A stretch of 64,000 bases of DNA from Candidatus Methanoperedens sp. (GCA_012026795.1 VEPM01000016.1:1-64000); one strand, 5' to 3'. Positions 1 to 64,000 are shown, numbered from the stretch's first letter. Notes: generated by a model not told the origin, from the sequence alone. Made by a program: numbers and translations.

Positions 1-752
1 GCGTACACAGCTATGCTTTCTTTCTGCACAGAAACTGAGCCAAATAAGCTTGGTTTACATTTTACTACCTGGAGTCTATCGAAACTACGTGATTATTATC
101 TCAAAGAATCGATTGTACGATCTATAGACCTTGAAAGTGTAAGAGGTTTATTAAACTCTGAAGGAATGAAAATCAAGAAGAGCAAACGCTTTCAATATAG
201 TAACGATGAAGAATTTGATAAAAAAAACTTGTGCTAGATACGCTGTTAGCATCACCACCGCCCAATAGCGTTATTTTATCTTTTGATGAAAAAGGAAAAA
301 CTCCTATCAAGAAATTTTCAGGAAGAAAATGGACTAATGATAAACATTACAGAATTCCCTATGCACAGAAGGTAAAAGGACTCGTAGATATTTTCGCTGC
401 GTGGGATCCGCATAATGAACGAATCTACTATAGATTCTATGATTGGAAAAATGCCTATATTCTCATCGATTATTTTCAATGGTTATTGAATACGATTTTT
501 CATAAAGAAGATATTTACATAATCCTGGATGGATGGAGCGTTCATAAATCGCATGCTGTTAAAACATTTGCTGCATTAAATCCAAGATTGCATCTTGTTC
601 CGTTACCTTCCTGTTCCTCATGGATGAATTCAATTGAACGTATTTTTTCTAGAATCCAGGTGGAAGTTTTGGACAATAGCGATTTCCAATCACCTTTAGA
701 TGCAATTTATACAGTCAGTGCATTTTTTGAAAAAGAGCTTAATTCAACTTGA
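1..752 (+). CDS. IS630-family transposase, 5'-truncated by window edge, two frames
   Basis: DDE transposase of the IS630/Tc1 type. The reading frame is open from base 1, so the N-terminal helix-turn-helix part lies outside the window. The first frame (to a TAG at 235-237) carries the lead-in to the catalytic core. The second frame, offset by -1, is readable from 222 or later (GTG at 231) to 752 and holds the triad: Asp in SFDEKGKTP, Asp in LDGWSVHKS, and Glu in SWMNSIERIF. The frames join at a run of eight A's (220-227), which is either a decay mutation or a programmed -1 slip; IS630 relatives are known to use frameshifting. The right terminal inverted repeat was not identified. Confidence 0.85.
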
Positions 753-760
753 AGGCGTAG

Positions 761-1822
761 TTAGCTATGAAGTTCTTCCAGTAACTCTCCAACTCGCTGT
801 TTCAACCAAACTATTTCTTTTCTTAACTCATCATTCTGTTCACTGACCTGATGGCTGAAATCTTCATTTTCTTTGAGCGCTTCCATTATATTTCTATTAT
901 CTTCCGCTATCTTACCCAACTGTAATGCCGCATCAGCCACACTGATTGGTTCTGCTTTTTTTATCTTTCCAACGGGTTTTCGTATTATCACTGGGGTCTC
1001 GCCAGGATTTACCGCATCCATAGCCTCCATAGCATTGATAACATCCTCGTCCACAATATGTTGATAAGTAGCTATCATTTTACTGTCACCAACCCAGCCG
1101 AGGTGCTTACGGATAATACTTTCCTGACATCCTCTGAGAACTAAGTCTGTAGCTCTTGCATGCCTGAAAGCGTGAGGATTAACATGTTTGCCAGTTTTTG
1201 CACTGCCCTCTATTGCATGTAACATTTCCGCGACAGCCGCCCTTTTTACTGGAAAGAGTCTGTCCTCTTTCTTTAAAACCGCATATGTTAAATGATTTCG
1301 AATATAACTGGCTGAAAATGTGTATAAACTGCGCCTATGATCTTCCCCTGTCTTAGTTGAAGGGACTGAGATAATCATTCCTCTGTCTGTTTCTTCTATA
1401 TCTTCTACTTTGACCGCGAGGACTTCATTTATTCTTCCCCCACTTTCAAATAGAAAGCTGATCAAAGCTTTGTACATCGGAGAATCAATAGTTTCGATGA
1501 GTTTATTAACATCTTCCACAGATAATATATCATCCCTTTTCAGATTGCTTTTTGGCATCTTAACCCTTATGTGGGCTACCATCTCTGATTTGCCTAGCCA
1601 AACGAAATATTTTCTTAGAATACTTTTGGTGATTTCTACGGTTCCTCTTTTGGATCTTTTTTGGAGATCAATTATATATTGATTGAAAATGTTTTTATCC
1701 CATTCAGAAAGAGATTTATACTTCTCGGCTCTATTGAGGATGGATCTATGTGTCTGAATCGTATTCGGCTTGATGTAGTTGACTTCTTCTTCTTGGAGGA
1801 ATTTGCTTATCATAAGTATCAT
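761..1822 (-). CDS. Tyrosine recombinase / phage-type integrase (353 aa)
   Basis: Site-specific DNA recombinase. The N-terminal SAM-like core-binding domain (about residues 1-100) is followed by the catalytic domain with the expected residues in order: Arg in GGRINE, Lys in STKTGE, HxxR in HAFRHARA, a His/Trp box in HLGWVGDS, and the nucleophile Tyr in ATYQHI. The last 70 residues (ENEDFSHQVSEQNDELRKEI and on) form a charged coiled coil. It starts 83 bases from tRNA-Gln and reads away from it, which fits an integrating element or a resident archaeal Xer-like enzyme. The IS630 stop is only 9 bases from its stop codon. Lineage within the family is not resolved. Confidence 0.9.
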   Translation of the reverse strand: MILMISKFLQEEEVNYIKPNTIQTHRSILNRAEKYKSLSEWDKNIFNQYIIDLQKRSKRGTVEITKSILRKYFVWLGKSEMVAHIRVKMPKSNLKRDDILSVEDVNKLIETIDSPMYKALISFLFESGGRINEVLAVKVEDIEETDRGMIISVPSTKTGEDHRRSLYTFSASYIRNHLTYAVLKKEDRLFPVKRAAVAEMLHAIEGSAKTGKHVNPHAFRHARATDLVLRGCQESIIRKHLGWVGDSKMIATYQHIVDEDVINAMEAMDAVNPGETPVIIRKPVGKIKKAEPISVADAALQLGKIAEDNRNIMEALKENEDFSHQVSEQNDELRKEIVWLKQRVGELLEELHS

Positions 1823-1904
1823 AGACTAAAGGCCTAAAGAAGTATAAAAAGATGCTTTAGATATCTTTAATACGTAAAAAGCTATTATTTAGGCCGCTGT
1901 TTGA

Positions 1905-1977
1905 AGCCCGGTAGTGTAGCGGTCAATCATGCGGGACTCTGGATCCTGCGACCAAGGTTCGAATCCTTGCCGGGCTA
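1905..1977 (+). tRNA. tRNA-Gln (anticodon CUG)
   Basis: A 73-nt cloverleaf folds cleanly. The acceptor arm is AGCCCGG with CCGGGCT plus discriminator A. The anticodon stem CGGGA/TCCTG encloses the loop CTCTGGA, giving anticodon CTG. The T arm is CAAGG-TTCGAAT-CCTTG. No CCA is encoded. The A/T-rich TTTAATACG upstream (about 1867-1876) could be the promoter. The adjacent integrase makes it a candidate attachment site, but no second copy of the tRNA 3' end was found by eye in the window. Confidence 0.95.
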
Positions 1978-2000
1978 CTTTCCCCAATTTTATAGTCTGT

Positions 2001-2202
2001 TCATTTTTTCTATACAAATGTAATTAAGCTCACCCACTTCATCAGACAGGAAATTAAGTTTTACCCAGACTCAACCAACAAAAATTATCTATTATCCCAT
2101 GGTGATTGTTTCGATGCCTTTCTCTGCGCAATTCAGGCCGGATGAGCATATGAACAGCTTGGGTATGGCATTCTGGAGGGATATGAATATGAGGGGGGAT
2201 AG
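2001..2202 (+). pseudogene. Degraded coding remnant after tRNA-Gln
   Basis: One frame reads as protein across the tRNA-RHH gap: a stretch with YPDSTNKNYLLSHGDCFDAF, then an in-frame TGA, then AYEQLGYGILEGYEYEGG and a TAG. There is no good start codon and the TGA interrupts it. The SHGDxxDAFLCAxxAG segment loosely recalls the C-terminus of DUF429 / RNase H-like nucleases, which is only a guess. Otherwise this 350-base gap holds nothing recognisable. Confidence 0.3.
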
Positions 2203-2298
2203 TTGCTGACCCGCGACTACTTTCTTCTAATTAATAGTCCACGCACTTTTTTAGGCAGATTGTGCATGATTTTTTATTCAAATCCTTGCCCCATAGGT

Positions 2299-2331
2299 AT
2301 AAATATTTATAAGTATTATAATACGTACATA
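2299..2331 (+). promoter_or_regulatory. TATA box and 12-bp palindromic operator before the RHH gene
   Basis: An archaeal TATA-like stretch (TATAAATATTTATAA, 2299-2313) is followed by the perfect palindrome GTATTATAATAC (2313-2324), seven bases before the ATG at 2332. The placement suits autorepression by the small DNA-binding protein encoded just downstream; that role is inferred. Confidence 0.5.
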
Positions 2332-2577
2332 ATGAAACGCAAAGAATTATCAGAAGCAAGTGTACGAAGAAACTATGCATTCAGTCAGCGCACAATTGAA
2401 AACTTTAATTGGCTCATAGATCACAAAATATACAGGAATGAGACCGAAGCTATTGATCTTACGATTGAACGCATGCGGACTATTTATGAAATGAGGGAAG
2501 AAGAATCAAAAACGTCAAATCCAGAAAAACCCGGTGACCTCAAAGCATCTAAAAAGGTTAAGACGGGCGATAATTAA
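2332..2577 (+). CDS. Small DNA-binding protein, ribbon-helix-helix-like (81 aa)
   Basis: The ATG at 2332 is preferred over upstream starts because the TATA box and palindrome lie just ahead of it and the earlier codons are A/T-rich nonsense. A basic strand (KRKELSEASVRRNYAFS) leads into helices QRTIENFNWLI and NETEAIDLTIERM, the pattern of a MetJ/Arc/CopG fold, followed by a charged tail. Proteins of this kind act as antitoxins or plasmid copy-control repressors. No toxin partner follows; the next element is the group II intron on the opposite strand. Confidence 0.55.
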   Translation: MKRKELSEASVRRNYAFSQRTIENFNWLIDHKIYRNETEAIDLTIERMRTIYEMREEESKTSNPEKPGDLKASKKVKTGDN

Positions 2578-2665
2578 CCATATTCTTAATGACCTCAGGC
2601 ATGAAACAAAAATGATCCGCTAAGCAGTAGAGTAAAAGAGAGGTCTTTCAACCTCCCCCTCCTCA

Positions 2666-3916
2666 TCAAACCGTGCGGACGGATTTCCCGTACACGGCTT
2701 TCGTCTGACTTTTCCCTTTGCAGGAGACGGATTCATTCAGTAATGAAGAAAGAGAAATCAATCCCATCTTTTCAAGTTCGGATTGAGGAAGTGTATATAA
2801 AATTGTCTTCCAGGTACGCTTTTTCGCCTTAAAGCTCCTTAAGCGTGCCCTTATATAACTGTCGAGTATTTTAAACAATATCTTCACAGTACCGCCTTTG
2901 AAATAGTTTCCCCAACCCCGTATTACAGGATTGAGCAAACGTATCACAGTTTCAAGGCTTATTGGCTGCTGACGTCTTGTCCGCCGTTTTATCTCTTCCT
3001 TGAACTTTTTCCTTGCTTTATCCTTTGGTCTTCTCCATCGTCCATTAAAATGGAAACCGAGAAACTCAACCCCTTTCTTTCTTGCATGTATGATCTTTGT
3101 CTTTTCAGGACTGAGTTTTAACTTTAACTCCCCCTCAAGAATCTCCTTTGCTCGTTTCAGGGCATCCTGTGCGTCTGATTCAAACTTACAGAAAATAACG
3201 ATGTCATCAGCGTATCGAAGGAGCAGATAACCATAATCGCCCATTCTTCTGTCGAAATGATTCAGATAAATATTCGACAGCAGTGGACTGAGGTTTCCGC
3301 CCTGGGGAGTGCCTTCAATGCTCTCCTCAAATACATCTTCATTCATTATCCCGCTTTTCAGGAACGATTCTATGAGAGAAAGAACTCTGCCGTCTGCGAT
3401 CTTTTCACATACAAGATCCATCAATATTTGATGGTCAACATGGTCAAAGAATCCCTTAATATCGGCATCCACTACCCAATGGTAGCCTCTTTCAAGGTAT
3501 ACTTCACCCTTCCTTACTGCTGCATGGGCATCAGTGTTGGGTCTATACCCATGACTTTGAGGTAGGAATATTTCTTCAAAGATCGGTTCAAGTACGTTCT
3601 TCATTGCCTGCTGAACTACTCGATCTCTCACTGTAGGAATCCCAAGTTTCCTCATCTTCCCGTTGTCTTTTGGGATCAACACTCTTAAGACCGGGCTTGG
3701 TTCATAGCGTTTCTCTTTGAGTAGTCGCTGTATTTCGGCTAAATTCTGTTGTAGATTTCGTTCAAATTGTTCAATGGTTATTTCATCTATTCCAGCACTT
3801 CCTTTATTCGCTTTTACTCTCTTCCATGCCTTTTCAAGGTTCTTTTGATCCCATACTTTATGTATCAAGGCAAATGCCTTGAATTTGTCATGGTATTGCT
3901 GATTCCATTTTTTCAT
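2666..3916 (-). CDS. ltrA: Group II intron-encoded reverse transcriptase/maturase (416 aa)
   Basis: Intron splicing and retrohoming protein. RT blocks are visible in order: NKGSAGIDEITI, RVLIPKDNGKMRKLGIPTVR, WVVDADIKGFFD, GTPQGGNLSPLLSN, the catalytic LLRYADDIVIF, and KTKIIHARKKGVEFLGF. The maturase X domain follows (LLNPVIRGWGNYFKGG, about residues 315-350). There is no HNH/En endonuclease domain, so it may target DNA at replication forks. The last 11 residues (KAVYGKSVRTV) are read from the domain V ribozyme helix itself, so frame and ribozyme overlap. No interruption is seen; the intron may be active. Confidence 0.95.
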   Translation of the reverse strand: MKKWNQQYHDKFKAFALIHKVWDQKNLEKAWKRVKANKGSAGIDEITIEQFERNLQQNLAEIQRLLKEKRYEPSPVLRVLIPKDNGKMRKLGIPTVRDRVVQQAMKNVLEPIFEEIFLPQSHGYRPNTDAHAAVRKGEVYLERGYHWVVDADIKGFFDHVDHQILMDLVCEKIADGRVLSLIESFLKSGIMNEDVFEESIEGTPQGGNLSPLLSNIYLNHFDRRMGDYGYLLLRYADDIVIFCKFESDAQDALKRAKEILEGELKLKLSPEKTKIIHARKKGVEFLGFHFNGRWRRPKDKARKKFKEEIKRRTRRQQPISLETVIRLLNPVIRGWGNYFKGGTVKILFKILDSYIRARLRSFKAKKRTWKTILYTLPQSELEKMGLISLSSLLNESVSCKGKSQTKAVYGKSVRTV

Positions 3917-4604
3917 TTACTGTCTCCATCGGTTTTGGTTTCCAACAGTTGTTCCACTATCTTCATATACTGTCACCAGAGAGGGTTTTATCGCCATCTT
4001 GGCCATGCTTACTTTTCTGGTATCTTCTTTTGATACGATTGATGTTATCGTGCTGTTCACCTCTACTCTATCCAGACTGGAACTCCTTTGCTCGGTTGAG
4101 TTTTCCCTTGACAGAGTCGCCCCCTGCATCCATCGATGCAGGTTCTCTGTTTCATTGGCTCTACCATCATCGCTACTATGAGTTCTTCCGACGTCTTGCA
4201 GAGCTTCACTTTGGTTTTCCCGTCAGGTTATGCCTCCGTTACCTGTATCCCTTCCATTGAATTCAGTAACCCAGAAACAAGTAGGGTATACATTTCACCT
4301 TCGGGGAGGACGCTGCAAGACCTCCCTCGGTCACGCAAGAAGGCTTTTGAATCCATCCTGACCATGATCACCCCGACAATCACTATTCTGCTCAAGCTTC
4401 CATTGGAAATGGGAATGTCGCATCTTGTCAAGGCCACTTTTGGTTCACTTATTGTTTCAGGCTGTGGATTCCGATATCAGGGAACTCCGCACAATACTTC
4501 ACAGTACTGCACTTCCCTTTCTCTTCGTACAGGAGCAGACCTGTACGGTGGGATTTTCACCCCGGTGGACATGTGCCGTTATGTTTTTTTTTGTCCTTCT
4601 TGTT

Positions 4605-4731
4605 CATTCTTTCCTTCCTGCGCTTCGAGGCACGCCACTTCCTGACTCTGGGCGAATGCCCAGACACCATATTCTCGCTGGAATATTCCTCAAACATTAG
4701 AAAGGGTCTGGGGAATCTATCCCCAGCGCAC
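4605..4731 (-). repeat. Group II intron 5'-end repeat, copy 1 (in the full intron)
   Basis: This copy of the four-member family sits at the 5' end of the complete intron. Reading the minus strand: GTGCG start, hairpin 1 (CTGGGGA-TAGA-TTCCCCAG), linker GAGGAATA, a conserved CCAGCGAGAATATGGTG, and hairpin 2 (TCTGGGC-ATTC-GCCCAGA). Hairpin 2 differs from copies 3 and 4 by a paired G-C to A-T change, which indicates selection on RNA structure. Confidence 0.7.
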
Positions 4732-4956
4732 TTTCAAGAAGAAAAAGACGATATGAATGCAGAAAATAAAGAAACGTAAGGGGTGGATAGTGAAAGGTTT
4801 GCTATCTCATCATGAGGATTTGTACTCGCCCCAGGGGCTCCCCTGCCCCGCATGGGGCAAGGAGTATAAATCCCCCGTTTACTGTAGCGGCTCAATCATG
4901 AAGGCTGATACTGGTAATGTGGGGGTCATCACCCCAACAAAACCATAAGTGAATCT
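4732..4956. other. Intergenic hairpins between intron and ardC
   Basis: No gene is seen. Two strong inverted repeats lie downstream of the ardC operon: TGCCCCGCATGGGGCA (4844-4859) and GGGGGTCATCACCCC (4921-4935). They could act as transcript ends for the operon, although a U-tract is not obvious. Confidence 0.4.
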
Positions 4957-5796
4957 TCATCCGGTGCAGGCTGCGGCTTCCTGTGGGATATTGGCAGCAG
5001 CCGGGTTCATCCTTGTCCTGTCGATCACAAAAGTAACCACTTTCTCGATCCTTGACAGGGAATTAAGAAGTTCCTTGAAACTGTAACTTTCTATATATTC
5101 TTTGACATTACCGAGAGGGATCTTATAGCCCATAAGATACCCGATCACTGCGGCGCTGAATTCTGCTGTTACTTCCTGATCCTTCTTCTGGCCTGGCTTC
5201 AGGCCATTAAGCTTATCATCTACTGCGTGGCTTAACTCATGAAGGAATACTTCGATATCAGGGCTGGCAAGCTTGATATTTTTATTAAGAAGGTTATATG
5301 ATCCATAGGATGTCCCACAGAACCGCACAGGTACAACCTTAAGATTGAGCTCCTGTATGATGCCGTTGAGCTCGCAGGGAATATTGACTTTGTAATCTTC
5401 TGTTATCAGTGGCGCTCCTTCTGTGTCTTCGCTCCTGAAAACCGGGATAGCCCTGAATCCTGCAAGGATTTCTTTTTCGTTTGTCTCTGTCTCACTTGAT
5501 GCCGCAGGCTTCTCCTCTTTGATCTTTTTGAACACAGGCCCGAGGATATAGAAAGCCTTTGAACCTTTCATTACAAACCTTCCGGCTTCGTGCCATTGTT
5601 TGAATCCTCTTGCGTCTTCGGTGTCATGCATGAACATCACAATGCGATTAAAGAAACTCCATTTATCAGAGGGGATATTACCGCTTCCCCTGAATACTGC
5701 ATGGGCGACTTTCTCAAGATTATCCTCATCGAATATCTTAAGGAGCAGGTCCATCGCTTCTTTTACCCGTGGATTCCTGGTTTCAGAGGCGGTCAT
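4957..5796 (-). CDS. ArdC-like antirestriction / ssDNA-binding zincin protein (279 aa)
   Basis: The N-terminal half resembles the ArdC ssDNA-binding domain, including FNRIVMFMHDTEDARGFKQW (about residues 48-67) and KGSKAFYILGP. The C-terminal half has the metallopeptidase-like motif HELSHAVDD (about residue 186), followed by EVTAEFSAAVIGYLMG, which supplies the third zinc ligand region. ArdC proteins are carried by plasmids and conjugative elements and protect incoming DNA from restriction. It is the last gene of a three-gene operon, starting directly after the SWIM gene's TAA. The C-terminus is Ala-rich and ends without further domains. Confidence 0.8.
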   Translation of the reverse strand: MTASETRNPRVKEAMDLLLKIFDEDNLEKVAHAVFRGSGNIPSDKWSFFNRIVMFMHDTEDARGFKQWHEAGRFVMKGSKAFYILGPVFKKIKEEKPAASSETETNEKEILAGFRAIPVFRSEDTEGAPLITEDYKVNIPCELNGIIQELNLKVVPVRFCGTSYGSYNLLNKNIKLASPDIEVFLHELSHAVDDKLNGLKPGQKKDQEVTAEFSAAVIGYLMGYKIPLGNVKEYIESYSFKELLNSLSRIEKVVTFVIDRTRMNPAAANIPQEAAACTG

Positions 5797-6051
5797 TTAG
5801 ACCACCTCCATAAAAAGGCTCATGTCCCGGGCCACAGCGATTTCATGCTTGCAGTTGTGGATTTTCGCATCAGGGCAGGAGCAGATAATATCCTGCCCCC
5901 TGATCTGTACTTTGTACCTGTGGCCGTTCTTGCCGTTCACAGCCTCGAAGTAATCAAAGCGGTTCAAAACCCTGATCCCTGCAGATCTGGCCAGCCTTTT
6001 CAGGGTGTCCATATCCCTTACATTCACGAAGCTTTGATCTTTCTTCATCAT
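5797..6051 (-). CDS. Small SWIM zinc-finger protein (84 aa)
   Basis: The C-terminal half carries CSCPDAKIHNCKHEIAV, a CxCx(n)CxH SWIM finger that binds DNA or proteins. The N-terminal half is a short alpha/beta lead (DTLKRLARSAGIRVLNRFD). SWIM domains normally sit inside larger helicases, transposases or Rad51-associated proteins; here it stands alone. It overlaps the upstream gene by ATGA and its TAA abuts the ardC ATG, so translation is coupled. Standalone SWIM genes next to ardC appear in archaeal plasmids (from memory). Confidence 0.75.
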   Translation of the reverse strand: MMKKDQSFVNVRDMDTLKRLARSAGIRVLNRFDYFEAVNGKNGHRYKVQIRGQDIICSCPDAKIHNCKHEIAVARDMSLFMEVV

Positions 6052-6254
6052 AGCCTCACCCCTTCTGCTTCAAGCTGCCTCTCTATTTCCCTGCAACCTT
6101 CAGCCCACTCCTTCCAGGCCTGATTTCCTTCAACCGTGAAGGGGTCGTATTGTGGCGCGCTTGCTGCCTGCTGGCTCAACAGCTTTTTGAGGTCTTCGAT
6201 CTTTGCCATCTCCGAAGAGGAGATAGATTTAATTCTCTGTGCGTTGTTTTCCAT
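6048..6254 (-). CDS. Small conserved-looking helical protein (68 aa), first gene of the ardC operon
   Basis: Not recognised. It is a helical protein with two amphipathic segments (SSEMAKIEDLKKLLSQQAA and WKEWAEGCREIERQLEAEG). It overlaps the SWIM gene by four bases. Its location as the promoter-proximal gene of an ardC operon suggests a plasmid maintenance or antirestriction accessory role, which is inference. Confidence 0.6.
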   Translation of the reverse strand: MENNAQRIKSISSSEMAKIEDLKKLLSQQAASAPQYDPFTVEGNQAWKEWAEGCREIERQLEAEGVRL

Positions 6255-6334
6255 ATGCTTATTCCTCGGTACAGGAATGAGCCGCGCCTCTGGGTGTTAG
6301 TAGCACCGCAGGGGCAATTCTGCTCTTTTCCTTA

Positions 6335-6372
6335 ATGCTTTATACGCATGCATACTATTTAAACTAAAGCAT
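6335..6372. promoter_or_regulatory. Inverted repeat in divergent promoter region
   Basis: ATGCTTTA (6335-6342) and TAAAGCAT (6365-6372) are perfect 8-bp arms flanking a GCATGC core and a TATTTAAACTA TATA-like stretch. The site lies between the ardC operon (minus) and a small RHH gene (plus). It is a plausible operator for the RHH protein. Confidence 0.45.
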
Positions 6373-6447
6373 ATTAAATCCCTTTAGAAAGTGCGTGCAA
6401 AGTATTAATATGAATGCATACAATTTAACATCGAGGTATAGTAATAA

Positions 6448-6600
6448 ATGACTACTAAAAGCATCAGGCTCGATGAGGAAACATATAATAAACTCAAGGC
6501 AATACAGGAGCGCTATGAAGATTTGACTTTTTCCCAGATACTTGACTTTCTTATTGAATCAAAAGTTGATATGAAAAAGCTGGAAAAAGTTTCAAAATAA
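6448..6600 (+). CDS. CopG/RHH-type mini-protein (50 aa)
   Basis: An ATG-to-TAA frame encodes MTTKSIRLDEETYNKLKAIQ... with FSQILDFLIESKVDM. The short basic strand followed by two helices is characteristic of CopG/VapB-like ribbon-helix-helix repressors, for which about 50 residues is a normal length. It is divergent from the ardC operon across an inverted repeat, so it may repress that operon. No toxin gene follows it. Confidence 0.7.
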   Translation: MTTKSIRLDEETYNKLKAIQERYEDLTFSQILDFLIESKVDMKKLEKVSK

Positions 6601-7803
6601 AATCACCATGCTGGCGCGCAGGTGAACAGCTTCAAACGTTCTGAGGATAAATCTATTCTCGCCAGGCGTACAGAGAGTGGAGGGCAGGCACATTATGTTT
6701 TTTACGTCTCTTCTCTTTGCGATTAATACGATATAAGTAAATTCGTAAAAACACGAACAAACACGGGCGCATAACTAAAAACATCGCGAAGCGCGTGGAG
6801 ATAGAGGTATCCAGGGAGGTTAGAGCCTGACCCTGCCACAAAAAAATATCATAAGCCAAAGCAACAATTCAGGATCACTAAAAATCTGTGCGCTCTCAAT
6901 ACGTAGAGGAACATTCAAAAGAGTATATCCGTGGTGTCATCGCCTGCCCTGCCAAATAGATAAACGACGAATGAGATTATGATGGCTCGTCGCCGCGCGA
7001 TTTTTTGCCGCAGCAAAAAACCCTTCAGGGCGAGCCTTCATTATCTCAGGCGTCGATGACGTTTGGCAGGAGCAGGCAGCAACACGGATATTTACTTTTT
7101 GCGTGAACGGAGTACATAATAGACCTGCGCACCCGTCGTAATTAGCAGCTTCAACCATTGGAGACGTAAAGCTGCAACTCTATGCAGTTCTTAAGGTCGC
7201 CCAATCTCACTTCAACGATCGGCCTATCGCGCCGCAGCGAGAACTGCCGATATCCGAAGCGAAGCGTAGGGCTGAGGCAGCGTGAGCCCCGGCGGAGCGA
7301 AGCGACAAATCAAAGATACGCTAATCATACCCCAAGGGCAGTCATAGTATCAATATCCCGGCTGCCCCACGATACGATAAATCCATGCCCCTTCATAATA
7401 TAATGTTCTCGCGAGCCCGTTCTCAGTTAGCCGTTGCAACCTGAATAGTGAAAGGATCACCTAAACCGGCGACTCTCTGGAGCGAGAGCGAAAGAGTGTC
7501 GCCAAGACAGCAGCGACAATGACCGCAAGGCGAGAGCCGTGCCTGAGTGAACGACGCGCAAGCGTGCGGAGTGAGCGAAGGATGCGGTGATTGGAGTGTA
7601 CGGATAAACAATGCAGCAATCCGCTGGAAGCGGCGCTTTGGATGTTGAAAAAATCCTCTAATGCTTCCAGAAATTGACAAAATGCTGCTTGCCCTTTACC
7701 TGCTAATCCAAGGCTGGCATCAAGAACTTGGGTGACCTCGACCGTTATTCCTGTAGGATACACCAATTATATTATATAATTGTAGTGTCAAGAAGTTTTA
7801 ATT
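6601..7803. other. 1.2-kb gene-poor, GC-rich stretch with hairpins
   Basis: No credible gene on either strand. Short frames are compositionally poor and overlap palindromes. Notable is TTTTTTGC-CGCA-GCAAAAAA (about 7003-7022), nested inside a longer GGCTCG...CGAGCC pair (about 6984-7036), and a GGCGACTCT...AGTGTCGCC hairpin at about 7468-7503. Base composition differs from the A/T-rich neighbours, which suggests transferred or rearranged DNA. Function unknown. Confidence 0.5.
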
Positions 7804-8313
7804 CTAATACAATTTCCCATTCTTCCAGAAAAAGGGCTTTTCTGGCGGTCTATTGAATTTATCGAACACACTTGGGTAAAGTGCTGGATATTTCGCTTCT
7901 TCCAATGGAATATTAAACATCTCTTCAGGGTCGTTGTCTACACCGCCTAATCCAATAACAATGAAAACAGGCATTCTCCGTTTATGCGAAAACTCTTGAT
8001 ACCTTTTCATTTGTTCAGGATAAGACCAATTTAAAAGACCTTCATTATTAAGATTTGAACGATATTTACATTCTACAGCGAATAATTCACCAGAAGGCTC
8101 ATATCGAAAAACAAAATCTGGATTCATGCTACTTTCAACATAACGTTCTTGGTTTGTTTCAGTAGAATGTGTCTTTTCTACAAGGGAAAAGTATTTCATT
8201 GAAAATAAATCTAACACATAATCTTCAAATCTTAATCCAACCATAAAAGGTTCTTCAGAGAACGTGTATTTTATACCTTTAAGAAGGTCGATACCAACAT
8301 CTAATATACCCAT
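7804..8313 (-). CDS. PD-(D/E)XK nuclease-like protein (169 aa)
   Basis: The core motif is visible as NPDFVFR...(ELF)AVECKYRS around residues 64-84: Asp, a short gap, then E-x-K on a beta strand, the hallmark of restriction-endonuclease-fold nucleases. The flanks EDYVLDLFS and MPVFIVIGLGG fit the fold's first helix and a later strand. It stands alone with no methylase nearby, so it may be an orphan or repair-type nuclease rather than part of a restriction-modification pair. A poorly conserved 158-base A/T-rich gap precedes it. Confidence 0.65.
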   Translation of the reverse strand: MGILDVGIDLLKGIKYTFSEEPFMVGLRFEDYVLDLFSMKYFSLVEKTHSTETNQERYVESSMNPDFVFRYEPSGELFAVECKYRSNLNNEGLLNWSYPEQMKRYQEFSHKRRMPVFIVIGLGGVDNDPEEMFNIPLEEAKYPALYPSVFDKFNRPPEKPFFWKNGKLY

Positions 8314-8471
8314 ATTTTTTCACTATACATATATATAACACATTGATATTTTAAAGTTGTGAAAAATTAAAATGAGCATGATTTCCTTTGTGAGCTCTCC
8401 CTGAATGATACCAAAATTATTGGGGTAATATTGTACTATTTGCAGCTTTTAAACAGTTGTTCAAAGCTGCG

Positions 8472-8903
8472 CTAAAAAATAATTTTCTCAGAAATTCGTC
8501 TTGTTTCCTCAAGACCTCTGCTGAGGTATATTGCACCGAATAATGCTTCCAATGCCTCTGCATTTATTGTTTCGTTGGTTTCATAATCGGATGGTTTATT
8601 TCTTATATCCATATAATTCACTAACTCAAGTTTAATCGCTATATCGGCAAAGTTCTTATCCGATTCAATCTCTTCACCACTTTTTTTTGTAAGTTCTCCC
8701 TTTCCCCAATCAGGATTATTTATATAAAAATGCTCCCTTATTATCAGCTTCAGTACTGCATCTCCAAGAAATGCGAGTCTTTGATTATTGTTTGAATTGT
8801 TGCTGCTATGAGTCAACGCTTTTTGGAACAGTTCAACTTCATAGAAAGATAATGTAAAAATATCGCCCAATAAATTCTGTATGTCTTCAATTGAATTATT
8901 CAT
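8472..8903 (-). CDS. RNase III-domain protein without dsRBD (143 aa)
   Basis: It carries the two RNase III catalytic boxes: QRLAFLGDAVLKLII (about residues 40-54, matching NERLEFLGDAVL) and NAEALEALFGAIYLSRG (about residues 112-128), with ALTHSS upstream. The Asp/Glu residues that bind Mg2+ are present (Asp in FLGDAV, Glu in EALEALFGA). There is no double-stranded RNA-binding domain, so it resembles bacterial Mini-III. RNase III is rare in archaea, which makes transfer likely. It could act on dsRNA, rRNA precursors or CRISPR/antisense RNAs; nothing in the context decides. Confidence 0.8.
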   Translation of the reverse strand: MNNSIEDIQNLLGDIFTLSFYEVELFQKALTHSSNNSNNNQRLAFLGDAVLKLIIREHFYINNPDWGKGELTKKSGEEIESDKNFADIAIKLELVNYMDIRNKPSDYETNETINAEALEALFGAIYLSRGLEETRRISEKIIF

Positions 8904-9020
8904 GCTCAGTCTCCACAGTTTAAATAACTGTGAAATATAATATAGTTATTCCAGCTGCCCATCACCTTTCGTGAGCATGAGAACGGACTTAAGGCTCCTG
9001 GGTGATCTCGGCAGGCCTGC

Positions 9021-9058
9021 TTATCGTATACTACAATAATACGATAAAATTGTAGTAT
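9021..9058. promoter_or_regulatory. Two interleaved perfect palindromes
   Basis: TTATCGTAT (9021-9029) pairs with ATACGATAA (9039-9047), and ATACTACAAT (9028-9037) pairs with ATTGTAGTAT (9049-9058). The arms interleave. The motif ATTGTAGTAT recurs at 9923-9932, just before the AbiEi start codon, so a shared regulator is possible. Confidence 0.45.
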
Positions 9059-9143
9059 TTATTCTCCATGCCTTCTCCTTCCCAGGACCAGACCTCTCAC
9101 CCTGACACAGGCTGATTAGGACAGATACGGCTGGATAAGTATC

Positions 9144-9320
9144 TCATTCCAGCATCTTCCTTACGATCTTCTCTGCTGCAGGTTCTACTTTTTTGAGGAG
9201 CTTTTCAAATCTTTTCTCATTCTGAAAAGCAAACCAAGATTGTTAAGATGATGTCCTTCATTTCCTCTATCTCCGATTTTCTGAGAGATAGCCAGAGCTT
9301 TCTGGCAATTAGGGAAGATT
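9144..9320 (-). pseudogene. Remnant of a TPR-repeat gene
   Basis: One frame reads NCQKALAISQKIGDRGNEGH followed by HLNNLGLLF, the TPR spacing of IGDR-EG--LNNLG. It runs into a stop, and a shifted frame continues as EKRFEKLLKKVEPAAEKIVR to a TGA at 9144. No intact start is seen. The surrounding 8904-9552 gap holds this relic, the interleaved palindromes and no other gene. Confidence 0.4.
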
Positions 9321-9552
9321 GCACAATTTCTGCCGACTAAATTCACCATCTTGCGACGTTAATGATAATTCCGTTCCTTGACATGTATTGTATGCCTCGC
9401 AGCAACCGCCGATAATCTCCTTTATCCACCTGTGCCATCGTATTGGCACTCCATGCAAGTAATAAGATGCCTGGGATGTACTTCTCATATCCTGCCCCAA
9501 ATTCACTTAAAACCTAACCTTTAATCTGAAATAGCAGGGATATAGATCGAAT

Positions 9553-9861
9553 ATGAATAACGATAACAAGGCCTTGTTTATCTTCAGTATGGTCTTTTTT
9601 TTCATAGGTGACCTGGCAACGACCTATATCGCCCTGATTAATGGGATACCGGAAAAGGGATTTATCAGAGTGATCGGAAGCTCTGGTCATGCAGATTTGG
9701 TTATCATGAAGCTGCTTTTTTTTACAGCCCTGTATTTTCTAATCATGTTTTTAGAGAAGCAGGATAATTATCTTTGCGGCGCCGTCCTCGGTCTTGTTGC
9801 GGGGATGGGGATGACGGTTACATGGATGAATGCTCTGGCTATTGTGGAGTATTTAGGGTGA
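9553..9861 (+). CDS. DUF5658-like small membrane protein (102 aa)
   Basis: About three to four hydrophobic segments: ALFIFSMVFFFIGDLATTYI, LVIMKLLFFTALYFLIMFL, CGAVLGLVAGMGMTVTWM. The GDLxTTYIxL start and the central MKLxxF...L pattern match archaeal DUF5658 proteins, whose function is unknown. It is monocistronic and located in the membrane. Confidence 0.65.
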   Translation: MNNDNKALFIFSMVFFFIGDLATTYIALINGIPEKGFIRVIGSSGHADLVIMKLLFFTALYFLIMFLEKQDNYLCGAVLGLVAGMGMTVTWMNALAIVEYLG

Positions 9862-9900
9862 TGTAACCTATCACATGAAATAATGATAACAAACCGCGAT

Positions 9901-9934
9901 AAGTTTATAAATACCTATAATCATTGTAGTATTT
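9901..9934 (+). promoter_or_regulatory. AbiE promoter with TATA box
   Basis: AAGTTTATAAATACC (9901-9915) is a good archaeal TATA box about 25 bases before the GTG start at 9935, so the transcript is probably near-leaderless. ATTGTAGTAT (9923-9932) lies at the expected start site and matches an arm of the palindrome at 9049-9058. Confidence 0.5.
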
Positions 9935-10756
9935 GTGATTGAATCAGGAATATATCTTACAGAAAATAGAAAAAGCCTTTCAAAGACAGAATCATATCTA
10001 CTTTCGAAGCTATCTGAGGAAGGAAGGGAAATTTTTACTGTAAAAGATGCAGCCGATGTTTTAAAAAAATCTCACATACACTCCCGAAAAATAATAAGTA
10101 ACCTTAAGGCTAAAAGATGGATTGAAAAAATAGAAGCGGGAAAATACCTCATAATGCCGTTATCCGCAGGCGTTAAGCCAAAATATACAGAACATGAGTT
10201 CGTGATCGGTTCAAAACTTATCGAACCTTATTATATCGCGTACTGGAGCGCACTGAATTACTATCATTTGACCGAACAGATACCTTTTTCTGTTTTAATT
10301 GCAACCACAAAGAGAAAGAGCAACAGGAAAATACTGGATGTGGATTATCTTTTTGTAACATTATCCAAAAAGAAGTTCTTTGGCTATACAACCGTAAACA
10401 TTGCTGGAAAAAACATCTTGATGTCAGAGAAGGAAAAGACCATAGCAGACTGCCTTGACTATCCTGAGTACTGCGGCGATATTACTGAAGTTGCAAAGTC
10501 TTTGAAAGCCGAGGGTTTGTCTTTTGAAAAGATAGTTGATCATGCAAAAAAGATGGGAAATGCAACAATACTGAAAAGGCTTGGATATTTGTCAGAAATC
10601 CTATATATAAAACTAGATGAAGAATTAAAGAAAACTATGCTGGAAAATATTTCAAAAGGGTATTCCGTTCTCGATCCATCCATAAAATCAAGAAAGGGAA
10701 AATATAATGAAAAATGGAAGCTGTTGATAAACAGAAAAATAGGTGAAGAGTTTTGA
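9935..10756 (+). CDS. abiEi: AbiEi-type antitoxin / transcriptional regulator, copy 1 (273 aa)
   Basis: Antitoxin of the type IV AbiE system. An N-terminal winged helix (SKLSEEGREIFTVKDAADVL, ISNLKAKRWIEKIEAGKYL) is followed by the AbiEi C-terminal domain with PYYIAYWSALNYYHLTEQIP and SEKEKTIADCLDYPEYCGDI. The GTG start is chosen from the TATA spacing. It overlaps the toxin gene by four bases. It normally represses its own operon and counters the AbiEii nucleotidyltransferase. A divergent homologue is encoded at 27455-28240. Confidence 0.85.
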   Translation: MIESGIYLTENRKSLSKTESYLLSKLSEEGREIFTVKDAADVLKKSHIHSRKIISNLKAKRWIEKIEAGKYLIMPLSAGVKPKYTEHEFVIGSKLIEPYYIAYWSALNYYHLTEQIPFSVLIATTKRKSNRKILDVDYLFVTLSKKKFFGYTTVNIAGKNILMSEKEKTIADCLDYPEYCGDITEVAKSLKAEGLSFEKIVDHAKKMGNATILKRLGYLSEILYIKLDEELKKTMLENISKGYSVLDPSIKSRKGKYNEKWKLLINRKIGEEF

Positions 10757-11533
10757 TAACTGCAGATGAAGTAAAAAAAGCAGCACGAAAGAAAGGATTT
10801 CCAGCAGGGGTTGTAGAAAAGGATTATGCACTGACCTGGCTGCTTTATGGGGTATATAATTCCGAGCTTAAAGATGTCCTGGCCTTCAAGGGAGGAACTG
10901 CATTAAGCAAAGTATATTTCCCTAAATTCTGGAGGCTGTCTGAAGATCTGGATTTTACAGTTGTTAAAGAAATCCAGCCACAAGAAATTGAATCAATGCT
11001 GAAAAGCGGTCTGAACCTGCTCAATGAAAAGACTGGAATGAATTTCAATATTGCCAGTTTCCATTCACATCCAGATCATGCCATAGTAGCAATACAATTC
11101 ACGGGATCACTTGGCAAGAACGTCATCAGAATGGATATAAGCCTGAAAGATGCTGGTCATTAAACCTTTGAAAATGGAAAAGATTGATGATTATTCTGAC
11201 AGCATAAGATTTACTATTCTTGTTTATTCTCTGGATGAGATATTGCTGGAGAAGCTTCGCTCAATTATTCAGCGCAGCAAGAGCAGGGACTACTTTGATG
11301 TCTGGATGCTCCTGAATAAAAATAAGTTTGATAAAGGCAAGATCAAAGATCTCTTCATAGAAAAATGCAAATTCAAGAATATCAAGCCAGACTATGAATT
11401 GTTTTTCGAGGATACAAAGCTGAATGAGGCACGAGATTTCTGGGAAAAAGGTCTGGGAAGACTGATGAAAGAAGTTCCTGTGTTTGACACAATCATTGCT
11501 GATTTGAGGAAAGAGCTTGAGTTTTTGAAATGA
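10753..11533 (+). pseudogene. abiEii: AbiEii nucleotidyltransferase toxin, frameshifted
   Basis: Two overlapping frames together encode one AbiEii protein. The first (10753-11163) has the nucleotidyltransferase signature FKGGTALSKVYF and the metal-binding SEDLDFTV. The second (+1 frame, 11150-11533) has the distal motif SKSRDYFDVW. The break falls after RMDISLKD at about 11150. AbiEii toxins block growth by modifying tRNA acceptor ends. Because the active-site half is cut from the rest, the toxin is probably dead unless frameshifting restores it; the antitoxin upstream is intact. Confidence 0.8.
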
Positions 11534-11962
11534 AATCTTTCTTTACAGAAAAGCCGGTCATTGCATCGATACTGAGTTCCCTGAATATGAAAATGGCGGA
11601 ATCCATTTCCTCGAATATCTTTAAGTCGTCGTGAACTTTGCATCTGTCAGCATGATTCTCGATGAGGTCGACACATAATGAGTGGAAAGTCTTAGCGATC
11701 ACTTCCTTTCCCTGAAGGATTTTTCTCTACTTTTTCGCGCATGTTCCTTGCAGCTTCTTTGGAGAAGGTGAGGGCGAGGATATGGGAGGGGTCGATGTTT
11801 GTTTTCGACCATGTATGCTATTTTTGCAGTTATGGTCGTGGTGTTGCCAGTGCCTGCGCCTGCGAGGATCAGGGGGTGGGTATGATTTATGGAGGGAGCT
11901 GGCGGGATAATAGTATTGACAGCATCAAAAATAAGGGCATGATAGCCCCTCTTCCACATCAT
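11493..11962 (-). pseudogene. Broken UvrD/Rep-family helicase N-terminus
   Basis: The minus strand reads HPLILAGAGTGNTTTITAKI, a UvrD Walker A in which the essential Lys is replaced (GNT instead of GKT). After frame changes it continues with MIAKTFHSLCVDLIENHADR (motif Ia region). Frames break repeatedly and the rest of the helicase is missing, with the AbiE operon overlapping the truncated end. It ends 9 bases from the distal CRISPR repeat. Confidence 0.7.
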
Positions 11963-11970
11963 ATCGAAAA

Positions 11971-14746
11971 CGGTTCATCCCCACGCAGGTGGGGAACTCA
12001 TCTCCACCGCCGCCATTACCGCCCATCATACCGGTTCATCCCCACGCAGGTGGGGAACTCGGATGAGCTATACCCTTTCCCTTCATGATCTCCGGTTCAT
12101 CCCCACGCAGGTGGGGAACTCCTCCTCCTCTACTATGAAACCCTCATCAAGGGCGGTTCATCCCCACGCAGGTGGGGAACTCCCCGTCCCGCATTGTTTC
12201 CATGAACTCAATATCGGTTCATCCCCACGCAGGTGGGGAACTCTCTGGCAGCATCCATTATTTTTGTGCAGCACTCGGTTCATCCCCACGCAGGTGGGGA
12301 ACTCTGTATGAAATGACCTAACCTCTAAGATCGTGCCGGTTCATCCCCACGCAGGTGGGGAACTCAGTTCAAAGCACCAACATCAAAGTAATTGCTGCGG
12401 TTCATCCCCACGCAGGTGGGGAACTCCTTGCAAGTCTTTTCTCTGATTGTTTCAGGAACGGTTCATCCCCACGCAGGTGGGGAACTCGAGCCCCCGAACT
12501 CAACGAGAGCAGCGACAATAGGTTCATCCCCACGCAGGTGGGGAACTCTAAACGCAACCTCATAACTGAGGTTGTTTTTACGGTTCATCCCCACGCAGGT
12601 GGGGAACTCATATCGAAGGATCGCAGGATATCGACCGGTATCGGTTCATCCCCACGCAGGTGGGGAACTCCTATATAGACTAATTTATTCGTAGGATTCA
12701 TGCGGTTCATCCCCACGCAGGTGGGGAACTCACAAAGGCGGAAAACAAGCGATCCGCAAAAAACGGTTCATCCCCACGCAGGTGGGGAACTCACAACTTC
12801 TGTTGGTGGATTAACTTTATCCGGCGGTTCATCCCCACGCAGGTGGGGAACTCATGGCGGTTCTGTCTCATGGCTCAATAGCTCGCGGTTCATCCCCACG
12901 CAGGTGGGGAACTCGTAAGTTATTGTACTCCAGGAAGGGATCGTACGGTTCATCCCCACGCAGGTGGGGAACTCCGAACACCATCTCAGAATAATGCGGC
13001 AAACCTCGGTTCATCCCCACGCAGGTGGGGAACTCCCAAGACCATCTCCATTCGTGACGATTGCCATCGGTTCATCCCCACGCAGGTGGGGAACTCTCGA
13101 GAATTTTGAAACATTCGATTATATGTTTCGGTTCATCCCCACGCAGGTGGGGAACTCATCCATCATAACAGTTAGTCCTGGACTGATCACGGTTCATCCC
13201 CACGCAGGTGGGGAACTCCCGGATTCGTTGTAGACGTCAGCATGGGTCCTCGGTTCATCCCCACGCAGGTGGGGAACTCGTAATCATTCAAGAATGAGGA
13301 GTTGAATTATGCCGGTTCATCCCCACGCAGGTGGGGAACTCTTTACACTAAGACGTTACGTAACCCGTTAGCTGCGGTTCATCCCCACGCAGGTGGGGAA
13401 CTCGATTTTCTTTGTTGTTAAGTCTTCCGGGATTTCGGTTCATCCCCACGCAGGTGGGGAACTCCTGCCCGCGCTCGACTTTCAGGCGTTAGACTCCGGT
13501 TCATCCCCACGCAGGTGGGGAACTCACTACCGCCACATGGCAGCGATAGAAAGGAGTCGGTTCATCCCCACGCAGGTGGGGAACTCGTTGCGGCCTTGTT
13601 TTTCTCTTCTTCTGATGCCGGTTCATCCCCACGCAGGTGGGGAACTCATAATGCAAATTATACGCAGTTTTTGCATAAGCGGTTCATCCCCACGCAGGTG
13701 GGGAACTCGGGGGGCGGTTCTATCCCCTGCAAAGTACAGCCGGTTCATCCCCACGCAGGTGGGGAACTCGCATAAGCAGCAGTCAGGGTAAGCGAAGTGT
13801 TACGGTTCATCCCCACGCAGGTGGGGAACTCAGCCAATAGGCGCAGACATTAAAATAATATTCCGGTTCATCCCCACGCAGGTGGGGAACTCTAATGCAA
13901 GCTACCAGATAAATAGCGGTGCTGCGGTTCATCCCCACGCAGGTGGGGAACTCGCTCCATTTCACCGTTATACTGGCCGGATCGCCGGTTCATCCCCACG
14001 CAGGTGGGGAACTCATGTCCTTTCACCTTTTTGATGAGGGGCGTAACGGTTCATCCCCACGCAGGTGGGGAACTCTGCCACCAAGCGCACATTTCCATAC
14101 GTCTATTCGGTTCATCCCCACGCAGGTGGGGAACTCTCCCTGATCTGCACTATATATACTCCGTCCGCCGGTTCATCCCCACGCAGGTGGGGAACTCACT
14201 ATACTGTATTTTATATAATTCTAATTCTGCGGTTCATCCCCACGCAGGTGGGGAACTCAGTTCCACCAGTATAATGTCGTTGTAATTTCTCGGTTCATCC
14301 CCACGCAGGTGGGGAACTCATACAACGAACTGAAATTCAAAATTATGAAGGCGGTTCATCCCCACGCAGGTGGGGAACTCACGCGTCGCAGTATATCCTT
14401 CCCGCATCACGATGGTTCATCCCCACGCAGGTGGGGAACTCATAAATAGAAAAGATACTGGAGAGAGGTTTATCGGTTCATCCCCACGCAGGTGGGGAAC
14501 TCTTAAGTGCGCCCTTCTCGCCAACAGTGTCTTCCGGTTCATCCCCACGCAGGTGGGGAACTCTTGCCCTCTTTGCAACCACGCAGTCCCAATTTCGGTT
14601 CATCCCCACGCAGGTGGGGAACTCATATTTTCTCATACCAGACGTCAGCGCGCGCTCGGTTCATCCCCACGCAGGTGGGGAACTCGGCGTGACTCCGAAC
14701 GCTATTTTTGTTATTCTCGGTTCATCCCCACGCAGGTGGGGAACTC
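11971..14746 (-). CRISPR. Type I-E CRISPR array: 46 repeats, 45 spacers
   Basis: The repeat is 29 nt; in transcript (minus) orientation it begins GAGTTCCCCACCTGC and ends GGGGATGAACCG, with an 8-bp stem (TTCCCCAC with GTGGGGAT-type pairing), the classic I-E form. Spacers are 32 nt, apart from one of 31 (12915-12945) and three of 33 (after the repeats at 13251, 13313 and 13741). Repeats are identical except the last transcript base in two: the repeat at 12520 (G to T) and at 14413 (G to A). Both are internal, so the distal end is not visibly decayed. The cas genes and leader lie at the 14746 end. Confidence 0.98.
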
Positions 14747-14889
14747 TCTTTACTATTTATATCATTAAAGCGGAAGTCTCATACCGCTATCCTTTACATA
14801 TGGGTAATATTGTATAATACTATTAATTATTAAATCATATATATTAATTACCATGATTATTTCACTATCACCATATTCCATAAGATATA
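14747..14889 (-). promoter_or_regulatory. CRISPR leader
   Basis: A 143-base A/T-rich stretch between cas2 and the first repeat, as expected for an I-E leader. It includes TATTAATTATTAAATC and repeated ATATATTAAT tracts that could serve as promoter and Cas1-Cas2 integration signals. No gene is seen. Confidence 0.75.
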
Positions 14890-16063
<1,174 letters not shown>

Positions 16064-16072
16064 GGATTGGCC

Positions 16073-16759
16073 TCAGATCGATGCACGACGCACCATCATC
16101 AAACCACATCCAAAACCCTTTGCAGGACCAATACCAACATACAAAGCCTCCTTAAAACGCTCAGGATCAGTGACAGTCAATAATCCAGTAAAATCAATAG
16201 TGCTAATATTAATTTGATTTTTTCTATTTGGCTTGTAGAACTGTTTCTGATGATAGCCGTCCGCTCGGACTTCATTTTCACTGATTCTAAATCCATATTG
16301 TTCCCCTTTTCTTGCCAGCCATTCAAAACCATGCTTCTGGACTATCTCAGCTTCTGATGGCCATTTCTCTCTTGGGACACTTTCTTTCTTCAATTGAGTT
16401 TTTGCATTCATGACAACATCATGACGATGCTGTTTTTTTTCATCATTGCGTTTTGTGCGGATAGGATTTGCACATAGCGTAAACGATAGCTTCTGGTCAA
16501 TTTCTAAAACAGGTTCATATTGTTTGGATTCAATCTCCCATACATCACTTCTATCTTCCGGGATTCGTTCAGAAACACAGTAAAATGTCGGCAGACTTTC
16601 CGATCTTTCATAACGATATAAAAAATCTCGTTTTCTTTTTGGATCATCTGCAAACAACAACCAGAGCAAACCATGGATATGATATGTGTTATCCATGCTT
16701 TTCCAGAAGTCTTTGTTCTTATATGCATTGCGCTGCAATTTGATTCTGCTCATATACAT
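16073..16759 (-). CDS. cas6e: Cas6e (Cse3/CasE), crRNA-processing endoribonuclease (228 aa)
   Basis: RAMP-fold endonuclease that cleaves the repeat hairpin and stays in Cascade. N-terminus MYMSRIKLQRNAYKN and HIHGLLWLLFAD contain the His expected for catalysis in the family. The C-terminal glycine-rich loop IGPAKGFGCGLMMVRR is the RAMP signature. The start codon shares one base with the cas5e stop (TAATG). Confidence 0.93.
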   Translation of the reverse strand: MYMSRIKLQRNAYKNKDFWKSMDNTYHIHGLLWLLFADDPKRKRDFLYRYERSESLPTFYCVSERIPEDRSDVWEIESKQYEPVLEIDQKLSFTLCANPIRTKRNDEKKQHRHDVVMNAKTQLKKESVPREKWPSEAEIVQKHGFEWLARKGEQYGFRISENEVRADGYHQKQFYKPNRKNQINISTIDFTGLLTVTDPERFKEALYVGIGPAKGFGCGLMMVRRASI

Positions 16760-17499
16760 TATTTATCTCCCCCATATGGTTGAACGACAGCATAATGCTC
16801 TTTTCTATCTGCAAATTGCCAGCGCTTTCGACTTAATGGATCATCACGCCTTGTTATTGTATGTAACGATGGAACACACGAAACATTTGTTCCTTCCCAG
16901 AATAACCTCATACTATCATCTTTTTTCAGATCATTCAGAAGAGTATCTGCATAATTTGAATTGATCACATCTGTTATATTCGCGCCATTGATCACTCTGG
17001 CATCAACTGGCATTGCCAGGGGACAGGATTTGCGACCAAGATAAAGGACAAAGGTTGGTTCCTTCATTTTTTGCGCCAGAGTTTCAAGTGAATAAGGAAT
17101 CTCTTCTGATTTCGCCCATATGCAAACTGTGTACAATGCATCACAATAATAATCCCTTGTAGAGAGTATCGTCTTCAATTCTTCCTTTGAAACCGCAAGT
17201 TCATCCTTTCGTGTTGCAAATTTCTGTTGATTCCGTTCTTTGCCTGATGGTGGAACCTGTGAAGTATGATAATCCCGCAGCATAATTCCTGATGCATCAA
17301 CACGAACGGCAAAATCATATGATTCTGCAATTGCTCGAAGTTTCACATCTTCATCCCTGCGAATTCCAATAGCTGCTGCAATTAATCCCATAATGGCAGA
17401 TTTCGATGGATGGTCAAATGTGGGGCGATAGGTCCCAACTGCGACATCACCCCAGGAAGCCATAGGTCCATAAAGACGAAAAACCAGGTATTTCGTCAT
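16759..17499 (-). CDS. cas5e: Cas5e (CasD), Cascade subunit (246 aa)
   Basis: Cascade backbone subunit that caps the crRNA 5' handle. The start at 17499 (MTKYLVFRLYGPMASWG) is chosen because a GGAGC ribosome-binding site precedes it; an in-frame ATG 24 bases upstream overlaps cas7e. Motifs include PSKSAIMGLIAAAIGI and YLGRKSCPLAMPV. It is in the same operon, 10 bases after cas7e. Confidence 0.93.
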   Translation of the reverse strand: MTKYLVFRLYGPMASWGDVAVGTYRPTFDHPSKSAIMGLIAAAIGIRRDEDVKLRAIAESYDFAVRVDASGIMLRDYHTSQVPPSGKERNQQKFATRKDELAVSKEELKTILSTRDYYCDALYTVCIWAKSEEIPYSLETLAQKMKEPTFVLYLGRKSCPLAMPVDARVINGANITDVINSNYADTLLNDLKKDDSMRLFWEGTNVSCVPSLHTITRRDDPLSRKRWQFADRKEHYAVVQPYGGDK

Positions 17500-17509
17500 A
17501 ATATTGCTC

Positions 17510-18691
17510 CTAAGTTGTAACAAATTTAAGAATTTCTTCTAAGGAACCTGTACCAGCAAATGCATTCATTTCACAATTTGATTCACTGCATTTTCCGTAG
17601 ACCGTTTGAATATTTTTATTCGTTGTCTTCAAAGCAGATATGGATTCATCCAGCAAATCCTTTCCATTCAATGCTTTTAGGAATGCAACTGATAAAGAGC
17701 GGGGCTGTTGAGTGCCCTTTTCTGCCATAATATATGATGCATAAGCACGGGATGCAAAACTGTTCTGCTTTCCAGTTGGACCAACTTTCGCAGCAGCTTC
17801 TACCAGAGCTTTCAATGCTTTTTTCGCCAGTTCTTTATCTCCTCCAAGATTTTGTTCAAGAAGTATGCGGTTAATACAGATGTAATTATAGAACAGACCT
17901 GATGCAAATTCTGCTTCTCCGACATGTCCTGCTCCCGCATTATCTTCTTTTTTGTTGAGGTCATCCACAGCAGTGAAATAGTCATCTTCCACTGCAACTT
18001 TATGAACGGTTATTGCATGGGAAACCTGAACTGCAGCTTCAATATTGGATTTTGGAGCGTTTGCGAGCATACGACCGAACATAGCAATATCAACAGATGT
18101 AATATCTTGATGTAATAATTTTGATAACTCATCTTTACGCGGCTCACGTCTTTCATTTGAGATCATCTTTATCAAATCCTGAATTGCAGAAATTTCATTA
18201 TTTGAATAAAAAACCAATTGTTCACCTTTCAATGTTTCTTTATCGATGTTACTGCTTTTCTTCTTGGTTTTTTTTCCATTGCTTTCGGCATCTTCTTCTA
18301 TCACTGTCTCTTCAGTTTTTGAATCTTTTTTGGTTGCTTTATCTACAAACACTGCAGCAATATTAAATGCCCACAGCTTCGCTTCATTTTCAGGGATTAT
18401 GGCTGGCGCTGGCGGCATCGTTTGTCCTGATAAAAGGTTCTCAAGACTTATTCCACTAATAAGTGCCTCCTTGATCTTTACACCCATCTCTTTTGTTCGA
18501 ATACCTATATTCTTTATTAGAACTTCTCGAAACAGTTCTGACTCCCTCCAGGCTCTTTTCAAACTCTGGGATGATATTCTGAGTCTCTGGGTTCCACCCA
18601 TTACAGCAGTTTTTGGTCTTCCGAGGTCATCACGGTTCAGATTCGATGGCGGATACGATGCCAACATATGTATTTGTATGAAATCACTCAT
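17510..18691 (-). CDS. cas7e: Cas7e (Cse4/CasC), Cascade backbone (393 aa)
   Basis: Multi-copy filament subunit coating the crRNA. N-terminus IQIHMLASYPPSNLNRDDLG and GGTQRLRISSQSLKRAWRES are diagnostic. Residues about 117-145 form a charged low-complexity insertion (KDSKTEETVIEEDAESNGKK), a likely loop. SFASRAYASYIMAEKG near the C-terminus is also conserved. Length is slightly above E. coli CasC because of the insertion. Confidence 0.95.
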   Translation of the reverse strand: MSDFIQIHMLASYPPSNLNRDDLGRPKTAVMGGTQRLRISSQSLKRAWRESELFREVLIKNIGIRTKEMGVKIKEALISGISLENLLSGQTMPPAPAIIPENEAKLWAFNIAAVFVDKATKKDSKTEETVIEEDAESNGKKTKKKSSNIDKETLKGEQLVFYSNNEISAIQDLIKMISNERREPRKDELSKLLHQDITSVDIAMFGRMLANAPKSNIEAAVQVSHAITVHKVAVEDDYFTAVDDLNKKEDNAGAGHVGEAEFASGLFYNYICINRILLEQNLGGDKELAKKALKALVEAAAKVGPTGKQNSFASRAYASYIMAEKGTQQPRSLSVAFLKALNGKDLLDESISALKTTNKNIQTVYGKCSESNCEMNAFAGTGSLEEILKFVTT

Positions 18692-18741
18692 TTTCTATTC
18701 TCTCCTTTGTTCTATTTTTTTCAATTTAATTGATACTCAAT

Positions 18742-19251
18742 TCATGACTCCGATGGCGCTTTTTCATAATATTTGAAAGCCCATTCCTTGCGTGTTGATT
18801 CATTCACGTTCCACCAGTAAATGCTATTTGCAAGTACTGGGATATTCACAGTTCCATCAAGCATGTGTACAATGCGAATCAACGGTTCAAACAATTCGTT
18901 ATCATAAAGCTTCAATAAACGCCTGAAGCGCAATCCACTGACACAGGCATTATTGCTTCCAGACCTTGGTGCAGCCATCTGTTCTGCGAAATGAACTTTT
19001 TCATTATTGCTTCGCACATGGGACAGGATGCCAGCTATCAATGCAAGAGATTCTGGATTCACATAGCCAAAATGTTTGAATTTCATTCTGAGACGGTGAA
19101 ATGCAGGATTAAATGCGACTTCTGTAGGGTTGTGACATCGTCTCAATGCAGCCCTGTCCCCACGGGAATTTTCCAATCCTTTCCACCATTCCAGCAATAC
19201 ATCACGTGCATACTGATTAGATACAAATGATAGACTTCTATTTTGTTCCAT
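18742..19251 (-). CDS. casB: Cse2 (CasB), Cascade small subunit (169 aa)
   Basis: Alpha-helical small subunit. ARDVLLEWWKGLENSRGDRA and ALRRCHNPTEVAFNPAF are typical of Cse2, as are LSHVRSN and SGLRFRRLLKL. It is encoded between cse1 and cas7e in the standard I-E order and stabilises the displaced DNA strand in the R-loop. Confidence 0.93.
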   Translation of the reverse strand: MEQNRSLSFVSNQYARDVLLEWWKGLENSRGDRAALRRCHNPTEVAFNPAFHRLRMKFKHFGYVNPESLALIAGILSHVRSNNEKVHFAEQMAAPRSGSNNACVSGLRFRRLLKLYDNELFEPLIRIVHMLDGTVNIPVLANSIYWWNVNESTRKEWAFKYYEKAPSES

Positions 19252-19286
19252 ATTTTATTCACTTCATTTTTTATTCATTTCATTTT

Positions 19287-20879
19287 TTATTTATTTTTAG
19301 ATATAGTTGGTTTGTCAGGCAAATACAATATTTTCATGATTTGTTTGTTGTTTTTTTGATTAAATTTTCGTAAATTTCTGTGGGCTAAAGCAATACGTTT
19401 TGGATCAGCAACATCAATTTGATTTGATTGGGAATACTCATCAAATAATTGCTCGCCAATCCTGAATAATGTATTTAGCCATTTAAGTTTTATTTCAACA
19501 ATAGTATCAGTACCATCAGAAAATGCAACTCGAAGTTTTTCAAGAGTGGTATAAAACTCCGGTTCAGCATTATTCCAGAATCTGTTATCTATGAAAGAAA
19601 AATCACCTTTTACATCCCCTGGTCTCGTGAACATTGCTTCTTTCGCATATTTTCTAACATTGTCCGATATAAGCTCAGACACTCTTATCAATTGCTCTAT
19701 AGCCGATTCATAATTTTCACGGATATTATCCTCAACATTAATGAGCGGCATTTTTCCTTCATACCAGCAGCGGACTTTCATATTATCAAAATCATAACCG
19801 AACGCCCATAATTGAAGTGTTTTCTTATTTTCCAAAGAAGGTTGTCTTTGTAACCTGAATGTATGAACGACAACCGCAGGTTCATTTCCATTTTTCCTAT
19901 CATTTTGCACAAACCCAAGCCAGTGGCGAAAAGTGATTCCCCCAGGCTGACCCTTTATTGAGATCAGATCGCTCTTTTCATGTCTATAAGGTGTAAGAGT
20001 ATGATGCCAACTGCTGCCATAATATGTTCCCTTATTCTTTGTAATATAACTTGTGATTAGATTGCTTGAATTTTGATTACACAGATCGCAATTGCCCGAC
20101 TCCCCAGATTTAATATCAAGGAAAATTCTTCGAGGCATTCCCCAGAACATATGCGCAGGATGTACATGTTCAGGTGTGGTCAATTGATCTTTTTCACTGG
20201 TGTGGGTAGGTCCCATCCATGGAAAAATGGAAGCGTCATCTATTAATGACGAATTTCCATATTTATCAAGAAAATCCGACTCGTTCAAAACATTAAGCCA
20301 TATAGTCTGCCAGAGTGTATCTCCTAATATTATGGTAGTTAGAGGACCTCCTCCTCTGAGTGACACTCTATGTCCTTGCCCTCCACTTGGTGCATTAGTT
20401 TGCAATGTGAAAAGAGCCAATGCACTGCAAGCTAAACACATTCTTTTTATGGAATTACGTTTAACGAAATGGTCTGTATTATCTTTGATAGTCTTGTCAC
20501 CGGGAATCTCAACAAGCAGTTTATCAATCTCATTGGATTCCCATTTATCAGGTTTAAAATCCTGCATAAATCGAGGTCGATCACCATCCACATTAAAAGC
20601 ACGTGAAACTATCTCAAAAGCGGTCTTGAGCTCATCAACCTTTGGAGGTTCAGTAAATCTTGTCATCCAGTTCCTATCTTTTTTTGGAGCTATTGTTGTC
20701 TGCACAAGACCAATTAAAAACTGGATCAATGCCCCATTAAAATCAGGGCGATTGGCATCAAGACTAACAATAGGATTTGAGCCAATATCATCAGTAACCT
20801 GCCATGGAGCAATAAATTCTTTTTTTCCATTTGCCCGCCGCACAGGAATCCATTTTTCATTTATCAAATTATATACCAC
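19287..20879 (-). CDS. casA: Cse1 (CasA/Cas8e), Cascade large subunit (530 aa)
   Basis: PAM-recognising large subunit. N-terminus YNLINEKWIPVRRANGKKEF is typical. A CxxC pair occurs at CDLCN (about residue 267), in a region that binds zinc in some Cas8e proteins. GQGHRVSLRGGGPLTT is the conserved loop region. Length is normal. It recruits Cas3 to the target. Confidence 0.94.
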   Translation of the reverse strand: MVYNLINEKWIPVRRANGKKEFIAPWQVTDDIGSNPIVSLDANRPDFNGALIQFLIGLVQTTIAPKKDRNWMTRFTEPPKVDELKTAFEIVSRAFNVDGDRPRFMQDFKPDKWESNEIDKLLVEIPGDKTIKDNTDHFVKRNSIKRMCLACSALALFTLQTNAPSGGQGHRVSLRGGGPLTTIILGDTLWQTIWLNVLNESDFLDKYGNSSLIDDASIFPWMGPTHTSEKDQLTTPEHVHPAHMFWGMPRRIFLDIKSGESGNCDLCNQNSSNLITSYITKNKGTYYGSSWHHTLTPYRHEKSDLISIKGQPGGITFRHWLGFVQNDRKNGNEPAVVVHTFRLQRQPSLENKKTLQLWAFGYDFDNMKVRCWYEGKMPLINVEDNIRENYESAIEQLIRVSELISDNVRKYAKEAMFTRPGDVKGDFSFIDNRFWNNAEPEFYTTLEKLRVAFSDGTDTIVEIKLKWLNTLFRIGEQLFDEYSQSNQIDVADPKRIALAHRNLRKFNQKNNKQIMKILYLPDKPTISKNK

Positions 20880-20893
20880 TGTTTTAACACCTC

Positions 20894-23620
20894 TTAATCT
20901 TCTTGAATTGTATTGAGTCCAGTAACAGGATCATAAATCACCCTGACACTGGAACCTTTTCCATTAATCGCAACTCCGTGCCACCTATCTCCTTCTGTCT
21001 TTGATAATGGTAATATCACAGCCCATTTTCCCTTATCTGGCATTGAATTTATCGCTTCATCAAGAGCACTCTTCAAAGCTCCTTCGTATCTTGCCATATC
21101 CTTAATATTTCTCTGACTTATACTCACCTGACTCATTTCCCATGCATATTTTTCATCTGATATCCACGGAATTATTTTTTTACCATCCCATCTTGCAAGC
21201 CGCACATTTGTGGTTAGCTCCCCAAGACGTGTTGGAGTTTTAGTATCATCTAACCACTGATCAACAGTTGCCCCGTATCCTTTGTTAAGAACTAAGGCAT
21301 TCAGTTTGGCTACTGATTTTGCAGCCTTATCTTCTCCCTCTACTTTATCATCCCTATCTCTCAGGGCTTCTGGCACGTTATTTCTGGCATCACTTCCAAA
21401 AACACTCTCTATAAAATTGCGTGCATCATCAGGCATAACAAGTTCCCCACGCTCTGAAAGCAAATGCGCAGTAAGCCATAATTGACCGTGGCTTGGATAA
21501 ACATAAGCTGCTTTTGAAAACATGTCTTTGTACCAGTTTCCAGAAGGATCATCTGTCAATAGAGGCGCAAATATTCTCAATATCGCAGTTCCAGAACGCT
21601 CTTTGCGTGAATGTCTATGAAGGCGTCCAGCTCTTTGAATCATCAAATCCATAGGTGCCAGGTCACTTACCATATAATCAAAATCAAGGTCAAGAGATTG
21701 TTCAACTACCTGAGTAGCTACAAGTATCTTTCCTTTTCGGGTAGCATTGTCACTTTCTTTTCCAAACGTGTCAAGTACTTTTTTCTCAATTTTTTGCCGG
21801 TCACCCATTGCAAATCGTGCATGAAAAAGAAGAACATTTTCTGAACCCAGTTTAATGGACAAGCTGTTGTATGCATCCACAACATCATCCACTGTATTGC
21901 GAATCCAGCAGGCACAACCTCCATTTTCTAAAGTATTCACCAGAGATTCTTGCACAGCAGAAATATCCTCAATAAACTTCACAGTAACATTCCGTCGAGT
22001 GCCTTCACGAATTGCAAGAGGTGTTTCAGACAAATAATTCGCAGTGCTGTGAGTGATAAGGGGATATGAATTATCATTTAATTTGTGTTTTTTACTTTCC
22101 AGCCCTTCAGAAAAACTATTGACCAGTTCCTGACGTTGCTTTATAGGAAGTGTTGCAGAAAGTAGAATCGCACTTCCCCCCAATGCAGCATGGAATCGCA
22201 GCAGTGTGCACAACAGTGTGTGCATATACGGATCATAAGCATGCACCTCATCTACGATCAAAACATGTCTTGATAAACCTAACAAGCGCAGCGACTGATG
22301 TTTTGAAGGAAGCACAGCCATTAATCCCTGATCAATGGTTCCGACTCCCACATCTGCCAGCAGAGCCTTCTTTCGATTGTCAGCAAGCCATTCGGTACAT
22401 TGCGCTGAAGCCGTTTCTTCATTTCTGGCATAAACCCCTTCAACACGGGAATGCTCCAAACCTATGGAATGGCGGAATGTATCAGAAAGATGCCGTGCAC
22501 TATGTGCCAGCACAAGAGATGGCGCAGCTTCTGCTGAAAACATCAATCTATATGCTTTTACCAATCTGTCATACATTGCGTTAGCTGTAGCCATTGTTGG
22601 CAGGGCTACAAATATCCCTTCCGCAAGCCCTTTTTCCATGAGACGGTGAGCTAAACATAAAGCAGCTTCGGTTTTTCCACTTCCAGTGACTTCTTCCAGT
22701 ATGAACATTTGTGCACTGTCTGAAAGTCCACATGTGGAAACATGAGCCTGTAATGGACTTGGACTCTCAATTTTCGGGAACAATGCCCTCATACCTGTTT
22801 TCGATGATATGGTTGATGGCAGCACGCCCGCCTTATTGATTGCTTCTTCTGCTTTTGGTAATGCAATTTTATTCCAGTAATAATCAAGAGACTTAGGTTC
22901 AGAACAATACTCACTATTTGATCCGATCCAATCACTCACTATCGCCAAACCAGCAAGCAACCAGGATGATCGCTTGAATAAATCTTCCATCTCTTCATCA
23001 TAATTTATCAGCAATTGTTTTGATTTACCTGGAATTAGTAATTCAGCAACCTCTTTTACGAAAGATTGCGCCATGATAATATTTTCATCAGTAAAAAGAT
23101 TCTTTACGTGTATCGTCATACCGTTATCATCAAGAAGTGGCGGTTTGCCATGATGACCTGTTACTGCCTGAACCCACGATATTAAGATAAACCGCCAATC
23201 GGTTTTACTGATACTTCCACCTTTTTCCAGATGCAGCAAGTTATCATCCCATAATAGAGACCATATGCTATCCCATAAGTGATATCCCATGGTGTCATGG
23301 CGTATATTGTATATTTTATCGCATGTATGTCCCCGTAGATGCTCGAATATATCATGTCTAAGTTTCTGAAAACTATCTGAAAATTTTCCGATATCGTGGA
23401 TTGAAAGATAAAATGTAATTAGATCGATAGCAACCTCATCACTTAGACCTGTAATTTCAGAAAACTGCTTTAGAAGATGCTTATCCTTTTGCAGCAAAAC
23501 ATGCCCAACTGCTGCAACATCCAGACAATGATACACCAATAAGTGGTAAGATACCAAACTCCTGCTTTCGGAATTATCCGCTTTGCCCCAATATTTGTAA
23601 TATCCTTGTATTTCATTCAT
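20894..23620 (-). CDS. cas3: Cas3, HD nuclease-helicase (908 aa)
   Basis: Target-degrading effector of type I CRISPR. The N-terminal HD domain has YLSIHDIGKFSDSFQ (HDxGK). The SF2 helicase core has EVTGSGKTEAALCLAHRLME (Walker A), IVDEVHAYDPYM (DEVH box), ILLSATLP (motif III) and IQRAGRLHRHSR (motif VI). The start at 23620 (MNEIQGYYKYWGKAD) is chosen because a strong TATA/BRE sits 45-60 bases upstream; upstream codons are A/T-rich noise. It is the first gene of the cas operon. Confidence 0.95.
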   Translation of the reverse strand: MNEIQGYYKYWGKADNSESRSLVSYHLLVYHCLDVAAVGHVLLQKDKHLLKQFSEITGLSDEVAIDLITFYLSIHDIGKFSDSFQKLRHDIFEHLRGHTCDKIYNIRHDTMGYHLWDSIWSLLWDDNLLHLEKGGSISKTDWRFILISWVQAVTGHHGKPPLLDDNGMTIHVKNLFTDENIIMAQSFVKEVAELLIPGKSKQLLINYDEEMEDLFKRSSWLLAGLAIVSDWIGSNSEYCSEPKSLDYYWNKIALPKAEEAINKAGVLPSTISSKTGMRALFPKIESPSPLQAHVSTCGLSDSAQMFILEEVTGSGKTEAALCLAHRLMEKGLAEGIFVALPTMATANAMYDRLVKAYRLMFSAEAAPSLVLAHSARHLSDTFRHSIGLEHSRVEGVYARNEETASAQCTEWLADNRKKALLADVGVGTIDQGLMAVLPSKHQSLRLLGLSRHVLIVDEVHAYDPYMHTLLCTLLRFHAALGGSAILLSATLPIKQRQELVNSFSEGLESKKHKLNDNSYPLITHSTANYLSETPLAIREGTRRNVTVKFIEDISAVQESLVNTLENGGCACWIRNTVDDVVDAYNSLSIKLGSENVLLFHARFAMGDRQKIEKKVLDTFGKESDNATRKGKILVATQVVEQSLDLDFDYMVSDLAPMDLMIQRAGRLHRHSRKERSGTAILRIFAPLLTDDPSGNWYKDMFSKAAYVYPSHGQLWLTAHLLSERGELVMPDDARNFIESVFGSDARNNVPEALRDRDDKVEGEDKAAKSVAKLNALVLNKGYGATVDQWLDDTKTPTRLGELTTNVRLARWDGKKIIPWISDEKYAWEMSQVSISQRNIKDMARYEGALKSALDEAINSMPDKGKWAVILPLSKTEGDRWHGVAINGKGSSVRVIYDPVTGLNTIQED

Positions 23621-23663
23621 AATTGTTGTTAAGTTGTATATAGTAAACATATACTGACATTTA

Positions 23664-23683
23664 ATGAATATATACCTTTCCAC
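23664..23683 (-). promoter_or_regulatory. cas operon promoter (BRE/TATA)
   Basis: On the minus strand GTGGAAAGG runs into TATATATTC, a purine-rich BRE followed by a TATA box, 45-60 bases before the cas3 ATG. The intergenic region is shared with divergently read csa3, so Csa3 is well placed to control it. Confidence 0.6.
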
Positions 23684-23752
23684 ATAACTACAATAACAAC
23701 AGAAAATTATCTACACAAATAATAAATAATACTAACACAATAATACTTCTCA

Positions 23753-24352
23753 ATGACAAATCTTACACTCATCTCTACAATATATTCACTCGAACCAGTC
23801 ATTGTATGTGTCACCCGACTATCCCCAGTAAAACTCATACTTCTCACAGAAGAAGGGACAGATGAAAAAAAACTTCGCTCTGAAAAAACCCTAGAAGACA
23901 CGTTTGGTAAGGTGATCGAGATTGTGAAAAGGAACACATCCCTTTACGACCCGGTCAAGGTTGCTCAGGATGTGGCAGCCCTCATAGAAGAAGAGCACAC
24001 CCGTGGCAACCACATTATGATAAATGTTTCAGGCGGAAGAAAACCCCAGGCTTTCGGGGCGCTCTTTGGCGCATACACACGAAGCGACATGGTAAAGCGT
24101 ATAGTCTATGTTACCGAAGAAGACAATTTTATCATCGACTTCCCAATACTTAGCTTCAATATATCTGACACAAAAAAGACAATACTGGAACAAATCAAAT
24201 CAGGAGTGAGTTCCATTCAGGATATAGCTATAAAAGTGGGCATTTCCAAAGGCATGGCATACAACCACCTGCGAGAACTCAAGGCAATGGGATATATAAA
24301 AGGTGAGGACGGATATACAATTACAGACGCGGGTAAGATTGCAGTCATATGA
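23753..24352 (+). CDS. csa3: Csa3-like CARF-wHTH CRISPR regulator (199 aa)
   Basis: Transcription factor that senses a cyclic-oligonucleotide-type ligand. The N-terminal Rossmann-like CARF domain (residues 1-130) starts LTLISTIYSLEPVIVCVTRL and has the ligand loop INVSGGRKPQAFGALFGAYT. The C-terminal winged helix is SSIQDIAIKVGISKGMAYNH followed by LRELKAMGYI. Csa3 is best known from crenarchaeal type I-A loci; here it is divergent from a type I-E operon. It probably controls cas expression or adaptation. Confidence 0.85.
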   Translation: MTNLTLISTIYSLEPVIVCVTRLSPVKLILLTEEGTDEKKLRSEKTLEDTFGKVIEIVKRNTSLYDPVKVAQDVAALIEEEHTRGNHIMINVSGGRKPQAFGALFGAYTRSDMVKRIVYVTEEDNFIIDFPILSFNISDTKKTILEQIKSGVSSIQDIAIKVGISKGMAYNHLRELKAMGYIKGEDGYTITDAGKIAVI

Positions 24353-24486
24353 AATGTCTGATATATCACTTCTGGTTATTTTTTTTAATAAGTGTTCGAT
24401 GACTAATAATTTGAGGGGATGGGGAAGAGAAAACGATATTAAGCTTCCTCAGGGCCGGACTAATTGGGGTATTCATACTAATCTGG

Positions 24487-25185
24487 TCAGATCGGATAGT
24501 GATCTCTCAGTAACCTGGAGAAAAATGCCTCGTTCTCAAATCCCATATCATTGGCTATTTTTCCAAAACCTTTTATGCATTTCTTGGCAAAATCCAAGTC
24601 GTCTAAGAAGAATTCAATAGGCTTGATATCAGCTAAATTTGTCATCAATTCCTGAAATATTCGTTCATCATTTGTATCTTTAAAATGTATATCAGCAAGT
24701 GATTTCTTGATCTCACTGAGATGGTCCAAATCAAGGGATATTATTTTGAAATCCGGATGAATTTCCTTGATTTTGAAAACAATTGACGCAGATAAATTTA
24801 TAGAAAGCTGAGATAAAAATGATGGAAGATCTTCTGCATTATGTTCTTTTAGAAAAAGCAATATTTCATGAAAAACAAGATCAAGGAAATTCGTTATGCC
24901 AGGTTTATTGATTTTTATCTTTTTAAATAGTTCAATAATCCTGGCCTGGGATTCGATATAATCAATTTTTACATCCTGATATATATCCCGGAAAAATCCT
25001 ATAATTTCTACCATCACTTCATTTATTTTGTTTCTCAGAACATTATGCGATTCCTTCAGGGCAGAATTACACAAAAAAAGTTCTGCATTTCGCTTATCTT
25101 TCATCAAGGCGATCGATGCTTCATGGATCCGGTCCTTGGTATTAACTATCCCTAAAATGATATTTGTATCCAGAGAAAAATTCAT
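24487..25185 (-). CDS. Diverged PIN-like nuclease (232 aa)
   Basis: It starts MNFSLDTNIILGIVN, with the first PIN Asp in LDTN, and ends with FKDTNDERIFQEL and FFLDDLDFAKK, which supply the later acidic residues. Between them lies a long helical insertion (about residues 40-155), so it is almost twice a VapC in length. It is probably a metal-dependent RNase. It is co-transcribed with the helical gene upstream, whose stop is one base before its ATG. Position beside csa3 and cas3 suggests a defence or toxin role; the family is not recognised beyond PIN-like. Confidence 0.6.
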   Translation of the reverse strand: MNFSLDTNIILGIVNTKDRIHEASIALMKDKRNAELFLCNSALKESHNVLRNKINEVMVEIIGFFRDIYQDVKIDYIESQARIIELFKKIKINKPGITNFLDLVFHEILLFLKEHNAEDLPSFLSQLSINLSASIVFKIKEIHPDFKIISLDLDHLSEIKKSLADIHFKDTNDERIFQELMTNLADIKPIEFFLDDLDFAKKCIKGFGKIANDMGFENEAFFSRLLRDHYPI

Positions 25186-25186
25186 C

Positions 25187-25903
25187 TTAAGCCCCTAGAA
25201 CCTCAAAGACCGCATTATAATTCCTTGGGATTGTTTCATCCTTTACATAGAAAAAGCGTAATTCAGATACATCATCCTGAAGGTCTTCATATGTGATTTT
25301 TCCTCTATGAAAAGCTTCAATCCTCAGTAATGAAATAGATAACATAATCCAGATATCGATATCATCCACTTTTTTGATGCCCTCTTTTATTAATTTCTGG
25401 ATCAAGAAAAACATTTGATCCAGGACCAATAACTGGCTGGCATTCTCATTTTTATCCCATATTTTTGATTTTATTTCCTCTCTAATGGAGGAAATCCTTC
25501 CATTAAGTTTTATTAAAGCTAACCTGTTAACTTCATATCGTTGGTGAGAATCTAATTTTTTCGTGATTGTTTTCAATCTTTTAAAAGTTTCATCAAATTC
25601 TTTCAAATCTGATAGTTTCAATTCAAGCCTTTTTTCAATTTCTTCAAGGTCTTCTTGATATACATTTATTGAGACTATATCAGTTAAAGCATCAAGCAAT
25701 TTTTCTCGGGTATCATATTCCAGATTCAAAATTTGATTCAACTCATTCTGAATATTATACAATTTATGCATGGATCGCAAATAATCAACAGCACCAACTA
25801 CTGGTCGCCTTATCCAGGTAATAATTTCGAATATATCAGATGAAAAAATATCTAATATAAAATTAATTGATTTATATTGAGTATTTGAATAATAGCCTTC
25901 CAT
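25187..25903 (-). CDS. Unrecognised helical partner of the PIN-like gene (238 aa)
   Basis: Not recognised. It is almost entirely alpha-helical, with a heptad-rich centre (EDLEEIEKRLELKLSDLKEF and FKRLKTITKKLDSHQRYEVN). There is no signal peptide or membrane segment. The tight junction with the PIN-like gene (stop, one base, start) implies a stoichiometric pair, as in toxin-antitoxin or immunity modules, with this protein as sensor or inhibitor by inference. An A/T-rich 146-base region precedes it and probably holds the promoter. Confidence 0.6.
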   Translation of the reverse strand: MEGYYSNTQYKSINFILDIFSSDIFEIITWIRRPVVGAVDYLRSMHKLYNIQNELNQILNLEYDTREKLLDALTDIVSINVYQEDLEEIEKRLELKLSDLKEFDETFKRLKTITKKLDSHQRYEVNRLALIKLNGRISSIREEIKSKIWDKNENASQLLVLDQMFFLIQKLIKEGIKKVDDIDIWIMLSISLLRIEAFHRGKITYEDLQDDVSELRFFYVKDETIPRNYNAVFEVLGA

Positions 25904-26049
25904 ATCATATCAACCTGGTTATATGTTGTAACTATAATCTTATTGAAGCTTGTTATCTGTTCTTACAGTATAGTTAAGCTCTTTATAAATAAAAGTTGTT
26001 GCTTATATAAATATTGGATGTATTAATAAAATAATTATTATTAAGTATG

Positions 26050-26316
26050 TCATTTAAGATATCTCTCAGCTGCACTTTCTTCCTCTTTTACTTCAAATAC
26101 ACCAAACAGCGAATTCCTCATTTTTCTTTTCTTCAATTGTTCAATAAAATTCTCAAAAGGTATATCCGCGAGTTCCAAGGCTTTTCCTATCGATATCTCT
26201 CCTTCTCTGTATAAATGGGCCGCTATAGGGATCAGATATTCTTTTTCACTCCTCACAATTCCCGGAATAGATATGCCAATTTCCAAAAAAAGTTTTGGCG
26301 ACGATCTAACTATCAC
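26050..26316 (-). CDS. UPF0175-family antitoxin-like protein, 5' end replaced (88 aa frame)
   Basis: The core EYLIPIAAHLYREGEISIGK-ALELADIPFENFIEQLKKR matches UPF0175 (COG2886) HTH antitoxins. The usual N-terminal strand region is missing; instead the frame runs into a segment (RSSPKLFLEIGISIPGI) that is part of a direct repeat shared with 28283-28390. The gene therefore seems to have been cut at its 5' end by a rearrangement, and its true start is unclear. The C-terminus (EVKEEESAAERYLK) looks intact. Confidence 0.55.
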   Translation of the reverse strand: MIVRSSPKLFLEIGISIPGIVRSEKEYLIPIAAHLYREGEISIGKALELADIPFENFIEQLKKRKMRNSLFGVFEVKEEESAAERYLK

Positions 26317-26353
26317 CCAGAGGTCGATTCCCTAAAGTTTCTGACCATCAGAA
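26257..26353. repeat. Direct repeat A flanking AbiE module 2
   Basis: About 97 bases beginning AATTCCCGGAATAGATATGC, including AAGTTTTGGCGAC and GTTTCTGACCA. It aligns with 28283-28390 in the same orientation at roughly 80% identity by eye. The two copies bracket the zinc-ribbon gene and the intact AbiE pair. Confidence 0.7.
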
Positions 26354-26462
26354 TCCATAGACTCCACCGCTCCACAAAGCTGCGCAGTCCCTGCCGCAGC
26401 AGTCGCATACTCCAACGCCCGCAGGCGCGCCGTTCCTGAATGGGAAAATACATGAAAAGGAC

Positions 26463-26684
26463 TCATAATTCAATCATTTCAGCGACTCTGTTCCCGCATA
26501 AACCGCATTGCATTAACCTTGCATTTCCCACTGTGAAATACTGCATCATGTGACCGCATTTTTTACAGAATGCTGTGTCCCCTTTCAGTTTCAAGGCATC
26601 GATCGCCTGTCTGATCGAATGTAATTGCATATCTTTTTCTTTATCAAGATACATCAGGTCTTCATCCGTGAATGTTATCGCCAT
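26463..26684 (-). CDS. Zinc-ribbon mini-protein, copy 1 (73 aa)
   Basis: A helical head (DEDLMYLDKEKDMQLHSIRQ) is followed by a two-knuckle zinc ribbon, CKKCGHMMQYFTVGNARLMQ then CGLCGN, ending VAEMIEL. All four cysteines are present. A paralogue at 31593-31814 is nearly the same in length and sequence. Function unknown; possibly a nucleic-acid or protein adaptor. Its start is one base after the toxin gene's end, so the two may be co-transcribed. Confidence 0.75.
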   Translation of the reverse strand: MAITFTDEDLMYLDKEKDMQLHSIRQAIDALKLKGDTAFCKKCGHMMQYFTVGNARLMQCGLCGNRVAEMIEL

Positions 26685-26685
26685 A

Positions 26686-27474
26686 TTATTTTATACCCCC
26701 TGTCATCAACCCATCAACCGCCTTTTTCGCGGCAACCTCATACGGAACGACCACGCCAAGCAGCGGCATAAGGTCTTTACTCCAGCCCGTCTCAAGCTGC
26801 GCTATACGCTCACTCATTTCCTTGCCGGAATAACTCTTATCATAAAGAGCAAGCTTGCTGTTTATTAACTTAATATTGGGTTTTACCCCTCTTTCCAGCA
26901 GGAACCAGAGGTCATAGAGATCTCTTGCCATGCCTCTCACCAGCAGCGCCCTCACCTTTTCAGCAAATATATGGTCAAGGCTTGCCGCACTGATAACAAA
27001 CGTCTTCACATCATCGTATTCTGTACGCACCACTACTCTTTCTTCAGATACGTTCTCCCCTCTCAGACTAACATCAATTCTTACCATACCTTTGGTAATA
27101 TCCCTTCCTTCGTATAGCGGCCCCATATAGCTCAGGACAAAGCCAAATCCTGACCTTGACATCCTTTTGTTCCTGATCTGTGCATTGATGCCGAAATACT
27201 CAAGCTCCTTTACTGCTGTTTCCAGCGTTTTATATGCCTCATCTTCGTCAAGATTTGAGTTAAAATCCAGATCCTCAGAATACCTCGGTGAACTGTAAGC
27301 AATTCGAAGGCAGGTGCCGCCCTTGAATATTAATCCAGTTGTCTTCGAATAAAGCAGGCTAAGAAATACTGCCTGTACGTAGTCCCTCTCCTGGGTAAAT
27401 AGCGATACCCTGTTCTTCAAGGCGATCTTTTCAATTTTCTTCCTCGTCAGCATGCTAAGTCTCCCTCCATCCAA
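26686..27474 (-). CDS. abiEii: AbiEii nucleotidyltransferase toxin, copy 2, intact (262 aa)
   Basis: Nucleotidyltransferase toxin (COG2253-like). Signatures: FKGGTCLRIAYSSPRYSEDLDF (GG-S/T plus DLDF metal-binding pair), MVRIDVSLRGENV, and the distal LDHIFAEKVRALLVRGMARD with LYDLWFLL. Starts may be at the second Met (MLTRKKIEKIA), seven codons in. It overlaps abiEi by 20 bases. Unlike copy 1 at 10753, no break is seen, so it is the working pair. Confidence 0.88.
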   Translation of the reverse strand: MDGGRLSMLTRKKIEKIALKNRVSLFTQERDYVQAVFLSLLYSKTTGLIFKGGTCLRIAYSSPRYSEDLDFNSNLDEDEAYKTLETAVKELEYFGINAQIRNKRMSRSGFGFVLSYMGPLYEGRDITKGMVRIDVSLRGENVSEERVVVRTEYDDVKTFVISAASLDHIFAEKVRALLVRGMARDLYDLWFLLERGVKPNIKLINSKLALYDKSYSGKEMSERIAQLETGWSKDLMPLLGVVVPYEVAAKKAVDGLMTGGIK

Positions 27475-28240
27475 GGATCTCTTCTTCGTTCATATTCACA
27501 TTAATATGCCACTTCTTATCCCAGACTTTGCTCTTCTTTCTTGCCGGATCAAGCTTGACATACTCATTCGACGAACATTCCAGTAACATCCCTGCATCAG
27601 CGCCGAATCTCTCAAGCAGGTATCCTAATCTTGAGCAAAGGCTCCTGTTCTTCATGGCTGATGCATAATCAAATAGTCTCTCAGGATCAACTTTATCTTT
27701 TGCATTATAAACCGCTTTTATCACCTCTGCCGTTCCACCTGCATTTTCAGGCAGGTAAAGACTGTCAATGACTGCCTTTTCCTCTTCTGCGATCAGGAAA
27801 TCAAGTTCTCCTGTTCTCTCTTTCCTGTATCCAAAAAACTTCTCTGGATTTATCAGCACATATTTGAACCTGGAATTGTTGAACTCTACTTCTTTCTTTT
27901 TCCTGGTAGATGCAACAAAAACCACCGCTGGAACCTGTTCTGTGAATCCGTAGAAATTCAAAGCACTCCAGAAACTCACATATGAAGGATAAACAACCCT
28001 TGAAGCTATAAAAAACGGATTGGAAAGAACGTACTCTGGTTCGAAACCAAGCAAGAGATACTTTCCCTTCTCTACGGATTTAATAAACCCTCTTCCCTCA
28101 AGTCTTGCCACAATCGTATATGCTTTTTCAACAGGGACTTTTAATAAACCCGCAAGCTCACGCACTGTGAAATAGTAATATTCCTGCTCAAATAACAATT
28201 TTATGATGTAATTTGTGGAAAGTTTTGAATTATTTTGCAT
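27455..28240 (-). CDS. abiEi: AbiEi antitoxin / regulator, copy 2 (261 aa)
   Basis: The start at 28240 (MQNNSKLSTNYIIKLLF) is preferred; codons upstream of it fall within direct repeat B. The winged helix (YYFTVRELAGLLKVPVEKAY, IVARLEGRGFIKSVEKGKYL) is followed by the AbiEi core (PSYVSFWSALNFYGFTEQVP, LIAEEEKAVIDSLYLPENAG). It pairs with the downstream AbiEii and should autoregulate the operon. It shares the domain plan of the protein at 9935 but is clearly diverged. Confidence 0.88.
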   Translation of the reverse strand: MQNNSKLSTNYIIKLLFEQEYYYFTVRELAGLLKVPVEKAYTIVARLEGRGFIKSVEKGKYLLLGFEPEYVLSNPFFIASRVVYPSYVSFWSALNFYGFTEQVPAVVFVASTRKKKEVEFNNSRFKYVLINPEKFFGYRKERTGELDFLIAEEEKAVIDSLYLPENAGGTAEVIKAVYNAKDKVDPERLFDYASAMKNRSLCSRLGYLLERFGADAGMLLECSSNEYVKLDPARKKSKVWDKKWHINVNMNEEEILGWRET

Positions 28241-28282
28241 ATAATTATATACACAATTTACATAGATAAAAAGTTTACCTTT

Positions 28283-28390
28283 AATTCCCGGAATCGATAA
28301 GCCATTTTTCCAAAAAAGTTTTGGCGACAATCCAACAATAACTCCGAAGTCGTTTTCCTAAGGTTTCTGACCACCAATAAACAATAGAAC
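28283..28390. repeat. Direct repeat B flanking AbiE module 2
   Basis: Second copy of the repeat at 26257-26353, beginning AATTCCCGGAATCGATAAGC. In the minus frame both copies encode a related peptide (SPKLF..-G-SIPGI), so the ancestor may have been the start of a gene. Confidence 0.7.
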
Positions 28391-28404
28391 CCCATACATT
28401 CAGC

Positions 28405-28614
28405 TTACAGTAACCTGCTGCCAAAAAAAATAACAACTACTCGGCTCTCCTGGCCCAGGAACTCATTCCAGCACTTATAGGAACAGATACCGGTTATCAA
28501 CTGTTCGCGTTCCCACGGTTTGGAGTTCGGGAACTGTTCCTGGATAGGTCTGTCATTGAACCTATCAAGCACGGTATCATATATCTGAAGACAGCTCGGG
28601 CACTGCCATCTCAT
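28405..28614 (-). CDS. Small Cys-rich protein (69 aa)
   Basis: It has CPSC near the N-terminus (MRWQCPSCLQIYD) and CSYKCW in the middle, so it may form a CxxC...CxxxC zinc site. Otherwise unrecognised. Its start lies inside the end of another short frame (28577-28747). It could be a remnant of a transposon-linked zinc-finger gene. Confidence 0.4.
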   Translation of the reverse strand: MRWQCPSCLQIYDTVLDRFNDRPIQEQFPNSKPWEREQLITGICSYKCWNEFLGQESRVVVIFFGSRLL

Positions 28615-28747
28615 AGCTCAACCACGCTCCCGCATAGTGAGCAAAGCCTGATGTTTCGGTACTCGACATCGTTTCCATTTCTGACTGCTTCGTTATAACT
28701 GAGCAAACGTTATCACCGCACTCTTTACAAGCCTTCTCATTGTTCAT
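28577..28747 (-). CDS. Possible 56-aa Cys-containing small protein
   Basis: A start at 28747 with a weak TTGGAGAAT upstream gives MNNEKACKECGDNVCSVITK and on, with CKEC...C. It overlaps the next gene by 38 bases. There is no family match; the coding potential is modest. Confidence 0.35.
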   Translation of the reverse strand: MNNEKACKECGDNVCSVITKQSEMETMSSTETSGFAHYAGAWLSYEMAVPELSSDI

Positions 28748-29141
28748 ATTGATTCTCCAAACTATCGATATCTCGATAATTCATACCCAATAATTTTATT
28801 TAAAACTAGGCAACCAACCGCCCGCAGGCGGCGCACGATCATCCCCTGATCGGGCTTTAGCCCCATTTATCCGCCGTCAGGCGCGCCCGTTCCCTGAAAG
28901 AGGATAATTCCAGAGGTCGATGCGCTTGTCCACTGACGGCAGATGAGAGAAGGCACGATTCATCCTGAAAGGCGTTCCGATCGCCTGATGACCCGAATAT
29001 GCTGTACGCTCTGATGGTCCACAGCGAATTCCATGACCTGGATATCGCCATTGACACCCTGAACAGGTGCGTAGATATTGTTCCTCTATGCTCCAATGAT
29101 CATGTCGCACCTGGGGCGGCAGGATAAATTGAGAGAAGGAA
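28748..29141. other. 394-base stretch without a clear gene
   Basis: It contains a GC-rich palindromic block at about 28818-28860 (CCGCCCGCAGGCGG, then GATCATCCCCTGATC). A short plus-strand relic around 28989-29127 reads MLYALMVHSEFHDLDIAIDT before a TAA; it has no family match. Confidence 0.4.
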
Positions 29142-29411
29142 TCAGTCTGATGAATTGATCTCGATATCCTCAAGGGTTTTTTCTACATCACTCTCTTCAT
29201 CAAGCCTTGAAAGCACATCCATTACCTTGGCGACAGGTACATCGATATTTTCGGATATACTGGAGATCGAATATCCTTTCCTGTGATATTCGATAATAAG
29301 CTCCTCTGTAACTCCTCTGGCGATGTATTTCCTTGCAATTGCAGATACCGGAAGATATTCTTCTTTTGATTTCCGTTTGAGGTAGCTTGCGATCATATCT
29401 GGAAGTGTCAC
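29142..29411 (-). CDS. Small HTH-like protein (89 aa)
   Basis: EELIIEYHRKGYSISSISEN-IDVPVAKVMDVLSRL has helix-turn-helix spacing, preceded by AIARKYIARG and followed by an acidic tail. Compatible with an antitoxin or small regulator. It lies 14 bases downstream of another small gene, so the two may be a module. Family unrecognised. Confidence 0.5.
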   Translation of the reverse strand: MTLPDMIASYLKRKSKEEYLPVSAIARKYIARGVTEELIIEYHRKGYSISSISENIDVPVAKVMDVLSRLDEESDVEKTLEDIEINSSD

Positions 29412-29425
29412 ATTAATATTTGTTC

Positions 29426-29620
29426 CTATATTTTCACCAACTCTCTATTTTTTTCAAGATTGGGATCATTGATGTTTATCCCTAGCTCATTTTCAATTTC
29501 AGCGGCTACATTTTTTATGGTGGATAACTTCATTTCCCGCAATATTTCGGGTTCTGTTCTCAAGGTATTTATTAGAAATGTGGCATTTACAATAATTTGC
29601 ATAAATTGCTTAATTAGCAT
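29426..29620 (-). CDS. Unrecognised small protein (64 aa)
   Basis: Helical, with MLIKQFMQIIVNATFLINTL and KLSTIKNVAAEIENELGIN. No motif recognised. It starts just after intron remnant copy 2 and an A/T-rich stretch that could hold its promoter, and it probably forms an operon with the HTH-like gene that follows. Confidence 0.4.
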   Translation of the reverse strand: MLIKQFMQIIVNATFLINTLRTEPEILREMKLSTIKNVAAEIENELGININDPNLEKNRELVKI

Positions 29621-29683
29621 AAATATATGTAAATATTTAAAAGTATCTTTGCGTGACGGGTATTAAAAATCTGAATTGCTCAT

Positions 29684-29803
29684 TTTTCAATATCTCACCT
29701 GTTCGTCAGCACGATCCCTGACTCTGGACGAATTCTCAGACACCATATTCCCGCTGGTTTATTCTTCAAATATTGGGGTCTGGGGTCGTTAAACCCAGCG
29801 CAG
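29684..29803 (-). repeat. Group II intron 5'-end remnant, copy 2
   Basis: The minus strand starts at CTGCGCTGGG (compare GTGCGCTGGGG at 4731) and keeps hairpin 1 (CTGGG...CCCAG), CCAGCGGGAATATGGTGTC and a slightly mismatched hairpin 2 (TCTGAGAATTCGTCCAGA). It ends at the shared TATTGAAAA. No domain V and no RT follow. The rest of the 29621-30048 gap holds only a 29-codon frame from 29883 (MDIHWTPASFVAPQKAKD...) of doubtful value. Confidence 0.65.
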
Positions 29804-30048
29804 TAAGATGAAATAAAGCCATCAAATTGCCCGTTCAATCTACCCACTCGTTTAACCATCAAGTACCATTGCAGCATAAATTATGGATATCCACTGGACT
29901 CCAGCAAGCTTCGTAGCGCCTCAAAAGGCGAAAGATAAAGCCATCCAAAAGAATCCGGGAACTGCGCCATGAAGATATCGGTTTTGGAGAATAGACCTCA
30001 TCAATACTGGCAAAGCCTTATTAGGTAAGAAAGTAAGAAGTTAGTATC

Positions 30049-30312
30049 ATGGCAACAGAAGTCGAGTTCACAAAAATGTCCACAAAAGGTCAAATAGTGA
30101 TCCCTAAAAAACTCCGCGAAGGATTTGAAGAAGGGACACCCTTTGCAGTGATCCGGGACAGGGATACTATCCTTCTCAAAAAAATAAAACTCCCTGGCAT
30201 TAAAGAATTTGAATTTCTTGCAGAAAAAGGAGAAAAAATAGCAAGAGAACAAGGTATCAAAGAAACAGACGTTGATGATATAATCCATAAACACCGCAAA
30301 GTACAAAAATAA
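30049..30312 (+). CDS. AbrB/SpoVT-type antitoxin (87 aa)
   Basis: The N-terminal swapped-hairpin DNA-binding domain is KMSTKGQIVIPKKLREGF-EEGTPFAVIRDRDTILLKKI. The C-terminal helical tail (FLAEKGEKIAREQGIKETDV) probably wraps the toxin. Three bases separate it from the PIN toxin gene. It should repress the pair's promoter. Confidence 0.88.
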   Translation: MATEVEFTKMSTKGQIVIPKKLREGFEEGTPFAVIRDRDTILLKKIKLPGIKEFEFLAEKGEKIAREQGIKETDVDDIIHKHRKVQK

Positions 30313-30315
30313 AAT

Positions 30316-30726
30316 ATGGTAAAGGTAGTTGCTGATACCAATATTTACATTTCAGCTTTGTTCTGGCGCAGGAATCCATACAAGTTCATCCATCTATGCT
30401 TTGAGGGAAAAGCCAAATTAGTGATATCAAGTCAAATTATCAATGAACTTGAAAGGATACTTTTAACTGATGGGAAATTTGAACTGCCGCGAGAAGATGT
30501 GGCTTTATACTCAGAAATAACCTTAAGCCATGCTGAACTTGTCTCTCCTGCATTCACTTTGAACGTCATTGTTAAGGATCCTGCAGATGACAGGATATTA
30601 GAGTGCGCTGTTGAAGGTGAGGTAGATTATCTGGTTTCAGGCAACAAACATCTTCTTGATGTTAAGGAATTCCAGGGGATAAAAATCGTGACTCCAAAGC
30701 AGATACTTGAGATCCTTAGAGGATGA
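30316..30726 (+). CDS. PIN-domain RNase toxin, COG1569 type (136 aa)
   Basis: PIN nuclease with the acidic set: VADTNIYISALFW (first Asp), SQIINELERIL (Glu), and VKDPADDRILECAVEGEVDY-LVSGNKHLLDV (final Asp cluster). These toxins cut RNA when freed from the antitoxin. It is translated together with the AbrB-type gene. Intact, normal length. Confidence 0.88.
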   Translation: MVKVVADTNIYISALFWRRNPYKFIHLCFEGKAKLVISSQIINELERILLTDGKFELPREDVALYSEITLSHAELVSPAFTLNVIVKDPADDRILECAVEGEVDYLVSGNKHLLDVKEFQGIKIVTPKQILEILRG

Positions 30727-30829
30727 ACTACAAGATCGCATTAATGAGTGCCCAGCTTTGAGCTTATCCCAATAATAGTCAGCTTATAAAAAAAGCTGAA
30801 CTGTTCTGTGTGAATTGAAATCTCTATTA

Positions 30830-31243
30830 TTATTGAGGAGGTTCTACCAGTTCTATCAGCACCCCGTTCGGGTCTTTCAAGAAGGCAAGTTTCATACCCC
30901 CCTCCAGTTGTACTGGCTCTAAATGAAATACAATGCCTTTCTTCTTAATTTGAGATACTGTAGCCTCAATATCATCCACGGAAAAAGTGATATGGTCATC
31001 TATCGGGATTGAACCTTCTCCGATTTTGAGTTTAACACCCTCAGAACGCTCTGGAACATTTTTGCCTCTGCACTTCATGAGTTCTATTTTACTTCCATTC
31101 TTTTCTACGAAAACTGCTGATAATCCCGCCTCTGCCATCTCTATCCTGCTGAAAATAGAAAAGCCAAGCACATCAGTATAGAATCCCACTGACTGATCTA
31201 AGTCGTTTGTTATAATCCCAATATGGTCGATTTTTTTAATCAT
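30830..31243 (-). CDS. VOC-superfamily glyoxalase/epimerase-like protein (137 aa)
   Basis: Two paired beta-alpha-beta-beta-beta modules: IDHIGIITNDLDQSVGFYTD with LGFSIFSR, then DDHITFSVDDIEATVSQIKK with KLAFLKDPNGVLIELVE. The metal ligands His (DHIGI), Glu (KIELM), His (DHITF) and Glu (LIELVE) are in place, as in methylmalonyl-CoA epimerases and glyoxalase I. The substrate is not determined. Monocistronic; cytosolic. Confidence 0.8.
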   Translation of the reverse strand: MIKKIDHIGIITNDLDQSVGFYTDVLGFSIFSRIEMAEAGLSAVFVEKNGSKIELMKCRGKNVPERSEGVKLKIGEGSIPIDDHITFSVDDIEATVSQIKKKGIVFHLEPVQLEGGMKLAFLKDPNGVLIELVEPPQ

Positions 31244-31592
31244 TTTTTTCCTCCCTGCTGCTTTTTCAGAATGCCTTTATAATATTATATATTTTACATT
31301 TGATAATCTTTTGAGAAGATGATTAACCGGCTTGAAACTAAAAGAAAGCGATTGAACAGATAAGATTTGAACGGTTGAATAAATGGAGGAAGAAATAAAC
31401 CCCTTTATTTCTACTGGAAAATTATATAAGTTAATCTATTCAATACTAATAGGATAGAGCAGGCCATGGATAGGATGGTAAGTGGAGTGATATGAAGCTA
31501 ATTGCCTGCTCACACTTAACAATAACCATCAAAACTAATATACCTGTTTCGTTAAAAAATGATTATGATTATGACATATCAAGACTAGGGTT
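31244..31592. other. Intergenic region without a gene
   Basis: A/T-rich upstream region of the VOC gene (ATAATATTATATATTTTA, 31280-31297, is a likely TATA region) followed by sequence with no coding pattern on either strand. Confidence 0.5.
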
Positions 31593-31814
31593 TCATAATT
31601 CAATCATCTCAGCAACCCTATTCCCGCAGAAAACACATTGGAGAAGCTTTGCATTTCCAACTGTGAAATACTGCATCATATGACCGCATTTTTTACAAAG
31701 TGTTGTGTTGCCTTTCGCTTTTATGGCATCAATTGTCTGCCTTATAGATCGCAATTTTTCATCCTGATCTTTGTCAAGATACATCAGGTCTTCATCACTG
31801 AATATTATCGGCAT
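31593..31814 (-). CDS. Zinc-ribbon mini-protein, copy 2 (73 aa)
   Basis: Paralogue of 26463-26684: the same length, FSDEDLMYLDKDQDEKLRSI, CKKCGHMMQYFTVGNAKLLQ then CVFCGN, and the identical end VAEMIEL. All four cysteines are kept. It follows intron remnant copy 3 by about 60 bases, which must contain its promoter. Confidence 0.75.
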   Translation of the reverse strand: MPIIFSDEDLMYLDKDQDEKLRSIRQTIDAIKAKGNTTLCKKCGHMMQYFTVGNAKLLQCVFCGNRVAEMIEL

Positions 31815-31875
31815 CGTATGCTATATTTATGTTATTCATATATTCAAGTATTGCTAACTTGAATAAATATGTATA

Positions 31876-32001
31876 TTTTCAGTATTTTGTCTGTTCCTGC
31901 GCAAGCACAATCCCTGACTCTGGATGAATGTCCAGACACCATATTCTCGCTGGTTTATTCCTCTAGCATCAGGGTCAGGGGTCATCAAGACCCCGGCACA
32001 G
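31876..32001 (-). repeat. Group II intron 5'-end remnant, copy 3
   Basis: It begins on the minus strand with CTGTGCCGGGG directly after the TGA of the lipoprotein gene. Hairpin 1 is GGGGTC-TTGAT-GACCCC and hairpin 2 TCTGGAC-ATTC-ATCCAGA. It ends at TACTGAAAA. Both hairpins are retained with different base pairs than copy 1. It may now serve as the lipoprotein gene's terminator. Confidence 0.65.
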
Positions 32002-32637
32002 TCAATCTATGAACTTAAACGATCCAAAAATCTCATTGAAATTGGTTTCAAGTTCGGCAGTCACATTATCCCGTTTTTCTGCATTGCTGCTGATGACCTG
32101 AAAGCGCAATACATATGATCTTTTTCCGTGAATCACATGTATATCTCGCTGGTATAAGTCCCCGACAGTCCTGTATTTCCTGATGATCTCCCATGCTCTT
32201 TCTCCTCCAAGTTTTGTCTCTCCCTCATAGGTAATGCCCTCTTCTCTTTTCAATTCCTGTGAACGTGCATACGCCAGAGTGTACCCGATAGGGACTAATT
32301 GTGTATCCATACTCACCTGGACTATGGAAAGAGTGCCGTACTTTTCCAGATCAAGCCTTATGGCGCTATCATCACCCGACGGCCACCAGGGGTATTTGTC
32401 ATTAACAAAATTAATTACACCACCATAGGGTACTTGCCACATTACATCTGATTTCCATCCGGAAGGGATTTTCATTTCAAACATAAGAGTTTTGTTGGAA
32501 TAAACATCCTTTCTGATTTGATCGGTATTAGATAATGTCTCATTACCTGCAATTTGTGTAATGCATCCGCTGAAAAGAACGATCATCAGAAAAAATAAAG
32601 TGAATAAAATGTTTTTCTTTTCCATAATTATAACCAT
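32002..32637 (-). CDS. PsbP-like lipoprotein, copy 1 (211 aa)
   Basis: A hydrophobic leader ending LMIVLFSGCITQ has a lipobox-like Cys. The start is probably MEKKNILFT at codon 5. The mature part (MKIPSGWKSDVMWQVPYGGV, NFVNDKYPWWPSGDDSAIRL, YTLAYARSQELKREEG, RDIHVIHGKRSYVLRFQVIS) resembles PsbP/MOG1-type domains found on archaeal and bacterial surfaces. A close paralogue is at 39056-39679. It overlaps the upstream secreted-protein gene by 10 bases. Role unknown. Confidence 0.65.
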   Translation of the reverse strand: MVIIMEKKNILFTLFFLMIVLFSGCITQIAGNETLSNTDQIRKDVYSNKTLMFEMKIPSGWKSDVMWQVPYGGVINFVNDKYPWWPSGDDSAIRLDLEKYGTLSIVQVSMDTQLVPIGYTLAYARSQELKREEGITYEGETKLGGERAWEIIRKYRTVGDLYQRDIHVIHGKRSYVLRFQVISSNAEKRDNVTAELETNFNEIFGSFKFID

Positions 32638-33956
32638 TGATATATTAAAGTAAGTAGCTCCTGGTATGTTATTGGATCTGCAAATCCAGCCGGTACTGTT
32701 TTGCTTATCCAGTCGTCTATTGCTTTTTGAATGTCAGCGTACTCCACTGTGCCGGGATCATCACCAAGTTCCCTGTAATATGCAAGAATATCGAGTGTAC
32801 TTGCAGGTTCAACAACCCACACCCAGGTTTGTATGGCATTGCCTTTTGCATTATTGACAATTGAAGTTACGATCCATGTGCACTGTGATGCGCTGGTGTT
32901 GACATAGTTCGACAGGGTTACACTGCTGTCGGTCTGAACCACTGCATTATTGAGAGACCATACAATATTTACAGTCTGATTGGTCGCGATACTGAATGTC
33001 CTTTTTTCACCTGCAGTATTTTTCACTGTGGAATTAGCAGGGCTGAAACTGGTTATATTCGGCGCGCCGATCGTTGGAGTTTGCTGTGATTCCTCAGTTG
33101 CATTTATTGTTATAACATAGTTTTGCCCTTTGAAAGAAGTTACATTGAAGTAGATCCCTTTTCCATATTCCCTGACTACAGATACGGTGCTTCCGGATGT
33201 AAAACCCATTTCATCATAATAGGGCTTCTTTGATGAATCCTGAATAATTACACGATATAATACATCGGGCTTAGTGTATGTGAAATTAAAATATGTTTTT
33301 GTTGAGTTTGATGAGTAAGTAACAACATAAGGAATAGTTGAACTCTTAGATACTGATGTTTCATAGGTTGCATTATATGTGCCGTCATAATCGTCATCGC
33401 TTCCGATATAGCAGCCTCCCTCTTCAACACGTACAAAAGCAGGCTCATTAATATCAGGACTGCAATCCTTATAATATTGAACTAAATAGTTCAACCGTTC
33501 CAGATTTGTAAATATATTTGTGTCGTATGATAGAACGATATCCGAGGAAGTAATTACTGCATTATCATTAAAAGCCCAGTGAACTTTATTATCAAGACGA
33601 GAGAATGATACAACTCCACCGCCAGAACCGCCGGATCTTATCGTAAAGGAGGTCTGATAATCCTGGGGAGGGAAGGAATATAAATTTGTTAAATTTATGG
33701 TTAGAGCTGACAGATGATCCCAGGATGAAGTATCAAAATATAGTTTGTCAAACGATACATCATATTCAGTAGCCCAATCGTTCCCGTTCCCAAATGTGTA
33801 AACATGAGTATAATTTTTTTCCTGGGTGTCGTTCATAACCACCTTACCGGATTCTGCTCCGGCTACGGAAGTTAATAAAAATACCAATATGATCGAATAC
33901 AATACGTTCCGACATTTCATGGCCGCAATTCCTTTTTTACACATTATTTTTTTCAC
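32628..33956 (-). CDS. Secreted/cell-surface protein with Ig-like module (442 aa)
   Basis: A signal peptide (NVLYSIILVFLLTSVAGAES) is followed by a Ser/Thr/Asn-rich extracellular region. Residues about 300-390 (ITSFSPANSTVKNTAGEKRT, FSIATNQTVNIVWSLNN, AIQTWVWVVEP) match the Ig-like repeat common in Methanosarcinales surface proteins. The C-terminus (ADIQKAIDDWISKTVPAG...YQELLTLIYQW) is a short helical pair, possibly dockerin-like. There is no membrane anchor. The start may be the second or third Met (MKCRNVLYS). It forms an operon with the lipoprotein. Confidence 0.65.
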   Translation of the reverse strand: MKKIMCKKGIAAMKCRNVLYSIILVFLLTSVAGAESGKVVMNDTQEKNYTHVYTFGNGNDWATEYDVSFDKLYFDTSSWDHLSALTINLTNLYSFPPQDYQTSFTIRSGGSGGGVVSFSRLDNKVHWAFNDNAVITSSDIVLSYDTNIFTNLERLNYLVQYYKDCSPDINEPAFVRVEEGGCYIGSDDDYDGTYNATYETSVSKSSTIPYVVTYSSNSTKTYFNFTYTKPDVLYRVIIQDSSKKPYYDEMGFTSGSTVSVVREYGKGIYFNVTSFKGQNYVITINATEESQQTPTIGAPNITSFSPANSTVKNTAGEKRTFSIATNQTVNIVWSLNNAVVQTDSSVTLSNYVNTSASQCTWIVTSIVNNAKGNAIQTWVWVVEPASTLDILAYYRELGDDPGTVEYADIQKAIDDWISKTVPAGFADPITYQELLTLIYQWL

Positions 33957-34082
33957 AAAAACTCGATAGTGCAGCTATGTATTTAAATTATTGCACATAT
34001 AATATATAAAAGTTAAAATTAGTTTTTATCTTCAGTTTTCATCTCGTATATCAAAACCAAGATTTAATCTTAAACAACGTTG

Positions 34083-34346
34083 ATGTGGATTGAATATCCC
34101 GTCTGGTCAGAACAGATTAACAGATTTCCAAAGGGGTGACTCAGATAGGCAGAATGGTTCCAGGCTTTTTATCTACTTGAAAAAATGTTTAACGCAAACA
34201 CTGAATCTTTGATTGAGGCACGGATAATGGCTACGCACACCTTATAGACGTTATGTGCGAATCTGGTCTTTGGTGGGATTGCCTTTATCAAGCGCATGCG
34301 GGGGTTTTATGAAAAGACTTTTTATACATGGCAAAGGATTTCGGTT
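34083..34346 (+). pseudogene. Coding remnant cut by IS256
   Basis: One plus frame reads MWIEYPVWSEQINRFPKG, then stops (TGA, TAG), then AEWFQAFYLLEKMFNANTES..., another TAG, and IAFIKRMRGFYEKTFYTWQR up to the transposon edge. The EQINRFPKG phrase recalls the C-terminal region of phage terminases, but this is weak. The frame appears coding but dead. Confidence 0.3.
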
Positions 34347-35680
34347 GGGAGTGTAACCGTTTTTGCTCAAACTTTCAATTCTCATATTTCACCATCTCTA
34401 TAAATATCCATCCACTCGTTCATCGAAGTACACCCTGAGCTGGTTTAGGATCATACCCCAATTCTGAATAGGCATTTTCCATTTTTCAGTGGCATCCATA
34501 ACGATCAGATATAGAATTTTAAACAGAGAATCGTCTGTCGGGAATGAACTTTTGGTTTTGGTGAATTTTCTAATTTTCCTATTAAAATTCTCTATCGGAT
34601 TCGTGGTATAGATCATCCTTCTAATCTCAGGCGGATACTTAAAAAATGTGCATAAACCCTGCCAGTTGCTTCTCCAGCTCTTTATAGCATATGAGTATTT
34701 GCTGCCCCATTTCTTCTCGAATTCGTCCAGGGCTGCTAATCCTGCTTCTTCATTAGGGGCGGTGTATATCACTTTCATATCCTCACAGAACTGTTTTCTA
34801 TCCTTGTAATTGACAAATCTTGTAGAGTTTCTGATCTGATGCACTATGCATTTCTGGATCTCTGTTTTTGGAAATGCAGCTTTGATAGCGGCTTCAAACC
34901 CACTTAACCCATCGACAGATGCAATCAGGATGTCCTTTACTCCACGATTTTTCATATCAGACAATACATTCATCCAGAATTTGGATGATCCCGCCTCCCC
35001 TATCCATATGCCCGGTATCTCCTTTTTGCCCTCTATTGTTATTGCAAACACCGTATAAGCTGTTTTTTTGCTACCTTGCCATCCTGGTTCACATTGAAGA
35101 CAATGCCGTCCAGATAAATTATGGGATACATTGGCTCAAGCTGTCTGTTTTTCCACTCCTTTGTTATGGGAAGGATCTTGTCGGTTATCCTTGTAACCAT
35201 TTTTGGCGATACATCAATCCCGTAGATCTTTCTCATATGATGCTCGATATCCCGATTGCTCATTCCCTGAGCAAATAAAGAAACGATCATATCCTCAAGC
35301 GAATTTGATATGGTCCTTTCATGCTTTTTCACGATCATAAGTTCAAATTCGCCATTGGTGTCTCTTGGAATATCAAGAGGTATCTCCTCGAACTGGCTTT
35401 TTACTGTCTTTTTGATGTGCCCGTTGCGAGAATTACTCGTTTTTTATTCTTCCAATCGTACCTGGAATAACCAAGTTCGCTTGTCATTTCTTCTTCCAGT
35501 GCTTCCTGGAGAACATCTTTGATCTCAACAATAAAAGCTTCTTCTATACTTTTCCCAGTTTTCAGATTATTCTCCCTGAGCCATGTCCTTGCTTGTTGTT
35601 TTGTAAATAGTTGTGCCATTGTTGCTAACTCCTATACATTCTTCTGTATATGAAGTTTCAGCAAAAACAGTTACACTCCC
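34347..35680 (-). mobile_element. IS256-family element, 1.33 kb, degenerate
   Basis: Bounded by inverted repeats of about 28 bp with two mismatches: GGGAGTGTAACCGTTTTTGC at 34347 and, on the minus strand, GGGAGTGTAACTGTTTTTGC ending at 35680. It contains one transposase gene in three frames. No target duplication is obvious. Its right end lies 8 bases from the HEAT-repeat gene's stop codon. Confidence 0.85.
34398..35619 (-). pseudogene. IS256-type (mutator) transposase, two frameshifts
   Basis: Three frames join into one transposase: MAQLFTKQQARTWLRENNL to SKRQ (35619-35401), then SLFAQGMSNRDIEHHMRKIY with IIYLDGIVFNV (first Asp), then ILIASVDGLSGFEAAI (second Asp), CIVHQIRNSTRFV and TNPIENFNRKIRK (Glu). 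The second break is within a run of seven A's (about 35060-35066). The element cannot transpose by itself unless rescued. Confidence 0.88.
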
Positions 35681-35688
35681 GTTCCAGC

Positions 35689-38600
35689 TTATAAAAATGG
35701 TAATATGAGACTTATAATCGATGCAAGCCCAACCACTCGATTGAACCAGACTTCTTTTTTGGGTACTTTTAAATCCTCTAGTTTTTTCAAAATTTCCTTT
35801 GTTGCATCATTATTTTGAGGCAGCTTTGGTATTATCTGAGCCTCAATTTCATTAGCCAACCTTGTTATATCAACATCTAAACGATTAAAACCCTGATGCT
35901 GCCGATTTTCTATGTCATTTAAGCTTAAACCAATTTTGTTAAGATCTGCTTGAATTGTTTTTAGTTTATTCATCTCATTTTGTATCTCATGCAGTGAGGG
36001 AACTATTTCTCCAGAACGAAGTTTTAGCATAGAAATACCATAACTAAGATTATCAAGTTTGAGAAGAACTTTATCCTCCAGATATTCAATCTGCTTATCC
36101 TTTTCTGCTAATTTTTCTTTCATGTTATTTATCTCAACAGAAATAGAAATAACCATAGCTTTCATGGCCATTGCTTTATCTAATAAATCTGCGTTTTCAA
36201 GTTGGCTATATCTACCACTCTCTTTAGGTAAAAGAATATCAAAGGTAGCACGCACATCAGTAATTAGATTGTTCAATACGCGATCGGCTTCGATTGGTTT
36301 CTTAGTATCTCCCAATCCTTCAACATGAACATTGGCACTATTGCTTATCTTTTCAAAGGGAGTTCCTTGAGATACCTCATGGAGTTTCTTTGTTTTTTCT
36401 TCGATTTCCCCAAGTAATTCCTTAATTTTTTTATCAATTATTGGTAGTCCCTTCCTGATCAGCTCCTTTGCTCTAGGTGCTTTTTCTTCTATTGCTTCAA
36501 GAATCTCACAAGCACGGTCGATGTACTGCTTGTATGCTTTTATGTCGGATTTAATTTCATTTGAATCTCGCGCTCTCCGCAGCTCCTTCAGTGCATTTCC
36601 GAGATTTTCCACAGCTTTCAGGAGCTTTTCTTTAATCTTTGAGCCTTCAAGAGCACCTTCTGCTTCTGCAAGATATTTTTCCACCTCAACCTTTGCATCT
36701 CCTTCCTTGAATACTATGGTATAATAAGAAAGATAGAATGGAAGACAAAATCTTGCAGGATTAAGATATTTTGACTCACTTGAGGCTTTTTCAAAAAATT
36801 TCAGGGCTGACTCCAACTCTTTCTTAATTGATTCTTCATTTTTCGCCTGGATTGCCCTGTATATTGATACTTCACCGGATGAATGGTTTGCAGCTATACG
36901 GACATCTTTTTCAGGGTCATGTGTCAGCATTTGAAGCCAATCCCATACCTGTTTTCTATATTCTCCGGGAATCTGGGAATAACAAGAACCGAGGCCACGA
37001 CAAGAATCAATTCGCACAAAGTAGTAATTGTCCTGCCTGAGCCTTTGAAGGTCATCCCATGCCTGTTTTCTGTATTCTTCGGGAATCAGGGAATAACAAG
37101 TACCAAGGGCTTTAGCAGCTCCACCTCGCACAAAAGGATCTTTGTCCTGTGTGAGCCGTTTAATGTCATTCCATGCTTTCTTCCTATATTCATAGGGCGT
37201 ATGAGAATAACAAGAACTAAGTGCTTTAGCGGCATACCCTCGCACCTGGAAGTTACTGTCCTGTGTGAGCCCGATCAGTTCGTCCCATGCCTGTTCTTTA
37301 TATTTTTCTGGAATGCAGGAATAACAAGAACCAAGGGCATCAGCAGCTCTCATGCGCACGCCCTCGTAATTGTCATGGGCGAGCCTCTGGAGGTCTTCCC
37401 ATGCCTGTTTTTTGCATTCTTCGGGAATATAGGAATAACAAGAACCAAGGGCACAAGCTATGCTACTTGGCACATAGTTGTCAATGCTCTGTCTGATAAT
37501 TTCATGATCTGCGAGGGATGCAGCGGCGCCATTTTGCATTGTGTCGTTATTGTCCAGTGTGAACCTATGCAGGTCGTTCCAAGCCTGCTTTCTATATTCT
37601 TCTGGAATGCAGGAATAACAAGAACCAAGGGCATCAGCAGCGCGCATACGCACAAAGTCGTTATCGTCCTGAGTGAGTTCAATAAGTTTGTCCCATGCTT
37701 GTTGTTTGTATTCTTCAGGAATTTGGGGATAACAAGAACCAAGGGCAATAGCGGCCTCACTATACACAAAAGGATCATTGTCATGTGTGAACCTAATCAG
37801 ATCGCCCCATGCCTCCTTTCTGCATTCTTCAGGAATCTGAGAATAACAAGAAACAAGGAACCTACCGGCATCTCTTCGCACAATATCATATTCGTCCTGA
37901 GTTAACCTGTGAAGGTCATTCCATACCTGTTTTTTGTATTCTTCGGGAAGGTGGGAATAACAAAAATCAAAGGATTTTACAGCACCACTTCGAACACCCA
38001 CCATATCGTCCTGAGTAAGCCTTTGAAGGTCATCCAAAGCCTGTATTTTGTATTCTTCGGGAAGGTGGGAATAACAAAAACCAAGGGCATTAGCGACACC
38101 ACTTCTCACCTCGTAGTCATTGTCACGGGTGAGTTTATGCAGGCAGTCCCAAGCTTGCTTTTTGCATTTTTTTGGAATCTGAGAATAACAAAAACCAAGG
38201 GCATTAGCTGCGCCACTTCGCACATCCGGGTAATTGGCCTGCAAGAGCCCTATTAGGTCGTCCCAAGCCTGCTTTTTGTATTTTTCGGGAATGTAGGAAT
38301 AACAAGAACCAAGGGCACGACTAGCGCCACTTCGTACAAAATACTCTTTGTCCCGCGTGAGCCTGTGCAGGTCGTTCCAAGCCTGCTTTCTGTATTCTTC
38401 GGGAAGGCGAGAATAAAAAGTCCCAAGAGCATTAGCGGCACGAGTTCGCACAAAATATTCTTTGTTCTTCGTGAGTCTGTGAATGTCGCCCCAAGCCTGC
38501 TTTCTATATTCTTCGGGAAGGTGAGAACAACAAATACTAAGGGCAATTGTGGCACCCCTTCGCACATCATCACTATTGTCCCTAGTGAGCCGGATCAGGT

Positions 38601-38724
38601 CGTCCCAGGCCTGTTCCTTAGATTTAAGAATAGAAAAGTTGTCATTCAGTTCTTCTATTGCTTTTTTCCGGTCCTTCACATCCCTGCTCTGTGCGAGTCT
38701 ATGAATCTCAGCCTGATCGACCAC
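35689..38724 (-). CDS. Giant HEAT-repeat protein with coiled coil and C-terminal membrane segment (1011 aa)
   Basis: Residues about 15-640 are roughly sixteen HEAT repeats of 39-40 residues, each close to Q(A)WDDLxRLTxDxxxxVRxGAA followed by xALGSCYSxIPEEYKK. The DNA therefore repeats every 117-120 bases. Residues 660-800 are a helical bundle (FEKASSESKYLNPARFCLPF), 800-975 contain coiled coils (MKEKLAEKDKQIEYLEDKVL, LNKIGLSLNDIENRQ), and the last 15 (VVGLASIISLILPFL) form a membrane-like tail. A scaffold or sensor role at the membrane is likely; no catalytic motif is seen. Confidence 0.75.
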   Translation of the reverse strand: MVDQAEIHRLAQSRDVKDRKKAIEELNDNFSILKSKEQAWDDLIRLTRDNSDDVRRGATIALSICCSHLPEEYRKQAWGDIHRLTKNKEYFVRTRAANALGTFYSRLPEEYRKQAWNDLHRLTRDKEYFVRSGASRALGSCYSYIPEKYKKQAWDDLIGLLQANYPDVRSGAANALGFCYSQIPKKCKKQAWDCLHKLTRDNDYEVRSGVANALGFCYSHLPEEYKIQALDDLQRLTQDDMVGVRSGAVKSFDFCYSHLPEEYKKQVWNDLHRLTQDEYDIVRRDAGRFLVSCYSQIPEECRKEAWGDLIRFTHDNDPFVYSEAAIALGSCYPQIPEEYKQQAWDKLIELTQDDNDFVRMRAADALGSCYSCIPEEYRKQAWNDLHRFTLDNNDTMQNGAAASLADHEIIRQSIDNYVPSSIACALGSCYSYIPEECKKQAWEDLQRLAHDNYEGVRMRAADALGSCYSCIPEKYKEQAWDELIGLTQDSNFQVRGYAAKALSSCYSHTPYEYRKKAWNDIKRLTQDKDPFVRGGAAKALGTCYSLIPEEYRKQAWDDLQRLRQDNYYFVRIDSCRGLGSCYSQIPGEYRKQVWDWLQMLTHDPEKDVRIAANHSSGEVSIYRAIQAKNEESIKKELESALKFFEKASSESKYLNPARFCLPFYLSYYTIVFKEGDAKVEVEKYLAEAEGALEGSKIKEKLLKAVENLGNALKELRRARDSNEIKSDIKAYKQYIDRACEILEAIEEKAPRAKELIRKGLPIIDKKIKELLGEIEEKTKKLHEVSQGTPFEKISNSANVHVEGLGDTKKPIEADRVLNNLITDVRATFDILLPKESGRYSQLENADLLDKAMAMKAMVISISVEINNMKEKLAEKDKQIEYLEDKVLLKLDNLSYGISMLKLRSGEIVPSLHEIQNEMNKLKTIQADLNKIGLSLNDIENRQHQGFNRLDVDITRLANEIEAQIIPKLPQNNDATKEILKKLEDLKVPKKEVWFNRVVGLASIISLILPFL

Positions 38725-38820
38725 TTTGAACCTCCTATTCTCATTACCTCAGCAGATTTTAAAACAGTTTCGATTGAATCAGTGCTGTATACTTCCGCGT
38801 CAAAGTAGCAATAAATACTT

Positions 38821-39056
38821 GTCAAGTAGCCGGAGGTCGTTTCCGACCCCAAGCTCTTTAAGAACCGTACATGCGACTTTCACTGCATACGGCTCAAATA
38901 TTTTTAACCCTTTATATCTTCCAAACAGACATTTTTCAGTATCTCAGCTGTTCTTGCGCCAGCACATTCTCTGACTCTGGACGAATGTCCAGACACCATA
39001 TTCTCGCTGGCCTATTCCTCTAATATTGGGGTCTGGGGTCTTTAACCGCAGCGCAT
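38821..39056 (-). ncRNA. Internally deleted group II intron: 5' end plus intact domains V and VI
   Basis: Reading the minus strand from 39056: ATGCGCTGCGG, hairpin 1, CCAGCGAGAATATGGTG and hairpin 2 (TCTGGAC-ATTC-GTCCAGA) to about 38933. About 37 bases later comes a textbook 34-nt domain V at 38862-38895 (GAGCCGTATG ... GTACGGTTC, with a GAAA loop), then domain VI (GGGGTCGGAAACGACCTCC) ending GGCTACTTGAC at 38821. The RT gene and most of domains I-IV are missing. It begins inside the TGA of the lipoprotein gene. Confidence 0.8.
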
Positions 39057-39679
39057 CAGTCTAAGAACTTAAAAGATGTGATAATTTCATTGAAATCTGG
39101 TTCAAGTTCAACTGTGACATTATCCCGTTTTTCAACATCTGTACTGATTACATTGAAATTTAACACAAATGATCTTTTTCCGTGAATGATATGTATATCT
39201 CGCTGGTATAAATCTCCAACAGTCCTGTATTTTCTGATGACCTCCCATGCTGTTTCTCCGCCGAGTTTTGTATAACCTTCATATATGATTCCCTCCGGTC
39301 TTTTGAGCTCCTGTGAACGTGCATATTCCAGCGTGTACCCAGCAGGAACTAATTGTGTATCCATACTCACCCGAACTAAGGCAAGAGTGCCATAGGTTAC
39401 AAGATCAGTTCTTATGGCGCCATCATCGCCCGATGGCCACCAGGGATATTTGTCATTTACAAAATTAATCGCACCGCCATAGGGCAATTGCCACATAACA
39501 TCTGATTTCCATCCCTGGGGCATCTTCGTTTTAAACATGAGGGTTTTGTTGTGAAAAATATCGTTTCTAGTTTCTCCTGAAAAAATATTTTTATTGAGGT
39601 TTGTCTCACTTGCAATGCATCCGCTGAAAAGAATGATCAGCAGCACTAATATAGTCGATAAAATGTTTTTGTTATTCAT
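39056..39679 (-). CDS. PsbP-like lipoprotein, copy 2 (207 aa)
   Basis: Close paralogue of 32002-32637, sharing MKMPQGWKSDVMWQLPYGGA, INFVNDKYPWWPSGDDGAI, ELKRPEGIIYEGYTKLGGE and RDIHIIHGKRSFVL. The leader LLIILFSGCIASE has the lipobox Cys. Both copies are followed immediately by an intron remnant, so a gene-plus-remnant segment was duplicated. This copy lacks the secreted Ig-like gene upstream. Confidence 0.65.
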   Translation of the reverse strand: MNNKNILSTILVLLIILFSGCIASETNLNKNIFSGETRNDIFHNKTLMFKTKMPQGWKSDVMWQLPYGGAINFVNDKYPWWPSGDDGAIRTDLVTYGTLALVRVSMDTQLVPAGYTLEYARSQELKRPEGIIYEGYTKLGGETAWEVIRKYRTVGDLYQRDIHIIHGKRSFVLNFNVISTDVEKRDNVTVELEPDFNEIITSFKFLD

Positions 39680-39692
39680 ATTTTATTTCTCC

Positions 39693-39899
39693 TTAACAGA
39701 ATTTTAACCTCTCCACAAAATTGACTTTAAGACCGATCTTCCACCCGAACTCATCCTTTCTGGTGTAGATGCACCCTTCTTCTTTTAGTCGGGCTATGGC
39801 TGGCGGAGCATCTATAGCGCCCACACCGGTTTCATCACAGAAGTGATAGAAATCACGAAAGTAACGATACTTCTCTCCTGTCCTCTCAAAGTGATTCAC
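39693..39899 (-). CDS. Winged-helix-like protein, possibly N-terminally longer (68 aa from GTG)
   Basis: YHFCDETGVGAIDAPPAIAR-LKEEGCIYTRKDEFGWKIG looks like a winged helix. The frame stays open upstream of the GTG at 39899 (SVFTNRSDISEPERIVVGVL) to a stop within the TTCGTTTATCC repeats, without an ATG, so the gene may use a rare start or be truncated. It lies downstream of two small genes on the same strand. Confidence 0.4.
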   Translation of the reverse strand: MNHFERTGEKYRYFRDFYHFCDETGVGAIDAPPAIARLKEEGCIYTRKDEFGWKIGLKVNFVERLKFC

Positions 39900-39997
39900 C
39901 AGTACTCCTACTACTATTCGTTCAGGTTCTGAGATATCTGAACGATTTGTGAAAACTGACAGGTCGAGTTGATGTGATTTTTTGGGACTGTCTAAAG

Positions 39998-40030
39998 TTC
40001 GTTTATCCTTCGTTTATCCTTCGTTTATCA
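39998..40030. repeat. Three tandem 11-bp units
   Basis: TTCGTTTATCC is repeated three times in tandem (last unit imperfect), overlapping the 3' end of the gene at 40014. Since 11 is not a multiple of three, each unit changes frame, and expansion could have fixed the upstream gene's stop. Confidence 0.6.
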
Positions 40031-40349
40031 TATCTTTATCCTTCGTTTTTCCATTATTATTATTAATACTTAATATTAACAAACCAAATGATGTAACCCT
40101 CCATCCCCATCGTTCCTTTCTCTCAAAAACACCTCTTTTTTCACCACCACGGCAATAAACACCGACTATACGAACAGGTATCCCTGTCTGTTCAGAAATT
40201 TCCATTGTAGTCATTCCACCGCTATTGGAAAGAACGCCGAGGATCTCTATGGTTTTTCCCCTGAACTTGCAGGGATTTGGAATAAGATTGGTAGGAGTAG
40301 GAGTACTGCTGGCCAGGTTCCTGTCAGGATAGTTATCGTTTTCATGCAT
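40014..40349 (-). CDS. Winged-helix-like small protein (111 aa)
   Basis: GKTIEILGVLSNSGGMTTME-ISEQTGIPVRIVGVYCR-GWRVTSFGLLIL fits a winged helix with the wing at WGWRVT. The N-terminus is a disordered Pro/Thr-rich segment (SSTPTPTNLIPNP). Likely a DNA-binding regulator. It is 3 bases after the gene upstream. Specific family unrecognised. Confidence 0.5.
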   Translation of the reverse strand: MHENDNYPDRNLASSTPTPTNLIPNPCKFRGKTIEILGVLSNSGGMTTMEISEQTGIPVRIVGVYCRGGEKRGVFERKERWGWRVTSFGLLILSINNNNGKTKDKDMINEG

Positions 40350-40352
40350 ATA

Positions 40353-40574
40353 TCAAGATATCCTTAAAATCCCTGGCAATTCATCACAACTGAAAATCCT
40401 GTTCATTGACCATCCTCTGATGCCACAATCGCTTTTCTCAACATCAGATTTGTATCCTTTGCAATTTGATAGATCTCCTCTAGCATCAGTTAGTTTGATG
40501 ATTGCATTGCTTTTATTCCAGCCAATATCTAATAATTTTTTATCCGAAATTCCATGAAATTTTGTTTGTTTCAT
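40353..40574 (-). CDS. Unrecognised small protein (73 aa)
   Basis: No motif recognised; two or three Cys (SNCKGYK, SDCGIRG, FSCDELPG). It heads a short three-gene run. TTACGTACGTGTTATAGTAC just upstream is partly palindromic and may be its operator; it resembles the TACGTACATAATG start region of the RHH gene at 2332. Confidence 0.4.
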   Translation of the reverse strand: MKQTKFHGISDKKLLDIGWNKSNAIIKLTDARGDLSNCKGYKSDVEKSDCGIRGWSMNRIFSCDELPGILRIS

Positions 40575-40996
40575 ATTACGTACGTGTTATAGTACATAAG
40601 AATGATGATTTATAGCTTTCGCTTGCATCAAAAGGTGTAAATCTCTTAAGGCCTGAATGCAATTTTACATTTCGATTAAAATACCCCTATGATCATTCAT
40701 GAGCGTAACTAAATCTTAGATATTCTCATACCATCCATGACACCCGATCTCTCCATGAAACAACAATGCGGTAGCCAGGCACCATATCCTATAATAAAGT
40801 ACCTTCTGAAGATTTGCCCTATTATCGCCCCATTTCAAAAATAAACAGAAAAAACAGCTCCGATTTGCTCCATACTGTTCTGTTTTTTAAATGCTTGTTC
40901 TTTATATAATCTGGTTGATTCCGTAACGTAATTGCCCGATTTCTACCATAAATAAACAGACGACCCTTCTTGTTTCTCCAGTTTTTCTTTTGATTT
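40575..40996. other. Gap after the secretion operon
   Basis: No intact gene. An inverted repeat (AAACAGAAAAAACAG with CTGTTCTGTTTTTT, about 40844-40889) next to a T-run may terminate the VirB4 transcript. At 40957-40999 a stretch resembles 41140-41182 inside virB4 (ACAGACGACCnTnCTTGTTT), as if the end of the gene had been partly duplicated. Confidence 0.4.
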
Positions 40997-43900
40997 TCAT
41001 GGATCTGCCTGTTTCAAGCTTGTTTCTCCAAGAAGTTCTTTAATCTTCTCATCCAGACGAGTGCCTCTTGTGATAACGATTTCATCGGTTTCTATTGCAA
41101 GCGCGACCTCTTTTACGCTGTGAGTATTCCCTACAAAAAACAGACGACCGTACTTGTTTTCACAGTTTTTTCTTTTCTCGGTCAAGATCTTCGGATCGTT
41201 GTACCCCGAAGTCTGGTACTCAAATGCTACCGGACCGTCTGGCAGCCAGGCAACTACGTCTGCATTGTCATAATGATTAACCTCAACCTTGATGTTTCGT
41301 TCAATGAAATACGCTGCTATCTGAATGACACTCAAATAGTGCTCTTTACTCTGGTTAAGGATGAGTTCATGATTTATATTCTCCTTTTCAATGTATGCAA
41401 AAGCTCTCCCATTTCCGACTGCCCTTTGAGTCCATTCCACCAGCCTCTCTTTACGGAGAATTGTTGTATCGCCATTTATCCAGTCAGACATAATTACACC
41501 CTGCTCTTTTGCAAACGATTCAAGATCAGGGTGAACAAAGGTGTAGGCAACCTGCCGCTTTTGTTTTCCGAACAGGATCTGCGCCTCAAGATCAGATGCT
41601 ACCCTTTGCATATGATAGGTAGTTGCGTAAGGGTATCCCACGGATACAGCGCACATGCCAGGCCTGGAGCAGGATAACAAGAACTGTGCATCGTTATTCG
41701 ATAACTTGAAAAATTTCACCACATCGTCAATGCTTTTTCCGATATTCAGTCCATATACCTCAGAAATAAAGATGTTCGCTCTTAACTCAGGACCTATGCT
41801 TGAAAGATCGGATAGCTGCTGAGACCCGATTATTATCCGAACTCCGAAACTCCCCGCCTGTTTTAGCATTCGCGAGAACTCATCCTGCAACCTCGCGTTC
41901 TTCAGGAACACGCCTGCTTCATCGATCATGATCGTGGTCTTTCTCTTTGAGTTTATGTTGAATCGCAGGGCAAGGATGGCAGTGAGAAGATAATTCATAG
42001 CTTCCTGCGTATCCTGGGGAATGGCTGAGAGGTCTATCACGGTATATTGCTTTGTCAGGTCAACGTTGGTGGGATTTGAAAGCCATCTCAGTGTATTCCT
42101 GAGAGAGGATGTCCTGCTATACACCGCTTCAATGGTAGCATCTGATCTGTATTTCTTTTTATCCCTCTCCCAGATATCATATAGATCAAGAAAGGTCGGT
42201 TGTTTTTCCTGTTTCCATGTTTTCCTGTCTTCTGGAATAATTCCGAACTTTGCATAGAGCTCTACCAGAGTCTCGCCTATGTATGATATCTGTTTGTGGG
42301 TTCTGTCCCCTCCTGTCAACAGATTCAGGAAAAACTTAACGGTATTTAAGTGTTCATAGAACTTCGAGATAGGATCGAACGACACATTCTCATTAAAAAT
42401 AATCTCAAGTGGATTGATATTATAACACGTCTTTCCGTCAGGCTGCCTTCCAAGGTTAATGATCTGGCTCACGTCACTGAAATACTCTGCTACTGCCAGA
42501 TAATTTGTTGTCGAATCTGGCTTGTTTGTTATGTAGATGGCATCGTCCCCGTTCAGGATCGTCCTGATCCCAGTAATTGCCATGGCTGTGGTCTTGCCTG
42601 ACCTTGTCGGACCGATCATCAAAGTATGGCTTGCTCCAAGCTTATCAAGGTCTATTATTATCTCCTGGTTCGTATGAATGTCATTCCCGAAATAAACTCC
42701 ATAAGACGAGACCATATTGTTCGGGCCGTTCACAAGAGGCGTGATCCTTGAAATACCGGAAGTAGGAAGCCAGACTGAGATCTTCTCATCGTAGTAGGGT
42801 AAGAACTGAGTGCATTGTATTGTCTCCAGAATCCTGCCGTTAGGCACGCGGTTCATAATGTTATTCGCACTCAGGATGGCCCGTACTTTGGAGATCCCTG
42901 CAAGCAGTGATGTGTATGAATGAGAAAAGACTGTAATAATGAAGTTAATATCGAACATGCTCTCCTTCCCATCCTTTATCTGGGCATACAATGCCCTCAG
43001 GTCTTCCTGGTCAAGCCCCATATCAAAGCGTGCAGTCTGGTTATTCTGGAGCGATTCCTCATTTCCTTTGATTGTGTTCATCGCTCTTTTGATCTCAGTT
43101 AATGCCCTGGGAGAATCTATCGGGTATATGCTCTGGTCTATCCTGATCACATGCTCTTCGCTTGCGGACAGCCTGTAAATTTGAGTCAGTATTTCAGGTG
43201 AAAGCGTGGGTGGAAATCCGCTTACTCCTCCAACAGGTATCCCCACGATTATGCAGGAAATGTACTCTGTATTGTTGACAAGAAGATGGTCCCTGTTATC
43301 CACGATCGAGCCCTGCATTATCTGGCGAAGCGTATTTTTCCAGATCGCCTTCTCTCCATAGAGCGCAGGAGTCCTGTTAGATTGCACCTGATAGCTTGTA
43401 TTATCATTTGCAAAGATATTGTAGATCTTATTCCTCTGTGTTATTACCGCTGACATGGTGTGGGCTGCCTGTAATCTGTTCAGCACACCGGGCAGCAGAG
43501 TCATCATAAGCGTCTCTATTTCACTGGGATTAGATACCACTCCAATGAAAATTTTTACATCCCAGTTTGTGGTCTTTGGTGTTCTTGAAGATAGATCATG
43601 CAGAGAATATAGCAGAGCCTTTTCATTATGCGACCTTGGTTCGTTTACCTGCTCCATTATCATTCTTTCCACGGGATTCAAATAAGGTATCTGGGAACTT
43701 GCCCGTACTTTTATCAGTGTCTTTGGTTGTATCGAATTCAGGAATCCACTTATCCTTGTTATATTTAGCGCCAGTTCCTCGTCATCAAGCCAGCGAGTAT
43801 CGCATCCCAGGATCACTCCGAATCTGTTGTCCCCGAAGTCTACAACTCCTGTTTTTGAAATATTTTTTATGCTGAATCGATACAGCTGGGAGACCTGTTT

Positions 43901-44224
43901 ATCCGGGCTTGAGATGCTTGAATATCTATCCAAGCCTTTTAACTTCCTGATCTTATGAGCGAAAATTATCTTTGATTCTACCAGTATTTCATGAGTTCTT
44001 GCGTATTTATAATAGAGTCCCCATATTATCAACAGGGCTATGGAATTCAGTACAAGTCCTGATATTCCTTCTCCCGTTCCGATTACTATTGTGGTCAGAA
44101 TAGCGCATACCAGCATCACTTTTACCTGATCCCAGGATAATTCCAGAGGCCCAAGCTGCAGCTTCTCAACAATGAACCTGGGTGGTAAAGGAACGATTAT
44201 TTTATGGGACTGTTGGTCATTCAT
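40997..44224 (-). CDS. virB4: VirB4/TraC-like conjugation ATPase with C-terminal extension (1075 aa)
   Basis: Motor ATPase of a type IV secretion-like apparatus. Two N-terminal membrane segments (VKVMLVCAILTTIVIG, GLVLNSIALLIIWGLYY) precede a large middle domain. Walker A is LMIGPTRSGKTTAMAI, Walker B is TTIMIDEAGVFLK, followed by RIIIGSQQLSDLSSIG. After the motor, residues about 940-1060 form an extra alpha/beta domain (IKVEVNHYDNADVVAWLPDG, PVAFEYQTSGYND) with the D...E-x-(Q) pattern of a nuclease-fold or an inactive relative. It is the last gene of the operon. Confidence 0.8.
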   Translation of the reverse strand: MNDQQSHKIIVPLPPRFIVEKLQLGPLELSWDQVKVMLVCAILTTIVIGTGEGISGLVLNSIALLIIWGLYYKYARTHEILVESKIIFAHKIRKLKGLDRYSSISSPDKQVSQLYRFSIKNISKTGVVDFGDNRFGVILGCDTRWLDDEELALNITRISGFLNSIQPKTLIKVRASSQIPYLNPVERMIMEQVNEPRSHNEKALLYSLHDLSSRTPKTTNWDVKIFIGVVSNPSEIETLMMTLLPGVLNRLQAAHTMSAVITQRNKIYNIFANDNTSYQVQSNRTPALYGEKAIWKNTLRQIMQGSIVDNRDHLLVNNTEYISCIIVGIPVGGVSGFPPTLSPEILTQIYRLSASEEHVIRIDQSIYPIDSPRALTEIKRAMNTIKGNEESLQNNQTARFDMGLDQEDLRALYAQIKDGKESMFDINFIITVFSHSYTSLLAGISKVRAILSANNIMNRVPNGRILETIQCTQFLPYYDEKISVWLPTSGISRITPLVNGPNNMVSSYGVYFGNDIHTNQEIIIDLDKLGASHTLMIGPTRSGKTTAMAITGIRTILNGDDAIYITNKPDSTTNYLAVAEYFSDVSQIINLGRQPDGKTCYNINPLEIIFNENVSFDPISKFYEHLNTVKFFLNLLTGGDRTHKQISYIGETLVELYAKFGIIPEDRKTWKQEKQPTFLDLYDIWERDKKKYRSDATIEAVYSRTSSLRNTLRWLSNPTNVDLTKQYTVIDLSAIPQDTQEAMNYLLTAILALRFNINSKRKTTIMIDEAGVFLKNARLQDEFSRMLKQAGSFGVRIIIGSQQLSDLSSIGPELRANIFISEVYGLNIGKSIDDVVKFFKLSNNDAQFLLSCSRPGMCAVSVGYPYATTYHMQRVASDLEAQILFGKQKRQVAYTFVHPDLESFAKEQGVIMSDWINGDTTILRKERLVEWTQRAVGNGRAFAYIEKENINHELILNQSKEHYLSVIQIAAYFIERNIKVEVNHYDNADVVAWLPDGPVAFEYQTSGYNDPKILTEKRKNCENKYGRLFFVGNTHSVKEVALAIETDEIVITRGTRLDEKIKELLGETSLKQADP

Positions 44225-44251
44225 TCTAATACACTTCCTTTTTTAGTAGGA

Positions 44252-45160
44252 TCACTTTCCCTTTGCAAACAGAAATTTACCGACTATCAGATACTTTATT
44301 TGATTTCCAAAACTGGCTAATAACGGATACAATACGCACGCCACTCCTGCCAATATTGCTCCAGATGAGACTACGTAATAAAGCAATAGTGATTCATTCA
44401 ATGGATATGGCAGTCCGCTCATTAATCCTGTTCCTCCTAACAATATCAGGCACATGAGGAACCTTGAAAACAGCATCACTGCTCCGTATGAGAAAAGCAT
44501 CATTGCAAATTGTCTTGTCCAGGGGAATAAACCCGCAGCTGCTAATAAAAGAAAATATGCAGATATGATCCCCACAACCAGATATCTGTAATAAAATATT
44601 ATCATTAAACTGATGAAACTCAACGCTCTAAAAAGATATGCCAGTGAGTTGTCAGGGGAATATGAAACGAAATTCATTGACTCTAAAAATGCTGATTTTG
44701 CAAGTATTGATTCCAGGGAGAATATCCACTGTAATCCGTACAGGTAGAATGCCCATATCAAAGGAGCGATTATGGCTATCTCGAAATATTTATTTCTCCA
44801 GCTTCCGAAAACATTCCCCATTGTATCGAAACTTGCTGACTCTTTCATCACAGCAATCCCTCCTGCCAGTAGGAATATTGTGTAAAACACGAAATACCAG
44901 AATGCTGTGAAATTCTTCATTCTCTTCACCATTGGATTTGATAAGAAATCGTTGTTATCTGCCATCATGGTTGAAACTGCTGGCTGTACGTTGGAATTAT
45001 TTAAACCCATCATATTATACAAGTTATCTGCCTGCGATTCCAGTATCCTGTCAAATCCTTTTGATATAACGTTAGGTAGAAGCTCTTCCAGGTCGAATGA
45101 AGCTGCTGCTGGCTGAACCAGGATCAGGCACAAAACCATGAATAATATAACTCGTTTCAT
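44252..45160 (-). CDS. Polytopic VirB6/TrbL-like membrane protein (302 aa)
   Basis: A signal peptide (ILFMVLCLILVQPAAAS) is followed by at least six membrane helices, including FWYFVFYTIFLLAGGIAVM, ALSFISLMIIFYYRYLVVG and LLYYVVSSGAILAGVACVL. A Pro/Trp-containing WTRQFAMMLFSYGAVMLFSR matches the central region of VirB6/TrbL-like channel proteins. It overlaps the gene before by ATGA and is 27 bases from virB4. Confidence 0.6.
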   Translation of the reverse strand: MKRVILFMVLCLILVQPAAASFDLEELLPNVISKGFDRILESQADNLYNMMGLNNSNVQPAVSTMMADNNDFLSNPMVKRMKNFTAFWYFVFYTIFLLAGGIAVMKESASFDTMGNVFGSWRNKYFEIAIIAPLIWAFYLYGLQWIFSLESILAKSAFLESMNFVSYSPDNSLAYLFRALSFISLMIIFYYRYLVVGIISAYFLLLAAAGLFPWTRQFAMMLFSYGAVMLFSRFLMCLILLGGTGLMSGLPYPLNESLLLYYVVSSGAILAGVACVLYPLLASFGNQIKYLIVGKFLFAKGK

Positions 45161-46053
45161 TTTTGCCTCGATGATCTATACATTATGTAAATTCCTGACA
45201 AAAATATCAAAACTACATAAATTATGTAACCAATTGCCGGGTTTATGCTTGTGGATTTATTCTGATGATAAACGGCATATTCACTAAAATTGTAATCTGG
45301 CGCTCTTCCGAAAGGTGTCCACAGGAACACTGAAATTATAGTCCCATTATCCATTATCGTGTCGTCGCCCTGATGATATATTCCATTTCCAGTCTTTCTC
45401 CATACCGAGAACGGCGTGACGTTCATGTAGGGAATACCTTTGCTGGTAAACTCGACCATCCCTATGTTCAGTAAATGTTCCACAGAGCCGCTTTGCGTAG
45501 TTATATTGAAAAATATTATCGAATCGTTAAGACCTGTAAAGTGTATCAGGCTCACAGGATGAAAACCGGGGAACCGTTCTATTGTCATGTTTTGTGGGCC
45601 TGGATATGTGAATTGGGGTGGAGAAATCTCCGAATCAATCCAGTCATGAGTTTCTGTGAAATGACCGCTTATCCAGCATCCGTCATTATCGCAGGAGACA
45701 GTATCCCATTTCAGGACCGCATGCAGGGTAGCAATAATGTTTGACCCGACCTGTTTAACAGATATGCTTTGAGTCAGTTCTGTGTTGACTCCAGATGGTT
45801 GGATCCATATCCTGGCATCTCCTCTTACTACTGCATTTGCAACAGGGTCATCGTGGATATAGAGTATGCCGCTGATATTTGCCATGTTCTGGAAGCCCAC
45901 AATGTCAACCCAGCCCTGTAAATGATCCGTAGTGGTCATTTCTATATCCGGACGCAATTCTGATTCGTTGTATAGAGGAAGTCCGGAAACATCAGTAATA
46001 TAGGTATTATTCAATTCTTCCAACACCCCTGCACTTACTGGATGGAATGACAT
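45157..46053 (-). CDS. Exported membrane-anchored protein of the secretion operon (298 aa or longer)
   Basis: A large extracellular beta-rich region ends in one C-terminal membrane helix (INPAIGYIIYVVLIFLSGIY) and a basic tail (RSSRQK). The frame is open upstream of the ATG at 46053 and encodes VLWLVLTAFLFSMSFHPVSA, a good signal peptide; no ATG lies there, so a non-standard start overlapping the pilin gene is likely. It is probably a surface or pore component, unrecognised by family. Confidence 0.55.
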   Translation of the reverse strand: MSFHPVSAGVLEELNNTYITDVSGLPLYNESELRPDIEMTTTDHLQGWVDIVGFQNMANISGILYIHDDPVANAVVRGDARIWIQPSGVNTELTQSISVKQVGSNIIATLHAVLKWDTVSCDNDGCWISGHFTETHDWIDSEISPPQFTYPGPQNMTIERFPGFHPVSLIHFTGLNDSIIFFNITTQSGSVEHLLNIGMVEFTSKGIPYMNVTPFSVWRKTGNGIYHQGDDTIMDNGTIISVFLWTPFGRAPDYNFSEYAVYHQNKSTSINPAIGYIIYVVLIFLSGIYIMYRSSRQK

Positions 46054-46070
46054 TGAAAAAAGGAAGGCAG

Positions 46071-46427
46071 TTAATACCAGCCAAAGAACCGTGTTCCAAT
46101 TTTTATAAGTAATACTATTGCCACCAGTGCATAAAGGACTTGCAATAACGAATTCTGTGCGTGAGACCGTTCCCTTGGGTCTCCCATGGTCGTTGAATGT
46201 GCCATGATCCCGACACCGGCTTTCCCGGTAAATATCGCATAAGCCACTATAGTTACCACCGCGAGGGCACCAAGCACAAAGTTAAGTAATTCCTGTACAT
46301 CCGCTCCCTGCTGTTCAAGCCAGGCGCGTCCCATGCCAGGTTTCATTAAATCGCTGTCGTTACCCGCTGCCGATGCAAGCCCTCCCAGCATCATGAAGAT
46401 TATAATACATATTACATATTTTTGCAT
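46071..46427 (-). CDS. VirB2/TrbC-like pilin candidate (118 aa)
   Basis: A signal peptide (VICIIIFMMLGGLASAAG) is followed by two membrane helices (LLNFVLGALAVVTIVAYAIF, NSLLQVLYALVAIVLLIKIG) with a short polar loop (GIMAHSTTMGDPRERSHAQ). This layout and length are those of VirB2/TrbC pilins. First gene of the operon; upstream A/T-rich region has a TATA box. Confidence 0.6.
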   Translation of the reverse strand: MQKYVICIIIFMMLGGLASAAGNDSDLMKPGMGRAWLEQQGADVQELLNFVLGALAVVTIVAYAIFTGKAGVGIMAHSTTMGDPRERSHAQNSLLQVLYALVAIVLLIKIGTRFFGWY

Positions 46428-46521
46428 AAAACTATGTAATTACTTAATAGTTTATATATTTTGCTTTAAACTTGCATAAATAAGAAGATTTATATAAGTT
46501 CAGGCAAAATATACCGTAAAC
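46428..46521. promoter_or_regulatory. Divergent promoters for secretion operon and AbrB-like gene
   Basis: For the minus genes, AAAATATATAAACTATTAA (about 46450-46468) is a TATA box. For the plus gene, GATTTATATAAG (about 46487-46498) lies some 25 bases before the ATG. The AbrB-like protein encoded next could control both. Confidence 0.55.
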
Positions 46522-46719
46522 ATGGCTAAAGATGAAAAAAACTCAAAAGACGATATCAAATATACCTTCGCGAAATACTACAGGAAACCTAACGGAAGCG
46601 CGAGCATCAATCTGCCTGTAGGATTCGATGTCGATCTTGCCCAGGGTGAGGAGCTTGCTGCTAAATGGGATGGTAAAACGATTGTCCTTATTCCGCTTAA
46701 GAAGGTGAACTTTGAATAA
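46522..46719 (+). CDS. AbrB/SpoVT-like small protein (65 aa)
   Basis: YRKPNGSASINLPVGFDVDL-AQGEELAAKWDGKTIVLIPL is the swapped-hairpin (AbrB) pattern: a strand, LP turn, then a strand ending in hydrophobics. Divergent from the secretion operon and overlapping the lipoprotein gene by 8 bases, it may regulate both. Confidence 0.55.
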   Translation: MAKDEKNSKDDIKYTFAKYYRKPNGSASINLPVGFDVDLAQGEELAAKWDGKTIVLIPLKKVNFE

Positions 46720-47041
46720 ATTTAAATTATTTGTAGCTGCGATGCTGCTTGGTTCCCTGTCCTCAGGGTGTGTAAGTGAGAATACATATATTGGCACCTA
46801 CAAGCTTGATAAGACACCTTCTAAGACACTTGAGATCAGAGAAGATGGGACTTATCTCCTCATCCCGACAGATACTAAATTTACTCAAAAGGGTGTATAT
46901 GCTAAACGCGGTTCTACGATAGAGGTAACCAATGCGTTAGGATTTACAAGCGTAATAAATATCACGGATTATGGTCTTCTTGAAGACAATGGTGACAGGT
47001 GGATAAAAGTTACGCAGAAAAATAAATTAAATGAGGTTTAA
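46712..47041 (+). CDS. Small lipoprotein (109 aa)
   Basis: The leader FVAAMLLGSLSSGCVSE has a lipobox Cys. The mature part (GTYKLDKTPSKTLEIREDGT, ATTYLLIPTD-like strands) reads as a small beta-barrel. Next to conjugation genes, it may be a surface-exclusion or entry-like protein; that is speculative. Confidence 0.55.
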   Translation: MNKFKLFVAAMLLGSLSSGCVSENTYIGTYKLDKTPSKTLEIREDGTYLLIPTDTKFTQKGVYAKRGSTIEVTNALGFTSVINITDYGLLEDNGDRWIKVTQKNKLNEV

Positions 47042-47044
47042 GAA

Positions 47045-48020
47045 ATGTTAATGGAAGAACTGATGATATTTTCTATCATCTTGAAAAAGGAGCTTTTGCT
47101 TCCCATTTATTACACGAATGAGGACATTAGCTCAAGTTTTTACACTGCTCTGAAGAATACTCAATCAACCTCAGAGAAGCTATGGATGGGGACTCGAAGG
47201 TGGCGAACTTTCGCGCAAGCCTATCCAGCAAAAGCTGGAATTAGTCAGAAAGCTGCAATATGAGAAGTTCAAAAGAATAGCAGAGGTAATCGGCAGAATA
47301 AGACGGCTTGCAGTTCACCAGTAGAAGACCGAACTGGCCCAGTCGCGGGATAAGATACATTCAGTTGGCAAGGGCAGTGATCTTTCAGGAGTGCTTTCAG
47401 CAGAACTTGTCCAGCTTCGCCATCCATTGTTGAAGTCGGAGTTCAAACGCAAGTTCATCGAGGGATAGCTGATGCAGTATGAGCTTAAAGGCAATAAGAA
47501 GCAGGGCAAAGGGCCCATAATCGCCTGCTGCGATAACAGTGGATCGATGGCTGGAGATAGAGAGATATGGAGCAAGGCTGTGATATTGACACTCCTTGAG
47601 ATTGCCGTGATGCAGAAACGGAAGTTTGTCTGCATACACTTTGGCGGACCCCTTGATGAACTGAAGGTCATCGAGGTTGCAGCTGGCGATAAGAACATAC
47701 TTATCAAAGCGGTTGAGATAGCAGAGTTTTTCCTAAATTCGGGTGGCACTGCTTTTGGGCCTGCGTTGAAAAAGGCTACTAAGGTGGTTGCATCGCAGGC
47801 GTATCAAAAGGCTGATGTTGTGTTCATTACAGATGGCCAGGATCCTGTTGCTCCAAAGTTTCTGGTTGAATTCCTTAATTCAAAGAAGCAACGGGAGTTC
47901 AGAGTGCTCAGTGTTCTTGTTCAGTCTCGCGATAACACAATCCTGAAAGAGTTCAGCGATGAGATTGTCAAAGTGGATGAACTGCTGGATGCTGAGGCGG
48001 AAGGGCTGATGGAGATATGA
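47045..48020 (+). pseudogene. ViaA-like VWA protein, interrupted by a frameshift and two TAGs
   Basis: The intact-looking C-terminal part (47472-48020) is a VWA domain: IACCDNSGSMAGDREIWSKA (MIDAS DxSxS), FLNSGGTAFGPALKKATKV and VVFITDGQDP. Upstream the same frame reads ELVRKLQYEKFKRIAEVIG, IRRLAVHQ, a TAG (47321-47323), KTELAQSRDKIHSVGKGSDL ... KRKFIEG, another TAG (47467-47469), then LMQYELKG. Further upstream the frame shifts near 47205 to EDISSSFYTALKNTQSTSEK. Together this is ViaA, partner of the RavA MoxR ATPase. Probably dead; suppression or pyrrolysine readthrough at TAG cannot be excluded. Confidence 0.7.
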
Positions 48021-48033
48021 AAGAGGAGGATAC

Positions 48034-48252
48034 GTGGATTCGATAAACGGATATGAATCAAAGACTAGCAGCATGACTCCTAAAGTGCAGTCCGGTCAGG
48101 ACATCATGGACAAATATACAAAAACCAATGCTGAGAGATCTGGAATTGTTAAAAGAAAAGTCCCTGCGCGTGTTCAAATAAAAAGAAGTCCTATATTTTT
48201 TGTAAATTTAAACCAAAACTCCCATGAAGAAAGAGAGCGTTTCTTTACTTAA
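48034..48252 (+). CDS. Possible small basic protein (72 aa, GTG start)
   Basis: A good Shine-Dalgarno (AGAGGAGG) sits ahead of the GTG at 48034. The product (GYESKTSSMTPKVQSGQDIM, RKVPARVQIKRSPIFFV) is basic and unstructured-looking; no family. It may be the tail of a dead operon with the VWA gene. Confidence 0.35.
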   Translation: MDSINGYESKTSSMTPKVQSGQDIMDKYTKTNAERSGIVKRKVPARVQIKRSPIFFVNLNQNSHEERERFFT

Positions 48253-48342
48253 AACAATGTGAGTAGAATCTGGCTGTCACTTTATACCTGCATCTAAAAA
48301 GGATCGTAGCAAGAAAAGTACGGACTACAATAGAGGAAATGC

Positions 48343-48834
48343 ATGAACGATAAAATCACTTTTACTACTACTCGAAGAAGACTCACTGAAATTCTAATGG
48401 GTCTGGTCTCATTATTTTTTGCTTCAGGAGCTATAGCTACAATATTAAAATATTTATGGCCGCAAACAGCAAAAGCTACTTTCAGTGAAGTAAAAATAGC
48501 TTTAGTGGATGAGGTTCCAACCGGAACTGCAAAAAAGTTTATGTTCAACGGCAAAGCGGCCGTCCTTTTAAAGATGCCTGCTGGCTTCAGAGCATTCGGA
48601 GCAGTATGCACGCACCTGGGGTGCATCGCTTACTGGAAGCCTGAAGAAAATGATATCTTTTGTCCTTGCCACTTAGGTAGGTTTGATCCCAACACAGGGG
48701 CAGTGATCTCAGGACCACCTCCATCTCCTTTGCCTGCTATTGATATTGATGTAAAAGAGGGGGCAGTGTATGCTCTCAAGTGGAATGATCCCGATTATGT
48801 GAGAACCATCTCATTCTATGCTGGGGCAGCATGA
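48343..48834 (+). CDS. Rieske [2Fe-2S] protein with Tat-type anchor (163 aa)
   Basis: The Rieske ligand boxes are VCTHLGCIAY (about residue 91) and CPCHLGRFDPNTG (about residue 108), then SGPPPSPL. The N-terminus has the twin arginine TTRRRLTEILMG followed by a hydrophobic stretch (LVSLFFASGAIATIL), so it is exported folded and anchored outside the cell. The next gene overlaps by ATGA. It is likely a quinol-linked electron carrier; no cytochrome b is adjacent. Confidence 0.92.
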   Translation: MNDKITFTTTRRRLTEILMGLVSLFFASGAIATILKYLWPQTAKATFSEVKIALVDEVPTGTAKKFMFNGKAAVLLKMPAGFRAFGAVCTHLGCIAYWKPEENDIFCPCHLGRFDPNTGAVISGPPPSPLPAIDIDVKEGAVYALKWNDPDYVRTISFYAGAA

Positions 48835-49658
48835 GGCGATATGTGAAAAATGAAATATCCAGGCGAGAATTTACTGAAATTGGATGTAAAATAATCATAG
48901 GAGCCACGGCTAGTATAGTTATCATCAAATCCCTTGTTAAAAACAGCATTGCTGCAGTTGACTTGCCTGATATAGAAAATTATGATTGGAATGAACATTA
49001 CTGGAGCTTTGTGGTTGACAGCTATAAATGCATCGGCTGCGGCAGGTGTGCTTATGCATGCAAACTTGAAAACCACGTTCCCTTTGATGAACCCTGGTAT
49101 AGAACATGGGTTGAAAGATATCGTTTTAAGAAAGATGGAGAAACTAAAATTGATTCTCCGAATGGAGGTGTGGATGGATTTAATGATGATATTCCTGCTG
49201 AAGATATCAAAAAGGCATTTTATTTCCCCAAGTTATGTAATCATTGCGATAATCCACCATGCGTCCAGGTCTGTCCAGTAGGTGCCACGTATTTGACAAA
49301 AGATGGGGTTGTTCTTGTGGATTATGATTACTGTATTGGGTGCAGGTATTGCATAATGGCATGCCCATATGGTGCCAGATACTTTATGTCGGAAGGGAGC
49401 CTTCACTACAAACCTGATCCAAATTTGGGAGGCGGTGTTGCTGATAAATGTACCTGGTGCTATCACAGGATTACCAGGGGTCTTTTGCCAGCTTGTGTCC
49501 AGGCATGTCCTGTCGGAGCCAGAGTATTCGGAGACCTGAAAGACCCTGATAGTGCAGTCAATAAAATACTAGATAAAGAGAGGATTAATGTTCTCAAACC
49601 TGATCTGGGAACAAAACCAAAGGTATATTATGTGGGATTGGACCGGGAAGTGAGGTGA
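48831..49658 (+). CDS. Tat-exported 4x[4Fe-4S] ferredoxin subunit, PsrB/NrfC/HybA type (275 aa)
   Basis: The Tat signal ISRREFTEIGCKIIIGATAS is followed by four Cys clusters: CIGCGRCAYACK, CNHCDNPPCVQVCP, CIGCRYCIMACP and CTWCYH...CVQACP. Such subunits pass electrons between a catalytic subunit and a membrane quinol protein. It is translationally coupled to the Rieske gene. The operon continues no further because an IS701 element begins 60 bases later; an NrfD-like partner may have been displaced. Confidence 0.9.
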   Translation: MRRYVKNEISRREFTEIGCKIIIGATASIVIIKSLVKNSIAAVDLPDIENYDWNEHYWSFVVDSYKCIGCGRCAYACKLENHVPFDEPWYRTWVERYRFKKDGETKIDSPNGGVDGFNDDIPAEDIKKAFYFPKLCNHCDNPPCVQVCPVGATYLTKDGVVLVDYDYCIGCRYCIMACPYGARYFMSEGSLHYKPDPNLGGGVADKCTWCYHRITRGLLPACVQACPVGARVFGDLKDPDSAVNKILDKERINVLKPDLGTKPKVYYVGLDREVR

Positions 49659-49717
49659 GGTAGAATTAATCATAATTCTTTTGATGCTGAAAAAAAAGAT
49701 TAATAAAATTTGCAAAC

Positions 49718-51174
49718 TTAACTTGACATTGTCAGATTATCCCCCTCTTTTATGATGCGATAATTTAGCTGAGTACCGTGCTTTATGTTTTTTCTTTATC
49801 AATTTTAAGATTTCTTTATCAGTGACCTTTCTTTTAGGCATAATTACCTCAAAAATCTCCCTCACATCACTAATAGTAAGCAGTGATGCTTTCGATTTCC
49901 ATTTATCCTGCATCTCAAGAAGAAACAGCATTGCCATGAAAACCATAGCTACGTGGTGATTCCAGCCGAGGTAACCTCTTATTTCATAATCGGCTAAACC
50001 TACCTCCCCTTTAGCATCCTCAATAGCACGCTCGATCCAATAACGGCTGCAAGACATCTTTCCAATCTTATCAATGCTTGTATCGGCCGGAGTATTTGAG
50101 AACTGGTATTTTGTCTCAGTCTCACCCTCATTTCTTCGAATAATAAGCCAGCACTCCTCACCTGGCAATTTATCCTTGACTGGAAAAATCCGCAGATACG
50201 CAAGCTTGCACCACATTTCTTTTCGCTCAGAATCCCGTAGAAATATCCTATGCCATTGTGAAGAATCTAACTTGTTTGCTAACTTATCTACTCGTATCGG
50301 GTTATTATCAAGAACTTTTTCGATTGTTGGATTCCGTCCTCGAATTCCATTTTTCGGTGGTATCCCTACATCAGGTTTGTTCAACCAGACTCTTGTATCA
50401 CATGGTATATCAGCAATGTAAACAATTCTCTCTTTTTCAAGTTCAGCAAGAAACCATGGTTGCTGCCCATAAAAAGAATCCATCCCAATCCAACCAAATG
50501 GGAGGTCTCGTCTTTTGGCACCAAGTATCATCTCAAGCCCAAGCTCAGCTTTAGTTTTAAAAACCAGATCTTCCGGGATACCACATTTCTTTTTGCGTTC
50601 AATATCGTCTATCCATTCCTGAGATATGTAAAGACGTTTGTCGATTAATGTCCTCTTGTTATCGTTTACATAACCCAGGAAAACTCCTACCTGGCAGTTT
50701 TCTATTTTTCCAAGCCGTCCACAATATTGCCTTTGCACTCCTGCTGAACTACTGCCTTGTTTTGGAAATCCTGATTCGTCTAACTGAAGGGAGCCATTTT
50801 CTTTATCACCTATCAGTTCAACTAAGCGATCCTGAATGTCATGTATGAGACCTTGCTCATCCCACAGTGAGTCGGATATAAAGTGCTGAAGTGATTGATT
50901 ATTGCAGTTCGGAACAGTCTTTGCTATTTCAGTCATAGTCCCCCTTTTTTGTACGGTCAAGCATCCATAGAGATATTTTTTGGATTGCTCTATAACTTTA
51001 CGTGTCCTGGTCTTAAAACGTTGTATGAAATGGTTATGGTAGGTCTTTAATTCGGTTCTTGACCGTATCAGATCCTTTCTTATAAGTTTGAAAAATCTCT
51101 TGATATGTACTCCCCATATTTAAGGAAGCAAACAAAATATAATAGGGTAGCTAATGTGACAATGTCAAGTTAAA
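49718..51174 (-). mobile_element. IS701-family insertion sequence (about 1.46 kb)
   Basis: Ends are inverted repeats: TTAACTTGACATTGTCA at about 49718-49735 and its complement at 51157-51174. It contains a single full transposase gene. The IR core TTGACATTGTCA is itself a perfect palindrome. A target duplication was not clear by eye. Confidence 0.8.
49737..50960 (-). CDS. IS701-type DDE transposase (407 aa)
   Basis: DDE_5-fold transposase. The acidic residues are LQLDESGFPKQGSSSAGVQR (Asp), WIGMDSFYGQ (Asp) and CSRYWIERAIEDAKGEVGLA (Glu). The preceding QYCGRLGKIENCQVGVFLGY is typical of this family. No internal stop, so the element is potentially active. It inserted directly downstream of the ferredoxin operon. 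Confidence 0.88.
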   Translation of the reverse strand: MTVQKRGTMTEIAKTVPNCNNQSLQHFISDSLWDEQGLIHDIQDRLVELIGDKENGSLQLDESGFPKQGSSSAGVQRQYCGRLGKIENCQVGVFLGYVNDNKRTLIDKRLYISQEWIDDIERKKKCGIPEDLVFKTKAELGLEMILGAKRRDLPFGWIGMDSFYGQQPWFLAELEKERIVYIADIPCDTRVWLNKPDVGIPPKNGIRGRNPTIEKVLDNNPIRVDKLANKLDSSQWHRIFLRDSERKEMWCKLAYLRIFPVKDKLPGEECWLIIRRNEGETETKYQFSNTPADTSIDKIGKMSCSRYWIERAIEDAKGEVGLADYEIRGYLGWNHHVAMVFMAMLFLLEMQDKWKSKASLLTISDVREIFEVIMPKRKVTDKEILKLIKKKHKARYSAKLSHHKRGG

Positions 51175-51229
51175 CCAAAAACAAATTAAGGGATTAAACA
51201 AATCTGATTTATTCAGAAATGGTGGTTCT

Positions 51230-51880
51230 ATGAAAATAGCTGTTTTGGGCGGCACAGGTAGAATTGGTGAAGGATTGGCTTACAGATGGGCACCGCATCA
51301 TGAGATTTATGTCGGCTCAAGAGATATTGAGAAAGCAAGAAATGCAGCATGTGGATATGCTTGCCAGCTTACAGACCGTGATATAGATTGCCGCATTGAC
51401 GGGACCAGTAATAAAGAAGCTGTGGAAAAGTCAGATGTGGTAGTACTCTCCACCCCGTATGAGGCTTCATTAGAGCTTATTGAGTGTCTTCGCCCCATCC
51501 TAAAAAACCAGATAGTCATTTCACTTGTTGTACCTATGAAAAAGAACCAGTGGTTTGAGTACACGCCACCAGAGGAGGGCTGTGCTGCCCTCCGTATACA
51601 GCGTATGCTTCCCGGAATAAATGTGGTCTCTGCCTATCATAATCTCTCATATAAAAAATTATGCAACTTTGATTTGGTGATCAAAGGTGATGTAGCTGTT
51701 TGCGGTGATGATTCGAATTCTAAGTCTATTGTGATGGATCTGACGCGAGAAATACGCAGCGTTAGACCGCTTGATGGTGGACCTCTTAGAGAGTCGCGTA
51801 TGATTGAGTCGCTGACACCTTTTTTAATAAATATGGCTATCAGAAATGGTCTGTCAGACCTTGGCGTAAAATTTGTTTAA
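51230..51880 (+). CDS. npdG: F420H2:NADP+ oxidoreductase (216 aa)
   Basis: Transfers hydride between coenzyme F420 and NADP. N-terminal Rossmann motif VLGGTGRIGEGLAYRWA, then SRDIEKARNAA, which sets NADP specificity. DVVVLSTPYEASLELI and ISLVVPMK follow, with the conserved ending SLTPFLINMAIRNGLSDLGV. Full length for the family. A cytosolic link between the one-carbon F420 pool and biosynthetic NADPH, marking the host as an F420-using archaeon. Confidence 0.9.
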   Translation: MKIAVLGGTGRIGEGLAYRWAPHHEIYVGSRDIEKARNAACGYACQLTDRDIDCRIDGTSNKEAVEKSDVVVLSTPYEASLELIECLRPILKNQIVISLVVPMKKNQWFEYTPPEEGCAALRIQRMLPGINVVSAYHNLSYKKLCNFDLVIKGDVAVCGDDSNSKSIVMDLTREIRSVRPLDGGPLRESRMIESLTPFLINMAIRNGLSDLGVKFV

Positions 51881-51892
51881 ATCTTATATTAT

Positions 51893-52747
51893 TTAATATT
51901 TCGCATACTGCGGCCTTGGACATGCACCGAACTCAAACGTCCTGAACAGGTCGTATACATGCTTAGGAACTCCTTTCTTGACTTCCAGGCCGAATTCTTT
52001 AGCGACTGCAAATGTTATAGGCGTGCTGTGGGTTATGTATCCTCCCGTTAAAAAATTAGCCACCTCCTGTGCCTTTTTTCTTTCCAGTCTATCTTCCAGC
52101 AGCCATTCTACTAATTTTATTACTCTTACTAGACTCTTCTTGGCTATATCCGAAAGAATGATATTCTCATCTGAGATGTTCTCCATCTGCTTTTTATTGA
52201 GCAGAGAGATTAAGGAGCCTGCAGGTATATCCTTTATCTGCGGGTCAACAGGCCCAAGCACGCTGTCCTTCTCCATAATAATTTCGTCAGCAGCCAATGC
52301 AATAAGTGTGCCGCCAGACATAGCATAAAAAGGAACTATGACCGTGACTTTTGCAGGATGATTTTTTACTGCCATGGCGATCATCTCAGCAGCTAGGACG
52401 AGCCCACCCGGAGTGTGCAGAATCAAATCCACGTCCTTTGGTGTCTGCCTTATGTTCATTAAAACATGCTCCGTATCCTCAATGCTGATATAATTTTCAT
52501 CTTTTTCTTCCCACGGTTCCCTTCTATGGATCAATGTTATAACCCTGGTCCCTCGTTCCTCCTCCAGCTTAGAAAGTATTTCAGCCCGCTCTACCATGAT
52601 TGCAGCTTTCATTCTTCCTTTTTTATCAAGTCCCCCAAACATAACTGAGCAGTGCATGCTGCAAAATTTAATTTTATCCCCTTCAATCTCCCTGGTTATT
52701 CCTTCTCCCTCAATTTCCATACCGCAGTAGATACATCTTTCAGACAT
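51893..52747 (-). CDS. SDH/Clp-fold serine protease with N-terminal metal-binding domain (284 aa)
   Basis: The N-terminal 40 residues carry CIYCGMEIEGEG...FCSMHC, a TRASH/YHS-like treble clef. The rest is the ClpP/crotonase fold of PF01972: LILHTPGGLVLAAEMIAMAV, then FYAMSGGTLIALAADEIIM, where the Ser of MSGG is the nucleophile and DEIIMEKDSVLGPVDPQI follows. A membrane segment is not evident. Probably a metal-linked quality-control protease. Adjacent to a copper ATPase with a similar metal-binding head. Confidence 0.8.
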   Translation of the reverse strand: MSERCIYCGMEIEGEGITREIEGDKIKFCSMHCSVMFGGLDKKGRMKAAIMVERAEILSKLEEERGTRVITLIHRREPWEEKDENYISIEDTEHVLMNIRQTPKDVDLILHTPGGLVLAAEMIAMAVKNHPAKVTVIVPFYAMSGGTLIALAADEIIMEKDSVLGPVDPQIKDIPAGSLISLLNKKQMENISDENIILSDIAKKSLVRVIKLVEWLLEDRLERKKAQEVANFLTGGYITHSTPITFAVAKEFGLEVKKGVPKHVYDLFRTFEFGACPRPQYAKY

Positions 52748-52787
52748 TCTTAAACCTCCATTGATAATTCCTAATTGATCTGCATTT

Positions 52788-52865
52788 TTAATTATACCTC
52801 AGCCAGAGGGAGACGAGTCCCAGTATGGCAATAAATATGATCATGAAAAAAGCAACACGCATCAT
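52788..52865 (-). CDS. Possible 25-aa membrane peptide
   Basis: ATG-ATG start gives MMRVAFFMIIFIAILGLVSL-WLRYN, a single membrane helix with basic ends. It lies 40 bases ahead of the Clp-fold gene and may be its leader gene or part of the ATPase operon. Too short for sequence support. Confidence 0.3.
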   Translation of the reverse strand: MMRVAFFMIIFIAILGLVSLWLRYN

Positions 52866-52971
52866 TTCTCTATCTGTATCTCGCGTTATGAATCACCTCT
52901 GTAAGAACTAACTCGTTTGTTAAAGCAGTTTTTGGTTTAAATTTTTAGATTATGCATAAGTATGGTTATAG

Positions 52972-55074
52972 TCAGATTTCTCTATCGAACTTGAATCTCC
53001 TTAGTAAAGCGGAGTTCGCCACAACCGAGAGAGAACTTATAGCCATGGCCGCCGCAGCAATTATTGGATTCAACAGCCCGACGGCTGCTATCGGTATTGC
53101 GGCTGTATTATACCCAAGCGCCCAGAACATGTTCTGCTTTATTTTCTTCATAGTGGCCTTGCTCAACTTGATCCCTGCAACCACGTCCCTTAAGTCGTCT
53201 TTGATCAGGACTATCCCGCCGGTCTCCTTTGCAACATCAGAGCCACTGCCTACTGCTATGCCAATGTCCGACTGTGCAAGAGCAGGAGCATCATTTATGC
53301 CGTCGCCTACCATTGCAACCACTTTGCCCTCTGCCTGCAATTTCTTTATAACATTTGCTTTTTCTCCGGGTAGCACATTTGCAATAACCCGCTCTATTCC
53401 CACCTGCTTTGCAATTGCCTTTGCAGTTCTCTCGTTATCTCCTGTGAGCATAATTGTCTCAATTCCGATCTTTTTAAGTTCTGCTACCGCTTCGACTGAG
53501 TTCTCTTTCAGGGTATCAGCAACTGCTATTATGCCAATGACTTTCTTGTTCGAGGCAACAAGCATTGCAGTTTTTCCCTGCGTTTCAAGAGTCTGGATAT
53601 TCTGCTCAAGATTGCCTGTATCTATACCATTGACCGCCATTAGTCTGCGATTGCCTACGAACACTTGTTTTCCTTCTATTGTCACCTTGATACCGTGCCC
53701 GGGCACAGCCTCAAAGTATTCAGCATCCTTTATGTCGATACCTTTTTCCCTGGCAGCCCTGACTATAGCCTCGCCAAGCGGATGCTCTGAGCCCTTTTCA
53801 GCGATCGCAGCCAGCCTCAATGCCTCATTATCGTTCTGTGCAATGATATCAGTAACAGAAGGCTCGCCTTTTGTGAGCGTTCCAGTCTTGTCAAATACCA
53901 CGGTCTGAAGTTTCTGCGCCCGCTCAAGATATTCTCCACCGCGTATCAATATCCCGGCTTCAGCGCCTTTTCCAACGCCAACCATCAAAGCAGTGGGCGT
54001 AGCTATACCAAGTGCGCACGGACATGAAATGATAAGAACCGCAACGAAAGCAAGAAGTCCGGCGGTAAAATTTCCAAAGATAAAATACCATACTGCGAAT
54101 GTGAGAAATGCCGTGATAATCACAGCAGGCACAAAATAGGCGCTGATGCGGTCTGCCATCCTCTGGATCGGCGCGCTTGATGCCTGTGCTTCCTCTACCA
54201 TCTTCACGATCTGCATCAGCGTTGTATCAGCCCCGACCTGCGTGGCTCTGAACTTCAGCATACCCATCTTGTTTATGGTTGCGCCTATCACTGTGTCTCC
54301 AGCTTTCTTTTCAATAGGTATACTCTCGCCAGTAATCATTTTTTCATCCACTGCGGATTGTCCTTCCACGACAATTCCATCTGTAGGGATCTTCTCGCCA
54401 GGGCGCACTACAACGATCTCACCCACCATTACGCCCTCTGCCGGAACCTCCACCTCTTCGCCGTTCCTGATAACCTTTGCCATGCTGGGGCGCAGATCCA
54501 TGAGCTTTCTTACCGCAGCTGAGGTGCTTGTTTTCATATAATCTTCCATGAATTTCCCGAGCAGCACAAAGGCTATTATGACCGCACTTACCTCAAAATA
54601 CACATCTTTTTCTTTTATAGGCAGAGCATCTGGGAAGAACAGTACAAATACGCTGAAGAAATATGCTGTCAGGGTTCCAATTGAAATCAAGAGATCCATG
54701 TTAGCTCTTCTCGCCTTCAGGGCAGTGTAAGCGCCTGTATAAAAACTCCAGCCGCCTATGAACTGGACTGGAGTGGTCAGTATAAACAACCAGTAGCCCC
54801 AGGTAAACCATGGAAGTGAAGGAATTGGTGCCCATGTGACCAGCGTAACTCCAGCTGCCAGAGTTAACATAGCTGTTACCCGCAGGGCTGCCAGTAACAG
54901 TACTCCTGAGAGAGCTATTGTAACCCTGCGCTTCATGCTTTTTAACTCTTTTTCAGGGTCTTCGAACGTCTTTAGGCAGCTTTCACTGCAAAAATAGTAA
55001 GTTCTATTCCCAATTACTTTTTTAAGGGAAGTCTTTTCATCAACGTACATTCCGCATACCGGGTCTTTTGGCAT
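52972..55074 (-). CDS. copA: Copper-transporting P1B-type ATPase with N-terminal YHS domain (700 aa)
   Basis: Heavy-metal efflux pump. Residues 1-42 are a YHS/TRASH domain ([28 protein letters not shown]). Transmembrane helices flank the CPC metal site ([20 protein letters not shown]). [14 protein letters not shown] holds the phosphorylated Asp, [13 protein letters not shown] the HP motif and [20 protein letters not shown] the hinge. No HMA domain precedes. Substrate Cu(I) is inferred from CPC and the family. Monocistronic on the minus strand. Confidence 0.93.
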
Positions 55075-55099
55075 ATTTTACCTCTTAATATCATCATCA

Positions 55100-55225
55100 T
55101 CATGGCTTTAAACTTTCTAAGACATTAAGTTCATTATTTAATGATCTGTGCAATCGAAATAGGTTTAAGAGATAAGCTATCAATACAACCCATACGATGC
55201 CGAAAGCAATATATAAATAACTCAT
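55100..55225 (-). CDS. ccmD: CcmD-like small haem-maturation protein (41 aa)
   Basis: MSYLYIAFGIVWVVLIAYLL-NLFRLHRSLNNELNVLESL has the CcmD plan: one N-terminal membrane helix with a conserved Trp, then a basic amphipathic helix. CcmD holds CcmC and CcmE together during cytochrome c haem delivery. The ATG at 55225 is the only start. It lies between copA and uspA on the minus strand, 1.4 kb from ccmC on the plus strand. Confidence 0.7.
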   Translation of the reverse strand: MSYLYIAFGIVWVVLIAYLLNLFRLHRSLNNELNVLESLKP

Positions 55226-55251
55226 ATCTACCTTTCTCTATTACTTTTTAC

Positions 55252-55701
55252 TTATTTTCTTACAGTCAAAACAGGAATTCTTGAAGTTCGGATAACTTTA
55301 TCCGCAACACTTCCGAGTAGAAATCTTTCAATCCCGCTGCTGCCCAGTGTGCCCATTATTATCAGATCGACTGACTGCTTCTCTGCAAGCCTCAATATCT
55401 CCTCGGCCGGGTGTCCTTCCACAATCCATCTTTCAGTATGGATACCTTCCTTCTTTGCCAATTTCTCGATGTATTTTATGGCTGTATCACCGTGACATCC
55501 CAGAATACTTTTTATCCTTTCAGGGGATGCATCAGAAAGAATGCATGATTCAGGACCACAACCATATCTTGTATCTATCACATAAATCGCATGAAGCTCT
55601 GCTCCAGAAAGTTTTGCAAGCTCTATCGCATGGGCTGTCGCCTTTTTGGTGTAATCTGACCCATCTGTTGCTACTAAGATTTTTTTATACAGCTTGCTCA
55701 T
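55252..55701 (-). CDS. Universal stress protein UspA family (149 aa)
   Basis: ATP-binding Usp fold: KKILVATDGSDYTKKATAHA at the start and IIMGTLGSSGIERFLLGSVA-DKVIRTSRIPVLTV at the end, with the G-2x-G-9x-G(S) loop. An unusual Cys-containing insert (RYGCGPESCILSDASPE) lies at residues 45-61. Cytosolic stress or energy sensor. It precedes ccmD by 26 bases, which suggests co-transcription. Confidence 0.88.
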   Translation of the reverse strand: MSKLYKKILVATDGSDYTKKATAHAIELAKLSGAELHAIYVIDTRYGCGPESCILSDASPERIKSILGCHGDTAIKYIEKLAKKEGIHTERWIVEGHPAEEILRLAEKQSVDLIIMGTLGSSGIERFLLGSVADKVIRTSRIPVLTVRK

Positions 55702-55814
55702 AATCTTCTCTCCTGAGTATGTCTATATAAAACAATTATCTTCTTTTTAATTTAAGCGGTTTTCCCTTTAAGTTTTCATATTCGGAAGGGTATCGTCTTT
55801 TAAGAAAATGAAAT

Positions 55815-56495
55815 CTAAACACGCTTTTTTATTACATCTTCACTTTTAATAAATCCGATGTACATTACAGCAACGCCGAGTAGTTCGAGTATATAGAGCG
55901 CCCATTCCATGCCGAATCTGGATAGACCGCCCCCGGATGCCACAAGAAGGGCACCTATCGCGATGAATAAGTTATAATTTCTTCGTGCGATATACCAGGA
56001 ATATAATGCACCGCCGATCAATGCGATGGAACCGGGAATTGTAAGAAAAGGGGAAATTAGTCTTACATTGGCGGGCATGGCACTGCCTCCGACAATTCTT
56101 TCTTTAAGGTTTTCAGAAACAACATCCGCATTCAGAGTTGAAATAATGAGAGCAGCTATGACCACCGCAAAATAAATGGTTAAATATTTTCCAGCGCGCC
56201 GATTGAAAAGATAAACTGTACCAAGCCCCAATATGGCAACCAGGAAGGCTATCAGTACATAGTAAACCCGGTACATGAGTATACTCCAACCTTTGATTTC
56301 AGAAATAAACTCAAATAGAGTGGTAAATGAAAAAATAAGAAGTCCGGTTCCCCAGATAAACTGGTATATTTTCATCCTTTCTGAATACTGACGAAATACA
56401 GAGATGGCAAAAAATAGGCTTACCAGTGTGGTTATTAAAGGGCTCAGGAATTGGATTGAAGACTCTACCTTAAATATCATTTCTATGCCAGTCAT
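55815..56495 (-). CDS. Seven-helix membrane protein (226 aa), unrecognised
   Basis: About seven hydrophobic helices: FLSPLITTLVSLFFAISVFR, FIWGTGLLIFSFTTLFEF, MYRVYYVLIAFLVAILGLGT, LTIYFAVVIAALIISTLN, FLTIPGSIALIGGALYSWY, FIAIGALLVASGGG and ALYILELLGVAVMYIGF. No enzymatic motif. It is divergent from ccmC, 164 bases away, and could be part of haem or cytochrome assembly by location only. Confidence 0.6.
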   Translation of the reverse strand: MTGIEMIFKVESSIQFLSPLITTLVSLFFAISVFRQYSERMKIYQFIWGTGLLIFSFTTLFEFISEIKGWSILMYRVYYVLIAFLVAILGLGTVYLFNRRAGKYLTIYFAVVIAALIISTLNADVVSENLKERIVGGSAMPANVRLISPFLTIPGSIALIGGALYSWYIARRNYNLFIAIGALLVASGGGLSRFGMEWALYILELLGVAVMYIGFIKSEDVIKKRV

Positions 56496-56659
56496 TTTGT
56501 TCTATTTTTTAACCTTTTATAGATGAAAAACGATATAAACAATCTGAAATTATTCATTTATGTAGTTTGTGCTTAATAAATAAAAAAAATTAGAAAAATA
56601 TTTAGTTATTTTGTAAATGGAAATTAATATAGCTAAGGAATTGATAACATATCCTTAAC

Positions 56660-57355
56660 ATGTTGAAAAAAATACTTTTTTTATTGACAGCAATAGCATT
56701 GATTGTTTCAATTTACATGATATTTTTCCTCGCGCCCATTCCCATTGATCCCATGGAAGCTGCAGGAGATCCGGTAAATTTCAAAATATTCTACTTTCAT
56801 GTTCCCATAGCTGCAACCGCTTATCTGGCCTTCGCAATTGTATTTGTTTCCGGTTTTATGTATCTAAGGACAAAGCTGGAAAAATGGGATATAATAGCAG
56901 TTTCGGCATCGGAGGTCGGAATTATATTCGCATTCCTTACTCTTATCACGGGCTCAATATGGGCAAGATCAGCATGGGGCGAGTACTGGGTATCCTGGGA
57001 TGTCAGGTTAAATACTTCGCTTGTTCTTTTCTTAGTCTATTTATCCTATCTCATGGTGAGAAAATCCATTGATGAACCTGAGAAACGCGCAAGGCTCTCA
57101 GCAGTTTTTGGTATTTTCGGCTTTATAAGCGTACCTTTAAGTTTCCTTTCCATCAGGTTATGGAACAGGGCTACTGTTCACCCGGTTGTGATAGGCCCCG
57201 GAGGAGGAGGGATCAGCGGGGATACTGTAATTGGTACGGTTCTTGTGAACGTTATTGCATTTATCCTTCTCCTGACATCTCTGATCATTTTACGCATGGA
57301 CAATGAGAAACTGGTTGAGATTATTGCTTCTATCAAACGTGCGAAGAATCTGTGA
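56660..57355 (+). CDS. ccmC: CcmC haem-export/delivery membrane protein (231 aa)
   Basis: Haem-handling protein of system I cytochrome c maturation. Six helices with the Trp-rich haem site RSAWGEYWVSWDVRLNTSLV (the WWD-like box), flanked by the conserved His in FKIFYFHVPIAATAYLAF and the distal His in RATVHPVVIG. Length normal. The host makes c-type cytochromes, as ANME-2d archaea do. Other ccm genes are outside the window. Confidence 0.92.
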   Translation: MLKKILFLLTAIALIVSIYMIFFLAPIPIDPMEAAGDPVNFKIFYFHVPIAATAYLAFAIVFVSGFMYLRTKLEKWDIIAVSASEVGIIFAFLTLITGSIWARSAWGEYWVSWDVRLNTSLVLFLVYLSYLMVRKSIDEPEKRARLSAVFGIFGFISVPLSFLSIRLWNRATVHPVVIGPGGGGISGDTVIGTVLVNVIAFILLLTSLIILRMDNEKLVEIIASIKRAKNL

Positions 57356-57410
57356 AAAATACAAAATATGCCGCAAAGTACTTAAGTTTACACTCCTTGT
57401 AAAGATATAT

Positions 57411-58010
57411 ATGATAGAACTGGACAATCTCGATGTAAAGATATTATCGCATCTGCAAAGCAACAGCAGGGAATCATTCCAGGAGATCGCAAAGCGCTGT
57501 CTTACAAGCGTCCCAACGGTCAAGAGCCGAGTAGACAGGATGCTTGAACTCGGGGTTATCAATAAATTCACAATAAATATTGATACCATCAAACTGGGGA
57601 TAACCGAAGCGATACTCCTTGTAAATGCAAAGCCAGGCGCTGTGAGGAGAATAACCGAAGAGCTCCGGGGGATTGAAGAGGTTAAGGAGCTGTATGTAAC
57701 CTCTGATTCAGACACAGCCGTCGTATCAAGAGTAGCAGGTGATATGCGGCGGATTCTTGCGATACAGGAGAGGATAGATCTTACTGATGTGAATAACATC
57801 CGCATATTGCCAGTAAAAAATGCATTCGCAAAGGATTCAACTATACCACTTGCGTCCTCCAGCATAACACTGACCTGTTCTTATTGCGAAAAGAAAGTTG
57901 CAGGAGATGCAGTAAGGAAGAAATTCGATGACAAAGAATATTTCTTTTGCTGCACCACCTGTCAGGGTGAGTTTGAAAAGAAATACACTACAATGGTATC
58001 CAGGATATAA
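57411..58010 (+). CDS. Lrp/AsnC-type regulator with C-terminal TRASH metal domain (199 aa)
   Basis: The start at 57411 (MIELDNLDVKILSHLQSNSR) gives a standard Lrp helix-turn-helix: ESFQEIAKRCLTSVPTVKSR. A RAM-like alpha/beta domain follows (ITEAILLVNAKPGAVRRITE, VKELYVTSDSDTAVVSRVAG). The last 45 residues, LTCSYCEKKVAGDAVRKKF-EYFFCCTTCQGEF, are a TRASH finger with four or more Cys. Such CopR/CopT-like proteins sense copper; control of the nearby copA and ccm genes is likely. Confidence 0.85.
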   Translation: MIELDNLDVKILSHLQSNSRESFQEIAKRCLTSVPTVKSRVDRMLELGVINKFTINIDTIKLGITEAILLVNAKPGAVRRITEELRGIEEVKELYVTSDSDTAVVSRVAGDMRRILAIQERIDLTDVNNIRILPVKNAFAKDSTIPLASSSITLTCSYCEKKVAGDAVRKKFDDKEYFFCCTTCQGEFEKKYTTMVSRI

Positions 58011-58177
58011 TAAGAGAATTATCAGAACTCTAAAAAAAAACGGAGTTTGTTTGCATTTTCAAAAAAGCAAATTTAATGCATTTTTATCTTGATCTTGTAA
58101 AGCACAAACCGTTTGAAATATAGGGTGTATAATTGATTATCCTGCTCATCCTAACCGTGCAGGAGGAGGCTAAAAAA

Positions 58178-58501
58178 ATGGTAAATCTGTTATTGATAAT
58201 GTCAAAAGACCCATATACAACAGAAACTCCGGATCTTGTACTTGATATCGGGTTGAATGCAAAAGAAAAAGGAAATGATGTCTCATTATATCTCATTGAA
58301 GACGGCATAACCGCTGCAAGAAAGTCCGAGTTTGGAAATAAACTCGCAGCAGCCCAAAAGAAGGGCATCAAAATATATGCTGACGATAAAGCAGTACTTT
58401 CAAGATCGCTCACCAACAAATTAATTGGCGGCGTGGAAATAAAAGAAATCGGCGCACTTCTTGATTATATAATGGAATATGACAGGGTAGTCTGGTTTTA
58501 G
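58178..58501 (+). CDS. DsrE-family protein 1 (107 aa)
   Basis: The start at 58178 is chosen for the strong AGGAGGAGG ahead of it. DsrE fold: VNLLLIMSKDPYTTETPDLV, GNDVSLYLIEDGITAARKSE, KGIKIYADDKAVLSRSL and the short ending EYDRVVWF. No catalytic Cys in the usual place, like TusB/DsrH. First of a four-gene sulfur-relay operon with tusA. Confidence 0.8.
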   Translation: MVNLLLIMSKDPYTTETPDLVLDIGLNAKEKGNDVSLYLIEDGITAARKSEFGNKLAAAQKKGIKIYADDKAVLSRSLTNKLIGGVEIKEIGALLDYIMEYDRVVWF

Positions 58502-58515
58502 GTGAAGGTGATAAA

Positions 58516-58884
58516 ATGACAGGAAAACAACTTACTATCGTTTCAATAAACGGCCCATACAGGGATGAAGGAGTATTTACATTGATAAGACTTGCACACG
58601 CGGCTAAAGAAAAAGGCATTACTGTCAACTTCTTTAACTATCTTGATGCGACAATAATCGCCCACAGGGATCAGGCGCCAAAAGAGTTCCCTCCAGTAGA
58701 GACCATTTTCGGGACAATAGTCAAAAAAGGCATAAAGCAGCCAAAAGCAGATGCTATCGCCTGTATAAAATGTACGGATGCCAGGGGCGTAACAAAACAG
58801 CAGACTGAAGGCGTTATAATCGGAGGACTTTATGACCTGGGCGAATGGACAGCAGAATCAGACAAAACCATACTTATAGGGTGA
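58516..58884 (+). CDS. DsrE-family protein 2 with CxxC (122 aa)
   Basis: Same fold: TIVSINGPYRDEGVFTLIRL, KGITVNFFNYLDATIIAHRD and the C-terminal part ADAIACIKCTDARGVTKQQT, with a CxxC likely to carry persulfide, followed by GVIIGGLYDLGEW. It resembles TusD/DsrE of the sulfur relay. Spaced 14 bases from the first gene. Confidence 0.78.
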   Translation: MTGKQLTIVSINGPYRDEGVFTLIRLAHAAKEKGITVNFFNYLDATIIAHRDQAPKEFPPVETIFGTIVKKGIKQPKADAIACIKCTDARGVTKQQTEGVIIGGLYDLGEWTAESDKTILIG

Positions 58885-58888
58885 AAAG

Positions 58889-59263
58889 ATGAGCAAGAAA
58901 GTAAATATAATCGTAACACAGCCGCCTTATGGAAAAGAAGATGCGTTTGGTGCAGTCCCCATGGCTGCGTCTCAGGTTGCTGCGGGAAATGAATCTTCCC
59001 TGATTTTTGTCAGCGGAGGTGTGCATTCCATAGTAAAAGGTCAGAAAACGGGTTATGGAGACCTTGCTGTATGGCTTAAGGACGTGCCGTCTGTGGAGGC
59101 TGAGATAACAAAGAACATCGAAGTTGTAAGTTTCTTTGCCCTTGAAAGGGATGTTACAAAACGCGGCATTAGAGACAGTGAGATCATTGACAGCATAAAG
59201 AAGATTTCACTGGATGAGCTAACAGATAAGATCCTTGAGGCAGATGTTAATCTGGTGTTTTGA
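58889..59263 (+). CDS. DsrE/DsrF-family protein 3 (124 aa)
   Basis: VNIIVTQPPYGKEDAFGAVP, ASQVAAGNESSLIFVSGGVH, and a C-terminal ALERDVTKRGIRDSEIIDSI resembling TusC/DsrF. No Cys. Together with the two genes before it, this is an archaeal version of the DsrEFH hetero-hexamer, four bases after gene 2 and immediately joined to tusA (TGA then ATG). Confidence 0.78.
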   Translation: MSKKVNIIVTQPPYGKEDAFGAVPMAASQVAAGNESSLIFVSGGVHSIVKGQKTGYGDLAVWLKDVPSVEAEITKNIEVVSFFALERDVTKRGIRDSEIIDSIKKISLDELTDKILEADVNLVF

Positions 59264-59497
59264 ATGGAGATTATGCCAGACTCTGTTTTGGATGTAAGGG
59301 GGGAGATATGTCCCATCCCCCTTTTCATGACAAAAAAACAAATTGATCACATGAGTAGCGGAGAGATACTTAAAGTGATTGCAGATAATTCCGATGCACC
59401 CCATAATATCGAATTATGGACCAAAAAATCCGGCGACAAAATTCTTGAAATTAAGAAGGAAGGACAAACAGTTATCATTTATCTAAAAAAAAATTAA
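59264..59497 (+). CDS. tusA: TusA-family sulfurtransferase (77 aa)
   Basis: Contains the sulfur-carrier box LDVRGEICPIPLFMTKKQID (the Cys in CPxP) and GEILKVIADNSDAPHNIELW. It moves persulfide sulfur to tRNA or enzymes. Starts directly after the TGA of the preceding DsrE gene (ATG at 59264, or the second Met MPDSVLD). No DsrAB is seen, so the module is more likely for biosynthetic sulfur transfer. Confidence 0.9.
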   Translation: MEIMPDSVLDVRGEICPIPLFMTKKQIDHMSSGEILKVIADNSDAPHNIELWTKKSGDKILEIKKEGQTVIIYLKKN

Positions 59498-59552
59498 TTA
59501 AGTAAAGTGAAAAATCTTAAACCTGATCAGGATAATAGGTATTCAAAAACGA

Positions 59553-60926
59553 ATGAAAAAAGAAAAATGTATCTTTTTGATGCTTATAATAGTATTTATA
59601 GCTTTGAATATTAATTTACATGGAAGTGCATTTTCTTCTGATAAACGAAATAACTCTCTCCAGTGGTTCCCTTCTATAGCTGTTGATAATGGCACCGTTT
59701 ACATTGTCTGGGCAGATGAGCGAAACGGCAATTATACACGGATAATGAATAATATACCCCATAAATCCGGGGATATATATATTTCAAAAGCGAATTTCAG
59801 GAACGGATGGGTTTTTGATAAAAACCTCAGGATAAATGAAATCAAAGGAAGCACAGGACACGGCTCTCCCTCTATAGCTGTTGATAACCGCAATATCTAT
59901 GCAGTCTGGGAGGATGACAGATATGGATTTGAAGAGCTTTATTTTTCATATGCTGAAAAAAACGATATAAAGTTTAAAAAAGATTTACCAGTTATAGAAG
60001 AAGCAGGAAGCCAGGTGCTGCCCTCCATTGCAATCCTGAATGAAACCATATATGTGGCAGTAATGAACAAGAAAACCTGGGATATTGAATTTGCACAAGG
60101 GCATTCTATAAACGGTGTTTACATGTTTGATAAACCAGTACGAGTAAATGATGATCCCACAGGTAACTGGCACTATGCTCCTTCGCTTGTTGTCGATGAT
60201 GAAAAAAATGTATGTATTGCCTGGCTGGATGCGAGAAATGGCAATTATGATATTTATTTTTCACATGGGATCAAAGAAAACGGAATCTGGCAATTTAGCA
60301 CGAATGTGAGGGTAAATGATGAATCTTCAAATGTGTCCCACTATACTCCTTCACTGGCGTTTGAGAATGGAAGCGCATATATTGCATGGTATGATGACAG
60401 GAATAAAGATTTTGATATATACTTCTCAACAGGCAGGTTGGAAAATGAAAGCTGGAAATTTGATAGTGATATCCGGGTAAATGACGATGGGAAAGGTGAT
60501 CAGATGCATCCTGAAATTGCAGTGAAAGACAGTGAAATTTTCATTGTATGGGAAAATGATCGTGAGGGAGGGCCGGACATTTATTTCTCAAAAGGTATCA
60601 AGGAAAATGGGAGCTTTGGATTTATAAAAAATGTAAAAGTAAATGATATCCAAGGAAAGCATTACGACCCTCAAATAGGAATCGAAGGAAGCAATGTTTA
60701 CGTTGCATGGCAGGCAGAAGTAAATGACGGCGGAGACATATATTTTTCACATGGGAAATACGATGGTAGAACCTGGGAATTCAGCAGGAATATCAAAGTA
60801 AATGATGATTTAACAAACTCTTTTACAAAACCTGAGCCACTATTCCTGGGCTTGATTCTTGGTCCGGTTATCGTATCGGTCATAATCGTAGGATTCTTAA
60901 AAAAATATGCAAAACGAAAAAAATAA
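59553..60926 (+). CDS. Secreted sialidase-fold beta-propeller with C-terminal anchor (457 aa)
   Basis: A signal peptide (FLMLIIVFIALNINLHGSA) precedes about seven propeller blades of roughly 55 residues with repeated SIAVDNGTVYIVWADERNGN...DIYFSK-type motifs (PSLVVDDEKNVCIAWLDARN, PSLAFENGSAYIAWYDDRNK). The C-terminus (LFLGLILGPVIVSVIIVGFL-KKYAKRKK) is a membrane helix and basic tail. Binding or scaffold role at the surface; no catalytic residues assigned. Overlaps the next gene by 20 bases. Confidence 0.75.
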   Translation: MKKEKCIFLMLIIVFIALNINLHGSAFSSDKRNNSLQWFPSIAVDNGTVYIVWADERNGNYTRIMNNIPHKSGDIYISKANFRNGWVFDKNLRINEIKGSTGHGSPSIAVDNRNIYAVWEDDRYGFEELYFSYAEKNDIKFKKDLPVIEEAGSQVLPSIAILNETIYVAVMNKKTWDIEFAQGHSINGVYMFDKPVRVNDDPTGNWHYAPSLVVDDEKNVCIAWLDARNGNYDIYFSHGIKENGIWQFSTNVRVNDESSNVSHYTPSLAFENGSAYIAWYDDRNKDFDIYFSTGRLENESWKFDSDIRVNDDGKGDQMHPEIAVKDSEIFIVWENDREGGPDIYFSKGIKENGSFGFIKNVKVNDIQGKHYDPQIGIEGSNVYVAWQAEVNDGGDIYFSHGKYDGRTWEFSRNIKVNDDLTNSFTKPEPLFLGLILGPVIVSVIIVGFLKKYAKRKK

Positions 60927-62313
60927 TCATGAAATAAGAAAATACGATCTGCTTCAGCAGAAGGCTGCAGCATCGCTTTTCAAAAACCGCAAACCCCAAT
61001 TCCTCTTTCAACTGCCTGGATTTCTGCTATTTGTTCTTGTCGTACTTGCTGGCTTTTTCGGAATTCAGAATAGCAACAAGAGCCTTACGACTATTTCAAT
61101 CTGGGTTATCTGGTGGTCGCTTCTTATAATAAGCCTGGCGCTTGCGGGAAGGCTCTGGTGTTTCATATGTCCTTTTGGAGCCATCGGGGACTGGGTAAAG
61201 CGCAAGATATTTTATAAAAAAGTTGATGACATATTCAGTTTAAACAGGAAATTCCCCACAAGATTCAGAAACCTGTCTATTGCAGCAGTGCTTTTCCTTG
61301 CGATCACATGGGCTGATTTTCAGTTCAATCTTGTGAACAGCCCGCTCTTAACAGCTTATTTTATTGTTGCTTTGCTGGGTCTTGTTGTAATTATATCTAT
61401 AATCTTTGAGCGCCGATCCTTTTGCAGGTATGCCTGCCCTATAACCGGACTAATAGGATTATATTCAATGTTCGCGCCTGTTGAATTAAGAGCAAAAGAT
61501 AAAGAAACCTGCAAAGCCTGCAAGGAAAAATACTGTATATCAGGCAATGAAAATGGATATCCATGCCCTGTATTCGAATATCCGGGAACCATGGAGAAAA
61601 ACACTTATTGTATCCTCTGTATGGAATGTGTTAAAACCTGCCACAGGAGTAATATCTCCTTAAACCTTCGTTCTTTTGCAGGAGATTTTTTGAATTTGAC
61701 AAAGACAAGGATGGATGAAGCGCTTTTTATCCTGCTGCTTCTTGGAGTGACTATATTCCAGACATTGATCATGATACGGCCGTGGGCTGTTTTTACACGG
61801 GATTTAATGGTCTATACAGGAGCCAGTTATGATACGGTTCGATTCGTTTTATTTATTGCTTCGGCGGCATCTTCTATCCTGATATATTCAATTGTCATCG
61901 CTGTTTCAAAATTGCTCAATCCAAAAACCTCGTTTAAATACCTATTCACCGGCTATGCTTACTCAATTATTCCCCTGGGATTGCTGATGCATTTATCCCA
62001 TAACCTCCGCCATTTACTGGAAGAAGGCGCAGGGATCATACCAGTACTTTCAGATCCTTTTGGTTTTGGGTGGGATTTATTCGGAACTTCAGGATATATG
62101 CCTGCCCCGCTTCTCGATAATAATTATATTCTCCTCGCCCAGTGGCTGCTTATGTTTATCGGAATGGGTTTCTCAATATCGATCGGCAAAAATATTTCAA
62201 GACGGATGTTTCGCGGAAATGATTCTGCATATCTCCCTATGTTGATTTTTGTTCTTTCTCTTTTCGTGTTCAACCTATGGATACTCGGGCAGCCGATAAT
62301 GCATAAACACTAA
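60907..62313 (+). CDS. NapH/CcoG-like membrane polyferredoxin (468 aa)
   Basis: Membrane-bound [4Fe-4S] protein. Helices alternate with Cys motifs: GRLWCFICPFGAIGDWVKRK, RRSFCRYACPITGLIGLYSM, then two ferredoxin-like clusters CKACKEKYC...CP and CILCMECVKTCHR. The C-terminal half adds helices with His (LLMHLSHNLRHLLEEG), possibly haem ligands. Such proteins pass quinol electrons to periplasmic enzymes or act in cofactor assembly. It overlaps the propeller gene by 20 bases. Confidence 0.82.
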   Translation: MQNEKNNHEIRKYDLLQQKAAASLFKNRKPQFLFQLPGFLLFVLVVLAGFFGIQNSNKSLTTISIWVIWWSLLIISLALAGRLWCFICPFGAIGDWVKRKIFYKKVDDIFSLNRKFPTRFRNLSIAAVLFLAITWADFQFNLVNSPLLTAYFIVALLGLVVIISIIFERRSFCRYACPITGLIGLYSMFAPVELRAKDKETCKACKEKYCISGNENGYPCPVFEYPGTMEKNTYCILCMECVKTCHRSNISLNLRSFAGDFLNLTKTRMDEALFILLLLGVTIFQTLIMIRPWAVFTRDLMVYTGASYDTVRFVLFIASAASSILIYSIVIAVSKLLNPKTSFKYLFTGYAYSIIPLGLLMHLSHNLRHLLEEGAGIIPVLSDPFGFGWDLFGTSGYMPAPLLDNNYILLAQWLLMFIGMGFSISIGKNISRRMFRGNDSAYLPMLIFVLSLFVFNLWILGQPIMHKH

Positions 62314-63146
62314 ACCCCAAATACCATTGCCATCAGATTCCTTGCACCCATGGAGAAACCGAGAACAATCAACGTCAAAGTCAGCATGTACTTCTCATCT
62401 TTATCCTGATCTTCTCTGGAATCTTTTTCAAGCAGAAAAACTATCACCATGACCAAAATTAAGGATAGTGGAATCAGTACCGCTCCTGTTCCAAAAATGG
62501 AAGTCAGGAATGAACTGAATGGATGTTTGTTCATGTAGCCCAGCAGATCTACTCCAATATATGTTGTGAACGAATCGAGCAGAAATGAAAAGATAGCAAA
62601 AGAATAAATCCTGCTTCGAAGATATGTCATGTGGATCGCAGGTGATGCTCTTTTGACGATCTCTGTCAATGCTAAAGCCGGTACAAGACTGTATACAAGA
62701 ATACTGAGATTCCAGTTAGATGTATAATAAATGAGGATAGCAATCCCTGCTAACGATAATACAACACCGGTAATCGCATAGGCAACAATATAATTCTTTA
62801 TTTTCCTGAGCTTCTCAAGATATCTCGCTAGTAGAAGAGTCCCGAAACATATTGAAAAAACTACAAAAAAAATGAGCGGCGTGATGAAAAAATATTTGAC
62901 AGGTGGCTTCAGGATATCCGCATCCTCGATAACACGGAACACAGAACCCATGAAAATAAAAGGAATCGTGGCTAAGACAAAATCTTCATCGACCTTTATT
63001 CTCAATTTATTCAACAGTTTCAGAATAGCAAATACACCCGCGAATAAAATAATGACATAAGTTATCATGTCAAAGTGATTATAACTTGTATCATTTATGA
63101 TACCATCAATAAAATTCCTGTTTATGAAATCGATCAATCCGCTCAT
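62310..63146 (-). CDS. DUF63 archaeal membrane protein (278 aa)
   Basis: The start at 63146 has a GGAGG site 8 bases upstream. About seven or eight helices, with the family signature FMGSVFRVIEDADILKPPVK and the distal SFTTYIGVDLLGY. DUF63 is an archaeal integral membrane family of unknown function, often next to archaeosortase. Its TAG stop overlaps the TAA of the polyferredoxin gene, which converges on it. Confidence 0.85.
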   Translation of the reverse strand: MSGLIDFINRNFIDGIINDTSYNHFDMITYVIILFAGVFAILKLLNKLRIKVDEDFVLATIPFIFMGSVFRVIEDADILKPPVKYFFITPLIFFVVFSICFGTLLLARYLEKLRKIKNYIVAYAITGVVLSLAGIAILIYYTSNWNLSILVYSLVPALALTEIVKRASPAIHMTYLRSRIYSFAIFSFLLDSFTTYIGVDLLGYMNKHPFSSFLTSIFGTGAVLIPLSLILVMVIVFLLEKDSREDQDKDEKYMLTLTLIVLGFSMGARNLMAMVFGV

Positions 63147-63148
63147 AA

Positions 63149-63247
63149 TTATCCTCCACCTAAATTTGCCCATTCCGCAATCTCGAATATTTCCTCTTTA
63201 CCAACCAGTTCCTGCTGGGTAAAATCGTAGTTCACTCTTATTTTCAA
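63149..63247 (-). CDS. Possible 32-aa coupled peptide between artA and DUF63
   Basis: A TTG (63245-63247) overlapping the archaeosortase stop opens a frame, KIRVNYDFTQQELVGKEEIF-EIAEWANLGGG, ending two bases before the DUF63 start. The sequence looks protein-like and fills the gap exactly, consistent with translational coupling. Confidence 0.4.
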   Translation of the reverse strand: MKIRVNYDFTQQELVGKEEIFEIAEWANLGGG

Positions 63248-64000
63248 TTTAACCTCGCAAGCTTGCGAAATTCTATTTTAAGCAGCTTAAATATGTCGTC
63301 GATCATATCTGTAACCTCAGGTAGCATTTTAAGAATCGTATATGAAATTACAAATAAAGCAGCCAGCGAGCCGATTTTTGCGATGAAATGCTCTGTAATA
63401 TGAAAACTTTCATCAGGTGTGCCAAACCATGCAAGACCATAAGCAGAAGCCGTGAGGGAGGTTCTCAGCAGATTCAGTGAATAAATAACAGGCACCGAAA
63501 TCATGAATGCCTTGAATTTTTGCGAAAGTGTAGCCTTTGTAGCAGACGAGATTAATCCCATGAATAAAGCTATGCTCTCAATAGCTGTACAGGCAAGGAT
63601 TATCTCAATTGGAAGAAGACCACCCACTGCAAGCTGATTCCAAGCCACCTGAGCCACGGGATATCCGAGTTGTTCAACAATCCAGATGGTCTGATTCGTA
63701 ACCAGCGATATTATCCCGATGTTTAAAAATTCCACATCTACAAATAAGAAATAAATCAAACCGCCTACTGATGCTGCTCTTGATAATGAGATAAGTACTT
63801 CATGACCACCTTCTTCATTATTCCTTGCCTGAAACGTGATATATGCTATGAAAAGGGCGAATATTGCAGCGGCGACTACTAAAAAAGCATTAAAATAATC
63901 CTGTATCTCAATATAGGATGGAGGCTGCATGAACCAGTAGATAGAGAGGAATATCCAGCCAGAACTTCCTGATAAGAATCTGGAATTATAGGCTTTTGGA
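63244..64000 (-). CDS. artA: Archaeosortase A, 5' end beyond the window
   Basis: Membrane transpeptidase that cleaves PGF-CTERM sorting signals on surface proteins and attaches them to lipid. The triad is visible: Cys in LACTAIESIALFMGL, Arg in LNLLRTSLTA, and His in FHITEHFIAKIGSL. Six or more helices. The frame remains open upstream of the ATG at 63930 (SGSSGWIFLSIYWF), so the gene runs off the right edge. Confidence 0.88.
   Translation of the reverse strand, partial: PKAYNSRFLSGSSGWIFLSIYWFMQPPSYIEIQDYFNAFLVVAAAIFALFIAYITFQARNNEEGGHEVLISLSRAASVGGLIYFLFVDVEFLNIGIISLVTNQTIWIVEQLGYPVAQVAWNQLAVGGLLPIEIILACTAIESIALFMGLISSATKATLSQKFKAFMISVPVIYSLNLLRTSLTASAYGLAWFGTPDESFHITEHFIAKIGSLAALFVISYTILKMLPEVTDMIDDIFKLLKIEFRKLARLN

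Follow-up and report, generated by a model that had tools for sequence, protein, structure and literature searches.

What do four close-packed genes resembling parts of a type IV secretion system (T4SS) do in Candidatus Methanoperedens, and what is the long C-terminal tail on the VirB4-like ATPase that one of them encodes? We analysed these genes in a window of 64 kb, the first part of an 88-kb contig from a 3.59-Mb Ca. Methanoperedens genome whose close relatives are METP1, BLZ2, FeB_1 and MnB_21. The explanation we lean towards, at slightly better than even chances, is that they form a cell-resident copy of a virus-shared, minimal DNA transporter of T4SS type, similar to Ced and Ted, whose motor has its own, probably working, nuclease.

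Composition of the module

The four ORFs lie on the minus strand and span 40997-46427; ORF calls confirmed the close-coupled order (pilin-like, exported, VirB6-like, VirB4-like) of the original prediction. The pilin-like protein (46071..46427, 118 aa) has a signal peptide and two hydrophobic helices, and its size and hydrophobic pattern are right for a VirB2-type pilin. It scored under the cut-off against both the Mbov_0395 model (4.5e-6; 26 bits against a cut-off of 40) and Pfam T4SS_pilin (5.5e-4). The next gene (45157..46053, 298 aa as called) encodes an exported surface protein anchored by a single C-terminal TM segment. Ahead of the called start the reading frame continues through a clear signal peptide (...VLWLVLTAFLFSMSFHPVSAG), so the gene probably begins further upstream, within the last part of the pilin gene. 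The third protein (44252..45160, 302 aa) is a polytopic membrane protein for which HMM searches returned zero matches and hhalign against three Gram-positive candidates gave nothing. When its model was searched against the PDB with Foldseek, TrwI/VirB6 of R388 came top (prob 0.57, E about 0.5), and nearly all remaining matches had a prob below 0.25. Topology, position and this weak structural match to TrwI hint at a VirB6 identity.

The last gene (40997..44224) encodes the VirB4-like ATPase of 1075 aa. Two N-terminal TM segments (residues 33-71, 44012..44128) occupy a VirB3/PrgI-like position, a Walker A motif is found at residues 538-545 (42590..42613), and a nuclease-like tail follows at the C-terminus. 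We obtained NCBIfam matches to VirB4_plasma (1.6e-26), CD1110 (1e-23) and CedB (5e-15), all under the curated cut-offs; a viral homologue reached 2.3e-38 against VirB4_plasma, also below the equivalog cut-off. By sequence, the protein can be placed among T4SS ATPases at family level only. The predicted T4SS-like character of the operon thus holds at this level, with VirB4 and pilin matching T4SS families below curated cut-offs.

Two divergent plus-strand genes, overlooked in the original prediction, also belong to the module (46522-47041). One encodes a 65-aa candidate regulator (46522..46719), AbrB-like by eye and with no significant Pfam match, and the other a 109-aa lipoprotein with the lipobox LSSGC (46712..47041), which G438, G058 and G459 likewise keep with the module. 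The intergenic region between the divergent genes holds a 15-nt imperfect inverted repeat (46455..46513, no strand assigned), a candidate operator that could be due to chance. Further out, the window encodes a 1011-aa HEAT-repeat protein with weak matches to HEAT-type PADLOC models (35689-38724), and close to the operon there is an IS-type transposase-like ORF (49737-50960).

Profile searches for a relaxase (PF03432) or a coupling protein on the contig were empty, as predicted. In genome-wide profile searches of the host genome no VirD4 scored over the cut-off, and none was found on the viral contig G438; a weak PF02534 match over the cut-off was present on a 76-kb contig that also bears the divergent G015 copy of the module. 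No PF03432 relaxase was detected in 10 genomes or records, the search covering this one MOB family. As far as tested, and within the families searched, the module lacks the VirD4 and relaxase of a conjugative-type T4SS.

A nuclease-like domain fused to VirB4

The original prediction described about 130 extra residues on VirB4. The tail is indeed an added domain, but it is larger: the extension past the VirB4 fold covers ~185 aa from residue ~890 (residues ~890-1075, 41000..41557), with a nuclease-like core at ~958-1065 (41030..41353). In an 834-aa homologue on L162, the match runs to the end of the VirB4_plasma model (893/894) by residue 624, and 210 aa remain beyond it. Bacterial and haloarchaeal VirB4s are without the tail, and plasmid VirB4s likewise stop short of it. 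Among 393 Halobacteriota genomes, VirB4s from outside the order matched in the ATPase and did not reach the tail, except in G135. Because homologous VirB4s elsewhere and the model itself end before the tail, we ruled out that it is an ordinary VirB4 C-terminus, the finding that the original prediction had named as speaking against it. The search for the fused form, also proposed there, found the fusion in each of the 28 homologues aligned, even where identity falls to ~22-30%. This constancy, together with the purifying selection seen in dN/dS values of 0.02-0.07 (in comparisons with computable dS only), shows that the tail is not there by chance.

We next turned to the fold. AlphaFold2 models of eight sequences gave a tail core with pLDDT 82-91 and the order H-E-E-E-H-E-H-E-H, which is that of the PD-(D/E)XK core with extra elements following. 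PDB matches were mostly PD-(D/E)XK, restriction-endonuclease-like proteins (Cdn1, Can2, PspGI, Hjc, DdmD, R2 endonuclease, BspD6I, MspJI, HincII), several with prob 0.9-1.0 and at Foldseek E-values of 1e-3 to 1e-1, consistent over most matches; none reached E 0.001. A viral structure library also returned many nucleases. The predicted PD-(D/E)XK-like core topology was in this way recovered. The tail matched none of the Pfam and PHROGs families. Kinship to ERCC4-like phage proteins (L057-L059) was considered and rejected: the similarity covers a 39-residue stretch only and was taken as chance or fold-level.

The DxxAW...VAFEYQ pattern noticed originally is present as D989-VVAW ... VAF-E1002-Y-Q1004, with Gln (Q1004) in the motif III Lys slot. 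Over residues 935-1065, the only columns conserved at 92% or more in the 28 tails are H962, D989, E1002, Y1003, K1017, R1053 and G1054, four of the seven at catalytic positions. D989, at the start of strand 2, and E1002, in strand 3, correspond to the motif II Asp and motif III Glu and are invariant (28/28 each). K1017, in the helix that follows, is found in 26/28 and is replaced by Gln in two viral proteins (G497, G510). At position 1004 the Methanoperedens clade has Gln and most others have Glu; the canonical Lys is absent (Q/E/A). As in known families, the catalytic Lys seems to have shifted to the helix that follows (K1017). Nucleases in which the motif III Lys has migrated to the helix of motif IV have been described, and the ExQ form occurs in CoiA and YhgA (PMC1913061). 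One ExQ enzyme, RpnA, has endonuclease activity, and its D63A, E82A and Q84K variants lose all three in vivo phenotypes tested (PMC5350276). Compared with these and the other ExQ or migrated-Lys nucleases (CoiA, YhgA/RpnA, DUF506, DUF790; PMC1913061, PMC5350276), the tail is without a family-level Pfam or PHROGs match and is fused to VirB4, and most of its relatives are ExE. The conservation of D989, E1002 and K1017, the migrated-Lys precedent and the activity of RpnA together make a nuclease that is active, or was so until recently, more likely than a dead fold.

Two further observations concern the tail and its surroundings. Tail-domain fragments without the ATPase were found at L140:7790-8197, L061:2210-2551 and L148:854-1201, some at contig ends and some decayed. 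Many viral and Methanosarcinales VirB4s (L161-L166, L137, L141, L145) carry a short acidic peptide at their C-terminus, in which an (I/L)(G/E)AL or EA ending recurs, possibly a docking motif; the peptide is absent from VirB4s of the Methanoperedens clade.

Copies in Methanoperedens and on tailed-virus contigs

The conserved block has six genes (pilin, exported protein, VirB6-like, VirB4, 65-aa protein and 109-aa lipoprotein), some of the small ones being uncalled in some copies. We found eight full copies in 7 of 31 Methanoperedens genomes, two of them in BLZ2, with VirB4 82-94% identical to that of the window. G015 has a divergent copy (31%). Past about 40.7-47.1 kb the flanks are mostly unrelated between Methanoperedens copies. 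Only fragmented VirB4 remains were seen in G014 (L031, L032) and G021 (L065), so the module also decays. On another contig of the host genome, a locus (L112, G000:C39) carries 81-88% similar copies of the module flanks (window:39694-40312 and 48168-48883), about 2.2 kb apart and with the module missing between them.

The original prediction also allowed that the operon is part of a larger element. This was not seen for the window copy: neither its 88-kb contig nor the sampled flanks of the other Methanoperedens copies contain viral genes, the sole near exception being a weak radical-SAM-like match in MnB_21. We therefore rejected an integrated virus in Methanoperedens. Related copies do occur on tailed-virus contigs.

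These viral copies came from an IMG/VR profile search, plus one MAG contig (G497:C111), and counterparts of the module were located on seven contigs (G438, G497, G510, G511, G513, G514, G515). G438 (60 kb; L149-L152) encodes a terminase large subunit, capsid, tape measure, head-morphogenesis protein and an archaeal MCM. On G497:C111 (60 kb; L153, L145, L154, L155), terS, terL, a putative portal and head morphogenesis genes are followed by the module and then by capsid-region genes and tape measure. The five other contigs have terminase, capsid, portal or tape-measure genes (capsid and terS in G510), and the archaeal MCM recurs in G497 and G510. No hallmark genes were found on G512, a 21-kb fragment. 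The module is positioned between portal/head and capsid/tail genes in G497, G511, G513 and G515, and elsewhere in G438, G510 and G514. Assembly chimeras are unlikely because the same arrangement recurs in separate assemblies (IMG/VR metagenomes and a MAG), four contigs having the same neighbours.

In the viral counterparts the exported protein has 318-1154 aa against 298 aa in Methanoperedens, and 477-1154 aa on most viral contigs (L161:1607-5071, L165:3616-7053, L145:2283-4166). Similarity to other viral beta-helix-like proteins suggests that these long forms include an adhesin or glycan-binding part. Together with the module, viral copies and G135 encode a conserved hydrophobic protein of ~130 aa (L145:1310-1702, L162:3181-3528, L164:1055-1468, L060:1394-1693, G438:2142-2543). 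In G015, G058, G459, G492 and the viral contigs, the TM/NTD part at the N-terminus of VirB4 has a gene of its own.

A VirB4 tree (LG+C20, PMSF) mixed viral and chromosomal copies, pairing G058 with V438, G492 with V511, and G496 with V512/V513/V515. Some MAG copies (G058, G496) could themselves be viral, since they are on short contigs. The eight Methanoperedens copies formed one clade on a long stem. Our best reading is that the module family is common to tailed viruses and Methanosarcinales chromosomes, with the Methanoperedens copies being a long-resident cellular clade.

A candidate DNA transporter and its alternatives

The closest parallels are Ced of Sulfolobales and Ted of Thermoproteales, which share the minimal archaeal set of VirB2-like pilin, VirB6-like channel and VirB4-like motor (PMC9905601, PMC11868833). 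This composition is present here, with pilin and VirB6 identities weakly supported. Shared features are the lack of a relaxase and a VirB4 NTD that is split or fused; CedB and CedD each match parts of the VirB4 N-terminal domain (PMC11868833), so the split and fused forms seen here are comparable to them. VirD4 is not required in Ced and Ted. Membership of Ced or Ted is not shown by sequence, the CedB match reaching 55 of the 700 bits of the equivalog. The module differs in adding the PD-(D/E)XK tail, the exported anchored protein and the lipoprotein, in also occurring in tailed viruses and in belonging to a different archaeal phylum. The closest HMM relatives belong to FATA-type conjugation of Gram-positives and Mycoplasma (CD1110/Mbov_0397 VirB4, Mbov_0395 pilin), and Gram-positive operons likewise place a small PrgI/VirB3-like TM part immediately before VirB4; the module, however, has no adjoining VirD4, relaxase or peptidoglycan hydrolase, and the bacterial VirB4s have no tail. 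HerA-NurA end-resection machines similarly pair a hexameric HerA/VirB4-type motor with a nuclease. That nuclease is of another fold, unfused and soluble, and there is no pilin or channel.

The layout of pilin, VirB6-type channel and VirB4-type motor, with an anchored surface protein and a lipoprotein, would allow the VirB4 ATPase ring to drive DNA through the channel and pilus. The fused domain, probably a metal-dependent nuclease with D989, E1002 and K1017 from the next helix, would nick DNA or degrade one strand on the cytoplasmic side. Strand processing, for which neither a relaxase nor a NurA-like partner is encoded alongside, would be provided by the motor itself. VirB4-like motors serve import in Ced (PMC11868833); by analogy, in an importer the tail may be the recipient-side strand processor, while an exporter would use it in place of the missing relaxase. 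What the data show directly is the gene set, the VirB4 family, the predicted fold, the conserved active-site pattern and the link to viruses; that DNA is the substrate, that the tail is catalytic and which way transport runs are inferred.

The main rival, which we regard as improbable, is exclusion or defence: the surface protein, lipoprotein and VirB4-nuclease would recognise and destroy incoming DNA, in superinfection exclusion by viruses and in antiviral defence on chromosomes. It would fit the occurrence in viruses and as patchy chromosomal islands, the nuclease fused to a HerA/VirB4 motor, the retained lipoprotein and the matches of the ATPase to defence HerA/Mad8 models, which belong to the same P-loop family. 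However, PADLOC recognises the ATPase domain only, and a pure nuclease defence has no need of a pilin and a VirB6-like channel. A pilus or adhesin apparatus with no role in DNA transport would fit the resemblance of the viral surface protein to beta-helix-type viral proteins, but a pure adhesin would hardly account for a conserved nuclease domain on VirB4, and we consider this very unlikely.

The remaining alternatives concern the tail and the missing partners. The original prediction suggested that the tail may be an inactive, DNA-binding nuclease fold; on this reading, a catalytically dead PD-(D/E)XK domain would serve only to bind or recruit DNA in place of a coupling protein. The replacement of the motif III Lys by Gln (or Glu/Ala) and the absence of a nearby VirD4 are in line with this. 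Yet D and E have been kept in 28/28 and K1017 in 26/28 tails while most of the remaining tail diverged, loss being expected in a dead domain, and RpnA is active in ExQ form (PMC5350276); we judge an inactive fold unlikely. Still less probably, the operon is one piece of an ordinary conjugative element that has its relaxase and VirD4 elsewhere. The relaxase search was confined to PF03432 among the MOB families, and the PF02534 match on the G015 copy's contig points in this direction; the Methanoperedens-clade block, on the other hand, has only six genes with mostly unrelated flanks, PF03432 was missing from all 10 genomes or records, and the host genome had no VirD4 over cut-off.

All components of the module are of kinds already known. 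In the searchable literature, which excludes most subscription literature, we found no description of the VirB4-nuclease fusion, of its retention chiefly within a single archaeal order or of its presence in tailed viruses, and nothing relevant on T4SS encoded by viruses of archaea. A single purified domain would suffice to test the predicted active site. If true, the fusion would give relaxase-less archaeal T4SS derivatives a built-in answer to how strands are made or processed, raised as an open question for such systems (PMC9905601), Ced/Ted-like systems would extend to methane-cycling Halobacteriota, and tailed viruses would be seen to be capable of carrying a conjugation-type apparatus, which would blur the boundary between virus and conjugative element. 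More tentatively, a tailed-virus lineage of Methanosarcinales may pass its own or host DNA from cell to cell with a complete nuclease-fused conjugation-type machine, in several cases encoded in the virion-morphogenesis cluster, and Methanoperedens and relatives may have co-opted this machine for chromosomal DNA exchange.
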